Of a stretch of 64,000 nt of DNA, positions 1 through 64,000 are shown one piece after another (position 1 is the stretch's first letter; every line of letters starts with the position of its first letter). Position numbers and translations under genes: made by a program. This DNA comes from Mucidula mucida. Taxonomy: Eukaryota; Basidiomycota; Agaricomycetes; Agaricales; Physalacriaceae. The stretch covers positions 62,001-126,000 of the forward strand of contig JADNYV010000044.1 in the NCBI GenBank assembly GCA_015501055.1. The letters run 5' to 3'. Below the pieces are notes generated by a model. The model was not told the origin of the DNA and did not search any database. It saw nothing but the letters and a program-made list of their open reading frames with translations.

Positions 1-333
1 TGTGAAATGAACCGATTGACGACTTTTGAGTTCAACTGGTGCTACTATCAATGCTTGCTGTCGACTCATTCGGAAAACAGTCCCAACTTAACCATGTGTT
101 TTCCTTAAATCCTGGTGATGTCTGCTTTGTAAAAAACCTATGGCGCAACATAACCAACGTATGATTCTGGTACTCGCATTGACTGCTTCCCGCTAGTGCT
201 CACGGAATATGTCTACTAATGACTTCAGAATTGCAGCGCCTGGGGACCACATCCGTTCATCTCTAAGGTACGCGGCGCATAGTCAATATTGAAGTGCTCA
301 TTACGATTGATCTAGGATTTGGCATCCCTACAC

Positions 334-1490
334 TCAAAACACTATTTTTTGAGTTCTTTTGACGTCCTCTCCTGAATTCCCAAAATACCGTTCGGTCCTG
401 AAGCACCACTCGATCTGGCCTGCGACGCCGACAGCGATTCCCTCAAGCAACGCGTTTACCGACGTCCCAATGTGTCCCGGAAACATGGGCACATTTGCGA
501 ATAGCTCCATGAACCGTTTCGTCATTTCTTGGAACCGCTCCCCCACATAATCGAGTACACCCTGGACATCCAGTCCTTTTTCTTTCATTACGACGACGAC
601 GAGGTTATGATACGGATCTTCTGAACGGAATTCCATAGGGAAGGAGTAGACGTCCTAGGGAAACTTCAGTATGATACGTGGGATAATCATCCAGACCACC
701 GTACATTGACGAACATCATGAGCTCCACGCCAAGCTGCATCATCTTTGACACGAAAGGGTGGTCGTAAACATCGTTGGGAAGGTCATGCTGAATGAGCAT
801 GAGGTCCAGCGATGGATGTGCCCCCGATCCGGCTCTCCGCACGTTCAGGTAATCATCAATGGAGAGGATATTTTGGTTATCACGCTCAAATGCTTGCCGG
901 TACGTACTATCCAGGTATTCCTGGAAGTGCTGAATATAGCGTTCGGCAGTGGAGCTTGTACAATGGGCATCTTCGAGCGTCCGGATCCAAAACCTGGAGG
1001 AAGGAGCGTCAGCAACTAGTACGGGGGGACTGAAACATCATTATGCTTACTCTCGGGTCATCTTTCCGAGGCACGAGTCCTGAAAAGACGCGTCGTACGG
1101 GTTTCTGGTTGACGTTGAGCGAAGCTCTTCGCGCAGATGAACAGGATCATCGTACCGAAACGCGTTCAAAACCTCATCGCATTGTTTTCGCACCGTAGGT
1201 CCATCATTGCCATCGGTGAGCTGGTCAATGACATAGTACAAATGCATCTGCTCGATCACCGCGCGTACATGCGCCACGTCGCGAAAGTTGGGATAAACCA
1301 AGGACGCGAACAAGGCGAATTTGCAGCGCATAAAAGAGGAGCGGGGCGTCGCGTCGAATGGCGCGTTGTCTTCGACCCATTGGTCGCATGTGGAGATGAG
1401 CTCTGCGATGGCTAGGGGATTTTCCTGAGCGGCGAACGGCCAGTAGGAAGGAAGATCCGGGAGGAGGACTGTCTGGGTTGAATGGGCCAT
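334..1490 (-). CDS. Sesquiterpene synthase 1 (class I terpene cyclase)
   Basis: Class I terpene cyclase that would ionise and cyclise farnesyl diphosphate in the cytosol. Three exons fit on the minus strand (1490-1051, 993-705, 654-334) with clean GT-AG borders and give 349 residues, a normal size for basidiomycete sesquiterpene synthases. The aspartate-r motif is DQLTD (residues 89-93), a variant of D(D/E)xxD in which the second acidic residue is Gln. The metal-binding NSE motif is NDVYSFPME (243-251), rebuilt across intron 2. The RY pair lies at 332-333 in RTERYF. The start is the first ATG of the long exon. A close paralogue lies 8.8 kb away in the same orientation (9157-10310). No P450 or other tailoring gene lies next to it, so the product cannot be predicted. 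The family call is firm; the cyclisation product is unknown. Confidence 0.93.
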
Positions 1491-2927
1491 GGTGATGATG
1501 TTGTGAGTTGACCTCGACTTGTAGGTTCTACAGATTAAATACCTTTTGCGCGTCGCTGGTTGTTGTGAGCCGGGATTCTTGCCACCGGGGAGTGCAGTAC
1601 GCGACGTGGTGAACGGTTCCTCGTGGCCTTGCTATTCACAAGGTCCACATTAGTTTCCGAGTCGAGGAATACTGGGCTTTTCTGTCCATCCATCTATCCT
1701 CAGATTCTTTCCCTTTATCGGAGGGGCATGAGGATCACACACGTCGGCTCATTCTTCCTCAGCGTTTCATCTCACCCGCCACGTTTCTGCTTTAAGCCCA
1801 AAAACCCTACTCTAGGAGCTAGCGCGACTAGTCGTTGACATTGTGAAGCCAGTGCGGTTCACGGTCAATGTCATGGTCATTGTCAAACTATCCTGAAATG
1901 CACACCGAACTCGGGCCGACTAGTAACTCACTCCGTGAAGACGGTTATGAATAACGCGCGAACTTCTTATCACGGGCACCCTCACGCAGATCTTCCATTA
2001 TGTGATTGACAGCTTCAACGGCAGGACACTAAACGGACGGTGATGCAATGATTGTGCTTTACCCGAGAATGTCGTGCGGATACAGTTCTGTACGTGCCGA
2101 TAGGAAGGAAATAGCCTTGCATCCACTCGTACTACGTTTCGAACTCTAAGATCTAGACCCACCCGACCAGACGTACTACTAAGAAGTCATCAATTACTAA
2201 TTATCAGATACAGAAGGCGAATTCATCCGCCACATCGTGCTGGTGAAAGCTTTGCGATCTCAAAGCCTCGCATCCTCGGTGTCTTCGTGTCGGTGAACGC
2301 TTCGCATGATGAATTCAAATACATCTCGCTTCGATAGTCCACGATCATCTCCAAAATTACGCGTATCCTTGCATCGGACTCATCACCATCCCGCCGGTTT
2401 AAGTCTCCTCAGATAATGTACCTCCTACTGCTCTGCGCTCGTGAGTCTTGAGAAGCCTTCAAAGGTTCCCAAGCACTTTCTGTGCCTAATCGTTGATATC
2501 CGGTGTCATGGAAAGTACCAGTTTCCACCTGGGTATACATGTTACAGCCTTATTCAGGTTGCCCATCGCGAAATGGCGACATTGCGAGAAACATGGACCG
2601 CAAGCATCTACTCCGACGTTATGTGGGGTGGAGATAACACAATGTACAGTGAAGAACCACCAAAGTGACAGAGGTGATGGTCATCAGACTTAGCTCAATC
2701 TTCTATAGGGCACTTTACATAGCGCTGTGTTGATGCGAAGCTTATTATTGAACTTATCCATGGCTATTGAAACTGATTAGATCCAAGATTGGACGGACTA
2801 GCGCAGGTGCGAGCGAACATGCATATGGCGCATGCCCCGTCGACCCAGGGTACTTGGCGAAAACAAATTTCAGGTCACGATCACGTGTAGTTCATCCCTT
2901 TCGCTTTCAACCACCATCTCTGCCAAT
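1491..2927. other. Intergenic, no gene recognised
   Basis: About 1.4 kb between the start of terpene synthase 1 and the Cdc20-type gene. Only short unconvincing reading frames are present, with no family resemblance and no obvious repeat. It should contain the promoters of both flanking genes, which are transcribed divergently. Confidence 0.5.
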
Positions 2928-4718
2928 ATGCTGCAGCCAAAAACGCCTAGTCGTAACCGCACCCGCTCAGAGGCAAAGACGCCGCTTACGCCGTCAGTCG
3001 TCGCAGGTGTTAATGGGGTCTCGCTGGCGTCTTCGCCGTCGAAGAGACGGACAAAAACCAAGTCAACGACAGGGCCGTTCGATATGTCGAATCCTTTCAT
3101 ATCGGCAGCCGGTTCTTCGCGCTCCAGACCGGGATCGCCCGTCAAGTTCCCCAGCGCAGCGGATTTGCAGCGACAGGCGGCATCAGGCGTTATAAGGAAG
3201 GGTGGCATAGAGAGCAAATTGGATGTCGTCAAGATGGATTATGTTCCACCGCTAAAAAGCGAGTTGAAACGGTCAAAGTCGACGCCTGTGAGTAGCAATT
3301 GCCTTTCTTTTGACTGGTCTAACGACACCCTAGAATCGTGCGGGCTTTGACCACCAAGACCGGTTTATTACTACCCGCGACCTCGAGGCGGATGTCGTCG
3401 CTGGCTTTGAGAAGATGCACATACAACCGCAGACTGTATCGCCTGGACACACAGCTCGCCTTGTAGAAGCTACCGGCGTACCTTTGAACCGGCGTATCCT
3501 GGGATTCCATGAGCCACCTCCCTCTGCCACCTCGGACAAAACTCTTGCCCTCCAAAGAGACTATGCGAAACCACTCTATGCCTCGCGCCCAGGAACCTTA
3601 GCCTCGTCGACAGGCGTTGTGACCAACAAATCACGTAAAATTCCCTCCCAACCAGAACGTGTCCTTGCAGCCGTCAACCTCATGGACGACTTTTACCTCA
3701 ATCTCGTGAGCTGGTCCTGTCAGAACACGGTAGCCGTTGCCCTGGGGCAGGGAACCTACCTCTGGTATGCCGACACAGGCGATGTAAACACTATCGCGGA
3801 GGCTGGGGAGGGCCTGTATCCGTCTAGCGTCGAAATGTCCAATGACGGATCGTTCATTGGCGTTGGGATATGCAACGGAGATGTCGAACTTTACGATGCC
3901 GAGACTGCTCAGAAGCTCAGGACGATGGGCGGACATCAGGGACAGATCGCAACCCTTGCGTGGAACGAGCACATCCTCAGTTCAGGGTGTGCGGATGGCA
4001 GTATCTGGCATCATGATGTTCGCGTGCCCCGACATAAAGTCATGGAACTCCTCGGTCATACCGGCGAGGTCTGCGGGCTAAAGTGGCGATCCGACGGAGA
4101 GTTGCTTGCTAGCGGTGGGAATGATAATGTTGTCAATGTCTGGGATGGACGACTAGGCGATGTTGGAGAGAACGCGCAAGGCAAGGCCAAGTGGGTCAAG
4201 CGAAACCACACTGCAGCTGTCAAGGTAAAGCGTTATGTCTCTCACTTGCGCGCCGGATCTGACTCTCTTCGTAGGCTGTAGCTTGGTGTCCATGGCAGCC
4301 CTCTCTTCTCGCCACCGGGGGAGGAACAAACGACGCTTCGATCAATGTCTGGAATGTCAACACCGGCGCACGCGTGCACTCGCAAAAGACACCAGCGCAG
4401 ATCAGTACCATTCAATGGGCGCCACATAAGAAGGAGATACTCACGACGCACGGATACCCCACCAATTCGATTATGATTCACGCGTACCCAAGTATGGAGC
4501 GCGTCGCAGAAATTCGAGATGCGCACGACTCGCGGGTGCTGTTCAGTTGTGTCAGTCCGGCAGGAGACATGGTGCTCACCGGAGGTGGAGACGAGTCCTT
4601 GAAGTTCTGGAAGATATGGGAGGTGCCGAGCGCCGCGACGAAGAAGAAAAAGATTCATGATTATGATGACAGACCACAGCTGAATTCGACCAGGTCGAAC
4701 GTGCTTTCTATTCGGTGA
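2928..4718 (+). CDS. Cdc20/Slp1-type activator of the anaphase-promoting complex
   Basis: WD40 co-activator that brings substrates to the APC/C ubiquitin ligase in mitosis. Three exons (2928-3287, 3334-4224, 4275-4718) give 564 residues without a frame break. The N-terminal part is disordered and rich in TP sites. A C-box-like motif DRFITTR lies at about residues 129-135; the usual form is DR(F/Y)IPxR, so the proline is replaced by Thr. The propeller starts after the family signature DDFYLNLVSWS and includes AVAWCPWQPSLLATGGG, split by intron 2. The protein ends in Ile-Arg (563-564), the IR tail that docks co-activators on APC/C. The last blade, LTGGGDESLKFWKIW, favours Cdc20 over Cdh1, but Cdh1/Ama1-type cannot be fully excluded. 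An in-frame ATG at 2832 is possible; 2928 is preferred because the family-like sequence begins there. Confidence 0.93.
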
Positions 4719-5032
4719 TTAATATTCAAGATTTGTTATTTATTGTGCCACGACTGGCGATCTTGCATACGTGAACTACATAGTTCTAATATGGACTCAT
4801 CGCGATACATGTTGTAGCTCTTCTGCGGACTAATTGGATACAATGACCATGATTGATTGCCAGAGTCTCTTAACACGCTTTAGTTCAGATGGGGATATTG
4901 TACACGTTTGGGATTCGAGTGAGATAAAAAGCAGGTAGGCATATGTAAAGAGTAAAAGTAAGGCATAGAGCATAGGGATCATAGAGGAGTAACGGGAGGC
5001 ATAGGTAGTAAGTACAGAGATAAAATAGTCAA
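4719..5032. other. Convergent intergenic spacer
   Basis: About 300 bases between two convergent 3' ends. It is AT-rich and would hold both polyadenylation regions. No gene or repeat was recognised. Confidence 0.5.
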
Positions 5033-5950
5033 TTAGAAGCGAACGTGAGCATTACGTGCTGCACGCCGAAGCAGTATCTTGAGGTTGAAGAAAAATTGAG
5101 GAAATGAAACTATGTCGTAGTACCATATCCAACCGAGGAAACAGAGGAACAAGCAGAGAGTGAGGGCCACGAGGATATTGTCCCATTGTTCGTTGGACAT
5201 GGTTGGTAGCGGGAAGCGTATGACGGGTTGGAGGAGCATGAGGATGCATGCGCGTAATCGGCGCTGATAGACGGTGAGGCGCGATACGGTGGGTTCTATG
5301 AAGCGTATCGTCAGGTCTAGTGATGGAAGAAGAAAAAAAAGGGAGAACGACTGACCAGTGAACTTGATACAGCGCACGCGGTCTGTGTTGTTGTACACTG
5401 CGAGAGCGGACATCCAGTCTGGATCGGAAGGGTGTTCGACCTTCCACTTCATTGGGTGGATGGGCTGTTGGAGATGTTAGGGGCACTATATATCATCAGC
5501 GAACAGTTTCTTGAGGGAACTAACAGCACATGTCTCGAGGCCCCATTGGCGGCGCAGCTTGCGTAGATCCAGACCGCCGGACGGCGGGAGCCTGACGAAG
5601 GACTCGATGTCCGGCTCGATATCGCGGTAGAGCTTGGTGATATCGTCGTAGAATGCGACGCGTATGAAGCTGTATGCTTAACGATTATGACGAAAGTGAG
5701 GAAGAGAGCACGTACTCTGACGGGGGCGGATGGTCCTTGTACTCGTTCTGCCGCACGCGCCACATGGGGTCTTCGTCGAGCGTGCGTATGCGCAAAGCGG
5801 CGTGCTCTTGGGCGAAGGCGTGAGGAGGAGAAAACGGTCCTCGAAGAGTTTGAGGAGGCGCGTGTATGCGCTCTCTGCGGAGGGTTTGGCCTTGGACGAG
5901 TACGGATTGAGCCGTCGTCGTCGACCGAAGAAGTGAGTGATCGAGTCCAT
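5033..5950 (-). CDS. Unknown protein with a C-terminal membrane segment
   Basis: Not recognised as a named family. The reading frame begins at ATG 5950 with MDSITHFFGRRRR and continues through KPSAESAYTRLLKLFEDR. It then needs a one-base shift near 5837 (a run of T) to reach QEHAALRIRTLDEDPMWRV. A spliced exon follows with FIRVAFYDDITKLYRDIEP and GGLDLRKLRRQWGLETC, then KWKVEHPSDPDW and a last exon containing a hydrophobic stretch, NILVALTLCLFLCFLGWIW, and a basic end, LLRRAARNAHVRF. This suggests a single-pass tail-anchored protein facing the cytosol. Splice borders are uncertain, especially the junction after LETC, whose phase does not close cleanly. An upstream in-frame ATG at 6004 is also possible. 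That it is a real gene is supported by the long non-repetitive, well-mixed protein sequence on both sides of the introns. Confidence 0.6.
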
Positions 5951-6366
5951 AGTTGGGGGGGTGGGGGGGGAGAAGTCAATATTCAGCTCGACAAGCAGCT
6001 TCATTTAAGAGGCGAGTACAAGGGCTTCCCCCGTCGTTACAAGAACAAAGTTGTCAAGCAGAAAAAGGAAATCGAGGGCCATGCATGACCTTTTGGCGGA
6101 CAAGACCGGGGTTCCCCTTCATACCGAAATCGAACAAGGTGCAGCGCTTGTGGTTGAGTGCCGGAAAAGGACAAGGGGATATGAATTCCCACGCCATCAA
6201 CGTGTTGTGTATCGACCAGTGGGAAATAAACATGCTATTCATTACGCGCACTTCCAGTCTTCAGACATGCCATGTCAAACATCCTGGATCTCGAGCATCC
6301 TCAAAAGGATAAGGGTACATAGGATTCTCAAGTCTTAGATCATAAACTCAGGCTTCTTCAATACAT

Positions 6367-6473
6367 GGCAAGATGGCCGAGCGGTTAAGGCGTGTGACTC
6401 AAGCGCAAGCTTCTCGCTCATCGCGAGTTCTCATCATCGTATGATGGCGTGGGTTCAAGTCCCACTCTTGTCA
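6367..6473 (+). tRNA. tRNA-Leu(CAA), intron-containing
   Basis: A class II tRNA with a 7-bp acceptor stem, GGCAAGA at 6367 pairing with TCTTGTC (one G-U pair), then discriminator A. The D arm contains GGCCGAGCGGTTAAGGC, the T arm is GTGGG-TTCAAGT-CCCAC, and the long variable arm is a CATCAT/ATGATG hairpin. The anticodon CAA is at 6400-6402. Bases after position 37 (about 6404-6427) do not pair in the mature fold and form the intron, as is usual for eukaryotic tRNA-Leu(CAA). A T run directly downstream (6476 on) is a Pol III terminator. Confidence 0.9.
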
Positions 6474-6508
6474 AGTTTTTTGCCTGTTCTCAGGATGAAA
6501 CTTAATAT

Positions 6509-6541
6509 TTTAGTGTGGCGCCGCCGGTCCGCCCCACTAAA
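6509..6541. repeat. GC-rich hairpin just after tRNA-Leu
   Basis: TTTAGTGTGGCG and CGCCCCACTAAA form a near-perfect inverted repeat (11 of 12 pairs) around a short GC-rich loop. Similar GTGGCGCC/CAGTAAA-like words occur after the second tRNA gene (12947-13470). It may be the remnant of an element that targets tRNA genes, but the sequence alone does not prove this. Confidence 0.45.
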
Positions 6542-7457
6542 GTCAGAAGTGTTACCTTAGTACTTAGGCCACTACCACTATCCACGTCCAGAGAGAAGCA
6601 ACTGCCCCCTCAGGAGTGCTTGTAATAAGTGTGAGTCCAGACTACGTTGATATCTACAGAGATGCCCAGATACGGATACGGTAGTAAAATGATATTTGCG
6701 TATGTCACGCTATAAGCCCTTGAAGTTCTCAGTCGACTGAATCGCGACTGACGCCGTTGTGAGCAGCTGGCAACGAGTGAACTACTAGAATTTCACAAGG
6801 ACGAGTAATAGGTTTTTCCTCAAATACATTTGCCTGCTCAGCACTCTGCTACTAGCAAGTCGGCTATCAGAACTGATAACATCTCTGGCCTGTCTCGCAT
6901 CTTGAAAATCATCCAACGTTGCATTAAATCGCATAAACAGACAACGAAAGTGAATGTACAACATGCAGAGGAGATCAATGCGTCAGAGTTGCCCAGGCTG
7001 AAGGAACTGGCTTTTGTCTCTTGTTCTTTCCATCGCTATAATGACATGAATAATACGCACACAGAGATAAAAAGAGGACATACGGTTGTACTGCAGTAGT
7101 TTCTCGATGAGGTCGACATGCGTCAAGACCATGCGTCGACAACAGTATCGTTTCAATTGAAGATCGTCCAGCGCTTCACTATACGAGAATCAGGAGAGGC
7201 GAAAGAAATGCAATGGACGCACCCTTCGCTCTTATCCTCCGCTAAGAGCTTCAAATATGCCGTCCATTTGTCTCCGACGACTTTTCCGCACGAAAAACAG
7301 CGTACAGGTATAATCTACACGCGAGTTTTCAGCTGGTTGAGCACCCTACGTCGTTGACATTGAACAAACCATCTTCGAGATGACGGTGTGATCAAAGAAG
7401 TGGTCAACGCGGCTTGATCGGGCCGGCTGGTGACATTTGCTTTGGACCATCATCATC
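6542..7457. other. Intergenic, no gene recognised
   Basis: About 900 bases with only short frames (for example around 6830-7357) that show no family features and no supporting splice structure. It probably contains the promoter of the downstream mitochondrial protein gene. Confidence 0.45.
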
Positions 7458-8971
7458 ATGTTCGCGTTTCGCTGCAGACGATACCGCGCTCCATCTTCAC
7501 TGACGCGGCGCTTGGTCTCAACTCTGTCTAATGCGTCTTCTTCGCCAAGCACCCTTTCGCTGCGCAATCCAACAGACACATCCACAGTCGTACATGTCGA
7601 GACACACAAAGGGTACAACGTCGCAGAGTGGTCAAGGCAGCGGCCTATGGACCAGTTCATCTCGTACGGCCATTTGGGGACCATGTTTTCCTGCATTACT
7701 ATGCCCCAGCGGACGCTGCTGCGCGTTCCAGAAATCCCATCAAGTATCTGCACACTCGGAACGTCCAACAAGTTTATTCCGTGCCAAAGGCTGCAGCGGA
7801 CGCTGGTGTGCGTTCCAGAACCCTTAACAGATTTCCGCACAATCGAAACGCCCTAAAAGTTCATTCCGTGCCAAGGACTGCGCTCCCTACGTCCCCGACG
7901 AAAGAGACTCTTTCTCTTTTTGTGGACGCTGCTGCCATCGCCCGTCTCGGTTATGCGCATGCTAGTCGCTCTCTCAAGATTCATTGGAATGGCCCTGCTC
8001 AGCTTACTGAGCAAGAAATGCTGTCAACATTAACCAGATTCGGGTTCTTGGAAAATGCTGTAGCGTATGATGATCGTGATGGAGAAAACGAGGTCCTCAA
8101 TGTTGTCTTTTTCGACGAAAGGGCGTCCTCATCGGTAGGAATTCATTACTGACTAAGCTTTGTATGCTGATAACCCTAGTTCTTTCAAAGTGTCATCGAT
8201 GACAAGATTCCAGGCCTTGAAGGCGTGACTATACGCTATTCATTGGACCCCTCCGTCAACAAGAAAAGGATCACGGAAGGCAAAGAGGAAATACGGCGTG
8301 TGGATATCGACCTACGCGAAGCAGGGATGCCAACGTCAACCGCAACGCTGTTGATGCGCGTCAATCATCTACTGGCAAGTGAACTCCAAGTGGGAGAACG
8401 CGTACCCGTCATCTCTAGAAATGATTCTGTGCGTTTTTCTCTCCGGCTTATCTCAACACGCCTTCCAAACTTGCCCCTAGAAAGTTTCCCTCTTTTTCCT
8501 GTATCCTTTCTATGCGCAAAAGTTTTATGAGCTCGCGCAGGACTTTGCGAAGCATTGGGGCGTCACGCTACAATTGGCAAGCGCCAGCAGCATGAGTTTT
8601 TTCTTGAAGAAGGCGATCCTTGCTGGGGCATGTCGTACACTCAAACTGCGTCTGGACCGTGAGGTGTCAGAGCAGGAACTCTACCGGGACTTCTTCACCT
8701 TTGTTCACCGCCCGGGTAGAACTGATTCATTTGACGACCTGCGTATTGAAATGCGACGGTGCGTGGTATCATTCTGAGTGCAGGTATCTTGTTCATCTAA
8801 TCTAGGAATGTGGCTCTTATTGAGTACAACGATATTTATCACGCACTCAAGGCCGTACATGGATTGACGTCGGGCTTCCATACTCTCGGAGAACGGTACA
8901 CAGGAATGGAGATATTGTTCCATAATAGTGTGTTACCCACATATGGATCGGTCGTTGTGTCAGCACGGTGA
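7458..8971 (+). CDS. Putative mitochondrial protein with two RRM-like regions
   Basis: The first exon from ATG 7458 encodes a strong mitochondrial presequence, MFAFRCRRYRAPSSLTRRLV, rich in Arg and Ser and without acids. The main body continues in another frame from about 7630, through two 29-residue repeats, then LKIHWNGPAQLTEQEMLSTL...NVVFFDERASS, joined by an intron (8135-8179) to FFQSVIDDKIPGLEGVTIRY. After a second intron (from about 8429) comes LKLRLDREVSEQELYRDFF...NVALIEYNDIYHALKAVHG, with a third intron at about 8760-8806. The two blocks have the beta-alpha-beta spacing and the EYxxxxxAxKA end typical of RNA-recognition motifs, so a mitochondrial RNA-binding role is inferred, not shown. 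The link between the presequence exon and the main frame is unresolved (small intron or base loss near 7590-7630). The stop is at 8969-8971. Confidence 0.6.
7709..7882 (+). repeat. Two tandem 87-bp units inside the coding region
   Basis: Unit 1 (7709-7795) and unit 2 (7796-7882) share the frame GCGGACGCTG...GCGTTCCAGAA...TTCCGTGCCAA. Both units are read in the same frame, giving diverged 29-residue repeats that begin ADAAARSRNP and ADAGVRSRTL and end YSVPKAA and HSVPRTA. This is an old in-frame internal duplication. Confidence 0.7.
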
Positions 8972-9156
8972 AATCAGTGCTTCGCTTGAGTCCTAGCAGT
9001 CGTGAGTTGGGTTTCACAAGGATTATTATGCACTCACAAACTGTGGCATAGATTTCCGAACGTGCTGGATGGGGAAACTCTAGTTATTAAGCAAGTGCGA
9101 TAATAAATGAAGCATTCTATCTAAATTTATCTAGGCTTCGGAATACCTACCCTACC

Positions 9157-10310
9157 CTACAGCATGACAATCCGCCGTCTCTTAACGTCCTCTCCTAATT
9201 TCCCAAAATACCGTTCGGTCCTGAAGCACCACTCGATCTGGCCTGCAACGCCGACAGCGATTCCCTCAAGCAACGCGTTCACTGCCGCTCCAATGAGGCC
9301 GGGAAACGCAGGCACGTTTGCAAAGAGCTCCGAGAACTCTTTCGTCATTTCCTGGAACCGCTCCCCGACGTAATCCAATGCACTCTGAACGTCCAGTTCT
9401 TTTTCTTTCATTACGACGACGACAAGGTTGTGGTACGGGTCGTCTGACCGCAGCTCCATAGGGAAAGAGTACACGTCCTAGTAAGGCATCAGTAAAGGAT
9501 GAGGGCCAAGCGGATTGACATACGTTGATGAACATCATCAATTCGATAGCAAGGTGTATCATCTTTGATACGAAGGGGTGTTCGTACACATCGTCTGGAA
9601 GGTCGTGTTGAACGAGGATCAAGTCTAGCGATGGATGCGCTCCGGACCCGGCTCTGCGCACTCTCAGGTATTCGTCGATCGACAGGACATTCCGGTTATC
9701 ACGCTCGAATGCTTGCCGGCACGTACTATCCAGGTATTCTTGGAAGTGCTGGATATAGCGCTCAGCAGTAGAGCTTGTGCAACGGGCATCTTCGAGCGTC
9801 CGGATCCAGAACCTGCAGGAAATGGCGTCAAAAAAAGGACGGGGAATTGGGATATGTAGACTCACTCTCGAGTCATCTTTCCGAGGCAAGACTCGTCCAA
9901 GGACGCGTTGTACGGGTGTCTGATTGACGTTGAGGAGAGCTCGTCGCACAGGAATAGCGGCATGATCATACCGAAGCGCATTCAACACCTCGTCGCACTG
10001 TTTTCGCACCGTAGGTCCGTCATTGCCATCGGTGAGCTGGTCAATGACGTAGTATAGATGCATCTGCTCTATCCCGACGCGTACATGCGCCACGTCGCGG
10101 AAGTTGGGATAGGCCAAAGATGCAAACAGGGCAAACTTGCATCGCATAAACGAGGAGAGAGGCCTTGCATCGAATGACGCGGTCTCTTGAACCCATCGGT
10201 CGCATATGGAGACGAGCTCTGCGGTGGCCAAGGGGTTTTCGCGAGCGGCGAATGGCCAGTAAGATGGAGATCGGGGAGAGGACTGTCTGCGTGCAGTGGG
10301 ATTGAGACAT
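9157..10310 (-). pseudogene. Sesquiterpene synthase 2, frame-disrupted paralogue
   Basis: A close relative of the synthase at 334-1490, with the same three-exon plan (10310-9866, 9812-9524, 9477-9157). Exons 2 and 3 are exactly the same lengths as in copy 1. All catalytic motifs remain: IDQLTD, the split NSE motif now NVYSFPMEL-like after splicing as N|DVYSFPME, and RTERYF. Exon 1 is broken twice relative to copy 1. It is 2 bases short near codon 12 (around 10270), and it has a net +1 (or -2) change near codon 120 (around 9945-9965). The net length of exon 1 is 445 against an expected phase of 2 mod 3, so the frame does not recover. No ATG lies upstream in the corrected frame. It is either a young pseudogene or an intact gene with consensus errors. 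No internal stops occur in the conserved frames, which favours recent loss or error. Confidence 0.8.
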
Positions 10311-10811
10311 GGTAGTGTTAGAGCTGACTAGGCATTTCTATGGATTAAATACCCTTGAAGGTCCCCGACAATATCTCGCCGTTAAACTGAATGTCATCGC
10401 GGGGTGATTTAGCCGATTCCATGGTGAGCGGAAGTTCACGCGTGAAGAGGTGTGTTTTCAGGGCTAGAACTCAAATATTAGCTATCAGGAGATATTCACG
10501 TCCCATGATTGACAGCTTCAACGCCAGGAGGTGATATTTTCGTATACTCAGGTGCAAGTTGAGGCGCTTATAGGCTGAATGTGGCAGTCATTACGACAAC
10601 CACTGCCTCCGGTGTAAAACTACTATTTCGAAAAGCTAAAGCGCTTCCGTCTTTTGTCGATTCATGTATCGCTTTCATGCGTAGCCCCTCCTCTTTATTG
10701 TCGAGAAGTCGAGGCCCAATCAACGATCGGAAACCAGGGAATGCGTGCCTATATCTAACGTCGCGCAGCCAGTCAAACACCAGATTCATCTGATTCCGTG
10801 TAATGTCCCTA
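10311..10811. other. Intergenic, no gene recognised
   Basis: About 500 bases between the terpene synthase 2 start and the GH71 stop. Short frames only; it would hold the promoter of synthase 2. No repeat was seen. Confidence 0.45.
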
Positions 10812-12518
10812 TCATGGTCCAGACATGGCTGTAAACGCGTTGAAGTTGTACACCTTTGGCGTGTCCGTACAACAAAACTCGTCCAGCGTTGGTGTACATC
10901 TCGCGACGACTCCAACGTGCTCTCTGCTCAGCGTGACATGGGCTCCACGACCAACCTCCAAGGGCATCCACGTTTTCGTGACGCCAGCCTGCACAGCGTA
11001 CTCATGTGATTGTAGCGTGAGTATCCCAGGACCGGTGGAGAAGACGACCACCCATATCTTGTCGTCTGTCTGCGGTACGTGAGTAGCCCTGTCGTTTACA
11101 TGGATGAGAACATACCACTTGCCAATGCTCTGGTCTTTCTACACTATCATCTGACGCGTAAGCTGTCTTTAGATGAGGACGTGCCCATACAAATATCTTA
11201 TCCTCCTTGATTGGCGGATATCTGCCTTCTTTGAATGCCAGCGCATAGTAGCTATTCAATGCGAGCCACGCGGTATGCGGAAACCCATCGACCCATGCTT
11301 GGGAATTAGGCTGTGCGCCTTTGATAGGGCCAATGTAGTGCGACTCGCCGTAGTCTAAGCGTGAGGTCTGCGCCACCGTAAAAGGAGGAAGAAAGATGAC
11401 GGACCGTTCCACGATATGACCTGGACAATGTCGATGTCGTTGCGCCTAGCAATCAACTGTTCCCAGCGGCGAACGAAAAGCCAGTCATCGCCTCGGTAGA
11501 CCCACTGCAGCATTTCATTCAGTGTGCGTTTCGTCAAAGACCCGGTTTTGCCGTACATTCTTATTCCAGGTATCTGGACCATAATGCTAGTACGCGCCGA
11601 ATTTATTCGCCACGAATAGCCTAACGTGCTGAAGGCACGTACAGTGAAGAACCAGGGAGAGACGGCGGCCATGAACGTTTTGCCACCCAAGTGGCGGAGG
11701 TGATGGTCATCGACTTGAGCTTGGGCATTTCTATCTCGTGTTTGGGAGACTTCGCGTTGAGTGCAGCGGCCAACCACCATTCCACTATCAAAGGTGATTG
11801 AAATATTGTTACGATGTTTGTGAAGACGTACATTGAAATCACCATCGATGCAAGGCATGCGCAGATACACGGCTGGGTCAGAAAGAAGAGGGAATGAAAT
11901 GGATCTGCCCGATAACTCAGAAGGCACATGTAAAGGAAAGAGGTAACTTCCAGGTGTGATATTCTCTAGAACACACTTACAAAGCTCCACCTTGTTCAAA
12001 TGTCTCTTGGCCAAAATGGTGTTGTTCTCCGGAGAACGTCGACACGACAACTTTGCCGTTATACCGAAACATGCCAGGCTTATTGAGAATGCGCAGATAT
12101 AGTCCAACAATAGGTTAACGTCATCGGCGGTGCTTCCTCTGATAGAGCTAGGGAGGATGGAATCTTAGTATAGGATTCAACGAGACAAGAATTACGCGCG
12201 CACTGCATGTCGAAGCTCATAAACTCTGAATGACGGCCGATCCTCGAGAGCGCGTCAAAACAGTCTGAGACGCGTTCCTTCTGCCATGGTTCGCAGCCTA
12301 CATTCAGCACAAAGCCATCACTTTCAAGTAGAGTCGTCAGAACGGTTCTGCATCGGACTAATGTCGGACAGGCCCGGCCCATACAGGTTATTTTCGCTCG
12401 CCAGAATGATATCGTCCTCCCAATCGGTGACGGTATATGGCTGCCTCGGAAATTAACCTTTCCACAGGAATGATTGCCATCACATATGTTATCGACTTAC
12501 ATAGGTGTTTCCGACCAT
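10812..12518 (-). pseudogene. GH71 alpha-1,3-glucanase (mutanase), frame-disrupted
   Basis: GH71 enzymes cut alpha-1,3-glucan in fungal cell walls. On the minus strand the family order is clear: MVGNTY/PYTVTDWEDDI (12518 on), SDGFVLNVGCEPWQ, FMSFDMQ, MFRYNGKVVVSTFSGEQ, HFIPS, DPAVY, DGDFN/WNGGWP, GGKTFMAAVSPWFF, HYGPDTWNKN/WVYRGDDWLF, VISWN/DYGESHYIGP (the conserved acidic stretch), then a C-terminal beta domain ending TAMSGP. At least six introns fit exactly at these slashes. The frame is lost at about 12130 and 12075 (AAATAAG reduced to AATAAG), near 11888 and near 11745. The usual secretion signal is absent: a stop precedes MVGN in frame, so the first exon is missing or distant. It is either a decayed gene or one damaged by consensus errors; the intact splice sites argue that any loss is recent. 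Confidence 0.8.
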
Positions 12519-12810
12519 GAAACTGCGCTGTCATGAGAATATGGAAGCCTGGAGAAAGGTGTACTATGCGTACTGAGCAAAAACAAATTTCGACATGACT
12601 TGGGTGCTAGTGGTCGTGGTGAGTGGGACACACATTCCTACCAATTGGCAATGGGCAATGGAAAAAGAAAGCGATTGAGGGCTGAAATGAAACACGCGGA
12701 TCTGTGGCGGCGGGAAGACAGTGTATACGCTAACAAGTTGCTCACAGATCTAGCTACTTGTACTTACGTGCGGATGATGGGTAACACTATTTATAAAAGT
12801 CTTTTAGTTA

Positions 12811-12907
12811 TCCGATATGGTGTAACGGCTAACATTGCCGCCTTTCATGTGTTTAGTTGCGATGTCATTAGACGCGGCAGCTCGGGGTTCGATTCCCCGT
12901 ATCGGAA
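12811..12907 (+). tRNA. tRNA-Glu(TTC), intron-containing
   Basis: Acceptor stem TCCGATA (12811) pairs with TATCGGA, with discriminator A at 12907. The D-arm sequence GGTGTAACGGCTAACAT is typical of tRNA-Glu, and the T arm is CGGGG-TTCGATT-CCCCG. The anticodon stem GCCGC (12837-12841) pairs with GCGGC (12874-12878), and the anticodon TTC is at 12844-12846. The roughly 25 bases from 12848 to 12872 sit after position 37 and form the intron. Confidence 0.9.
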
Positions 12908-12946
12908 GTCAAGCGTAACGATGCACTTTTTGGCCTGCGTAGTTAG

Positions 12947-13470
12947 GGTGGCGCAGTAAACCTCCCGGGGGTGTTAGTAACGGGTTACGGTATTGATACC
13001 AGTCCCCCAGGAGGCTCAGGTTTTGAAGCTGTTACTAACGGTTTCGATACCGGCACGTGTTTCGATGATGTGGCGCCGCGCCACGCCGCCTTCATCCCGC
13101 CTTAGTCCCGCCATCTCCAGGCACTCTAAGCGCCAGCGCGCCGGCACGTGCAGTAGTCACGTGCCAGCATTGAAACTTACCTCACCCGATACCGTTATTT
13201 ACCGCAGTAAACCCGAGGTGTATCAAAACCTAGGGTTTACTTCACCACCCTAGGTGGCGCAGTAAAGTTTGGTGTTCAGGTTCACTTAACTTCACTAGGG
13301 TGGGCCCGGGGCCACCGTGCACTGCGCAGTACTAAGCGTCCCGGGGGTGTTAGTCACGGTATCGACCAGAGCCGAGCCCTCATTTTGAGACCGTTAGTAA
13401 CGTTTTCATTACCGGTATATGATGTGGCGCACCACCTTTGTCCACTGTCCCGTCGCTGATGCCACGCCGT
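12947..13470. repeat. GC-rich diverged direct repeats beside tRNA-Glu
   Basis: The block CCCGGGGGTGTTAGT occurs at about 12965 and 13340. Each copy is followed about 80-100 bases later by CGTTAGTAACG-like and GATGTGGCGC words (around 13030-13075 and 13390-13425) and then GCCACGCCG. The phrase GGTGGCGCAGTAAA occurs at about 12949 and 13253. These look like two diverged copies of one roughly 130-bp unit, perhaps a non-coding transposon relic. No coding capacity. Confidence 0.55.
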
Positions 13471-14169
13471 CATGTAAGATGATGTACCGATAGATATTAT
13501 TGAGAATCGCAGTAAATCCTTTAATGTCTACCAGGTAGGTATCGAAACAACAGCTCTCGGACTGCTGCACTAGATTGCAAGTGTTTTATCTACTGTACTC
13601 ACATCTATGACTTACACCGCGGTTGAAGCGTTACGCTCTGGTATAAGCCCCTGGACCATCACCTTATACATACCCCAAAGTCAGTGTTACACCTGCTGTA
13701 TTGCTGTAGCCTTATACAAGTGTACAGCAGGTATTCGACCAAATCACAGTATTCGACCAAACAACAGTACCGAATACCGACGCGCAGACGAAGATTCGAG
13801 CGCACTACAAAAGCAATGCTATTTTGAAGATTAGCAGTGCCATGGAGAAGAAAATTTACATTCTTACGCATTTTTTCGATGCTTTTTGGCGCGTAAGGCA
13901 CCCCGACCTCTACATCGACCGCTCCATTATGTGTTACGACCTCCTAAGCTTTACACACAACGAACCCTGTGTTATGCATTACGGTATAAGTCATGCATGC
14001 GAGTACAGAATTGCATACATATCTGCCGCCATTTAAACCAGTGTAGACTCAATATTGACTGTTATGCAAGAGTTTTACTTTTGTGCTTCAATGGTGGAGC
14101 ACTGTGCGACGTGTAGTTCGAGGAAGGAAGATGTGTCTACACAACGTAGATCGTGTGAACCCTCCAATA
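13471..14169. other. Intergenic, no gene recognised
   Basis: About 700 bases of AT-richer sequence with short frames only, lying downstream of the 3' end of the dehydrogenase gene. A short direct repeat ATTCGACCAAA(T/C)(A)CA occurs twice near 13735-13765. Confidence 0.45.
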
Positions 14170-15407
14170 CTAATAATCGTAAAAACCCTTCCCACTCTTT
14201 TTCCCATACCACCCGGCGTCAACCATCCTCTCCAATAATATGCTAGGTCGGTACTTGGAGTCCCGAGTACCATCATATAATGTTTGCTGAATCGCTAAGC
14301 ATGTATCAAGGCCGATACTGGAAAAAACGTAAATCAGTTATGTCCTTTGGCGCAAGTGAACTTTAAGAGAGTACTCCAACGAACGTGTACTAAAGGGCAG
14401 GAAGAGACTAGACTCACAAATCAGCAAGTTGCAGTGGTCCCATGGGATGATTCATTCCCAGTTTGAGAGTGGTGTCAATGTCATCTCTCGTGGCGGTTCC
14501 CTAGTACCTTTCGTGAGGGGACGAGACGCGAAGAGACGCAGAGAAGAACCTTCTCGAGACACATAATGGCCTGTGGAAGTCGTAAGTCAAGAATTGGGGC
14601 AGCCAATATTGTTCCCGTACCTCATTAATGAATGGCATTAGCAGAGCGTTAGACACGAAGCCGGGAACGTCTTTGGACACAGTGACAGTCTTTCCGGCTG
14701 CTATCGCGAATGCTCGGGCGCGATCCAAAGTGTCTTGGGATGTTTGTAGCGCAGAAATCAATTCAACGAGTTTCTGAGAAACAGTTAGTTAGAAAGTCGC
14801 TGATGAGACGCGACAGACCATGACGGGGACTGGGTTGAAGAAGTGAAGCCCTTGAAGATGATTAATGTTAAGAGTCATCGACGCGTATACCGAACTTACC
14901 AACGACACGTCCAGCACTCTTCTTGCCCTCTTCGCTGGCGGCGCTGACACCCGCGGGAATGGCCGCTGCTGCAATCTTGGTGATACTAATAGAGCTCGTG
15001 TTTGACGCCAGGATGGCACTCGGAGACAGTTCCTTGGTAAACGAAGCAAATATAGATCCCTTGAGGGCGAGTTTCTCTGACACCGCCTGTTCGAGTAAGC
15101 TACGCTGGCTCCGGATTTACGGCAAGAACGTACTTCTACACCATGTCAACATCGCGGAATCCCTTGATGTCGTTGACGGGGGTAATTCTATCCTTTGCCT
15201 CCTTTGCCTCTTCGCTGTTATGCGGCCTTTTGACACGTCTTTTTCCAGAAGTTTGTCGGCAAATGCGAGCCCTTTCGTTACTTGCTCCTGCGACCGGTCG
15301 TGGAGGAGAACGGGTACTTTGGCTCGCAAGGCCGACACAAAGGCTATCCCTAAACCCATCTGGCCTGCGCCCAAGACGCCCAGTGTCCGAATTCCGTGGC
15401 TGATCAT
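14170..15407 (-). CDS. 3-hydroxyacyl/3-hydroxybutyryl-CoA dehydrogenase
   Basis: NAD-dependent oxidation of 3-hydroxyacyl-CoA, a step of fatty acid beta-oxidation. From ATG 15407 the Rossmann motif is [14 protein letters not shown]. Spliced blocks follow: [42 protein letters not shown] (substrate and catalytic His region), [42 protein letters not shown] and the terminal KSGKGFYDY (stop 14170-14172). About seven exons fit. Two one-base losses break the reading: one near 15213, where GCGAAGAG should read GCGGAAGAG, and one near 15140, where GTGTAGAA should read GTGGTAGAA. Both lie in GG pairs of strongly conserved sequence, so consensus errors are likely and the gene is probably functional. No peroxisomal targeting signal is seen; the enzyme may be mitochondrial or cytosolic. 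Confidence 0.85.
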
Positions 15408-15506
15408 GGTTGTGGTCTGTGGTCAAGTGAATTCACGTGAAACCCCGCTAACCGAGTCTGGGGTTGATGAAATGACATCACTATATTTGAATGTCTTCTT
15501 GCCACC
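15408..15506. promoter_or_regulatory. Bidirectional promoter of a beta-oxidation gene pair
   Basis: Only 99 bases separate the start codons of the hydroxyacyl-CoA dehydrogenase (-) and the peroxisomal-type carrier (+), so both must share this promoter. Shared control, for example by fatty acids, is inferred. No specific factor site was identified. Confidence 0.6.
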
Positions 15507-16620
15507 ATGACTAGCACGCTTCCTCCACTTTTGCAGGCTGTATCTGGCGCCATCGGTAGCGCGTCGGCAAACGCCCTTACCTACCCTTTGGATTTAGTCA
15601 CAACGCGTTTACAACTTCGTCCACCATCAGCCAAGAAGACATGGGTGTCATTGCCGCCAACAAGATCCTCCAGCATATCGTCAGTCGGTACGGTATATCC
15701 GCCCTTTACGATGGTCTTTCGACAGACACCTCTGCTACACTGCTATCCAAGTATGCCATTCCATTACTTGCCCATAGTGAAACTAACCCTGCCAACAGTT
15801 TTCTCTACTTCTACGTATACTCTTATCTTCGAAACTTCATGCTTCGATACCGCAATGCCAAATCCTCCCTGTCTCTGGGAAATGAGCTTTTACTTGGCTT
15901 TGCTGCCGGCGTAGCATCCCGTGCTGTCTCCATGCCTCTCAACCTTATTACTCTGCGGCTGCAGACCGAAAAACAAGAAGCCGTAGATGATGATGAGGAC
16001 GAGATTCCAGATTCCAGACCTCCGGCTACAGATGTCTTGTCAGTCGTGAAGCTCATTTACTCTGAACGAGGACTACTTGGTTTCTGGCGCGGTATGTCTC
16101 TCGTACTCGAGCAATCCTTCCAATAATTTTGAGCAGGTTTTGAGACAACTATACTGCTTTCCCTTAATCCGTCGATAACCCTCGCATTCTTCCAGTTCTT
16201 TCTCCGCATTAAGCGCTCTAATGCTCTCAAACCTTCCGCAAAGGAAGCTTTTGTAGGTGGCGCTATATCGAACTCGATCGGTACGCGTGCCCTTCATGTT
16301 GATTGTCTTTGCACTCACCTCATCAACAGCCATCGCCCTTCTGTATCCTCTCATTCTTGCCAAGACGCGTCTTCAGGCGAGCAACAGGCAATCTAGTCTG
16401 GTGACCGTACTCGACCACGCATCAAGATCACGCACGTTGTATCAAGGTCTAGACATGCAGATTGTCAAAGGTTTCTTGAGCCAGGGCGTGACCTTCTTGA
16501 TAAAGGAGAGGTATGTCGCGTTTACATATCGCGTACTAAGCTGACAGAAGGATCTGTAGAATAGAGCAGGCAGTGGTTAATATGTATCTGCGGAGAAGAA
16601 GCCGGATGGCCTCGAGATAA
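15507..16620 (+). CDS. Mitochondrial-carrier-family transporter, peroxisomal adenine nucleotide type
   Basis: Six-helix carrier with three repeats, each marked by a P-x-(D/N/I)-x-x-x-x-R signature: YPLDLVTTRLQ, MPLNLITLRLQ and YPLILAKTRLQ. The first signature followed by GISALYDGLSTDTSATL resembles the PMP47/ANT1 branch, which imports ATP into peroxisomes for fatty acid activation. Introns fit at about 15749-15796, 16093-16135, 16279-16327 and 16511-16560. The last exon ends YLRRRSRMASR, stop 16618-16620. One base is missing between TTRLQ and MGVIAANKIL (either in ACAACTTCG near 15612 or in AAGAAG near 15635), so the frame breaks in otherwise well-conserved sequence; a consensus error is likely. 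The divergent dehydrogenase neighbour supports a role in beta-oxidation. The exact substrate is inferred. Confidence 0.8.
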
Positions 16621-17255
16621 GCAATCCGGACTTTTTATAAGACATGTACGCGTGAAACTTGACTGTCGTTCTATCGTTTCGTGCGTTGGTTTGAAGTCTG
16701 CTTTAACACTAAGTCGTTCTGTTCTGCTGACAGTGCTGTACAGTCAAGTTCTGTCGAGTATCTAGAATCGTCTCTGAATTTAAAGCTTTTACGCTTATCC
16801 CGATGTGTCGGGTTATATCTCGCGCCCCGCAGGTACCAAAAGCTGTGGGGACTCCAATACTGGCAGAGGAGTATGCTGTTGAGGAACGTTGAGGTGTGCA
16901 GATAAGTTCCGTGGGCTATCGCTACAATACGTGGCGATGGCACGAATTCAGAGAGGCGCTTACTCAAAAGGGTTTCATATTTCATAGGACGCGATGAACA
17001 AGTAGGTCTCCTGAATGTCAAAATCTCCAGCACCTGCATGAAACGCGACCCAACGCACGCAGTCTGACGAAGCTGCCCAGAGCCTCATTTGTCGAGCACG
17101 ACAGAAGCCGATCGTCAAATTCTAATTATATCCGAATCAACTCCGGAACAAGATGGAAAAAATTCAGGCATAAAAATGCCTGCGCGCAACAATTTCCAAT
17201 CCCTTCTTCTTCCCTCCCACCTCTATCTGTAGAAAATCCCGCCTTTCCTTTCGTC
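16621..17255. other. Intergenic, no gene recognised
   Basis: About 630 bases. Short frames only. The pyrimidine-rich stretch at about 17200-17250 (CTTCTTCCCTCCCACC) just upstream of the next ATG is typical of a fungal promoter and 5' UTR. Confidence 0.45.
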
Positions 17256-18271
17256 ATGTTCGCCCGCACACTCGTTTTATCGCTCATCGCAGCGCTCGCC
17301 ACAACCGTACTTGCCCATGAGACGAACGCTGACCGGTTCGCTCGCGGACTGACGCCTCTCCGCCCCCGACGACTCTTTACGTCTGGACATCATGTTGGCA
17401 CGTCGCTCTGCATTTTCGAGGAGTCCTTCCAACTAAACGCATCCTCTTATCACAGCCCGGACTCTGCCTTCTGGAGTTGCATGGTTCGTTGCATCTTCTC
17501 GTGTAGTTGCACATCTAAAACGATATTGTTAGCTCTAATGACGCTCTGGAGGGCTACATTGCTCTCCGCTACACCAACGGTGACGGTCTCCTCGGCTACT
17601 TCAACGACGACACCAGCTCGTGCAGCTCGGATTCGAGCAAGGCCGCCAAATTTGAATATCCTGACGGCTGTGACACCAAGACTTTCATCAAGCGCTTCGG
17701 CGTCGTGAGTCATCCCTCCTTGTCATACCTGAGCCAATGTCCTGAAGGATTTTATGCAGAACCTCTACATCGGTGCCGTCGCCCGGTCTGTTGATGTTGT
17801 CAAGTCTGTAGTCTCCGATGTCTCCAAGCTTATCTTTGGACGATCAGAGTCCTCGTCTGATGCGTTCTGCTTCACCGGTTCCAAAATGGTCTCGGAACTT
17901 TGTGAGCAACTTTACCACCTCAGGATGACAGATGCTGACTGTCCACAGTCACGAAGAAGACCGAAGTAGATTCGTCCTTTGTCGAGACTAGCGCCTTCAA
18001 GATCGCGTCGTCTACGCACAAGATTACCCAATGCTGGGAGGAGGACGAGGAGGAACACGACCTCAGCCCCATCGCATGCTTTGGCGCTAACGCTGCCGTC
18101 AGCGTGCAGTGGGTAAAAGATCCTTCCTCGGTCACTGCTTCCATCATGGCCTCTGTTTGCCCTTCGGGCATCGACGTGGAAGTGGTGAGTTTCTCTACTT
18201 CGGCCTGGCGTCGATATCTCCATGCTGATATACGCTCTTAGTACCTCCGCTTCGAGTGTGCTCTGATCTAA
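17256..18271 (+). CDS. Small secreted protein of unknown function
   Basis: The N-terminus MFARTLVLSLIAALATTVLA is a clear signal peptide, followed by HETNADRFARGLTPLRPRRL. Later exons read SNDALEGYIALRYTNGDGL, LGYFNDDTSSCSSDSSK and FEYPDGCDTKTFIKRFGV. After an intron near 17706-17753 comes QNLYIGAVARSVDVVKSVV, then FTKKTEVDSSFVETSAFKIA, WEEDEEEHDLSPIACFG and the end YLRFECALI, with stop 18269-18271. Several cysteines suggest disulfides. The layout (signal peptide, HET-ADRFARGLxPxxPxRL, then a compact domain with a GDGxLGY motif) recurs in secreted proteins of white-rot fungi as I recall it, but no function is known to me. The first intron border around 17480-17540 is uncertain. Confidence 0.7.
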
Positions 18272-19739
18272 TCCATCAGTCTGCGCCACAACTTACACCC
18301 ACAGACTTTACTTATTTACTACAATTATCTGATTTGGGACTTCGTCGTTGAACACCAACCAACCTCCACTAGAGATCACATTCCTTTATGCTACCCTCGC
18401 TGTTTGTCTTACTACTACTTGGTGTATTCTTTTGTTACTGGGTCTGAGGTGGGGCACTACTCTGTTTCGTTCTCGCCCTCAATTTATGCTACCATTAAAC
18501 CTTGAATGCTTCCGTCACTGTGGATATACCCTTGTTGGCCACACAATTGAATTGAGTATGAGAATCAGTACCCCCAAGGATACAACCTAGCTCGTCTCCG
18601 TCTACATGAGCTTACGGTTTCTTGTTGCCCATTGAATTTAAAATGTACCGTATACGACGCGACGGCCTTCACAGAACACCTCGAAGGAATGAACTGTTTG
18701 GGACAATTGTATTGCACACACTATAAACATCTTATTACTATATCATGCCTTTTGAATGGACAGCTAAATGGATACGCATGGCTTCTGGCGCAACGAAAGG
18801 TATTTCAATGGTGGAGGAATTCTATGTATGCATACGAGGTTCTAAACCTTCAGGATAGCATCCGCTTTATTCACGCAGCAGGGTGTGTGACATACAATGC
18901 AATCTGAAGATCCATATGTTCAAATTGTGGCGGGGACAGAATGGCTCACGACTGTGTTCACTCCACTACTTACGGAAATGATTAGAGTCACGTTGAGTCA
19001 CCATTCGACAGGTGCTTGATGAGGTGTACGAGAAGATGTGGTTATGCTGCGAGCAGTGGGAGTTGTTCGTTGGAGCCTGATCAAACTTGTTCGGGTCGGT
19101 GGTGGTGAGAAAGTAATGTACTACCGAACCTGAAAAGTTTACAGATTCTACCATCGCAGAGTCCAGAGGCGAACATGGACGAGTAATACCAGCACATGCG
19201 TCGCCCATGATATCAGTCCCTCCGCGGATCCCGCCGATCCGTACCGGTACAGGGATCAAATCACGGTCTAGACTGTAAAACAATCTTTAGCGTACATACA
19301 GAAAACGGTCATCACCGAAAGGACACTCCGAACTGGCTGGAAGGATGGATGTAGGTTGGCATCTTCAATGGTACCAGCGCAGTCAACAGAAAAAGCTTTT
19401 TGGACGTTAATTCTATTGAGACTGGATGCGCGTACAAACGTAGACGCATGCACCGCTACACAGTTGGCCGTGGCGAGTTGAATCATTTCAAAGTCCGCGG
19501 TGCCTATGCGACATTACCGCATTTGGAAGCAGACGTTTTTACCAAACGCCTCTACTTGACGGAGACAACGGCCTTTGGACGGAAAAAGCCTTCCCTGGGA
19601 CGATATTAGTGGCCACAGTGGCGCCGGCCATTCAGAATTTCGGGGGTGGTAGGGCGGTATTCCTCTATTCCATTTGGGTCCGCGCCAATCTTCAAGTGTA
19701 TATAAAGAGGGGTCCGCTACTCTCTGCCAGACACTCTAC
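18272..19739. other. Intergenic, no gene recognised
   Basis: Nearly 1.5 kb with scattered short frames (both strands) and no family resemblance. The last 100 bases contain TATATAAAG at about 19700, a good TATA box for the downstream oxidoreductase. Confidence 0.5.
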
Positions 19740-22308
19740 ATGGCCAACGACGCTCCCTTCGACTTTACCGACCGCAAAGCTGTCAATGCCGCCTTGGAGC
19801 CCCATCTACATGCCGAGCTGGCTAACGCTGTAAAGGGCCCAGTGTACCTCAGAGGAAGCCCCCAGTGAGTGCTATACCGCCTGGATCTGTCTCGATGCTC
19901 ACCCGGTCGCGCCAGGTTTCCCGAATACACGACCATGTTCAACGGCAACGTGACGACGGCCGCCAAAGCTGTGGTGTTGCCTATGGACGCAAAGGACGTT
20001 AGCTCGTAAGTCTCACTCTCAGGCTCTTAGACGTCTATTAATGCTCGTTTAGAATCATCACATTTTGTCTGAAGCACTCCATGTCGCCCTCGGTCAAGGC
20101 CGGTGGATTTGGGGTTGCTGGCTGGGCCGTTGGTGGAGACATTGTCATCGACCTCTCCCGGATTGCGGACACTGACATCGAGGTCCCAGCTGCAGATGGA
20201 TCATACACTGGATTAGCTGACATGTGTCCACCTGGAAGTAAAGGAAAACAAGTCAACAGCGGTAAGCGGCGCAGGGAAGACGAGGAGACGCCAGTATTGG
20301 GCAGATACCATATGGCGTCTGCCGCTGTCCAGAGCTTTCTCAAACCCTCTGCGCTACGGCGTAGGATTGACGAGGACGGCTCGTCTGTACCCTCTGAGAG
20401 AGACAATTCTCCTAGTCCTCCATCCATCGGCGACCCCGGGCAGTATAGAATTTTCAATGACCCGCCTTCCAGCGCGTCCGCATCGTCCTCTCTTAGTCCG
20501 CCGTCGATCTCGCGCTCGACGAGCGCGTCTACTGGCACTGCGGGACCATCAGGCATCCACAATCCTCCACCAGCACCCTCGTTCTTTCACGGTGCACCCA
20601 CGTCTGATGGAGATCCCTTCGGATATATAACCAGCGGACCCGCCCCAGTGCAAGACATTATTGCGAGCCATACACCAAGCTCGGCGGTCACGTCTTGGTC
20701 CTCGGGCGTCCCCTTGCCGAACCCATTCGCGATGGGTCCGCGGGCAGCATTCTCGCAGGTCAACATTATGGCGCCCCCGACGCCTATTCATTCGCATGTC
20801 TATGTCACTTTTGGGTCTGGGATGCGTCAGAAACAAATTGATATTTTCACGTCGGAAAATCCTGTCGAGGCCAAGTCTGTTTCGGGAGGACATGCGACGA
20901 TACCTTATCACATTCCTTTGTACGTTGGCAAGTGGAGCGTTATTTTTTCGACATATCTAAACCACGTTTTCCAGCGCTGCTCATCCCGTTGGGTCATCTA
21001 TCATGATCCTTGGAGGTTTCGGCTTTTTGGGTCGTCTGCACGGGTTGAGTGTTGATAACCTTGTTGAAGTCGAAATGGTTCTGGCGGATGGAAGAATCGT
21101 CATCGTCAACGAGAATTCCCATCCTGGTCAGTACTCTTATGTTTTTTTACCAGCAGTCTCTGACGTTGCTTAGATCTTTGGTGGGCCGTTCGAGGTGCAG
21201 GACCAGCGTTTGGTATCGCGACCAGATATAAAGCGAAGGCTTTCCCGGTGCCGCATGTCTTTGCTGGAAACATCATTTAGCGAGTAGTCTCAGCATTGAA
21301 GCCAAACATTTCCTGACCGGTATCTTTAGCCGGTTCCATCCTGCTACTGCATCCTCGCTGATCAAACATTTCCGTGACTGCGTCAAAGGCGCCCCGCGCG
21401 AGTTGTACGCCAACGTTCTTCTGACTGCCGGGCCCGAAGGCAAGGACTCGCTGGTCGTGATCCAGATGTGTTATGTAGGCACCAAGGAGAAGGGACAGGA
21501 GTTCCTTGCAGCGATATCCTCATGGACAGGCGAGACATGCCTGCTGAACGAAGTCCATGAGAAGAGCTTTTTACATCAGCAGGATAGTGTTGCGCAGGTT
21601 CTGCGAGCGAAAGGTTAAGCCACCGAAGTCTTCCTCGTATAGGCATCGCTAACGTACGCTCTACAGCCGGCCGTCAGTGGTTTATCCGCTCGGCTCTTAT
21701 CACATCCTTACCAGACGATGTGGTTCATGATACCGTTCTTCAATTTGCGAATACTCCCATCGGATGCAGTACGTATTTTATAGACGTACCTCTTCAATTG
21801 AGTCTAACTTTGGTCGTTTCAATAGCGTGGCTATTCGAGTTGACCGGAGGACGGATTGCTGACATCGAGGGTGCATGTATCCCGAAGACGCAGCGTCAAG
21901 CTTTGTTCACTATCGCTGCTCTCCATCAGTGGGAGATGGGTGTTGATGATCCAAGATGTATTGCGTCCGCGGAAGAGGTAAAGGTTTCCATATTCTGCTT
22001 CCAGTGACAGCTTGACATTTCCGATAGTGGATTGCTAATACTTTAGGCCCTCATCAGACAGGTGGGCCCTTGCCTAGCGTGAGTGTCTCAACATAAATGT
22101 CGAAGTTGGAGCTGATGCTTGTTATCAGTTCCTGGGTCGACACGAGGCGCCTTCAAGAATCATGGCGTGCTATGGTGAGGAGAACTTTGAGCGCTTAAAG
22201 GAGATCAAGAAGAGATATGACCCACATAATATGTTCGCGAACAGTCTGTGGCCAGTCGATACGGATGGCGAACCGTTCTTGCGCGAACCTGGCACGCCAG
22301 AGCCTTAG
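19740..22308 (+). CDS. FAD-linked oxidoreductase (PCMH/BBE type) with a large disordered insert
   Basis: Flavin oxidase or dehydrogenase of the FAD_binding_4 plus BBE family. The FAD domain begins PVYLRGSPQ/FPEYTTMFNGNV, then VVLPMDAKDV, VKAGGFGVAGWAVGGDIVID (position of the usual SGGHS), and resumes at SSIMILGGFGFLGRLHGLSV, LADGRIVIVNENSHP and DLWWAVRGAGPAFGIATRY. Between these halves, in one uninterrupted exon (20053-20919), lies an extra segment of roughly 240 residues. It is rich in Ser and Pro, with a basic patch GKRRREDEE. The C-terminal BBE segment is CYGEENFERLKEIKKRYDP followed by NMFANSLWPVD. The stop is at 22306-22308. The Cys/His attachment residues for bicovalent FAD are not evident (VKAGGFG lacks the usual His). 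There is no signal peptide, so it is probably intracellular. Substrate unknown. Confidence 0.85.
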
Positions 22309-22574
22309 AACTTTGTATCGATAATTGGGATCTCGTATTGTATCTTAATGTTGGGCTTTGATATTGAGCAGATGTATTGTAGATTTGTCTGTACTGAACA
22401 TTGGTTATCCGATAGTGGTCTCTTGAGCATGAGCGGTTTTTGATCCACCCATGCCTGCGGCAAATTCGCAAAGACGCCGGAGTTGCTTCGACTGGGCTGT
22501 GATTGGTGGGAGGCTGTGGACCCTGTCACTTGCCACCAACATCCGACGCTGAAGGTCCTTTGCTTTCGACCAAC

Positions 22575-25424
22575 ATGTCGACGAACGGTCAAGCAACGCG
22601 ACCGCCTCTGGACACGACAGCCTCGTCGGTGTCGGTGAGTACGTTGCGAGGCATGCCTAGCGGGGCCATGACACCTAGAAGCATCTCCGAAGGGGATGGC
22701 CTGATTGATATCGAGAGAAACGATAGGCAGTATGGAACCCTTCCAGAGGGTACCAATTCCCTTCTTTTTCCAGCCTAACGCAGCGCTAAACCTCGCGTTC
22801 TTAGGGAGTAATCTACACCAGCGATCCAAGTTCAAGAAACGGGTCAAATACTACGTTCCTGCTACCTCCTGGATCCCAAATTATACCTTGTCATCGTGCG
22901 TGCTGGTCTGATACCGCACCGTTACCTGCTGAACCTCCTCCAGGCTAGGAGGCGATGTTCTCGCCGGCCTCACTGTTGCCAGCATGCTGATACCACAGTC
23001 CGTCAGTTACGCATCCTCCCTTGCCAAGTTGACGCCGACTACGGGCTTGGTACGTTTCATATTACTAGAAACATCCATCCAAAAAAAATGAAACTGACAA
23101 AAAAGCGCCTAGTTTGCCGCGTCCATTCCTGGCATCATCTACGCTTTCCTCGGCACTTCTCGCCAATTAAACGTCGCTCCCGAAGCTGCGCTTAGTCTAT
23201 TATTGGGACAGGCGGTGGATGACATTCGACACGACTTTAGTGACCCACACGGCGACAACGGGGATGCGCTTGGGCTTCATGTCGCGACTATAATCACTGT
23301 ACAGGTATGCCGGCCGGATAACGAATGTCGCAATAATCAAATTTGCTTGCAAGTGCTTATTCATCGTTTTTCGTGAACTTGGAGGGAGTTATGGAGGGTT
23401 TCACGGCCTTATCGTAAGGCTGGGTAACCCTCTATCATTCCCTGCAAGTTGCAGAAACGGTTGAACAAGCTCTGGCAATCAAAGATTTTGCTACATGACA
23501 TTCACACCTTTCAGTGCTGAGATTTCGTCAGGCTGGCCTGTTCACGTTTTTTCTTGGACTCTTTCGGTTAGGATTCATCGACGTGGTGCTGAGCCGCGCT
23601 CTCTTACGAGGCTTCATCACAGCAATTGCTATTGTTATATCCATGCGAGTTCATGTTTCGTCCATAGCTTCACGATCTGACATTTCGCCAGTGAACAATT
23701 GATTCCTATGCTGGGTTTGACAGCCTTGGAACACTTGGTACATCCGGAGACGACATGGGCCAAATTTATGTTCATAGTGGAGAACCTGCCCAACATGAAC
23801 AAGAATACCGCTGCCATCAGTTTCGGTGCGCTGTTCGTCTTGATATTCCTTCGAACAGCCAAACGCAGATTTGTCAAGTACTGGTGGATATACCGTGTTC
23901 CTGAGGTGCTGGTCGTGGTCGTGTTGTCTACCGTTCTGTCCGCGCAGCTCCGGTGGGATCAGGATGGGGTCGACATTCTCGGTGCCGTCAATGTCAGCAC
24001 CGGTAGTTCGTTTTTACGGTTCCCGTTCCGCTCGTCCAACGTGCGATACCTGAGGCGCACCACTTCCACTGCCGTTATGATTTCAGTCATCGGATACCTA
24101 GACAGCATTGTCGCTGCGAAGCAAAGTGGAGCTCGGTTCGGGTACTCGATCAGTCCCAACCGTGAATTGGTGGCGCTTGGGGCGAGTAACATTGTTGGGT
24201 CGTTTATTCCTGGCACGTTGCCTGCTTATGGCTCGATAACAAGGTACTCTTACTGTTCATTTCCGCCTTGCGGTACTAAGTTATTGCCAGAACCAAGATC
24301 AACGGAGACGTGGGTGGCAGTACGCAAATGGCATCCCTTGTCTGCTCTGGTGTCATTCTCCTCGCTACGTTTTATCTCCTTCCACTCCTTTACTTCTTGC
24401 CTAAATGTGTCTTGGCTTCGATGTAAGCTTCTTGCGTGCTACATCTGAACTTGGTACTGAACAGATACCAGTATCTGCCTTGTGGTCATCTCTCTCTTGA
24501 GCGAGACGCCTCACGAATTGAAATATTACTTCAAGTGGGTGCTATTTCATCGAACAGGAGACGTGGCTTAGTCCGAGACAGGATGCGTTCGTGGATTGAC
24601 CTCGTCCTCATGGGATTGACGTTTGTATTGTCCATCATCTGGAATGTCGAGGTTGGCATCGTGGTCAGCATGATTATATCGCTTCTGCTTGTCGTACACC
24701 GGTCCTCGAGGGCGCGCATGACAATCCTAGTACGTTTCCTGCTTCTAACGTTATCCCCTCGAAGTTTAATACCGTTTAGGGCCGAATTCCTGGGACACAG
24801 AGATGGAAACCGTTGACAGAGAACCCTGAAGCTGAAGAGGACGTTTCGGGTGCGCTCATAATCCGCATCAGAGAGAACTTGGACTTCGGTGTGTTCCTTT
24901 ACGACGAGCTTCGACGAGTCCTGACGACCGCTTTCCAGCGAATACCGCGCAGTTGAAAGGTGGCGTTTTCATGATCACTGATCTAGACTTCTCAACTTAC
25001 AGAATTGTACGGCAGACCGTTTAAGGCGACTAGAATTGTATGGGGTGTCGCGGCACCATCCGTCAGAGGAACCTCACAGGAAGCAAGCGACATCCTTGGT
25101 ATTCCATATGGCTGATGTTGAAACTTGTGATGCTTCGTATGTTGCACGCTTCTTGCTCAACTAATTCCTAATGATCACTGCAGTGCTGTCGAAATCTTCC
25201 ACGAGATTATTGAGGAGTATCACGTCTGTTCTTTCTCTTCTTTGTGTAATATATGACTGACCTCCGTTCAACAGACCCGCGGCGTCGGCTTGTTCCTCAC
25301 ACACTTGAGGCGGGGACCTCATAGCATGTTCGATGCAGCTGGCATTCTTGATATCATTGGGCCGGATGCCATTCAGGAGAATGTTGCCGCTGCCATGTCA
25401 CGAATTGAAACGACCCAGCGATGA
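22575..25424 (+). CDS. SulP-family sulfate transporter with STAS domain
   Basis: Membrane anion transporter. The N-terminal hydrophilic part is followed by the conserved RSKFKKRVKYYVPATSW, SLGGDVLAGLTVASMLIPQS, SIPGIIYAFLGTSRQLNVAP, LFRLGFIDVVLSRALLRGF, EQLIPMLGLTALEHL, MISVIGYLDSIVAAKQSG, FIPGTLPAYGSITR and ISLLSETPHELKYYFK. The C-terminal STAS domain is TSLVFHMADVETCDASAVEI. All introns can be joined in frame, including one with a GC donor (23645-23691), a long one (about 23307-23532), and a 48-base one at about 24535-24583 that restores YYFKMRSWIDL. The protein appears intact. The sequence resembles the fungal SulP branch with the core SYASSLAKLTPTTGL. Plasma or vacuolar membrane location cannot be decided. 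Confidence 0.9.
23394..23432. repeat. Imperfect hairpin inside a long intron of the SulP gene
   Basis: GAGGGTTTCACGGCCTTA and TAAGGCTGGGTAACCCTC form an 18-bp stem (14 matches) around TCG. It lies within a roughly 225-base intron, several times longer than the others in this gene. It may be an inserted element remnant or an RNA structure. Confidence 0.4.
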
Positions 25425-25560
25425 GAGCATGCATATTGATTTTCGAGCGACGATCTAGTCAGAGAATTACTACTTATACCAACTATTCAAGACATAGAGA
25501 AGGTTATATACTAGTACTACTTCTGCTATAATTTACAGAGCACGTTACGCCAAGTAGATT

Positions 25561-26253
25561 TCATTTGCTAGAAGTAGCTACGCCTACATTCTGCGTGTCG
25601 CTTCTTTCGCGTGTCCATGCATAAGCTCGCACCGGAGAACCATCTCCGCCTGTTAGGTTCAAGGGTACAAAACTGATCGTCGCGTCAATAGGTACATTCT
25701 TCAGGTTGCGCAAATTCTCGATCAGCAATCCACCCGCTCCGAGTATGATTTCATGAACGCCAAAATCAGCCCTCTGACCCTCTGTCTCGTCAGGACTGAG
25801 CGTGTCGATACCAATTCTTGAGATACCAAGTTTTAAGAGGTGCTGGGCAACGTCTTTGTCCAGGAAGGGATGCGCGAGGTATGTCGGTGTGCCCCAATGC
25901 GCACACCAATCCGTTTGGAACAGGACGACATCGCCGGGGCGCAACCTGTCTTTGTGTGGCAGAACATCATCATCCCAAGTTATCCTCTCTCGTGGTTTCT
26001 TGGGGGTCACGTCGATTACGCGTGCAGGGCCGACGAAAGCGGTGAGGGGGATTTGGTCGATTGAGGCGCCGGATTGGAAGAAGTGAGATGGGGCGTCGAC
26101 GTGTGTGCCGGTGTGGGATCCTAGAGAGAGGGATTGGACGCTGTAGCCGTCTTTGGGGACGGTGGAGTGGGAGCAGAGGGCGAAGGAGGGATCGCCGGGG
26201 TATATGGAGATGGTGTTCTTGTCTAGCTTGTGGGTCAAGTCTATTATGGTCAT
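25561..26253 (-). CDS. Cyclase-family metalloenzyme (kynurenine formamidase-like)
   Basis: Single-exon gene of 230 residues from ATG 26253 (the first ATG before IIDLTHKLDKNT). The metal-binding signature HTGTHVDAPSHF has His47, His51, Asp53 and His57. Other family features are IYPGDPSF near the N-terminus, GDVVLFQTDW, and SRIGIDTLSPDET followed by HEIILGAGGLLIENLRNL. These match the PF04199 cyclase fold, whose members hydrolyse formamides such as N-formylkynurenine or related cyclic amides. The true substrate is unknown. No signal peptide, so it is probably cytosolic. It is convergent with the SulP gene (136 bases between stops). Confidence 0.9.
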   Translation of the reverse strand: MTIIDLTHKLDKNTISIYPGDPSFALCSHSTVPKDGYSVQSLSLGSHTGTHVDAPSHFFQSGASIDQIPLTAFVGPARVIDVTPKKPRERITWDDDVLPHKDRLRPGDVVLFQTDWCAHWGTPTYLAHPFLDKDVAQHLLKLGISRIGIDTLSPDETEGQRADFGVHEIILGAGGLLIENLRNLKNVPIDATISFVPLNLTGGDGSPVRAYAWTRERSDTQNVGVATSSK

Positions 26254-26489
26254 TGTAAAGAGTAGTACGGATCCAAAAGCGTAGCCGGGATAGCCGACGC
26301 TCAATTTGGTAGTTGTGTGATCGAGATCAGCTCCTCAGCATTACTTTTTGTAAGATTAGAGCGCGTCGGGTGCTTCTTCAGCAGGCATGTCCAGGCCTCT
26401 GTTTGGGTTGTCTCAAAAATCTCCGTTGGTCTATGGTGCGTAAATAAATCATGAATCGTATGGTTGCTTAAAGATCAAAGGCGTCAACG

Positions 26490-29226
26490 ACGATTATGAG
26501 ACTAAGTACAACGAAGACGTGACTTACGAAGAAACTGCGCCACATGGTAGAGTCTGGAGAACATACCTCGATGAAGCTGCCGCATATGACGTCCGCATGA
26601 TTGAAGAGTTCCGCGACACATTGGATGTCCTGCTCGTATTCGTGCGAACCATCTAGCCTTCCAAACGGCCCAATGCTTACCATCCCTTCAGGCTGGGCTA
26701 TTTTCTGCGGTAGTGACTACCTTCCTTGTCGAAGCAGCGTCCAATCTGCAAGCCAATTTTACGGAAATATCAGCTACACTTCTATTCGAACTCGTCGCTA
26801 TTCAGCGAGCTATTGTGAACGGGACGTCAATCCATGATATCCCTACGAGCTCCTTCTCCCCCAATTCCGCCTTTGTTCCTTTCACATCCGATGTATGGGT
26901 CAATGGCCTGTGGTTTACCAGCCTTGTGCTAAGTCTGATGACGGCACTTGTATCTGTTCTTGTGAAACAGTGGCTTCACCACTACATGACGCTCCCTTCA
27001 GGAACTCCTCGTGAACGTGCCCACCTCCGTCAATACCGCTTCGATGGTCTCGAGAAGTGGCGCGTACCACTGATTGTCGGGCTACTTCCGGTGCTGTTGC
27101 ATCTCGCGCTTTACGTCTACCTTGTTGGGTTGTCCATTTACCTCTACAACTTACATCGATCTATCTCCTGGATAATCGTCTCCATGACCATGGCGGCGTT
27201 GATTGTTTACTTTACGACAAACGCGATTCCTATCATTCAACCCCAGTGCCCGTACCACACGCCCATCAGTCACATTGTGTATCCCTCATTTATTCCCATT
27301 TACCGTCGCATCATGAGATTCCTTAGGCGCCGTCTTCCTATACTTCCTTCCCTGCCATCGCTATTGGATTCTATCGCCTTTGACTCTCTTAAAGGGGCAG
27401 AGTCACTTCTGGTGAAGGACTCGGGCGACATAATGACCGTCAACGGACTGTATTGGCTTTTTCAAACGTCGAACAACCCTACAGTTCTTACCATCGTGTT
27501 CCAGAGTATCGGCGGTCTTCCCGTGGCGAATTCAGAATATGTGATGTCCAAGTTCAGCCATGATGTTCACATCTTGGTCGCCAGCCAGGCAAACGCGTTC
27601 TCTGATTGCCTTGAAATCTCGGAAAACTCCTCCGCGGAGTATATGCGCTCTTGCACAGTGCGTCACGGCTCAGAAACGAAGCTAGAGCGCCTACTGCGGT
27701 CCCATCTATATCTATTCCCAACCGCACGATCATATCAGTGGCGTTCTTCTCGCTATGCGTTGAGATACCTTATTCCCCGCACGGATATGGCCCTAGTGGC
27801 TACTATTGTTGCTTCTCGCGAAGCAGTCATATGCAGCGGAGAGAACATCGGTCCTACAGACTTTTTCCTCCAGTCCATACATTCCGGACGGAAATTCCCT
27901 GCTATCGTTTGGCTGAAGCTTCTCGATGCGGTCTCAGGCGACCACGTGTCCATGGGGATTCGCAGGCACACCTCAGTGATTTCCTTGGTTTTTGTAATGC
28001 CACTATACCTTTCTTCATTCCCTCAGAGGCGGATCCGCGCATGCCCACCTTTCGCTATCGCGGTGCTCTGTTATCCTTCCCTGCTATTAAATACAAGGCG
28101 CTTCGCTTTATAGTGACCACTATACGCCATCTCACGCGCAATGATTTCTGGCCTCATGGTGAAGCTCGCCACCGATCGTGGGCACTCGATGATAGTACTA
28201 TGACTGTATTGAGCCCAAATGCGGAGGTCGACTGCTACATGCTGGTTGCCAAATGGGTAGCCTCTCAATTGACATCTTCACAGACGATGCCTGATCACGA
28301 CATCTATCCCAGACTAGAACTCGCCATGAACACCCTGCGATTTTTCACATACTCTGTCTTCCGCATCGACAATCGTCATGAAGAGGTTCTTGCGATCGTA
28401 GAATCAATGATTCTAGAGTCTCAGATACTCCGACAAGGAATGTCAGCGGGAGACTCTGATGGTACAGAGACTCCGAAAATTGTGCAGGAATGTTGCCAGG
28501 CATTGATTTCGACGTACCGGGTCTACGTCGGTGATCCAGCTGTTCGTCCAGTGACACTGAATGATACGCTCTCTCTTCACACACTGCCGTTGCGACTGCC
28601 TGTTCTGAAAAGATTCATGGAGTGCTTCCCTACAGAGTCGTCAAACAATGATACCATCACTACTGCTCCATCCTTTCCCATGATTCTTGGCCTGGTGATT
28701 GAAGGCTTCCGGAGGAACGACATAGCCGTCTTTGATGCCTTTATAGAATGCGACTTCCTGAATTCGTTAGTCAGATATGGCTTCGAAATGGACTCCTTGA
28801 TTCAGGCAACAACCACGGTTCACTCCTACGTTCGCGGTCTGAGGTGCCTTTTCGAAAGAGAAGGCCGGCAGGCGCTTGAACGCCATTTCCGATACCTCTG
28901 TGATCCCGGTCCGGAACGTCTTTATCTTGCCACACGCATTCTTTCTATTCAATTTCCGTTTACCGTCTCGAACCGTTCTCTTGTGGAGCATCATTCCGTG
29001 ATACACTGCGTATTTTGCTTGACTATGTCCAGAAAGGCATTGTGGAAACGTGCCGGGAACGACTCGTTAACCTCCTTGAGAGCGACGATCCTCTAAACTT
29101 TCTGACTGTCGCGCATGATCACCTGAATAGGACCAGTTGGAGGTCGCTGCTGCGATTGAGCTGGAGAAGCGGGACGTCGTTACACTTCGGAACTGTTGGA
29201 TTCATTCGTTTAACGTAGTTACTTGA
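26490..29226 (+). CDS. DUF6535-type multi-pass membrane protein
   Basis: Agaricomycete-specific family of unknown function. The domain begins DDYETKYNEDVTYEET, APHGRVWRTYLDEAAAYDV and EEFRDTLDVLLVF. After a 50-base intron it continues AGLFSAVVTTFLVEAASNLQ, AAIQRAIVNG-like sequence, DVWVNGLWFTSLVLSLMTAL, VLVKQWLHHYMTLPSGTPRE and KWRVPLIVGLLPVLLHLALY, with about four membrane helices. A long soluble C-terminal part of some 600 residues follows. The start codon is not clear; an upstream exon is likely. Three one-base losses break the frame near 27955 (GGGG where five G are needed), 28997 and 29131. The flanking sequence is otherwise open, so consensus errors or a very young pseudogene are both possible. 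The last frame ends VAAAIELEKRDVVTLRNCWI, stop 29224-29226. Confidence 0.75.
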
Positions 29227-31961
29227 TTGGACTTCTTTCAGATTCATATATACAACAATCAACTCTATAAGACGAATAATCCGTCTTTCCTTTCTCTATA
29301 TAGGTGTGGAAGAGGCCAAAAGATCGCGATCATGAAAGCACGTGTTTGGGGCTTGTTGTGCTTTCTTCCAACCACAACTTTCCTCTTGCTTCAAGACTCT
29401 TAGTCTCTTGGCTGAACAATTCTTGTACTGACCTATCGACGAGCGTTCTGGTAAGCAAAGACTATTCTGCATTGAACGCCTCGTATATACCACTACAGAT
29501 GGCAACACTCCGAAAAGAATCCGACAACAACACTGAAGACTCTGCCGAACGAGTAAAGCCTGTCTTTTCCGATTAGTCCCCTACGACTGGAAAGCCGCTT
29601 CTAAGAGGGCTGCCGCGTCGTAAAGCGAAACTAAGGAAACCCGCCAACAATGGGTATGTACACATCGCGTCAATCTAGGCTTCGCGACATTACCGTCGAG
29701 GGTTTATTGTTGAAGTAAGTCCGGTGCATTTATCTAGATGGTTCCAGCTTATCGAATTACCCGCCTGGTACAAGGTGGTCTCGTACTGCGGAGGTCTACT
29801 CTTTCGTAACGTTACAAGGCCTCGACTCGTCGATTCCGTTAGTGCCAGAAGCAGCGTTGGTACACGCCTGATGGTTCAACGACATGCAACTCGGCTCATG
29901 GCAATTCCTTACCTCAGAAGACTTGCGTCGTTGACACTACTCGCAAACTCTGAAGCGAGAAACTAGATTCCGGTACTCCACTTGGGTCCCCTCGCGAAAT
30001 TGGACAGACCTTCTCGTGTGCGCTGAGGCGACAACTTTACCGGTGGACACTGTCGTATGCCGTCTCTCGTGGGCCAGAACAACTTGAGGGTATATGATGC
30101 GAATTCTGGACTGCGAATACTACTGGAAGCAACCCCATACGCCACCAACACCTGGAACGATCGTGCCGTAGAAGGAATGGCTTGCGGACGATGGGCTCCG
30201 ATGCAACTCTTGTAATTTTGTAATTTGAAGTTCTAGGAATAGCCCTGTCTACTATCTGACTTCCCAGCGGTGTTCGACAAGTCAAAGAAGGAGCGCCATT
30301 AAAATGTGTACCCGGCCTCACAGGCGAGACCGCTGTGCTATTTTCTCATGGCTCATGTATAAAGTACTAAGGTCACCGCTTCGTCCATTTTTTGACCGCA
30401 ATTTTCACAGATTCATCAAGGCGCATACTCCATCGGAGAAGAAGAATCAGGTTCTGTTACGCAGCGCTGTGTAGATGTCTGATCTTAATAGTTCGAGAGA
30501 TTGACATCCCCGTTCTGCAACGTCGCGGGTTGCTCAATACAATCATTTCAATTGATAAATGTTCCGTTGGGGAGTCATGTTTTTTTCATTCTATTGATGG
30601 ACTTTGGACGGCGTGGCTCCAGTGCTCGTCAATCAATAGCTGAATTTGCTTGGTGCTGTACCGGTCTGTCGTCTGTCTCCATGCGTCTAGTGCTTGTTTC
30701 TTTTCGGTAAGTTCAGGAACCATATGTCAAGATAGGTGTCACTGGCATCATTCGCGAGGTTTTGGCTCAACTCTACTTATATTACTATTAGGTTCCCTGC
30801 CCCTCCAGGCCTTCCAAATTTACAATCAAGGGGGTGTTCCCTTTCTCGACGTCTAATTCTCCGACAAGGACGCCAGTCCAAAGTAAGGACACAAACTAAG
30901 TTCGTGATGTATACATTTATTTTTTCAGCTCCGCACTGGTAGCGCTCATGATTTTCGCCCTACTGGAGTTATCCGGTATTCAAGGTCGTCAGAGGAACTC
31001 CGATGTACTTCTCTGTCCTAACGCCATGCCTTGCGCATCTAGATCGAACGAGGGGTCTTACGAGAGATCTAGCTGAAGGAATTCTGTCGTGATGGATCCG
31101 CGCGCCAATTGACAAGTTCTGTATGGTGCCCTGTGTCGCGGTAAGTATCTAGGCTGGGTTTTAATCTTGCGATGCTGAAAGTACCCCCGAGATCTCCTAC
31201 CCGTGCGAACCGCGTATTCTACTCTGCTCAACGATCTGCAGGACTACCCCAAGGTTCGCAACCCCACACCTGTGCCAGGACGATGCGACACTTCGCACTG
31301 GACAACTAAGATCAAACTAAGATGCGCTGATAGGCAGACTCCAACGTTTACGTCTCGAAGAGGTGATGCAGGACATCATAGAGAAAGGGTCGTATTCTGA
31401 CATTCATCTCGATGAGAGCTTGTCTACCTCTGAGAGATGTGGTGTCATAGTTTTGGTCTAGGCCCAACATCTTCGTCGTCGAGTCAAAGCTACACGATTG
31501 GCCAGGGTACGTGGATTTCGGAAGCAAAAATAGGATCTAAGAGCTAATGAAAGGTACACGAATTTCGAAATTCGCGGGGCATCCCAGATTGCAGAACGAG
31601 TCTAAGCTCTTCTCAAGGGTCCTGTGAGCACTACGATCAGGGCGTTCTCCAGATGTTGTCTCGTGCACTGGCTGGGGAAGCAGCGTTCGATGTCGTCCAG
31701 GACTGATCTGATCAGAAAACTGCCTGAAGACAAGATGTTGGTACCACACTCCCACCGCGAACTTCCAAACACTCGACCGAGATCACACATACCGAATGAC
31801 GTGCGTACTATCTGGGCTTGCCCTAGCTCAGGGCTTCTGACCGTTTTCCACTTGGAAGGTTTCTCATGAACATATGGGGTTATGTCGGTTACATATGTAG
31901 CGTTGGAAGCGTAGAGGTCTTCTTCTCAACATCATCCTTCCCCCCCAGGCGCTGTACACTC
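29227..31961. other. Gene-poor stretch, nothing recognised
   Basis: About 2.7 kb downstream of the DUF6535 gene. Frames of 60-95 codons occur on both strands (for example 29304-29576, 30392-30643, 31203-31400), but none shows a known family, a signal peptide, or splice-joined continuity. It may be decayed coding DNA. The last 80 bases before the next gene end in a pyrimidine tract (CTTCCCCCCCAG). Confidence 0.5.
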
Positions 31962-32601
31962 ATGGCGGCCAACTCTTCCTTCCCATCGATATTGTCGTGG
32001 ACACCGCCCCCAGCGCCGTCGCAGAACTTGAAGGTCCTGCTCGCGTACATTAACGCGCGAAACAAGCTCGACAATGTGCTGCGCTTCTTTCACAATGAGT
32101 TAGAGCATCGGTATCTGCCCGTGTCTTTGGGGCGCCCTGTGCTGACCAAGAAACAATACGGAGAATATCTGGAGGCGTTGGCCTCTATGATGACGACGTA
32201 TACTGTGAGTTCACAGTTTTGACGCATCGACAGCCATGAGCGTGCGTCACATCAGCGCTATATGAATGTGGTCTGACCTTTTGGTAGATAACACTTCTTG
32301 ATGTGATTGAGTCGAGCGAAGAGGACACCATTGTCTTCCATGTACGGTTCGTTCGCACGAGGAGTCGCACGACTTTGCTGACGGTCGGCAGGCAATGGCT
32401 CACGGTGTCTCAACAATGGGCGTGGTATACAACAACGAATACATGACTACCGTTAAATTCGCACCCGGCGACTGGGGGCCACGCATCATCTTCATGAAGG
32501 AGTACGTGGACAGCTCGAAGACGACAGAGTTTTTCAAGACGCATCGGGCGAAGGTGGCGGAGTTTGAGCGAGGGCGCTCACGCGAGCATGTTCCAAGATG
32601 A
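31962..32601 (+). CDS. Small NTF2/SnoaL-like protein of unknown function
   Basis: Three exons (31962-32204, 32288-32341, 32392-32601) join in frame to 168 residues: MAANSSFPSILSWTPPP, LLAYINARNKLDNVLRFFHN, RPVLTKKQYGEYLEALASMM, ITLLDVIESSEEDTIVFH and GVVYNNEYMTTVKFAP followed by IIFMKEYVDSSKTTEFFKTH. The order (a helical start with a short HNELE segment, a threshold helix, a pair of strands, and a last strand ending in KEYVDS) is that of SnoaL/NTF2-like alpha+beta barrels, common in fungal small-molecule enzymes and stress proteins. Function unknown; fold assignment is by pattern only. Confidence 0.7.
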
Positions 32602-32737
32602 TCATGATTATTGATGAGGATACAGTTTACATGACCTTTAGATCCCTCATGTATACACTGGATGTCCAAAAGTATACCTACAGTTTGAGCTGTGTTACTT
32701 AGCCAAGATACCCCCACCATTGAATAGAATGCATACC

Positions 32738-33813
32738 TTAGACGATAAACACATTCTCTTTAGATATCTCGTACGACTGAAGCTTCTTGAAGAAGGCGAT
32801 ACGCTCTTCGCGTTCTTTGACGAATTTCTGTTCGCACAGTTAATGAGAGCACGGCAGGATGTAAACGTTTAGCGCACCTCGTCGACTTCGGTATCGACGT
32901 CGTCCTTTTCACGCTTTTGAGCCCTTGGAGTCTTTGCGTTTGCCTTTCTTCGCGCCTTCTTCCGAGTCGGAGCCTCTTGTTCATCTTCGCTCTCCGACTC
33001 GACAATTGCCTTTTCCTTTTCCTTTCGCGTCCTGCGTGTGCGCTTTGGTAACACAGCTTCCCACTCCTTCTGAATCTGTTCGGGGTTCAAGCTGCGCTTC
33101 GCAGCCTTCTGCTTGCCCTTTGTCTTCGCCTTTGGTGGCGGACTGTCGGGCTCCGCATCAGACTCCACAAGTCCATCAGGCGATGTCTGCCTTTCTGGTG
33201 AACGATCAGAGGATTCCGATTCAGGATCGGTAGGCTTCCGGCGATGAGATGGTTTAATGGGGGAAGGGCTGCTTGGCATGGATACCTGATGACGTGAGGT
33301 TGCGCCTGGTCTGGAGGAGGAACGACGCCGTCGTGGCGTCGATGGGGTGGAAGGTGAGCCGCCGTTCGCCTCGGGTGTAGGATATGCAGGCACATCGCTG
33401 GTTCCTCTGTCACGCTTTAGAGTTCGTTCCACTCGAAAGAAGCCAAAAGGGTCGCTAGCCGTGGATATATCCGCGTCTGGGCCCGCGTCGTCGCTACCTA
33501 AATACGACTCGAAATCTTGTCTAAGCATCTCTTGTTCGTCCACGTATGGGGGGAGCGGTGGGTCATCGGATGTGGCAATGGGAATGGAGTTGGGCTCTGC
33601 CCATTCGGAGGAAGGGGAAGGGGAATGGGTCAGAGAAGATGGAGGCAAGGGGCTGGCGGCTTTGGCTTTGGCCTTTAATTTCGCAGCAAGTGCGCCCTTT
33701 GGTGGCCGGCCTCTTCGTTTCGGGCGCGCGTTGGTGCTGTTCTGGAGAGCTTCTTTGTCCATTTCGGGCGAGGCCGAAATAGGAAGGCGGGTAGAGCGCG
33801 TACTACGAGCCAT
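32738..33813 (-). CDS. AT-hook nuclear protein of unknown function
   Basis: Two exons (33813-32878 and 32827-32738) give 341 residues. The N-terminus holds an AT-hook, RPKRRGRPPKG (about residues 31-41), which binds the minor groove of AT-rich DNA. The middle is disordered, with many SP/TP sites and basic blocks such as KRTRRTRKEKEKA and RKKARRKANAKT. The short second exon adds a well-defined end, KFVKEREERIAFFKKLQSYE, then ISKENVFIV, a likely helix that may be the most conserved part. It is probably a chromatin-associated protein. It is divergent from BCP1 with only 145 bases between start codons. I do not recognise the family. Confidence 0.75.
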
Positions 33814-33905
33814 GGTCGTTCACGATCGAAAGACGTGAGACGAAGGCGACAGTCAACACGCTCCTCACGTGGCCCTGAGACTCCTTCCTAATCTAGACAG
33901 TCAAG

Positions 33906-33916
33906 CCCTAACCCTA
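33906..33916 (+). promoter_or_regulatory. Telo-box-like element in the AT-hook/BCP1 divergent promoter
   Basis: CCCTAACCCTA lies 43 bases upstream of the BCP1 start codon, within the 145-base divergent promoter. Telo-box motifs (AACCCTAA) are found in promoters of fungal and plant ribosome-related genes and are bound by Myb-type telobox proteins. Use here is inferred. Confidence 0.5.
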
Positions 33917-33958
33917 GCTCTAATTATTTTGCTGTTTCTACACACCAGCTACACACCC

Positions 33959-35008
33959 ATGTCCAAACGGAAAACAAACCAGGACGACGCTGACAGCGAT
34001 TCTGATGTTGTAAGGCTTTTGTACACCGAGTTTTGATACGTACTCAACAAAGCACTTAGTAGAGTTTTGTTGATGTTACTTTCGACTTTTTCGATCTCAA
34101 TCCGGATATCGACTATCAAGGCCTGAAAAAATTGGCCGTACAATTGTTTCAACGCGATGCAGAGAGCTTGAATCCGCACGAGCTGGTTGAGCTTGTTCTG
34201 AGCCAACCTAAGATGGGAACTACAATCAAACTGGACGACAAAGATAGTGATCCATATGCAATTCTGACTGTGCTCAACATGCATGTACACAAGGTGCGCA
34301 ATATCTGCTCAGTGTGTATGTTGATATTGACCTTCAATAGGAAAATCCATTCATCAAGGCACTAGCAGCGTATTGTCTTGAGAAATCAAAGATGGATTCG
34401 GCATTTCACACAACGCTGCAGGCCCTGTTTTCGCAGACCGAGAAACACGTCGGATTCATTCTGTGCGAACGTCTGCGAAATATGCCAGTCCAAGTTATCC
34501 CGCCAATGTACCGGATGTTGACGGAGGAAATGAAGCAAGCAGTCGACCAGGTATGTTGTATGCAAAGTTGTCCGTGGTTGCTAAACGAGTCGTAGAACGA
34601 GCCTTACAACTTCTCACACTTCTTGATCATTTCGCGGACGTACCACTTGACTGAGGCTGACGAGACATTCCTGTCCTCCACCCAACCAAAACCACGATCG
34701 TCGAAAAAGTCTAAAAAGGCAAAGATTCCACAGGCGCCATCGATGAGTAGACCTAGCGATGGTATATATTCGTTTCATCCCGAGGACGACCTTATAAAAC
34801 AAGTTAGTCGTTTGTTGCAAGTGGAAATGGGATGCTAATCTGTCGATAGGCATCACTACACTTTGCGGATTACACGTTTTCTGCACCCGCTGAGCCGCGT
34901 AACGAGGAATCATTTGGCCTGGACACGAGAGGCAGGCTCATGCTTGTCCCGTCCGAGAATTACGTGCCGTTGGTAGAAAGGATGTTAGAGACATTCGCGG
35001 TTGCTTGA
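33959..35008 (+). CDS. BCP1: BCP1/BCCIP family protein
   Basis: Nuclear protein that in yeast acts in nuclear export and as a chaperone for ribosomal protein Rpl23. Five exons (33959-34009, 34063-34293, 34341-34550, 34596-34802, 34850-35008) join exactly to 285 residues, the usual size. Family features: an acidic start MSKRKTNQDDADSDSDV, then DVTFDFFDLNPDIDYQGLKK, VLSQPKMGTTIKLDDKDSDP, YAILTVLNMHVHK, GFILCERLRNMPVQVIPPMY, NEPYNFSHFLIISRTYHL, a basic linker with KKSKKAK, YSFHPEDDLIKQ and GRLMLVPSENYVPLVERMLE. No defects were seen. A damaged copy of its 3' end lies at 36825-37045. Its promoter carries a telo-box-like motif. Confidence 0.93.
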
Positions 35009-35388
35009 ACCTTGTGGGTATATCTTTTAAGTCCCAACGAATGTATACTTTTCTTGTAGACTGGACACCAGTCGCTTTACCAAGCCGGTCGGTTCTGGGT
35101 GATCATCTCTCCTTCCTCAACGACTACGTCTAATGCTGCCCCACGTTCATCGTTTTCTAGCGAAAGCTACTTCATTTTACCTCAATTCTCCGTTGACTCT
35201 TGGCCCTCAACACCGTTTCATGCAGACACGGCAGTTGCTGATTGTTTCATCAACCACTGTAATTGTCCAGGTACTTGATTGCACCTGCTAACAGCTCTTC
35301 AAACTACCCGCTCCCCGACTCGAGCTAACCGCTGCCCAACAACAACCTGCGCTAATCGCTCCTGTATAAATGCACCCTCATGCTTCAA

Positions 35389-36268
35389 TAGCCAGGTAAC
35401 CTGACCTACTAGTATGAGCAAGCGTCGATACAGTAGGCCAGGTAAATCTGAGTTTAAATTTGGCGTGAACATGTCGTTGGAAATTCGCAGAGATCGGTCC
35501 GACTTCCTATATGCCGTATAAGGAAATAAATTCTGCAGTCTTAAAAGGCAACGTTCGTCGTAGCAGCATCCAGGTCGCGCCCAGTATGCATAAGCATGCC
35601 AGAATGACTTTGTGCATGTAACAGATATATTCCAGGTAAGTAATGACTTCAAACCCCCGTTATGCCGCGTTGAAGTTTCCATCTGTCCACCGGTAGCTTG
35701 ATACGCTGATTAGCACGCTATGCTGCCGTTCCCGACGAGACTTGTCCATCTGATCCATCTCAAATCAGTTCTCCAACTCTGCCAACCCTCTGGAATGTCA
35801 TAGTATCATTGAAAACTGGGTTCACATCGTCTACAAGACTGCTAGCTGAGAGGGGATCAGCGAAGAGGCTGGGGCACAGCTAGTTTGGGACGTCGTTGGC
35901 ATCAACACGCGCAATTGGAAGTCGGCGATGCTCGTGGATGCGTAGTATATAACATGCTACACTGCCTGGGGTTGGAGTGCATCCCAGAGGGACATCTAGT
36001 GAAGTTTTCATCAGTATATAGTTGAGATTCAGTGTAATATATGTACTCTTGTCAATTGGGACCTCGGAGGGAAGTGTGAACACCACAAACAAGTCCGCTG
36101 CGAGACGTTAGAATTTGCGGAAAGAATTTATTTCCTTATACGGCATATAGGAAGTCGGACCGATCTCTGCGAATTTCCAACGACATGTTCACGCCAAATT
36201 TACACTCAGATTTACCTGGCCTACTGTATCGACGCTTGCTCATACTAGTAGGTCAGGTTACCTGGCTA
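35389..36268. mobile_element. 880-bp non-autonomous TIR transposon (MITE-like)
   Basis: Terminal inverted repeats of 146 bp (35389-35534 and 36123-36268) are almost identical; the only mismatch I noticed is T against G in GAGT(T/G)TAAATTT. The ends read TAGCCAGGTAACC...GGTTACCTGGCTA. A perfect 9-bp target-site duplication, ATGCTTCAA, flanks it (35380-35388 and 36269-36277). The interior of about 590 bases has no convincing gene. The TIR shares TATGAGCAAGCGTCGA, CCAGGTAAATC, GGCGTGAACAT and GGTCCGA with the gene-carrying element at 61681. A 9-bp duplication fits Mutator-like elements (typically 8-11 bp) but does not prove that superfamily. Confidence 0.93.
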
Positions 36269-36639
36269 ATGCTTCAAGTGCAAAGGCCTGATCCAACAAC
36301 TTCACATACTGATGCTGCAACAAGCACTTGAAGTCAAGTAACCATTTCGCCATATCAACTGTATCTTTTTTTCTGGCAGGATGTCTCTGATCACTGTATG
36401 CTTTGAGTGTCCCTCCTAGCTCTGAAGGATCTTGCTTTGCACCGCGTCGGAAAACTCCTCCTACAACATGGGTGTCGCGATCCCTAGCGCCTATTAAGAT
36501 TGTTGCCCTCACAGACCTTGCCCGAACCCTACTATACTACCAACTGCCACAGCGCTAATCCCAGGACCACAAATTAATATCTCTCTTGGACGAGGTACAA
36601 GTTTGAGGGAGATTGAGGTTAGTGCTACCAGCGAGGCGC

Positions 36640-37045
36640 GTGGCGATCACCTCTCCTGCATCGAGGACTACGATTTCACTCTCTAATCTTGCTCCACACT
36701 CATCGTTGACTAGCGAAAGCTACTTCGTTTTCCTTAACCATCCCCCCTTGCTATCCGGACGAAGGAGTGTGTTACGATCCCTGCTGCGGTGTCCTCATCT
36801 CAAAAAACCGAGCGAACTGGTTCTTAATCTGAGGACGATCTCATAGAACAAGTTCGTCGTCTTCCTTACGCGGCTGTCGGATGCTAATTTGTCGGTAGGC
36901 ATCACTTTATGGTCTGATCACGACAGGCAGGCTCATACTCATCCCTTCAGAGAATTACATGCCGTTGGTGGAGAGGATGCTAGAGACATTCGCGGTTGCT
37001 TGAACCTCTTGTGTATATTTTGTAAGTCTTGACCAATGTATACTT
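36640..37045 (+). pseudogene. Decayed partial copy of the BCP1 3' end and downstream DNA
   Basis: 36825-37045 matches the end of BCP1 exon 4, intron 4 and exon 5: GAGGACGATCTCATAGAACA, GATGCTAATTTGTCGGTAGG, AGGCAGGCTCAT, then GAGAATTACATGCCGTTGGT and GAGACATTCGCGGTTGCTTG. It has an internal deletion and many substitutions. 36640-36740 matches the DNA just downstream of BCP1 (35085-35185: TAGCGAAAGCTACTTC). So a segment was duplicated and then eroded. The TIR transposon at 35389-36268 lies between the two copies. Confidence 0.8.
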
Positions 37046-37224
37046 TCCCTCGTTCTTTCGCAGCGCTTGAACTCGTCAACTTATTTTTGAACTGTCACGG
37101 TCCGATTACATCCGAGCATTTACCGCGGCCTATCTTATCTGCGCGTCAGGAATAGGAGCCCGAAGATCCGTTTTCTTCCCCTCATGGTGTCGCATCTCAT
37201 CTCCTCTTCTTATCCTCCACTTTC

Positions 37225-39188
37225 ATGGTTCTCCGTCTTCTAGCGCGCCATGTCAGAATACCCAAAGGACGCCCATCTGGGCATAGATTCCTCAGCAACA
37301 ATGGACCCACACCTGCGCGCCGACGAGTCGGGCTCGTCGCTGCTGCTATCGCTGTCGGATCATCGCCGCTCTTCTTGATGTCGACGGTGCAAGCAGACTC
37401 GGGCGATCAGGCTTTGGCGTCGGGACCGAGCAAGGCGTCCCGCCTGCGCGACCTCCTCCGCACGTACATCGTGTACACCATGTGCCAATCGGAAACACTC
37501 GTGGATAACTCGCCTAAGCTACTTTCCATCCTCACAAGCATACCCGGTGTTAAACAGGTCACGGAGGCTTTGGTCCGAATAACTTTCTTCAATCAGGTGT
37601 GTGCTTAATCTTCTCTTTTTCGAAACTGAGCCTGTTAGTTTGTGGGTGGGGACACCGCGGATGAGACTGTCCCGTTGCTTAATGACCTGAGGGCGATGAA
37701 CATTGGCACGTTGTTTGCGTATTCGGTCGAGGTGGACGAGAATGAGGCGACAGCGGAGCGGGAACAGGCTGCGAAACGAAATGGAGGGCTGCCTACATAT
37801 AAACGTTCCGTCGAAGAGATGATTCGATGCATCGATGTTGCGGCGGACTTTGAGGATGGTATCCTGGGCAGTACGCCCGTGGGACGTAGGACATGGGTTG
37901 CTATCAAGATGGTTCGTTTCTTCTTCTCCATTGACAGGACTGCGAAGTTGACGCCATGATAGACTGCTCTTTTACCTGATGCTAAAGCTCTAGTCCATTT
38001 ATCTCAGGCAATCATCGACTCACGTAAGAAATCACCTATACCCTTCCCTGGATGTCCTCAGCGCACGGATCTTGACGTGTTATACGGACCCACACCGACA
38101 AAGATCATGGCACCGGAAGACGTCGAGGCGCTCCGTGATCTTCATGGGGATCTGGTTCAGATTTGCCGACGTGCAAAGGAAAGAGGTGTGAGGATCATTA
38201 TCGATGCGGAGTATAGGTATGTTTTGTTGATCTGCGCTGTGAACATGGTCTCGATATTGCCGTCATCAGTTGGTACCAGCCGGCGGTCGACGCGTTCCAA
38301 ACCTCTCTTATGCGCGAATTCAACAAGCTTGATGGGAAAGGCTCTGTTCAACCTCTTATATACGGTACATACCAGGCATACCTTCGTCGGTGAGCAATCT
38401 TTCGATCGCTTCTCCCAATTTAGATTCTGATTTCCTGTCTACTGCAGTACTCCGCTCAACTTGGTGCAATCTTTCGCGGAAGCCGAAGCCGGCGGGTACG
38501 CATTAGGCGTGAAGCTTGTTCGTGGCGCATACCATCCTCACGAGATAGCCGCGCACATCGGACGCCCGAAGTCTATCTCAATTTCTCCAGACGAGCTGCC
38601 TCCTGTATGGCTGCAGAAGGATGATACGGATAGGTGCTACAACGAGTGCGCAAAAGTCCTGGTCGGGAAAATCAAGGAGGACATCAGACGTGCGAAAGCG
38701 CAAAGAGTGGGCGTATTATTCGGAACGCACAACTGGACGAGCTCGAAGTTGATTTTGAAGGAACTTGTCGCGACGGGGTTGGGGAAGAGTGTTGGAGGAG
38801 AGCCAGAAAGCGATTTGGTCGTGCAGCTGGGGGATGAAGTGACGGAGCGACTGACGTTTGGGCAACTTTATGGTATGAGCGACGCGCTGACCGACTATCT
38901 GGTGAAGCATACGCGGTCTAATGCCCCGATGATTATCAAGTTCGTGTGCCGGACTTTAGTCCATCTGCAAAACAACTAATACGTGTTTTTCAGATATGTA
39001 CCTTATGGCGCTCTATCAGATGTAGGACACAGTCCCTCTTCTACATATAATTCTAATCTGACGACCCATAGGTGATGCCGTATCTTGGACGACGTGCTAT
39101 AGAGAACAAATCAGTATTGGGTAACGGAGCGGCAGCAGAGGAGCGAAGGAGGGCGGGGTATGAGATTAAGAAGTTGTTGTTTGGGTAG
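37225..39188 (+). CDS. PUT1: Proline dehydrogenase, mitochondrial
   Basis: FAD enzyme that oxidises proline to pyrroline-5-carboxylate, the first step of proline use as a nitrogen and carbon source. Seven exons (37225-37596, 37639-37911, 37963-38216, 38270-38389, 38448-38939, 38994-39021, 39072-39188) join to 551 residues with no frame problem. The start MVLRLLARHVRIPKGRPSGH is a mitochondrial presequence, followed by a hydrophobic LVAAAIAVGSSPLFLM. Conserved PRODH blocks are RTYIVYTMCQSETLVDNSP, GTLFAYSVEVDENEA, RGVRIIIDAEYSWYQPAVD, YALGVKLVRGAYHP, VGVLFGTHNWTS, YGMSDALTDYLVK, YVPYGALSDVMPYLGRRAIE and N. The next step (P5C dehydrogenase) is not in the window. Confidence 0.95.
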
Positions 39189-39650
39189 ACTAGACGGTCC
39201 TTGTTACTATTAGAAACAGATGGTGACACTGCATGCAATGGATGTAATGTTTTCTCTTCGATTTTGTGGGATTTGGGCGTTTATCATTCGCAGAGAGGTG
39301 ATGAAAGTTTCTTGGACTAGGCTCGAACTTGGATTTCTACTGATGAATCTAAAGTAGCACTGGGCATGTCATGACAGTGCAAACACGAAGAAGAGCCTGT
39401 AATCGTCACGCCACACAACTGGTGCGGCGTAGCGGTCTGTACTATTAATACTAATGGGCGATGACTTGACTAGGACGCAGAGAGCCATCGCACATGCTCA
39501 GGACATTCATTTCAGATCTAGCTATCTATCAGTGGAGATGCATTGCAGTGTTCGCAAAACGAGAAGAAGTCGCGTTTATTTAGTGAAATGTAACTTCTAA
39601 AAGGTTTTGGCAATGGTACTTTCGTTAATCTGAGGTAAATAGTGCGACTG

Positions 39651-40420
39651 CTACTGTTCACGATGCGGAGAAATTGGATCTCGCAGAGACTGAAGCAGAG
39701 ACGTCGACCGCTCGATAAACCGAAGCTCAGTCTCAAACGTGGCGCGTTCGTGTATAACAACTTCGGTTAAATAAGATGTCAAACTGTTGGCACGCGGGCC
39801 GACAACATAACGCGCCAAAGCGCGTTTCCAATGGGTATTCGGATACACTGAACGTATGGCCAGTCCAGCGTGTAAAAGCGAGTTTTTAGGCATCCGCGGA
39901 GGTATACTCCCGAAGAAGATTGATAATAATCAATGATAGTACCGATGTCGACGTCGGTCACAAGTTGGCCAGGGTCGTAAGCGTTAGCAGAGATGACGAA
40001 ATATGAAATCGGCGTACTGTCGATATAAAGGAGAGTTGATCCGGGGCCACGAATGCATGATGGTGCTTGGTGAGAGGAGAGGACTGCTTTGAAGACGAGA
40101 GATCTGGTACTCATGATATCTGGTCCGTAGACACTATGAAACTTGATGGCTAGTCGCGCAAGCGGAAGCCTCTGGAAAGTTTGCGCGTCCTCGGCGCTTG
40201 TGAGCTTCCATTGCCGTTTCATAACACTGGTTTGGTGGTACGATGTACGATCAAGCCAGTCTCGTCTTGTAAAAAAGGAATTGAGGCTCGCAAGAGATTT
40301 ATGCGGTGATGAAGACTTCCATTTCACAGAGTTTGGAAAGAATCTGGGCTTCCAGACGCGGTGGTAAACGCGAAATGCGGTGCAAATGATCAGAGTGATC
40401 TACATCGTTTGTTATACCTG
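39651..40420 (-). CDS. Possible F-box-like protein, frame-disrupted
   Basis: Low-certainty gene. The first readable block on the minus strand is HRISRLPPRLEAQILSKLCE, which resembles the LPxExxxxILxxL core of F-box domains that recruit SCF ubiquitin ligases. In a second frame follow FFTRRDWLDRTSYHQTSVMK and RLAIKFHSVYGPDIMSTRSL, and in a third frame SLTSYLTEVVIHERATFETE. Joining these needs either small introns I cannot place or single-base losses (near 40305 and 39880). It is either a broken gene or one with consensus errors. The start codon is not determined. Confidence 0.4.
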
Positions 40421-41022
40421 TTTGGATAAATGTTTGCGGCAAAATCTTCGACGTATGCTTGGCTAACTTTTCAGAGACAGAGTGTAAATGGATCGAGACG
40501 GAAGCAAATGTTACATGGCGGGAATGAGCTATTTCGGTAGTCAAGTCATATTTCACTGTAGACAGAACGAAAAAGGAGAAAAAGAAAGAGGACAAGGACC
40601 GAGCAGGTGAGCGTTACGGAAAAGGAATGTAGACGGTTCAGGTCACGAAGCACGGTCCCACGTGGGAATACTTCGTTGAACAACGAGCGCTGGCCACTTA
40701 GTAGCCTCGTTTCCTGCATTCTCCCACTGTTGTCGTCGTTGTCGACGTTGTGGTTGAGCACGTATTGCTCGCCGTCGTTGTCTCGCACGGTACCTAGGTC
40801 CGACGGCCCCATCTCGAGGCTTTGCGTCCCGATCACCAGAGATTCGAGTTTTTTGACATCTGTCTTGGTGTCTCCTTCCCTTTTGCTGCTCGCAGACCAC
40901 GATTTCTGCTCACCGCCGTTGCAGCCGTATATGCGCGTCGTTACTGCTGTAGGGCCAGTCCACGGAGCGACCGTCAGCGTACCCAGAGCCGAGCACCAGC
41001 CCCGGTGCCTCTTTTTCCGTTC

Positions 41023-44000
41023 ATGAACGTCAACCTGCGACCAGATATGCTTCGCCAACCAGGCATGGCCCAGCCGCCGATGATGGGCCTCGGCAGCGGG
41101 CCCTTCATGCAGTCTCCACCGCAGTCGGGTCCACAACAGCAGTCGATGGGTATCCCGCCAAACAATCCCCCGCCCATGGGCATGCTTCCGGGTCCGCCTA
41201 ATCCCAACCATCCCATGAACCCCCAACGCTACCCCATGCAGATGCAGCAGCAACAGCAGCAGCACCCACAAGGCGGCCAGCCACGCCAGATGATTATGCG
41301 ACAGGGTCCGCCCCAGATGAATCCCGCGGCCGGTGGTTCTCATATGGTACGTCGTGGCGCAATCCTCGCAGTCGTCTCTTCTCACTCGTTTTCTCGCTCC
41401 AGAGCCTTGGCTTTCCCCAAAATCATATGATGCATCAACCAGGGAACACGCTGGCTGCACGTCGGGGCGTATCACAAGGTCATCTCAGTCAAGGCGCGCC
41501 CCACCTTGGACCACCTATGCAGATGCAGCCCAATATGCCCGGCCAAATGCGCCAGCCACCACCCCAAACGATGCCCGGCCCCCCGATGCGGTCTGTGTCA
41601 TCTGGGCAAATGTCTCCCGAAATGTCTATGGGTATCGGGCGACAGGGCGGGAACCCAGGCATGCCGCAAAATATCAACCGGGCAGGATCAGCGCCGATGC
41701 CCATGTTGAACGGCATAAACCCTCCTTCACTCGCCCAGCCCCCCTCCATGCAAGGCGGCATGCCATCAGCACATCAGAACAACTTTCAGAGTCCCGGCGC
41801 GATGGGTATGCCGCACCATAATACTCAAATGTCCTCCTCTCCTCGTCCTCCGTCCCACCCGTCTTCTCAACCACCCAATATGAACATGGGACCTGGTCCG
41901 TCGAACCGCGTCTCAATGCCGCCTGACACTCCGATGGACTTTATGGATTTTTCTCCCCAGTCCTTCCCTTCTCAAGGAACCTCTAATGGAAACAACTCCT
42001 TCCCCTTCGTTCCGTCTTCTTCGACACCTCCAACTCAAATGGGTCCCTCCATGTCTCGATCAATGCCTCCAAATATGGGCAATACTCCGCCCAATCGGGG
42101 CCAGTTTCAGCCCACACCAGCCCAGCAGTTTGCAGAAATGCAAGGCTCGGGCATGCAGCAGGGTCCAGACAGTTATCCAAACTTCCCTATGGCACCTCCG
42201 CGTCCGCCGTCGCATAATCACCACCACAGTACGCCAATGCAACAACCTCCACCGCCTCCACACCCCCACTCGCCCCATATAGCCGATTCCATGAACCATT
42301 ACCCTCCACAACCGCATTCACGGCCCCAGTCTACAACTGGTCGACCTCCTTCTTCCCACGACGCTCGAGCCCAACAATTACCGCCGAACCCTGCGCTTGG
42401 TCCAGGACCTTCAACTGGCCGCTTACAGCCTCCACATCCTGGTCCCCAACAACAACCTGGTCCACCTCCACACCCTCCTCCATCTGTAAATCCTACCCAA
42501 CCGCATCCTCCACGACCACCTAACCAACCTCCCAACGCTTTTGGTGGACATGTGGGCTCTCCAGCATCTTCTTCGACTATGTCATCTTCCGATCAACAGG
42601 CGTCGACTTCTGGTCCCCGAATTGGCCTACCGTGAGTCCCGAGATATATTGTGTTCAATTAAATAGTTACTAATTGTTTTCGTCAATTCAGGCCCCAGCC
42701 AGGTCAACAACTTGTTGGGCAAGGCCAAGGCCTTATGCGATTATTACAGTTTAGCGGCAACCTGTCCAGCGAAACCCCAACAGTAAGTGTGTTTGACGTA
42801 CGTCATGTCCACTGCGAACTAATCTCCGTTGAAGAAATTGCAACTTTCATGGTGGAATGAGCTTATCAAGGAGTACTTTACACCCAAAGCCATCATGAAG
42901 ATAACTCTGTGGAAGGACAATCAAAAGACTGAGGCAAAACCTTTTGGTGCGGACCATCCTTCGCGTTCTGGAGCTTCGACTCACCTTGATCGACGTTTCG
43001 CAGAAATTGGGGTTCCTATACTACCCCGGTTTTTCCTGGTAACAACACAGTCCGGCGTCAAGTCAATGACGTTAACGCTAGATGGCGCGCGGGAGCGTAT
43101 ATACTCCCAAGGGCATTCTGTGGTCGAATGTGTCACCGCTGTCTGGACCTACCGGTACAAAAATGGCTACACGGTGACATTAAGAGGCCCGCTGACCGCA
43201 CATGTGGTGATAACTTCTCCTCATCCTGCTGGGACGACATCTTCGCACCAGGGCTATGTGCTGAAGTTTGAGGACTTTCAGTTTGATGCCAACTACCACG
43301 ACAAATACATCTCACTGGATGCTATTACGGGCCCGAAAGTGGTTATGACGGAGTCTCCCAAGACTCCGCGTTCGCGTAACACGCCTGCTCCAGGCGCTGT
43401 AAATGGTGCTACAACGCAGGAGGAAGAGGATAGGAAGTGGGAGGAGCCTCGGATCAGCATTGAGCGTGGATCGATACCGGGGGAACCAGTAAACGCGTTT
43501 GGGATCCCGCAAGCGACGATGCGATGTCTGGAGGTATGGCGCTCCAAGTGATTGTCTCATGCATGGCACTGATGAATATATTGTCTAGCTGGCAGAAAGT
43601 GTCGCCCAGATGACGGATCTGATAGGATTTGCCAGCGACACCCACTTGGGACCACTGGGTTTGTGGACTTCCTTCTGAGCTTCTTCTCATCCGAAGCTGA
43701 CGAAGTGATGGTAGAGGCGCTAAGCCAATTTGCGAATAGGCTTCGTGAGACGAATCCGCTTCCTCCACCGCATATGCTGAATGGCGCGAACCATATGACC
43801 TCAAATGGTATGATGCCATATCATTATACGCCTTTTGCGACGAACAATATGTCGACGACACTGTACTCCAGCGCACCACCGTCAGTGACCAACCCAGGCA
43901 GCATCTCGCATCCACCACCTCATCTCCAACCGCATACTCCCTCAACCATCATCAACTCTCCGCAAAACGCGCCCCCGTCTGCGAATAACTCGCCCCAGAA

Positions 44001-44214
44001 AGCGCACAAGACCATCCCTCAGCATCCCCAACAAAACGCTCCGTCGACCGCGTCGTCATCAACGCCGACGTCGACTGTCAACACGCCTGCATTGTCGAAT
44101 ACGTCGCTGAAGCGGAAACAACCTGTGGATTCTACCTCTCCCATAACGGACGCGGCACCTACAAGCAAGCGCAACACTCGAAAACGGCGGACTACAGGTA
44201 CCGGTGGCGGATAG
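41023..44214 (+). CDS. LIM-domain-binding transcriptional co-regulator (SEUSS/Adn1/Mfg1-like)
   Basis: Seven exons (41023-41346, 41403-42631, 42692-42782, 42835-42946, 43004-43533, 43589-43658, 43715-44214) join to 951 residues in frame. Residues 1 to about 530 are disordered and extremely rich in Pro, Gln, Met and Ser, typical of co-activator scaffolds. The LIM_bind core follows: LMRLLQFSGNLSSETPT, KLQLSWWNELIKEYFTPKAI, EIGVPILPRFFLVTTQSGVK, TYRYKNGYTVTLRGPLTAHV and LKFEDFQFDANYHDKYISLD, then ALSQFANRLRETNPLPPP. The intron at 42947-43003 is also open in frame but its removal restores the family sequence KPF-EIGVPI. The C-terminus carries a nuclear-type basic patch, KRNTRKRR. Fungal homologues act with Flo8/Mss11-type factors in development; that role is inferred here. 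Confidence 0.92.
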
Positions 44215-45013
44215 CATCTTTTTTTCCTTATCTCATCATCATCTGTCGTGTTGTTTTCTTTTTATATTTTTTGGCTGTCCGTTTGTTTGCTCTCCGATTT
44301 GCATCCTCCCAAGTTAATTTTTGTGCAACATAGAATGTAACTTAGTACACTACATGGATATATATATCTTACTTCTACCAGGAGACATTTTTTTTTTATG
44401 TTTTGTCATATTTATATCTTTTTTTTTCCTGTATTGTACTCATAGTAGCACTAGCGGTCTTTTTTTTCGGTGTCGAATCAGCAGTATTTGGTGTCGAAAT
44501 GGCGTCGCGGGAGAAAATGAGTTTTTGAATAGCATGGGTGCCTAAGCGTGACCTTGTGGTTCGTGGATCAGGATTGTTTTCGCTCTTTCCTCGCGTGTAC
44601 TTCCCTGCCACCAATTTTCCCAGAGTGGCTGGTGACGTTCCTCGACAACGGGACAGGTTGTGATGTTGGGGGTAGCACCGAAATGATTGCGAGTTATCAA
44701 GATGCCGAAATGTGTGGGTGATTTTTGTGTTTGAACGTCCAATTTGAGCTTTTTTCTAGTGGTGACAGGGGCTTGAAATATACCACTTGTAGCGCATTTG
44801 GCTTGACGCGTTATCTTAGTGGACAGAGATATCTAATTTAATTCATGCGTGCTATAAAGGCGCGATCGAGTTTCCAGATGTGTCTGGGTCGTGGCGTACG
44901 TTCCCGTTATGGAAACAATTGCCGCCGGCGTACATACGTGCATCCGAGCTTCGTGTCAACCATCACCACCACCTTCCTTCCTTCTCTTCTCTTTCTCCAT
45001 CTTCCGCCCGTCC
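44215..45013. other. Intergenic, no gene recognised
   Basis: About 800 bases starting with a T-rich 3' UTR of the LIM-binding gene, including several long T runs (44390-44470). It ends in the pyrimidine-rich promoter region of the ERV gene (CACCACCTTCCTTCCTTCTC at about 44965). No coding feature. Confidence 0.5.
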
Positions 45014-45984
45014 ATGGCGAAAATTCTCTCGCGATTCGCAAAGTCGTTCTTTGCCATCATAGCCGCGCTTGTATTTACCTCTCCTCCCCCTTGCTCGATC
45101 ATTAACTGAGGAAGTGCTCTGGCAGTTCGTAGTGGCAACGGTCGCGTTCCTACACCCACCCACAAGATCGTACATTGACCCATGGACTGGGGACTTGTTT
45201 GGCGAGGGCGGCGTCGAGGGGATGTTACACCGGAACCAGGAGTTTCCCTTCAAGGCTCATGATGGCGGGGCTGTTATTATGCCGCAGTTGGGCAATGCGA
45301 CAGCCAAGTGCGTTTCAAGATGTTTTCCTAGATTTGCGCCCCAGTGATGATGAATTGATGCAGAGCAGCGCTTGGGCGCGCGACTTGGAAGTTACTGTGA
45401 GGATGGAATAGTTTTCTTTGGGGGGCGGTCTATTGATGAATGAAGCAGACATACTATTACGCTGCGATTTCCAGAGGTACGCTTTGAGGCGCCTGTACCA
45501 TCTCTCTCTCACTTGTGTTCACCGTATGTAGAAACCTACGCAAGACGAACGTGAAGCGCTCAACTCGTACTTCCACCTCTTATCGAGGCTCTACCCTTGT
45601 GGCGAATGTGCCGCCGAATTTCAGAAGCTGCTGAAGCGCCTCCCTCCTCAAGTCAGTGTACCTCCAAACGCTAAATAATTCATTTCACCGAACTACTACT
45701 ATTAGACTTCATCACGACGAAGCGCCGCCCTCTGGTACTAGCCATTTTCCCCCCATCATTCATTCCCAAGCTGACGACATACATACAGGTTATGCTCATT
45801 ACACAACGAAGTCAACCAACGCTTAGGGAAGCCACACTTTGACTGTGCGCACCTCGATGCGGAATACGACTGTGGATGCGGCGACGAGCCTATAGGAAGT
45901 CCCCTGCCCATGATAGATGACTTGGAGCGCGATCTAAGCGAGGACGAGCTTACAGGTGTTGGCCTCATCAAAGGCGGTAGGTGA
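45014..45984 (+). CDS. FAD-linked sulfhydryl oxidase, ERV2-type (ER)
   Basis: Makes disulfides by passing electrons from thiols to oxygen via FAD. Seven small exons (45014-45070, 45126-45307, 45364-45396, 45449-45476, 45532-45651, 45706-45734, 45789-45984) join to 214 residues. An N-terminal signal anchor, ILSRFAKSFFAIIAAL with FVVATVAFL, created by splicing, points to the ER lumen rather than mitochondria. The ERV core shows ALGRATWKLLHTITLRFPE, the redox-active CGEC at 123-126, HNEVN at 155-159, and the structural CX16C pair (Cys152 and Cys169). A third Cys pair, CGCG, near the C-terminus is the likely shuttle disulfide. A mitochondrial ERV1 identity is less likely because of the membrane anchor. 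Confidence 0.92.
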
Positions 45985-46578
45985 ATGGGGGATTTTGGGA
46001 TGTAATTTAATCTATCCGGGCTTTGTAGGATATTGGGAATAATAGGGATTGTTAATTCTTAAGGATCCGAGCATGCTGATTGTCCGTCGGGCAACATAGA
46101 TTTTCATATTGTAGGACAATTCGAGGATCTCGTTGCGATTGTGGGTGCGCAAATCAAGCTGCTATGTTGCATCCAGGGGATCTCGACCTACGTATTCTGG
46201 TGAATCAAGGACAGCCAATCTTTATGGCTTCCGACGTATAGCTTGGTACATCGACCGTCCGGAGGCGAGCAAGATGAATATGAATGGCGCGAATCATCAC
46301 CGCAACCGCGACTACAGATGTCTGCACACACATAGTTACAGTCAGTCGCACTTAATGGAAATGCCACTTGACAGCTCGAGAAGCCCAAGTGGCGCACGAT
46401 CTGTCACCAACAGCCGCAAATCGGTCGTTAACATGCGTGCCAACTAGTCACCAAACCCACAGATCTTTCACAAAGAACAAGAAAAGTGTAGGTTGCCAAC
46501 AGTATACAGCGTGTTTAAATATAATAAGACAAATCGACAAATGAAATCTGAAGAATCCGCTAAATGACATTGTCCAAA
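45985..46578. other. Convergent intergenic spacer, nothing recognised
   Basis: About 600 bases between the 3' ends of the ERV gene (+) and the E2 gene (-). A short frame at 46133-46447 has no features. It should hold two polyadenylation regions. Confidence 0.45.
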
Positions 46579-47589
46579 TCACAACCTCTTTAGCGCCTTT
46601 TTGCGCTTCTCTGCGCCAGCAACTCCAGTCGCAGCACGTTTAACGGCCTTGTTCGCAGGCGACGGCGGTACAACAGCGTTCTTGGCGGCAACATTCGCGT
46701 CCGCTGTCCCGAGAGGCGACGGTGATGTATGTCGCTCCTTGTTAGCTACCCCACGTCCATCCTTTTCAAGAGACAGATTGGCGGGGGAAGAGACGAGAGG
46801 TCGCGTCTGGCCATGGGACACAGGCGCAGGCGAGGAAGATTTGCGTGATATGATGGGGAGCGTAGGGACAGGTGGGACGGAGACACTGGGTGGTTTAGAT
46901 GACGGCGCCGACGCTGCAGATGACTCCTCCTCGGATGGCTCGTCGAATTCTGCTGGTCGTACGCGTGGTGTAGCATGGACACTGGTTATGAGCTTGGCGC
47001 GGTCGCAATAACTCTGGTAGTTCTCCAACAGCAGCTTGCCTGCCTCTTCGTCGAGTGCAGATTCCGGATTTGGGTAGATGAGTAGGCATTTGACGGTCAC
47101 CAATATGTGTGCAATGCCGTATGTCGACTTCCAGTCCTTTTTGAGCGTGTTGACACAGATTTCGCCTTGGGCAGAAACATTTGGATGAAAGATCTTTGTC
47201 GCGAACCGGCCTGATATAGAATAAGTAAAAGCGAGCTATAACAGTCAAAAAGACGTTACATTTGGGTGGCGCAGCGGGAAACTCTTCGGTGAATTTGAAC
47301 TTGACGTAGAAGTAACCACCCGCGTATGGCGTGCCCTCTGCCAGGTGTCACGTAAACTTTAGTTTTCTTCACAGCGCAGCTGGCGATGCTCACCGGGCCC
47401 TGTATGATTCCGACCACGTCGAGCATATCATCATCACTGGTTTGGACGCGAATACCCTCGGGTGGGCTCTTCTTGAGTTCCGCGATTTCGCGCATCAGAC
47501 GGCGCATGGCGGCAGGAGGCACGGACTATTGCCAAGACAGAAGGCGTGGTCAGTTGTCATCGAGCAGTCTAGAGACGTGAGCATACCAT
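46579..47589 (-). CDS. Ubiquitin-conjugating enzyme E2, UBE2S type
   Basis: E2 enzyme related to human UBE2S, the APC/C partner that extends Lys11 chains. Exons 47589-47587 (only the ATG), 47525-47394, 47335-47260 and 47210-46579 join to about 280 residues. Catalytic features are HPN (79-81), active-site Cys89 in SAQGEICVN, and LKKDW. UBE2S-like stretches include [20 protein letters not shown] and ENY. The C-terminal extension is disordered, Ser/Pro-rich then basic, and ends KKALKRL, matching the Leu-Arg-Arg-Leu tail with which UBE2S docks on APC2/APC4. The acceptor before GTPYAGG drops the Glu normally present in GPEGTPY; one missing G at 47394 would restore it. The call as UBE2S rather than a generic E2 rests on the [11 protein letters not shown] block and the tail. 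Confidence 0.9.
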
Positions 47590-48222
47590 GGTGTAGAGTT
47601 GGACAAAGGTAAGACGGCGACGAGAACAATGGAGGGAGTGGTACAAGGGCAAGTTGGAGTAACAAACATTCCCAAATGCAGGGTTTCCTACTCGATCACA
47701 TGGTCATGTGACAAGGATGCCTTTTTGAGCATCACTTTCTACTAAAATTTCTATTTCCTTCTTCTATTTCTGGCTGCCTCCTTTGCTGTTTCTTCTTTCA
47801 GCTGGACTGATCAGAAAGGCTCGGCGGCATTGGGCCACTCAGATCTCACAGCGTCGCGAAGGTGTCGTAGTTCAAAGGTCGTTATTCCATGTGCTATGGC
47901 TCGCACTTTTCCTGGACACCCATAGAGCAACTTCCAAAGTTAAAGCCCATGCAATATCATCGTACGGATATATACTCTGTGGACTCGTACCTGGGGCGCG
48001 GATTTACCATCTCTCTAACCTGGCGCAGACATTTGTGGCGCTGAAACCGAGGTCATTCAAACTCACGTGCAACCTGGGTCTCGGCTCAAAGCGTCACCGA
48101 TCGACCGAAGTGGGAAATTGAAATTTCGTGCTTTTAAACTGCTCGAACGATGAGCTGATATACCGGAGTCCATTTCTCACTGCTGCCTTTCTTATCTGCT
48201 ATCATCTATCATCCGATTCAGT
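47590..48222. other. Divergent promoter region, no gene recognised
   Basis: About 630 bases between the divergent E2 and ketopantoate hydroxymethyltransferase genes. One open frame (47783-48121) lacks any family signature. The pyrimidine-rich stretch CTATTTCCTTCTTCTATTTC at about 47750 is promoter-like. Confidence 0.45.
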
Positions 48223-49346
48223 ATGTATCTATTAAGAGGACGTACGGTAATCACAAGAGGCTTCCAACGCCGCTGGATGAGCGTACGACCACAGGAACCT
48301 AACGAATCTCCCAGTAAGTCAATGACTCATCCAACCGACCCGACGCGAGCTCATACGTGGAAAAGCTTTCGCGCGCCGCAAAGTGACACCACAGACACTG
48401 CAGACCCTCAAAGCATCCGGGACGCCAATAACCATGCTCACAGCATATGATTACCCGACCGGCCTCGCGTGCTCCGCGAATCCCCTCATCGACATCACCC
48501 TCGTCGGCGACTCGCTCGCACAGGTCTGCCTGGGCTACACGTCCACCACCCAACTCACACTATCCGACATGATCCACCACGCCCAGGCCGTCGCGCGCGC
48601 AACCGTGCATCCGCTCCTAATCGCGGACATGCCCTTTGGATCATACCACACCTCCGTGGACGACGCCATCGCCAACGCCGTGCGTCTCGTCCGCGAAGCA
48701 CGCGTCGAGGCCGTCAAGCTCGAGGGCGGGAAAGAGCTCACATCACTCGTACGACGGTTCACCCAAGCCGGAATACCGGTGATGGCCCATGTGGGCTTGC
48801 TTCCCCAAAGGCACCTCGCCACGTCGGGGTACAAGGTACAAGGGCGTGATGCCGATGGCGCCAGGCGTGTGCTTGATGACGCTCTCGCTCTTGAAGACGC
48901 GGGGGCGTTTGCCGTTGTCGTGGAAGGTGTGCCGAAAGAGCTAGGTAAACATGTGACCGAGAAACTCAGCATTCCCACCATTGGCATAGGCGCGGGACCT
49001 TGGACAAGTGGTCAGGTAAGTGCTTGCTGTTTCATCGTTCTACGCTTCAACTTTCAAAAAGGTGCTCGTCTGGGACGATGTTATGGGAACCTGGTCTGGT
49101 CATAAAGCGAAATTCGTCCGGAGATTTGGCGATCTCAAAACACATCGCGATGTCGCCGTCGAGAATTATGCACGAGCAGTGCGGGAACGGACATTCCCTT
49201 CCCAAGACACGGAAAGCTATACAATGGATTCACTAGAACTAGCAAAATTAACATCACACTATACATGTAGATTACATTATTGTTTAATAAGGAAAGTTGC
49301 ACGAACTTTGTCTTGTGAGAGGCGTCCGGATAGGAAGCGGTGGTAA
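48223..49346 (+). CDS. PANB: Ketopantoate hydroxymethyltransferase
   Basis: Adds a hydroxymethyl group from methylene-tetrahydrofolate to 2-oxoisovalerate, the first committed step of pantothenate and CoA synthesis. Three exons (48223-48313, 48366-49015, 49062-49346) join to 341 residues. The N-terminus [18 protein letters not shown] is a mitochondrial presequence. Active-site blocks are [25 protein letters not shown] (Mg-binding Asp), [41 protein letters not shown] (catalytic Glu), [23 protein letters not shown] and KFVRRFGDL. The fungal orthologue is ECM31. The C-terminus runs about 30 residues past the usual end ([17 protein letters not shown] onward), perhaps from a lost stop. Confidence 0.95.
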
Positions 49347-50220
49347 GGACTATAGCGTTGTGGGTTCTGAGTCATGATGTCTGCCTGCCGAAGTGTGCTA
49401 AAAAGCAAGCTCCTTGAGGTGACAGATCAATTCGGACCTTCACCATCACCTCCTTTGTCTCCATCGTTCGACTTTGTAGAGGCAATCCTTGTTTTTTTTC
49501 CTGAAATGGAAACCTAATGACTTACTTCTACATCTTAAAGCGTACCGGGCATAGGATTTGTGGTGGATAGCATAATAGCAGCTGTTTGGGCGCAAGTGCT
49601 GTCCTCCTGCCTCTAACTCATTGGCGGCATTCCAAAGGCTTGTTCCACCTCAAGTCATTCGAACCGATACTCGAGGAGCAGCACATACATCGAGTCTTCG
49701 TCAGTGCGAGTGGAGCTAGTGTGAAATGGGACGGCGGCGGAAGACATCTACATGATGCTCCTCAGATTGGTGGACGTGAAGGATTACTCGCTTCTCCTCA
49801 TCTTCTTACACTCAGACAAAGTCTGCAGCACGGTGCACGGTTGGTCTGGTGTCCTGTGACCCAAATATCCAGCTAACCGAGAACCTAGATTCATGCTAGT
49901 ACCAGAGCGCCAATGTTTGGAGTAGTCTCAGGATCCCCTGTTGAAGGCTATTTCTTTGTGACAGCTGCTGCCCTGATACTAAACATTAACAGTATCTGTG
50001 GTCAACAGTGTCACCGATTCTCTCGCTCCGTTCGTCAGTGAGCAAGCGAGTCGGTTGATGAAAATCAACCTCGCGCAGCCCAAGTCACTCGACTGTTTTG
50101 GTCGCTGAATTCGTCCGGAGTCGTGATGGAGATCTGAATACCGTGCTAATCCTGAGCAGGTGATGGCTCCATGTGTGTATAAAAGGTTCGCTTCAATTCA
50201 CCTCCCCGCTATTCACCACA
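49347..50220. other. Intergenic, no gene recognised
   Basis: About 870 bases. A 96-codon frame at 49586-49876 has no recognisable features. TATAAAAGG at 50178 is a good TATA box and belongs to the oxidase pseudogene downstream. Confidence 0.5.
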
Positions 50221-50232
50221 ACTCGCTGTCAT

Positions 50233-52205
50233 AGACACTCAGTCCTGTCGAAGTGCTCCGGGTGACGCAAGTTTCCCTTCGGATGACGCGTGGGGTGCTT
50301 TGCACGCGTCGATTTCAGGCCACCTTGTTACAGCGGTTCCATCTGGCCAATTCTGCAAAGACCGCGGTGGGTGTACAGACAAGGAATGGACCAGGGTTGT
50401 ATTTCGTGCGAACGTTCCTGGCGTGCTGGATCAAATACGCATCTCTTGATTCTGACAGCTATTGCTATTCATGTGTTCGAATGCACAGGTGAATTGGGAA
50501 CAGGTAAACTCGCAGTTTGTTCTCGTACGGCTAATCCACCAGAAATTTGCTTGCGTAATACGACCAGGAACTGCAAGCAAAAAAAACGTTCCTCTCTACG
50601 CAGTCTTGGCTACTTCTGCTAATGACGTTAAGATCAGAGACATGTTTGATCCATCTATCCTCTTTATTAACTCTATCTGACAGGTTGGCATCGCGTTCGC
50701 GAAAACGTACAACCCACGACTTGCCGTCAAGGCGTCGGGACATGACTATCTCGGCCGTTCTACAGCGCGCGACTCATTACTGATCTTGACGCACCTTCTA
50801 CAAAACGTCTCGTTTTATGAGGACTACAAGATTGGTATTCTTAGTCAAGGCTCAGCAGTCACAGTTGGCAGTGGTGTCTTATTAAACAAACTCTACCAAG
50901 ACGCCCAAGCGGATGGTAAGATTGTTGTTGGCGGAACTGCTGGCACAGTTGTAGCCGCAGGAGGATATATCCAAGGCGGCGGGCATTCAGCGATATCTCC
51001 TCTACTATGTCTGGCCCTTGACAATGTACTTCGTATGTTTTTGGCGTCTTGCGGTATCTGAGCCTGTTTGACACTTTTTCTAGAATTCAAGGTTGTCACT
51101 GGAAATGCAGAAGTCATCATCGCAGACGAGACACAGCACAGCGATTGTCAGTCTCTCAAATATTAGTCCTTACACAACTCATGCTACGCTCCAGTGTTCT
51201 GGGCTCTTCGTGGTGGTGGCGCCGGCTCTTGGGGAGTCATTATATCGGCGACTTTCCGTACGTTCCCCACCTTCGATGGAACGGTGTCCAGCATCCTGGT
51301 ATACACCAATGGCTAGAACGCTACCTTTGGAAACATCATGGGACTGCACGCTAAGCACATATTCGACATGGATGACCTTCGCCCCGCCCAGTACTTTTAT
51401 GCGTACCGGAACGCGACCTCCGAGTATCAACTCAATCTTGGTATGGCGACATTCTTCCCGAATTTCAGTGCAGACGCTGCGACGTCGGCGATGTTGAATG
51501 TCATCGTAGCAAACGAGGGCACGATAGGGTCCCAGTCTGTACAGGAAATGAACTTCAACGACGCTGTCACATCGACGGATGACGGCGTTGAGTCAAACCT
51601 GTTTATGGGTTCTCGGTTGTTTCCCGAAGCCGTTTATCGAGATTCGCCAAATGCTACATATACGAAGCTGTTCGAGGCTGGCTCTATCGCGTAAGTCATA
51701 CGTTCTTTGTCTACCCTATGCTGATTAGACGGGTCGCACAGCGTTCTTGGTCATCTTGTCGCTGGAGGCAAAGTCACAGAAAATTATGCGTATATTGATT
51801 CTGCTGTTCACCCGAAGTGGAGATCAGCCAAGACGCATGTATGCCTGAGCTGCCGGTTTGTTATAATTTTCTTTTAAGGCTACTGTTTTGGATAGATGGT
51901 ACTCGTTGCTTGGCCGGCGGATAGCATTGATCTGTCCTTCGTCCCTTTCCTCAAGACTGCGTTCCAGATGGTTCAACTGCCGATCATGGAGGAAGTCATT
52001 GGCTCCGACGCTGGCTCGTACTCCAACGAAGCAGACTCGACAGAGCCCAATTTCCAAACCACCGAACTACCATAAACTAAGCATGATCAACAGCAAGTAT
52101 GATCCCGCTGACCTGTTTATTGTTGCAAGCGGCGTTGGAAGTGAACGTTGGGATGCAGACGGTTTCTGTAAACTGCATGCAGGGTGTTCTAAATCACGAT
52201 CATGA
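50233..52205 (+). pseudogene. BBE-like secreted FAD oxidase, decayed copy
   Basis: Paralogue of the oxidase at 57653-59765, in opposite orientation. Matching blocks are [150 protein letters not shown] and INSKYDPADLFIVASGVGSE. Damage is clear. There is no start codon or signal peptide ahead of the first block. The A run at about 50579-50586 is out of phase (RNTTRNCKQ to NVPLY). An in-frame TAG lies at 51314 (VYTNG-stop). A deletion of about 11 bases near 52065 removes the FYGP present in the other copy. These are not all homopolymer changes, so this is a genuine pseudogene. Confidence 0.85.
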
Positions 52206-52516
52206 CGACGATGTACCCCCTTGTCTACCACAACGCTGGCCTTATTTCTGGCAGTGCTATAAGTATCTTTCTTGAAGCTATCGCGTTATCGGCGACGACA
52301 CGCGTTTGCGGGGTGACATGTCTCCTGCACTATGGCGTCCCTCATCCATGACCAGTCTGTTCAAAGGAGAGCGTCTCTCATCCTGCATGATATTTTCCAG
52401 TCTCCGTCCTAACTGTCTATAGCGGTATGCCGAATAAGTTAGCGCTTCGACGGGAAGCTTTCTATTACTCTTCTTGCGTGACTCCGTTGTCTTGTTCTCC
52501 TCGTCTGCCTCACGCC

Positions 52517-53327
52517 ATGATTCTTTCCTTTCTCCTACTGGCGGCGCTCCCTGCAGTGCTCGCACAGAACACCGGCGAACCCATCGTCTACGACTTGCAG
52601 CACAACATCACCAGTCTGGTCGGAACTTGGTCGACTGGCTCCATGCATGTCATTCCGGGCCCGGTATACCCTCCTGCCTCGCCACGCCGACGCTGTGCTG
52701 ATCCCCACATAGGGCTTTGCGTCTCCCGCAGAGTTGCGCTTCATCTACCCGTCAACGACTGGCACCGCGGTGTCTTTGTACGTCCCCCATATCGCCGTAG
52801 CCTCGCTACTCATCTCGCCCCCTCCGCACAGCTCCGAAGACGGCTATTACGAGTACGCGCAATACTCCTTCGTCTCTAACGCCACCAACCCGGCGTGCAT
52901 CACCGGCTACATGCTCTGGTCGCACGGCGCATACACCAACGCAGTCAACGGCTCCATGTTCTTGATTCCCAACGGCGACGGCTATCAGCAGGTGCAAAGG
53001 ACATGCGCGGCCGTGTCGAATTTCATAGAAAACAACAACGATACGATCGTTGTCGACTGGTGGAATATCAAGGTGGACAGCGATTTTGGCTACGTGCTCA
53101 CGATGCAGAAGTTTGACGGCACGTATTGGGCCCCGTTCAAGCAGTACTCTACGACGCCGAATATGCTCCCCACGCAGAAGCTGAGGAATGTCACGCTGGG
53201 ACCGGATGTCTCCGTCGGAGTTCGCGCCTCGGAGGCGCGCAGTGGCGCAAGGGAGTTGGGCGCCTCGTTGGCGCTGATGGGAGCGTCGTTTTCCCTAGGC
53301 TTGTTATCTACGGCTATTTCGTTGTAA
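52517..53327 (+). CDS. ROT1: ROT1-like ER protein
   Basis: ER membrane chaperone needed for cell-wall glucan synthesis and N/O-glycoprotein folding in yeast. Three exons (52517-52663, 52713-52777, 52832-53327) join to 235 residues with no break. The signal peptide is MILSFLLLAALPAVLA. Family blocks are NITSLVGTWSTGSMHVIPGP, GFASPAELRFIYPSTTGTAV, EDGYYEYAQYSFVSN, CITGYMLWSHGAYT, LIPNGDGYQQVQRTCAAVSN and TPNMLPTQKLRNV. A hydrophobic C-terminus, ASLALMGASFSLGLLSTAIS, suggests a membrane anchor or GPI-type signal. Several NxS/T sites are present. The start is the ATG of the signal peptide. Confidence 0.93.
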
Positions 53328-55149
53328 CCACGCTTTCTCTCTTGTACCCACTCCACCGCTTCAACGCTACCTCTGTTCATTTCTAGATGACTTTCTTGGT
53401 GTGATCCTGAACTACTAGGCCAATGCGTAGGAGTCAATCGGGGTGCTAGTAGCACACCGGTTACGTGCATCGTTTGCCCTGGGGTGTTTGTATTTTTTAA
53501 TGAAATGCGGCAGCAGCTTGTGTTGATTGACACGTCCAAGTGTATTCCCATTAGGCTTTAGCAGAGGACTGGAATGCTTTCTTTTTCTATCAAGACTGTT
53601 GTCTTGGGAAGCACTACACCATACGTACACAGCGGCGACGAAGTGTGATGAATGATCGTGGAAAGATTTGAGTCCGGCGAGTTCAGGACAACGAGGGGCA
53701 AGTACTCTACTTGCCTACACATGCGCCAGACCCAATGTTTTTGATGTTTTTGATGCAAAGGTCTAGAAAGATGAGTAGATGTCTGGAATGTTGACACCCC
53801 GATCAGAATGAACAAAACGAGTATTGACTGCCACCCAGAGCCAAGTGTTTAGTCTTGATGGTTGTCGGATCCTCCATGTCCTGGCTGAGGTCTAGTTAAA
53901 AAAGACCGCTTCACAACGTTCCGGTCAAAATATGAGGATACTAGTAACCACTAGGTCACTGTAGCTCACATGAGTATTAACGCGAAAGGCTGCGACTCGG
54001 ATTCCGTAAGTGAACGTCAAGCAATGCAGAAGGTGCGTACATCATTCGAGGCGACGAGTTTTGTTTCGTTCCAGCAGTCGACGATGGGCCCACGACGGAA
54101 GAAGTCGGTTTCAGACAAGGCGCTGAGGACCTACTTTCAGTTAGACCGTAGTGTGAAACCAGCGACATTTTGTACGATGTTGAACAGCGCGATGTAGGTT
54201 ATGATTTTTCCTCTGACAATTAAATATGTATACGGGGATGGTGTGGCGAGGTTCTCGGTAATTGTCTCGTCTGTTCAGCGGAAACCCCCACCACTAGTCA
54301 CTCTCCTGACCATCAGCTACATAGCTTAACCAAGATTCGTATATGTGACATCTAGATGGGCGCTACAATCCCGCAATTCATTACAACAAACAGTAGTCAT
54401 ACGCATTATATTTTGTAGCGCGTCTCATGAACCCCCGTTCCCAGTTCCTCCTTCAGTATTAGGAGCACCAGTCGTACTGGCCTGTGCGAGACGTCTCATC
54501 CTCCTTCTCCCGGGAAACAGTGGCACACGAGGCATCGGCCGCTCATCCAGATCCCAAGCGATGTTTGCTGCCGCATGCAGCCCTTCAATCCACTCAACCA
54601 CGCTCTTCACGTCGCCAGCCTGCAATAAGAGCTGCTATCCCTCCATCGGACACGGGAATGATTAAGTGAAGAGAAAGAATCATTCCCAGTCCTGATTCAG
54701 CGTGTTGTAGGGTGTATGCGTGCAAAGAGCTTCAGGCTATCTCCGCAAGCAGAGGTTGTACTAGATGATATGAGAGGACTTGAAGAGTGACTCTGTGGTG
54801 ATGAGGACGTAACAGAGGAGGCAGAAGATGTGCTAGACGGGGGTGGGCGAGGGACATTGAGTGTAGACCCGAATTCAGAGCAAGTTCAAGTTGCCTAATT
54901 CGGTGTGCAAGCCCGCGCAACCTTCCCGATCTGGAGTGCTTACGTCCTGCTCTGAGCGCGTCGGACCACCCTCTGCTCTCACTCTCATCACTCGCATTGA
55001 GTCATTGAATCACTCTCAACTCCGATTTGAGTGAGTGACATGCTGCTTCACACGAAATCCCTCTGATTCGGTCCAGGCCTTCCCAGATGACGCCTAGACG
55101 TACGTCGCCTGCTTATAAAATATAAAAATGGACCGGCGTCCCGTTGTTC
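53328..55149. other. Intergenic, no gene recognised
   Basis: About 1.8 kb with short frames only, for example 53970-54197 and 54345-54665, none with family features. The sequence near 55100 (TTATAAAATATAAAAATGG) is a TATA-like region ahead of the fumarate reductase gene. Confidence 0.5.
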
Positions 55150-56853
55150 ATGGAAATCAGGCGAAGACACCTGTTCTCGTTCTTTCTAATCATTACATTC
55201 GCAAGTTTTCTCGTTAAGCGAAGTGCCATGGCTGCACCACGGACGATTGTTATTGGAGGCGGCCTGGCTGGACTCAGTGCGGCACATACCTTGCTGGAGA
55301 ACGGCGCCAGCGTTCTGCTTTTGGATAAGAAGCCATCGTGAGTAGGCCAAGCGTAGTCAAACGGCCCGTACTGACGCAGTCCAAGATTGGGCGGCAATTC
55401 CGTCAAAGCGAGTTCTGGCATCAACGGTGCTGGTACGGAAGCGCAGGCAAACAATGATATCAAAGATACTGTGGAAGACTTGTACGTCGTTTGTGTCATG
55501 TTACACACTTTGCAACTCAAACTCGCCCGTAGCATCGATGACACTACGAAATCCGCCGGACCGCTCGCGCGTCCAAATCTCATCGCAGCGCTTACATCTA
55601 ATTCTGCTCCCTCCCTTGCATGGCTGACGTCCAAATTTGGCATCGATTTGTCGCTCGTCGCTCGTCTCGGTGGGCATTCGATTCCTCGGACGCATCGCGG
55701 CAAGGCGGCGCGCCGGGGTGGGCCATAACTTCCGCCCTCATCAAACAGCTCGACAAGGAGCCCAACGCGACTGTTGTTAAACAAGCTAAAGTCTTACGAC
55801 TCTTGGAAGACGCGGGCAAAGTCACCGGAGTCGAATACGAGTCTGGGGGCTCTACTGTCAAGGCAGAGGGTCCGGTCATCATCGCGACTGGGTAAGAACA
55901 GTTTCACACTCTTCTCCGGCGCTAACATATCGTGTAGAGGATACGCAGCCGACTTTTCTACCTCGGGATACCTTTCCTCCTACCGCTCTGATCTCCTTTC
56001 GCTCCCCACCACCAACGGCGACCATGCAACCGGCGACGGTCATCGTCTTGCCGCATCTCTCTCCACCCCCGCCGCCCTCTGTGACATGGACCAAATTCAA
56101 GTCCACCCAACGGGTTTCGTCGACCCCGCTGATCCAGACGCCAAAACCAAGTTCCTCGCCGCTGAAGCGCTCCGCGGCGTCGGAGGTCTACTCATTGACA
56201 ATACTGGTTCGCGGTTCGTCAACGAAATCGACAGGCGGGATTATGTGACGGAGAAGATGCAGGCGGTCATTGCCGCTGGTAGAGGTCCCGTGAGATTGGT
56301 TCTGAACAAGGAGGCGGGAGAGGAGTTGAAGGCGCATGTGGACTTCTATGTATCCAAAGGGCTGATGAGGAGATATGAGGGTGTCAAAGAGCTGGCTTGG
56401 GATATGAATGCGGATGTGGAGACGTTGACCAAGACGTTCGAGGCTCATGGACGATATGCCAAGCAGGAAGCAGAGGATCCGTTTGGAAAGAGTGAGTTCA
56501 GGACCTTGTTCTTGATTTTCTTTGGCTCATCGGCTACAGAATTCTTCCACCATCCGATGTTCCCTTTAGAGGGACCGATTCTCGTGGCCCAGATGACGCC
56601 AGTCGTGCATTATGTTCGTGTTCTTTCCTGACCGATATACATATCACTCACTCTCACTTAGACTATGGGTGGCATACAAGTCGATGCTCAGGCTCATGTC
56701 CTGAATGCAAACGGCGATATTATACCCGGCCTTTATGCAGCTGGAGAAGCCATTGGTGGTGTTCATGGACAGAATCGTCTCGGTGGTTCTTCTCTGCTGG
56801 AAGCCGCAGTCTTTGGAAGATTGGCAGGAGAAACAGCAGCAAAAGGGAAATAA
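55150..56853 (+). CDS. Soluble FAD-dependent fumarate reductase (OSM1/FRD1 type)
   Basis: Reduces fumarate to succinate and re-oxidises flavins, supporting anaerobic growth and ER redox balance. The N-terminus [15 protein letters not shown] is a signal or anchor segment, then the FAD dinucleotide motif [20 protein letters not shown]. Conserved blocks are [24 protein letters not shown]-like [55 protein letters not shown] sequence, [30 protein letters not shown] and [20 protein letters not shown]. Exons join at 55339, 55893, 56490 and 56612. One base is missing at about 55704 (AAGGCGGC should read AAGGGCGGC), which moves the frame from THRGK to GAPGWAIT in highly conserved sequence; a consensus error is likely. 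An intron near 55485-55535 does not close cleanly. Confidence 0.85.
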
Positions 56854-57652
56854 ATGTTAGTCAAAGCTACATGAGCTTGTGAATAACTAGTGTTGGTGTA
56901 AGATAAGGCAAGGAATGTTATAGCTTGAGATTGTGCATGTGTCAAGCCTCTGGTGCTCAATGCAACCACCACTGGTGATTTGATTGTATCCGTCACTTGG
57001 TGGCCCACCTCTCATCAATCTGCTCTTTTTGGATCTTCTCATGCCTACGTCTGTAACTACTTACAATGCCGGTACCTCAGATGTCTTCACCTTGAAAGCA
57101 GCTTGGCAGATATGGGATAGTTGATAAGATAGAAAGCAGAGGGAGAACAAGCATATTGTAATCTCACTTGATCTATAGAAAATAGCCAACCTATCAACCT
57201 CTCCTCTAACTCTAGGCTCTTGCCTCACTAGAGACCTTACCCCACCAAACCACCTCCCATTATTCGGAAAAGAGACGTGACCTGGACCTCGCAACCATGT
57301 GACTGCACTTGCAACCATAGTTGAATAGGGGCATACTGGCCTCTGAGAACGACAAGGTTCTATGGGAAGCACAGATCTCCATAGACAGCACATAGAAAAA
57401 CAGAGGGCTAGCAGTAAGTACCTTGGGCAGTGCCGTGAGCTGCCTAGAGGGCATCATTCACAAGCACCCGTAGCTTTAGTCGAGACGATATCGCGAGTTC
57501 AACTAGCAACATCATGGGAAGGAGATAACAATATGCATGCCGAGCCCCAAAGAGTATCACCACAAATAAATAATTGATTTTGTCCGTGCCTACATACGAA
57601 ACGAAAAGATAGACGTTCGAGAGAGCATCATCCCCCGACCAAAATCCTCTCT
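56854..57652. other. Convergent intergenic region, nothing recognised
   Basis: About 800 bases between convergent genes, with short frames only. No repeat was seen. Confidence 0.45.
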
Positions 57653-59765
57653 CTACACAACCATGCAAAACCCATCTTTATCCCACCGCTCACTCCCCAC
57701 ACCCCCTCGAACAACAAACCGGTCACTAGGATCATACTTCCTCTTAATCTGACTCAGCCTATCATAATTAGGCCCATAAAACGTCGTCTGGAAATTCGGC
57801 TCCGTCGGATCCGCTTCATTCGAGTACGAACCCCCATCCGTCCCGATAACGTCTTCGATAATCGGCAATTGCGTCTTTTGAAAAAGCTGCATCTGCGCCT
57901 GGGCTTCTGCATCGTCCGCCCCGGAGTTCGCGATCATGATCTATATGTAGGGATGGCATTCAAGGTGAGTTTAAAAGTTGATGCCCTCAACACGCACATG
58001 AGTCTTGGATGTTCTCCACTTTGGTGTGACGGCAGAGTCGATATGGGCGTTCGCTGCGACTTGCCCTACAAGCGACGATGAATCAGAAAAGTCGTCCAGT
58101 TACTAAGACATGTACCGACCTCCAGAAACCATAGTACCCAGGATGCTACACAACAAATATTACTTTTGAATCAAGACTAGGAAATAATGGCAGGTACTCA
58201 CTTGAAGGTCCCGCTCTCGAACAGTTTCGTATACATCTCCCCAATAGCATGCGGTGAATTGCGATAGACATCCTCAGGAAAGAGCCTCGATCCCATAACC
58301 AAGCTCACTCCCGCTGCATCATCCTCACTCGCAAGTATGTCGTTAATACTCATCTCCTCAACGCTCTGCGAAACGATGCTGCCACCACTCGCCACCGCAT
58401 CGTCCAAAAACGGCTGAATCGCCGCCAACGCAACTGCCTGAGTAACATTCGGAAAATACGTATGGAGAGTAAGAGTCAACCCAAACCCGGACGGCAAGAC
58501 GAAGAAGTACTGCCCGATGCGAAGGTCGTCCATGTCGAAGATGTGCTCAGCATGCAACTCCATGATGTCGGCCATCGCAGACGTAGCATTCGTGCTGATG
58601 ACGGTGGTGACTTGCGTACCGTTGAATGTAGGATAAGTGCGGAATGTCGCAGATAGTATGACGCCCCATGTGCCAGCACCGCCGCCACGAAGAGCCCAAA
58701 ATACTAGATGTAGGGTGAGCGGCGAAAAGAGAGGAAACGAAGAAGGAGACTAACGATCACTGTTCTGGGTTTCGTCTGCAGTGAGAACTTTGGCATCGGC
58801 AGTCACAATAGAAAATTCTGTACGACTATCACAGAGGCCGTAAAGTCGCGAAGTCGAGACATACGAAGAACATTGTCGGCAGCCAAACCAAGAAGAGGAG
58901 AAAGCGGCGAATGCCCACCGCCTTGGATGTATCCTCCTGCGGCTACGACCGTGGCGGCACCTCCTCCAACGAGAATCTTACCCTGAGCCTTAGCAGCCCG
59001 GTACAAATTGTTCAGAAACACGCCACTGCCAACGGTGACTGCAGAGCCTTTGCTATCATTGCCGACGTGGAAATCATCATGGAAGGAGACGTTCTGGAAG
59101 AGATGGGTTGATATCAACAACGAGTCGCGCGCAGTGGATCGTCCGGAAGCATCATGTCCAGAGGCCTTGATGGCGAGGCGCAGATTGTACGCCTCTGCAA
59201 AGGCGATACCAGCCTAATCAAAAAACTCAGCAGAGTACAAGCTATTGAATATATACACGCCTCACCTGGACATCTTCAGCCGTAGTCGCCAGAACGGCGT
59301 ACAAAGGAACATTTCCCTGCCCACAATTCCCAGTGGTATTTCGCACACAAACTTCTGGCGGGCTAGCGTCGTAGTCCTAACGCTCTATGAGCTCACCAAG
59401 TACAATTGAAACAGCAATGGTAAAACAAATACCTGTTCCCAACCGAACTGGGTTATCGAAAAAGAGTCAACGAGGATGATGCTCAAAAAAGAGAGTGGGA
59501 CATACATAGTCCATGGCACCAGGAATTCCAGCACGAAATTTGAGCTACACCATTCAGCATCCGTACACCCACCGCGGTCTTTGCAGTATTGAGCAGACGG
59601 GACGACCGCGGTAAGGCGACCAGATATAGACGCGTTCAGCGCGCTCCAAGCATCATCTGTGGGGAAACCGGCGTCTCCTGGAGCATTACGACAGGACTGA
59701 GAGCTGACTCGGAGTGTGGAAGCGAAAAGAAAAGAAAGACTGGATCCGAGCTTAACGAAAGACAT
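57653..59765 (-). CDS. Secreted BBE-like FAD oxidase
   Basis: Berberine-bridge/glucooligosaccharide-oxidase-type flavoprotein. From ATG 59765 a signal peptide, MSFVKLGSSLSFLFASTLRV, is followed by NAPGDAGFPTDDAWSALNAS and CKDRGGCTDAEW. A 15-base exon encodes FGWEQ. FAD-domain blocks are IKASGHDASGRSTARDSLL (His for covalent FAD), GKILVGGGAATVVAAGGYIQ, GGGHSPLSPLLG and [20 protein letters not shown]. The C-terminal BBE part ends YDRLSQIKRKYDPSDRFVVR, then GGVGSERWDKDGFCMVV. One base appears lost near 59540 (AAATTT run) between DAEW and FRAGIPGAMDY; otherwise it reads well. Substrate unknown; many relatives oxidise sugars or phenolics outside the cell. The broken copy at 50233 is its inverted paralogue. 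Confidence 0.82.
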
Positions 59766-60613
59766 GGAGGTGAATATGTTTGGATGCGGGCAATGAGGCC
59801 TTTCTTTATACGGCCAAGGGACTTCATCTGGTTACTAGAGCGTTAGAGCTGCTTACGGTACTCTCGTCGGGCTGCGCACGAGTTCAGGTTTGGAGGTGGA
59901 TACTCCGCAGTACTCAGGACGTCCAATCCCAGCCGACGGAGGTGAGGTGTGCATTTTTATGAAGCGGTCGAATGTTCGTAGATCGCGAAGTTTTCGATAC
60001 AAGCAGTCCGGAACCGACGAAGGCGCAAGGATCTGTTATGAATTATTGAGCGAACGAACAAAGCTTCAATACTACATGGAGTTCTTACATACTGTGTCGT
60101 CCGGGTACGCCTGGAGAGTCAAGATCGCCGTGGACAGCTGGTGCGTCAAAAAATACGGGGATACGATCTTGTTGGACAGATGCGACGGAAGACCGAAGCA
60201 CGTTTCCTGTGAACAGTCATAGTGCGTTCACGCCAAGTCCACGCTAATCGTGTTCAACCTGTACGCGTCACGCATACATTTCATATAGGTACAGCACGGT
60301 TTCTCCTGGCCGTTATAGGAATCCTGCTGCGCGATGACCTGCACAACGCCGTGAACAAACCCTCAATAGATTGGCAGCTCCACCCTAAGGTCAAGGAAGC
60401 TGCATGAGGGAGGGAAGATGAGATGGTGTTTGTTTAGTCACCGACCCGATCACATTCAAGATCGAAGGAGAGTCTCTTTTGAGTCTCTTTGTCCCGCTTC
60501 GAGACGCGAATCACAAAATGAAACAGTACAAGATCAAGCACTAAAAGTTACATGACAGCGTCTATAATACAATGGTTACAAGTTCATTTCATCTCAAGTC
60601 CAAGAAAACAAGT
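59766..60613. other. Promoter and intergenic region, nothing firm
   Basis: Holds the TATA box of the oxidase (CGTATAAAG, minus strand, near 59812) and a 110-codon frame at 59890-60222 that has no family features and no supporting context. I do not call it a gene. Confidence 0.45.
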
Positions 60614-61243
60614 TCAAAGGGCATTCCGAGCCGCCAGATATTCTTTAGCATGCTGCTTAGCATCACTAGAAACGCGAGGGTCTTCAAATCATCAGCTAAC
60701 ACGAACGACAATCCGTCAATGTCAAGTATACTCACTATGCAGCGCAGCCTTGTACCCAGCGAGGACACGAACTTCATGCTCATCCCGCTCAGCTTCCGAG
60801 GCAGGCTCAACGTCGATACCAGCAGCTGCGAGGATTTCCCGTGCATGTTGCTTGGCAGTCTCTGATGTATTGTCATCTATGTAAACGTCTTTGAGCAAAG
60901 CGAATCTAGGAGGAAAACAACGTACTGTGCAGCGTGGCTTTATATCCACCTACAACCCACCGATGATGAGCACAAAATCCACAAACGAGGAAAGACAGAC
61001 TAGACCGACCTAGCATCCTATTGGTATGCTCAGAGCCCCCAACCTCCTGCGTCTGTCCGGCAATCTCCTGCAGCCGAGTACTAGCCTGCGCCTTAGCCTC
61101 ATCCGACACATTCGGATTATTAATAGCGCCCTTCAGCCCCGCAACGACGTGCGCGGTGTCCTTCTGTTGGTGCGCTAAAAAGACCCTCATGAGTGAGACC
61201 GAAACGAAGGAAGGAAAGGACCACACTCACCAGACGCAGACAT
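60614..61243 (-). CDS. Conidiation-specific Con-6 family protein, three repeats
   Basis: Small hydrophilic stress/development protein. From ATG 61243 the first exon encodes only MSAS. The chain then reads HVVAGLKGAINNPNVSDEAK (repeat 1), GGYKATLHNDNTSETAKQHA (repeat 2) and LAGYKAALHNPRVSSDAKQH (repeat 3), ending AKEYLAARNAL (stop 60614-60616). Each repeat has the Con-6 pattern (L/Y)K(A/G)xxxN(P)xVSxxAKxxA. Introns interrupt repeats 2 and 3 at the same place, inside the Asn codon of LH|N. Con-6 proteins accumulate in spores and stressed cells in Neurospora; the molecular role is unknown. The frame is intact. Confidence 0.9.
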
Positions 61244-61912
61244 AGCTCGAACAACGAGTCGGGGAGCAGTTCTGAAAATGTTGGTAGACGTGGTGGCGGT
61301 TAAGTGAGTGGGCGGATGTTTCGATTGGGCGAATGCAAGTTTGGTCTTTCATCAGTGAGACATTTATATGGCGCGCACACGTGACGGCCCTACAAAGGCG
61401 CTGTGGGAATTGGGGGGCTCCATGACGAGGAATGATTGTAAGATGACGCGCGGTGGGGCCATGCAGGTGGTATGATTCGAGCTGGGCGGCGTTTGGTGTC
61501 GGGAATTACTGCGGTACATGACGACAAGAAACTTCGAATTAATATATCACAAAGAAACGTCGGCGCCATAGCGCCACCGTACTGTACGTGAGTGTATGGA
61601 TGCAACGTAACGCATCACGCAGGGGTCGTTGTGTTGGACTCGCGGCGTTGCGTAACGCTAAAAGAAGGGTCCGTTGCACATAGCCCGATAACCTGGCCTC
61701 CTTTAGTATGAGCAAGCGTCGAGGCCAGGTAAATCGGAGTTTAGACTTGGCGTGAACATCTTTTGGCTTTGTTTGGCATCTATCGGAGAGAGCGGTCCGA
61801 GTTTTTATATACCATATACGGACACCACTTCGAACGCGCTAAAACTCACGACACTACTGACCTCGCCACACTCGTTAACCACTATACAACTCTATAATTC
61901 TTTCTTTTAACT

Positions 61913-62548
61913 ATGTCGGCCGCTTCTGGCCACCTAATTTCCCGCTCTAACCCCATCAACACGCTTCTTGACGCGTCTCCGGCCGTTTTACGCGCACTCA
62001 TTCAAACTCTTCCCCAGGCCCTCGTGCCGTGGGAGTACATCAATACCTTGGATGCCGACAACAAGGTGGTGACCTTGCGAATGTGCCTGCTAGTTTGGGA
62101 AGCATCCTCCCACGCAGAAGTGCCCCGTGAAAATCAACTCTGTTCCGCGCTGTCAATGTATTCACGGAAGAGTGATGTCCTTGTTATTGCGGGAACTGGG
62201 TCGGGGAAAACACTCATCATGGTGATTCTACTCCTGATGCAGCGCGCTCCATCAATATGTGTGACAATCTCTCCCTTGAAGAAGCTGCAGGAGAGCCAGG
62301 TTTGTGTTCTATTGCATCAACGAAGAACATTTACCCATCCCGACCAGGCAAAAATCTTCAATGAGAAGTATCACATCAAGACCATATGTGTGAATGATGA
62401 TACGCCACAGGACCAGGAGTACTGGAAGGTAATCTTTCTTGTGCATCAGCCTTATTAACACGACTGAGCAATGTTTAAGGAAAATGTCTACAACTTTGCT
62501 ACCAGAACGCCTGGTACGGCGCGCCATCTCATTGTCACCACCGAACAG
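61913..62548 (+). pseudogene. RecQ-type helicase, N-terminal fragment
   Basis: Three exons (61913-62299, 62348-62428, 62480-62548) read without error. The start is MSAASGHLISRSNPINTLLD. A Q-motif-like VPRENQ (about 70-75) and Walker A AGTGSGKT (about 93-100) are followed by VTISPLKKLQESQAKIFNEK, ICVNDDTPQDQEYWK and ARHLIVTTEQ. In full-length basidiomycete RecQ-like helicases as I recall them, this is followed by LFK... then the DEAH box, which are absent here. The fragment stops at a deletion junction and runs into DUF6589 antisense sequence. It cannot be an active helicase but shows that the parent element carried one. The splice sites are all intact, so truncation is recent. Confidence 0.85.
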
Positions 62549-63866
62549 AGACCTGTTCCACAAAGATTGACGAGGAGAGATTGATGTTGTCATATCCAAA
62601 CATGTGCGGTTGGAAGGAGAACTCGCTAGCGCGCGCCAGCACATGAGTAGCAAGATTTGCGATCGTGCTGAGCGTGGTAGTGAATGAGGTCGAGAGACTG
62701 GAGTGGCTGAGCACTTCTATCATCCTTCGTGACGCGCCGGTGGCCCACGCAAACAGTGAGAAAACGAACTGCAACATGGAGGACGCGTTAGACCGGACGT
62801 GGAAAGCCTGTACCGTGATTATATTCCTCACCTGTTGATACTATTAGAGTCGATAATAATGGGCCAGCCACAAGCAGATCAGACATACCAGGTTGTCTGT
62901 TTTGACCTTGTTCTTTCCAGACTGCTTGCCCTGCGTTGCAGCCTCCAAGATCGCGTACCACCAAGGCATCATGTCTTGACCCTCGATTATGATATCAAGA
63001 GCTCCCTCTTTCTTGGATCCAAACATGCTTCAAATGTCCCAGGTCTTGAGAAATTCGGGAGTGACATGTGCGACGTTCATCGACAACCGCGCCTTGTTCG
63101 CCTCAAACTCTTCCGCAACCTGCTTACAACACATATCCAGAGCGAAAGGAGCCATCCATTCCATAAACCGCAACTGACAGTGGAACCACATGAGAGATAA
63201 AATGAACATAAAGAAGCGAGAGTCTTTCCGATAGAACCCATTCTGCTGGGTAGTGTACCTCACACTACGTCGATCCATGACGGTGTAGAAGAACTCGCCC
63301 GGACTGAGCTTGACCTCATCCAACTTCTCCAGGACCTCGGCTACTCTTTCACAAACACCTGGTGTCGATATCGGGTGAGGAAATCCTTCGACAGTGCGCG
63401 TCGTGGGGAGATCCGATAATTTAGGCACCGTTGACGCGTCGGGAATGAGTGACGATGGGAGAGAAGGATTGGGTGACTGAGAAGGAGGATCTTGGGGTGA
63501 GACATCCTCCATAAATATGTCTTCATGTCTGCGATTGACGTCTCCGGGCTCTGATAGCCCCGATGACTGATCATCGTGCATAGATGGTGTGGGGGAAGTA
63601 GGACGCGACCGCGTATCAAATTGCATCCGGAATGGGACCTGGGACGTCGAGGGCGACACTATTCCATCCCAGGCAACATGTGTTGGCGTCTGTGCGGATT
63701 GGAATGCGGATTTGGGTGGCCTGCCTCGCGGTTTCTTGCCAGAAACAGAGATTACTGATTGTTGGTTTGTACCGGGTGTGGCAGCGGAAGCAAGGAAATC
63801 GGGGGGTGAAATCGGTGTATTTGGTGTTAAAACACTAAAACTCCCAGCCGACGAGGGAGTCTCCAT
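62543..63866 (-). pseudogene. DUF6589-type transposon protein, N-terminal half
   Basis: From ATG 63866: a disordered start with an AT-hook, KKPRGRPPKSA, then Ser/Pro-rich sequence. A folded part follows: VLEKLDEVKLSPGEFFYTV, MEWMAPFALDMCCKQVAEEF and HVTPEFLKTWDI. An in-frame TGA sits right after TWDI (63030-63032). The family sequence then resumes with GQDMMPWWYAILEAATQGKQ and, after an intron, LQFVFSLFAWATGASRRMIE, SHSSLSTSFTTTLSTIANLA and HMFGYDNINLSSSIFVEQ. The YDNIN block is typical of DUF6589 proteins of basidiomycetes, which I recall as repetitive and transposon-like. The C-terminal half is deleted at 62553. Both the nonsense codon and the truncation make it inactive. Confidence 0.75.
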
Positions 63867-64000
63867 GTTCTAGTGGTAGTTTGAGACGCAAACGGTGAGT
63901 CAAGATCTACGTCCGTATATAGTATATAAAAATTCGGACCGTTCCCTCCGACTGTGGCAAACAGAGCCAAAACATGTTCACGCCAAATTTAAACTCCAAT

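What the first reader, a model, noticed from the sequence alone, without database searches (positions are those of the whole stretch)
61681..64000. A TIR transposon family pairing a RecQ-type helicase with a DUF6589 protein
Inverted terminal repeats enclose two convergent genes: a RecQ-like helicase (Walker A AGTGSGKT) and an AT-hook/YDNIN DUF6589-type protein. Both are cut at one internal junction, so the parent element would be a larger two-gene transposon with helicase and candidate transposase facing each other. RecQ-type helicases are not standard cargo of TIR elements, so DUF6589 may be the recombinase and the helicase may assist excision or replication. Seen directly: TIRs, gene fragments, junction. 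Inferred: the parent structure and roles.
Basis: partly seen in the sequence, partly recalled or inferred. Interest (0 to 1): 0.88.

Follow-up and report, generated by a model that had tools for sequence, protein, structure and literature searches.

The report
Two-gene mushroom transposon: helicase plus transposase
The window ends in a shrunken copy of a jumping gene whose full-length relatives in the same mushroom-type genome carry a RecQ-like helicase facing a protein of unknown-function family that looks like the cutting-and-pasting enzyme; this matches a kind of element already described (AcademH), so it is a solid but not unprecedented find.

Summary
Confirmed, and the predicted parent exists. 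The window holds a 2,376-bp element (61681-64056, the last 56 bp beyond the window) with ~145-bp terminal inverted repeats and a perfect 9-bp target duplication. It keeps the start of a RecQ-like helicase and, facing it, the start of a DUF6589 protein; the middle is missing at 62548/62551. The same genome holds four ~5.7-kb copies with matching ends, each with its own perfect 9-bp duplication and both genes convergent, and 880-bp copies in which neither gene was found. A second family with different ends has the same gene pair and a 9-bp duplication. An empty version of the window's target lies on another contig. DUF6589 (Pfam: unknown function) models confidently as an RNase H-type transposase (Hermes, P element, ISCth4, RAG1). 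The helicase matches BLM/RecQ. In other fungi, 12 of 41 named helicase relatives lie on a contig that also holds a DUF6589 relative. Helicase-coding elements with 9-10-bp duplications in fungi are already known as AcademH (Kojima 2020, not held here; features taken from later papers). I file this as a new AcademH-type member; direct comparison with an Academ transposase could not be made.

The parts
61672..61680 (.). 9-bp target site duplication, left copy (CGTTGCACA; right copy at 64057-64065, beyond the window)
61681..61823 (+). left terminal inverted repeat; its first ~60 bp form an imperfect palindrome
61913..62548 (+). 5' part of a RecQ-like helicase gene (Walker A kept; DEVH box and second helicase domain lost)
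   Evidence: 54% identity to residues 19-184 of the full-length helicase
62548..62551 (.). internal deletion junction; corresponds to loss of L070 positions 1680-5013
62551..63866 (-). 5' part of a DUF6589 transposase gene (exon 1 at 63030-63866; start of exon 2 with the first conserved Asp, YDNIN, within 62551-62838); second Asp and Glu lost
   Evidence: 45% identity to residues 16-402 of the full-length protein
63911..64000 (-). right terminal inverted repeat (continues to 64056 beyond the window)
35389..36268 (.). 880-bp relative (MITE-like) with TAGCCAGGTAACC ends and 9-bp duplication ATGCTTCAA, elsewhere in the window; neither gene was found there
   Evidence: L036

Best explanation
The feature is a non-autonomous, internally deleted copy of a two-gene DNA transposon of the AcademH kind in an agaric-type basidiomycete. 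In a full relative one gene (943 codons, 3 exons in the model) makes a DUF6589 protein that acts as an RNase H-fold DDE transposase: it would bind the TIRs, cut at TAGCC.../...GGCTA and join the element to a target with a 9-bp stagger. The convergent gene (688 codons, 5 exons) makes a RecQ-like SF2 helicase that would assist, most likely by opening or remodelling the ends or by processing the strand-transfer product. Shown: ends, duplications, an empty target, gene pair, homology, predicted fold, conserved acids. Inferred: catalysis, and the helicase's step. The window copy lost the transposase's second Asp and its Glu and the helicase's second half, so it could only move if served in trans.
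Confidence: 0.83

Rival explanations
1. The helicase is passenger cargo: DUF6589 alone moves the element and the helicase gene was captured from the host.
For: A DDE transposase with TIRs normally suffices (recalled); no assay shows that the helicase is needed; six of 16 DUF6589 loci have no helicase in the two helicase searches.
Against: The helicase recurs beside DUF6589 in at least three diverged lineages of this genome: TAGCC family, CAGACTCC family (helicase 25% identical), C205 family (26%); 12 of 41 named helicase relatives share a contig with a listed DUF6589 relative; the two proteins' distances track each other.
Confidence: 0.12
2. A Mutator-like element (MULE), which also makes 9-bp duplications (recalled), that picked up a helicase.
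For: 9-bp duplications and long TIRs; the fold match includes ISCth4 (the kinship of ISCth4 with IS256 and MULEs is recalled).
Against: The only Pfam match of the 943-residue protein at E <= 0.1 is DUF6589; no MULE domain. A helicase is not a described MULE gene (recalled).
Confidence: 0.04
3. KolobokH, the fungal Kolobok lineage with a RecQ helicase.
For: Same two activities and fungal host; one rhodophyte Kolobok even has its RecQ gene on the complementary strand (passage of PMC9587614).
Against: Kolobok makes TTAA 4-bp duplications, here 9 bp of varied sequence; KolobokH's helicase lies downstream of the transposase domain, here it is a separate gene on the opposite strand.
Confidence: 0.01

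Closest known systems
AcademH (Kojima 2020, Mob DNA 11:15; paper not held, title seen in reference lists; features from passages of PMC10045372 and PMC10799480)
   Same: DNA transposon with a helicase, 9- or 10-bp duplications, found at low copy number in basidiomycetes
KolobokH, and the rhodophyte Kolobok-1_CCri (passage of PMC9587614)
   Same: DNA transposons with a RecQ helicase; KolobokH is fungal, Kolobok-1_CCri has the helicase on the complementary strand
   Different: TTAA duplications for Kolobok; KolobokH's helicase is downstream of the transposase domain
AcademX, the Academ lineage with a nuclease (passage of PMC10045372)
   Same: Superfamily presumed
   Different: 3-4-bp duplications and a nuclease in place of the helicase
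Hermes (hAT), P element, RAG1, ISCth4 transposases
   Same: Predicted RNase H core; helical stretch between the second Asp and the last Glu
   Different: 6-11% identity in the alignments; no helicase partner (recalled)
Fungal subtelomeric RecQ helicase genes (passages of PMC4522978)
   Same: Repeated RecQ-like helicase genes in fungi
   Different: Those are tied to telomeres; these lie inside TIR elements, for example at 264-270 kb of the 307-kb contig C283 (distance to a telomere not known)

Membership tests
AcademH | encodes a helicase besides the transposase | tested here: met
   688-residue DEAD + Helicase_C protein in L070 and L071; best PDB sequence match BLM
AcademH | 9- or 10-bp target site duplications | tested here: met
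   15 of 16 copies 9/9, one 8/9; second C616 copy and C495 9/9; C788's two ends do not match
AcademH | DDD/E transposase | tested here: met
   predicted RNase H-like transposase fold with conserved D, D, E; a prediction on homologue P0006, not an assay
AcademH | transposase homologous to other Academ transposases | not testable with these tools
   no Academ sequence or profile held; Kojima 2020 and Muszewska 2017 not held
AcademH | no nuclease gene (mark of the other Academ lineage) | tested here: met
   the two gene models fill 426-3355 and 3398-5662 of the 193-5910 element L070, leaving no room for a further gene of that size; the spliced proteins show no nuclease domain
KolobokH | TTAA 4-bp duplication | tested here: not met
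   9-bp duplications of varied sequence; definition from PMC9587614
[quoted passage not shown]
   separate gene, opposite strand, own start and stop in the model
MULE | MULE transposase domain (PF10551) | tested here: not met
   only DUF6589 found at E <= 0.1
Helitron | no TIRs and no target duplication; Rep/PIF1 protein | tested here: not met
   TIRs and 9-bp duplications present; no PIF1 or Helitron domain

The most novel reading that the evidence does not exclude
The ends of this TAGCC family are built as long imperfect palindromes whose arms change together (CCTGGCCTC/GAGGCCAGG, CCTTCTGTA/TACAGAAGG, CCTAGCCTAC/GTAGGCTAGG, CCTAGCCTCC/GGAGGCTAGG) around a kept ATGAGC loop. The element would expose single strands or cruciforms at its ends, the RecQ-like helicase would be an obligate end-remodelling partner of the DUF6589 transposase, and transposition would pass through a folded or replicated intermediate instead of plain cut-and-paste.
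Probability: 0.1. Interest if true: 0.65.

Novelty: new member of a known kind. Interest (0 to 1): 0.42.

Why it matters
It proposes a function for a Pfam family of unknown function (DUF6589, PF20231), carried by all 120 listed relatives (101 of them with names, which I read as mushroom-forming fungi), as a DDE transposase paired with a RecQ-like helicase. It also supplies full-length copies (two compared, 99.2% identical) with clean target duplications, and an empty target, so whether a DDE transposase needs its own helicase can be tested directly. The name DUF6589 occurs in no paper of the held library (search; open-licence PMC papers only).

Tried and rejected
Rejected: KolobokH, MULE and Helitron (see membership). 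The two long TIR copies (C1037, 7.3 kb, and C300, 5.0 kb) first looked like autonomous parents; by reading the frames (no profile search) they are short copies with a nested Gypsy-like retroelement and a nested hAT-like element. DUF6589 relatives were not found in IMG/VR viral contigs (107 pattern matches, none confirmed) or in bacterial and archaeal genomes (86, none confirmed); both scans rest on three short peptide patterns. No viral fold match at E <= 0.001. A RecQ zinc-binding domain was looked for in two helicase relatives and a piece of the L070 helicase and not found by Pfam. An empty site for C283 was not found. In the CAGACTCC family the first 66 bases of three ends show no palindrome (z 0.5, -0.25, -0.9); over 120 bases one of four ends (L077 right) does fold back at -26.1 kcal/mol with RNA parameters, without a shuffle control. 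So palindromic ends are not shown to be general to the architecture. One search (helicase against plasmids) gave nothing. The C689 and C738 copies gave no matching duplication. Paper searches for RecQ + TIR + basidiomycete and for Academ led to no direct description; led to PMC9587614 and PMC4522978.

Full report
What is there. The window is G000:C427:62001-126000 of a 59.9-Mb, 1,047-contig genome. It looks like an agaric near Mucidula/Hymenopellis: one of its DUF6589 proteins (C205) is 93% identical to a Mucidula mucida protein and 77% to a Hymenopellis radicata one; since this is a mobile gene, that is a hint only. The element runs from window 61681 to 64056, 2,376 bp, with ~145-bp inverted repeats about 80% alike and the 9-bp duplication CGTTGCACA. 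Inside are a helicase start on the plus strand and a DUF6589 start on the minus strand, meeting at 62548|62551.

Other copies. The TIR search scored 40 matches; a search with the whole element listed 70. Helicase and DUF6589 fragments were sought separately. Together they show full copies at C283:263892-269609, C616:125403-131105, C616:134991-140694 and C495:8535-14237. Two were read in full (L070, L071) and are 99.2% identical over 5,720 columns; of the other two only the ends were read. C788 holds a fifth copy split over the two contig ends, whose flanks do not match. C559 holds a 1.4-kb derivative with pieces of both genes and a 9-bp duplication. Eight of the fetched copies are 880 bp long (L034, L035, L036, L042, L047-L050); two searches found neither gene there. 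One of them is in the window at 35389-36268.

Target duplications. Of the 20 stretches fetched, 14 show both ends, three lack one end (L037, L040, L041) and three were fetched for a single end (L043-L045). With L070 and L071 that makes 16 copies: 15 have a perfect 9-bp duplication and one (L039) 8 of 9; L048 and L049 are the same site, so there are 15 independent targets, 14 of them perfect. The second C616 copy (GGTCAAAGA) and C495 (CGAATGAAC) add two perfect cases.

Empty site. The flanks of the window element, joined without the element and with one duplication, match C618:1-356 at 96% straight through the junction, and C172:189275-189474 at 94%; the alignment shows one CGTTGCACA and no footprint. 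The same test for C283 found only C283 itself. C618 may be the other haplotype or a second copy of a repeated target; this was not settled.

The two proteins. In L070 the DUF6589 gene model has three exons (426-1349, 1399-2786, 2836-3355) and 943 codons; the helicase model has five exons on the other strand (5662 to 3398) and 688 codons. They fill most of the element and meet tail to tail. Pfam: DUF6589 at E 2.2e-95 over residues 444-848; Helicase_C 1.2e-10 and DEAD 2.2e-9. The helicase's best PDB sequence matches are BLM (5e-10) and RecQ (4e-6). Splice sites are predictions; no transcript was seen.

Is the pairing real? PF20231 gave 30 matches that I group into 16 loci in this genome. A helicase lies beside ten: C283, C495, C616 (two) and C788, C73, C689, C427:130 kb and C738, and C205. 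For C230, C118, C104, C849, C652 and C440 none was listed; C205 was missed by the same two searches, and one search also missed the C283-type copies, so this is not evidence of absence. One search found 104 Helicase_C matches in 59.9 Mb, about one per 576 kb, so one within 5 kb by chance would be expected at roughly 2% of places. C73 is a distinct family: ends CAGACTCCTTCCC..., 5.8 kb, 9-bp duplication GTTCTGATG, convergent genes about 25% identical to these. C738 has the two genes head to head, apparently a rearranged or deleted copy. In Marasmius tenuissimus the two locus tags are neighbours (PM082_009383, PM082_009384). Over 13 pairs the protein distance matrices correlate at r 0.85, 0 of 5,000 permutations as high; species relatedness is not removed.

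How it most likely works. DUF6589 would be the DDE transposase and the helicase an accessory. A passage of PMC10045372 links duplication length in Academ lineages to the accessory enzyme: AcademH 9-10 bp with helicase, AcademX 3-4 bp with nuclease. The 9-bp duplications here agree. The helicase's step is inference.

Palindromic ends. Within this TIR family the first ~60 bp fold as a hairpin in all 14 ends printed (RNA parameters); DNA folding of four gave z -3.4 to -7.4. The arms differ between copies but stay paired (seen by eye; no formal pair count was made). In the CAGACTCC family the first 66 bases of three ends do not show this, though one of four ends folds back over 120 bases.

Known or new. 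AcademH is listed in seven held papers, of which I saw passages of four: PMC10799480, PMC10045372, PMC8290104 and PMC12210899 (reference list only). PMC10799480 says AcademH is a low-copy element in Basidiomycota, Ascomycota and Mucoromycota. PMC8290104 reports widespread putative non-autonomous Academ elements in Marasmius oreades and a profile search for autonomous ones. The founding paper could not be read. I therefore rate the element a new member of a known kind; the link from DUF6589 to the transposase of such elements is the useful addition, and no held paper names DUF6589.

Noticed in passing
61681-61746 and 63991-64056 (window element); L070:193-258; L046:1838-1904: Each TIR of the TAGCC family that was folded begins with a long imperfect palindrome whose arms change together between copies around a kept ATGAGC loop.
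   Followed up: partly
G000:C427:126940-131108, just right of the window: A further helicase (Helicase_C at 127636-127917 +) and DUF6589 (129977-131108 -, with stops) pair lies about 1 kb beyond the window's element.
   Followed up: no
G000:C788 (16,208 bp): The contig begins and ends inside one full element (helicase residue 360 at the right end, 361 at the left), as if cut from a circle or repeat; the element's two flanks share no duplication.
   Followed up: partly
L070:1-192 and 5911-6101 (C283): The full copy seems to interrupt a coding region (HAEMHAI motif, deaminase-like by eye), suggesting a recent insertion.
   Followed up: no
L032:1033-8353 and L033:966-5988: Two copies carry a nested Gypsy-like retroelement and a nested hAT-like element (read from the frames only).
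   Followed up: no
L082 (C738), 3510-8465: A third lineage with CACGTGGCTGCGCTGATCA ends has DUF6589 and helicase pieces in head-to-head order, apparently a rearranged or deleted copy; no matching duplication seen.
   Followed up: partly
L079 (C205), 155-6153: Another DUF6589 lineage, 93% like a Mucidula mucida protein, faces a diverged helicase; no TIRs recognised in the 8 kb read, which begins only 154 bp before the helicase frame, so the left end may lie outside.
   Followed up: partly
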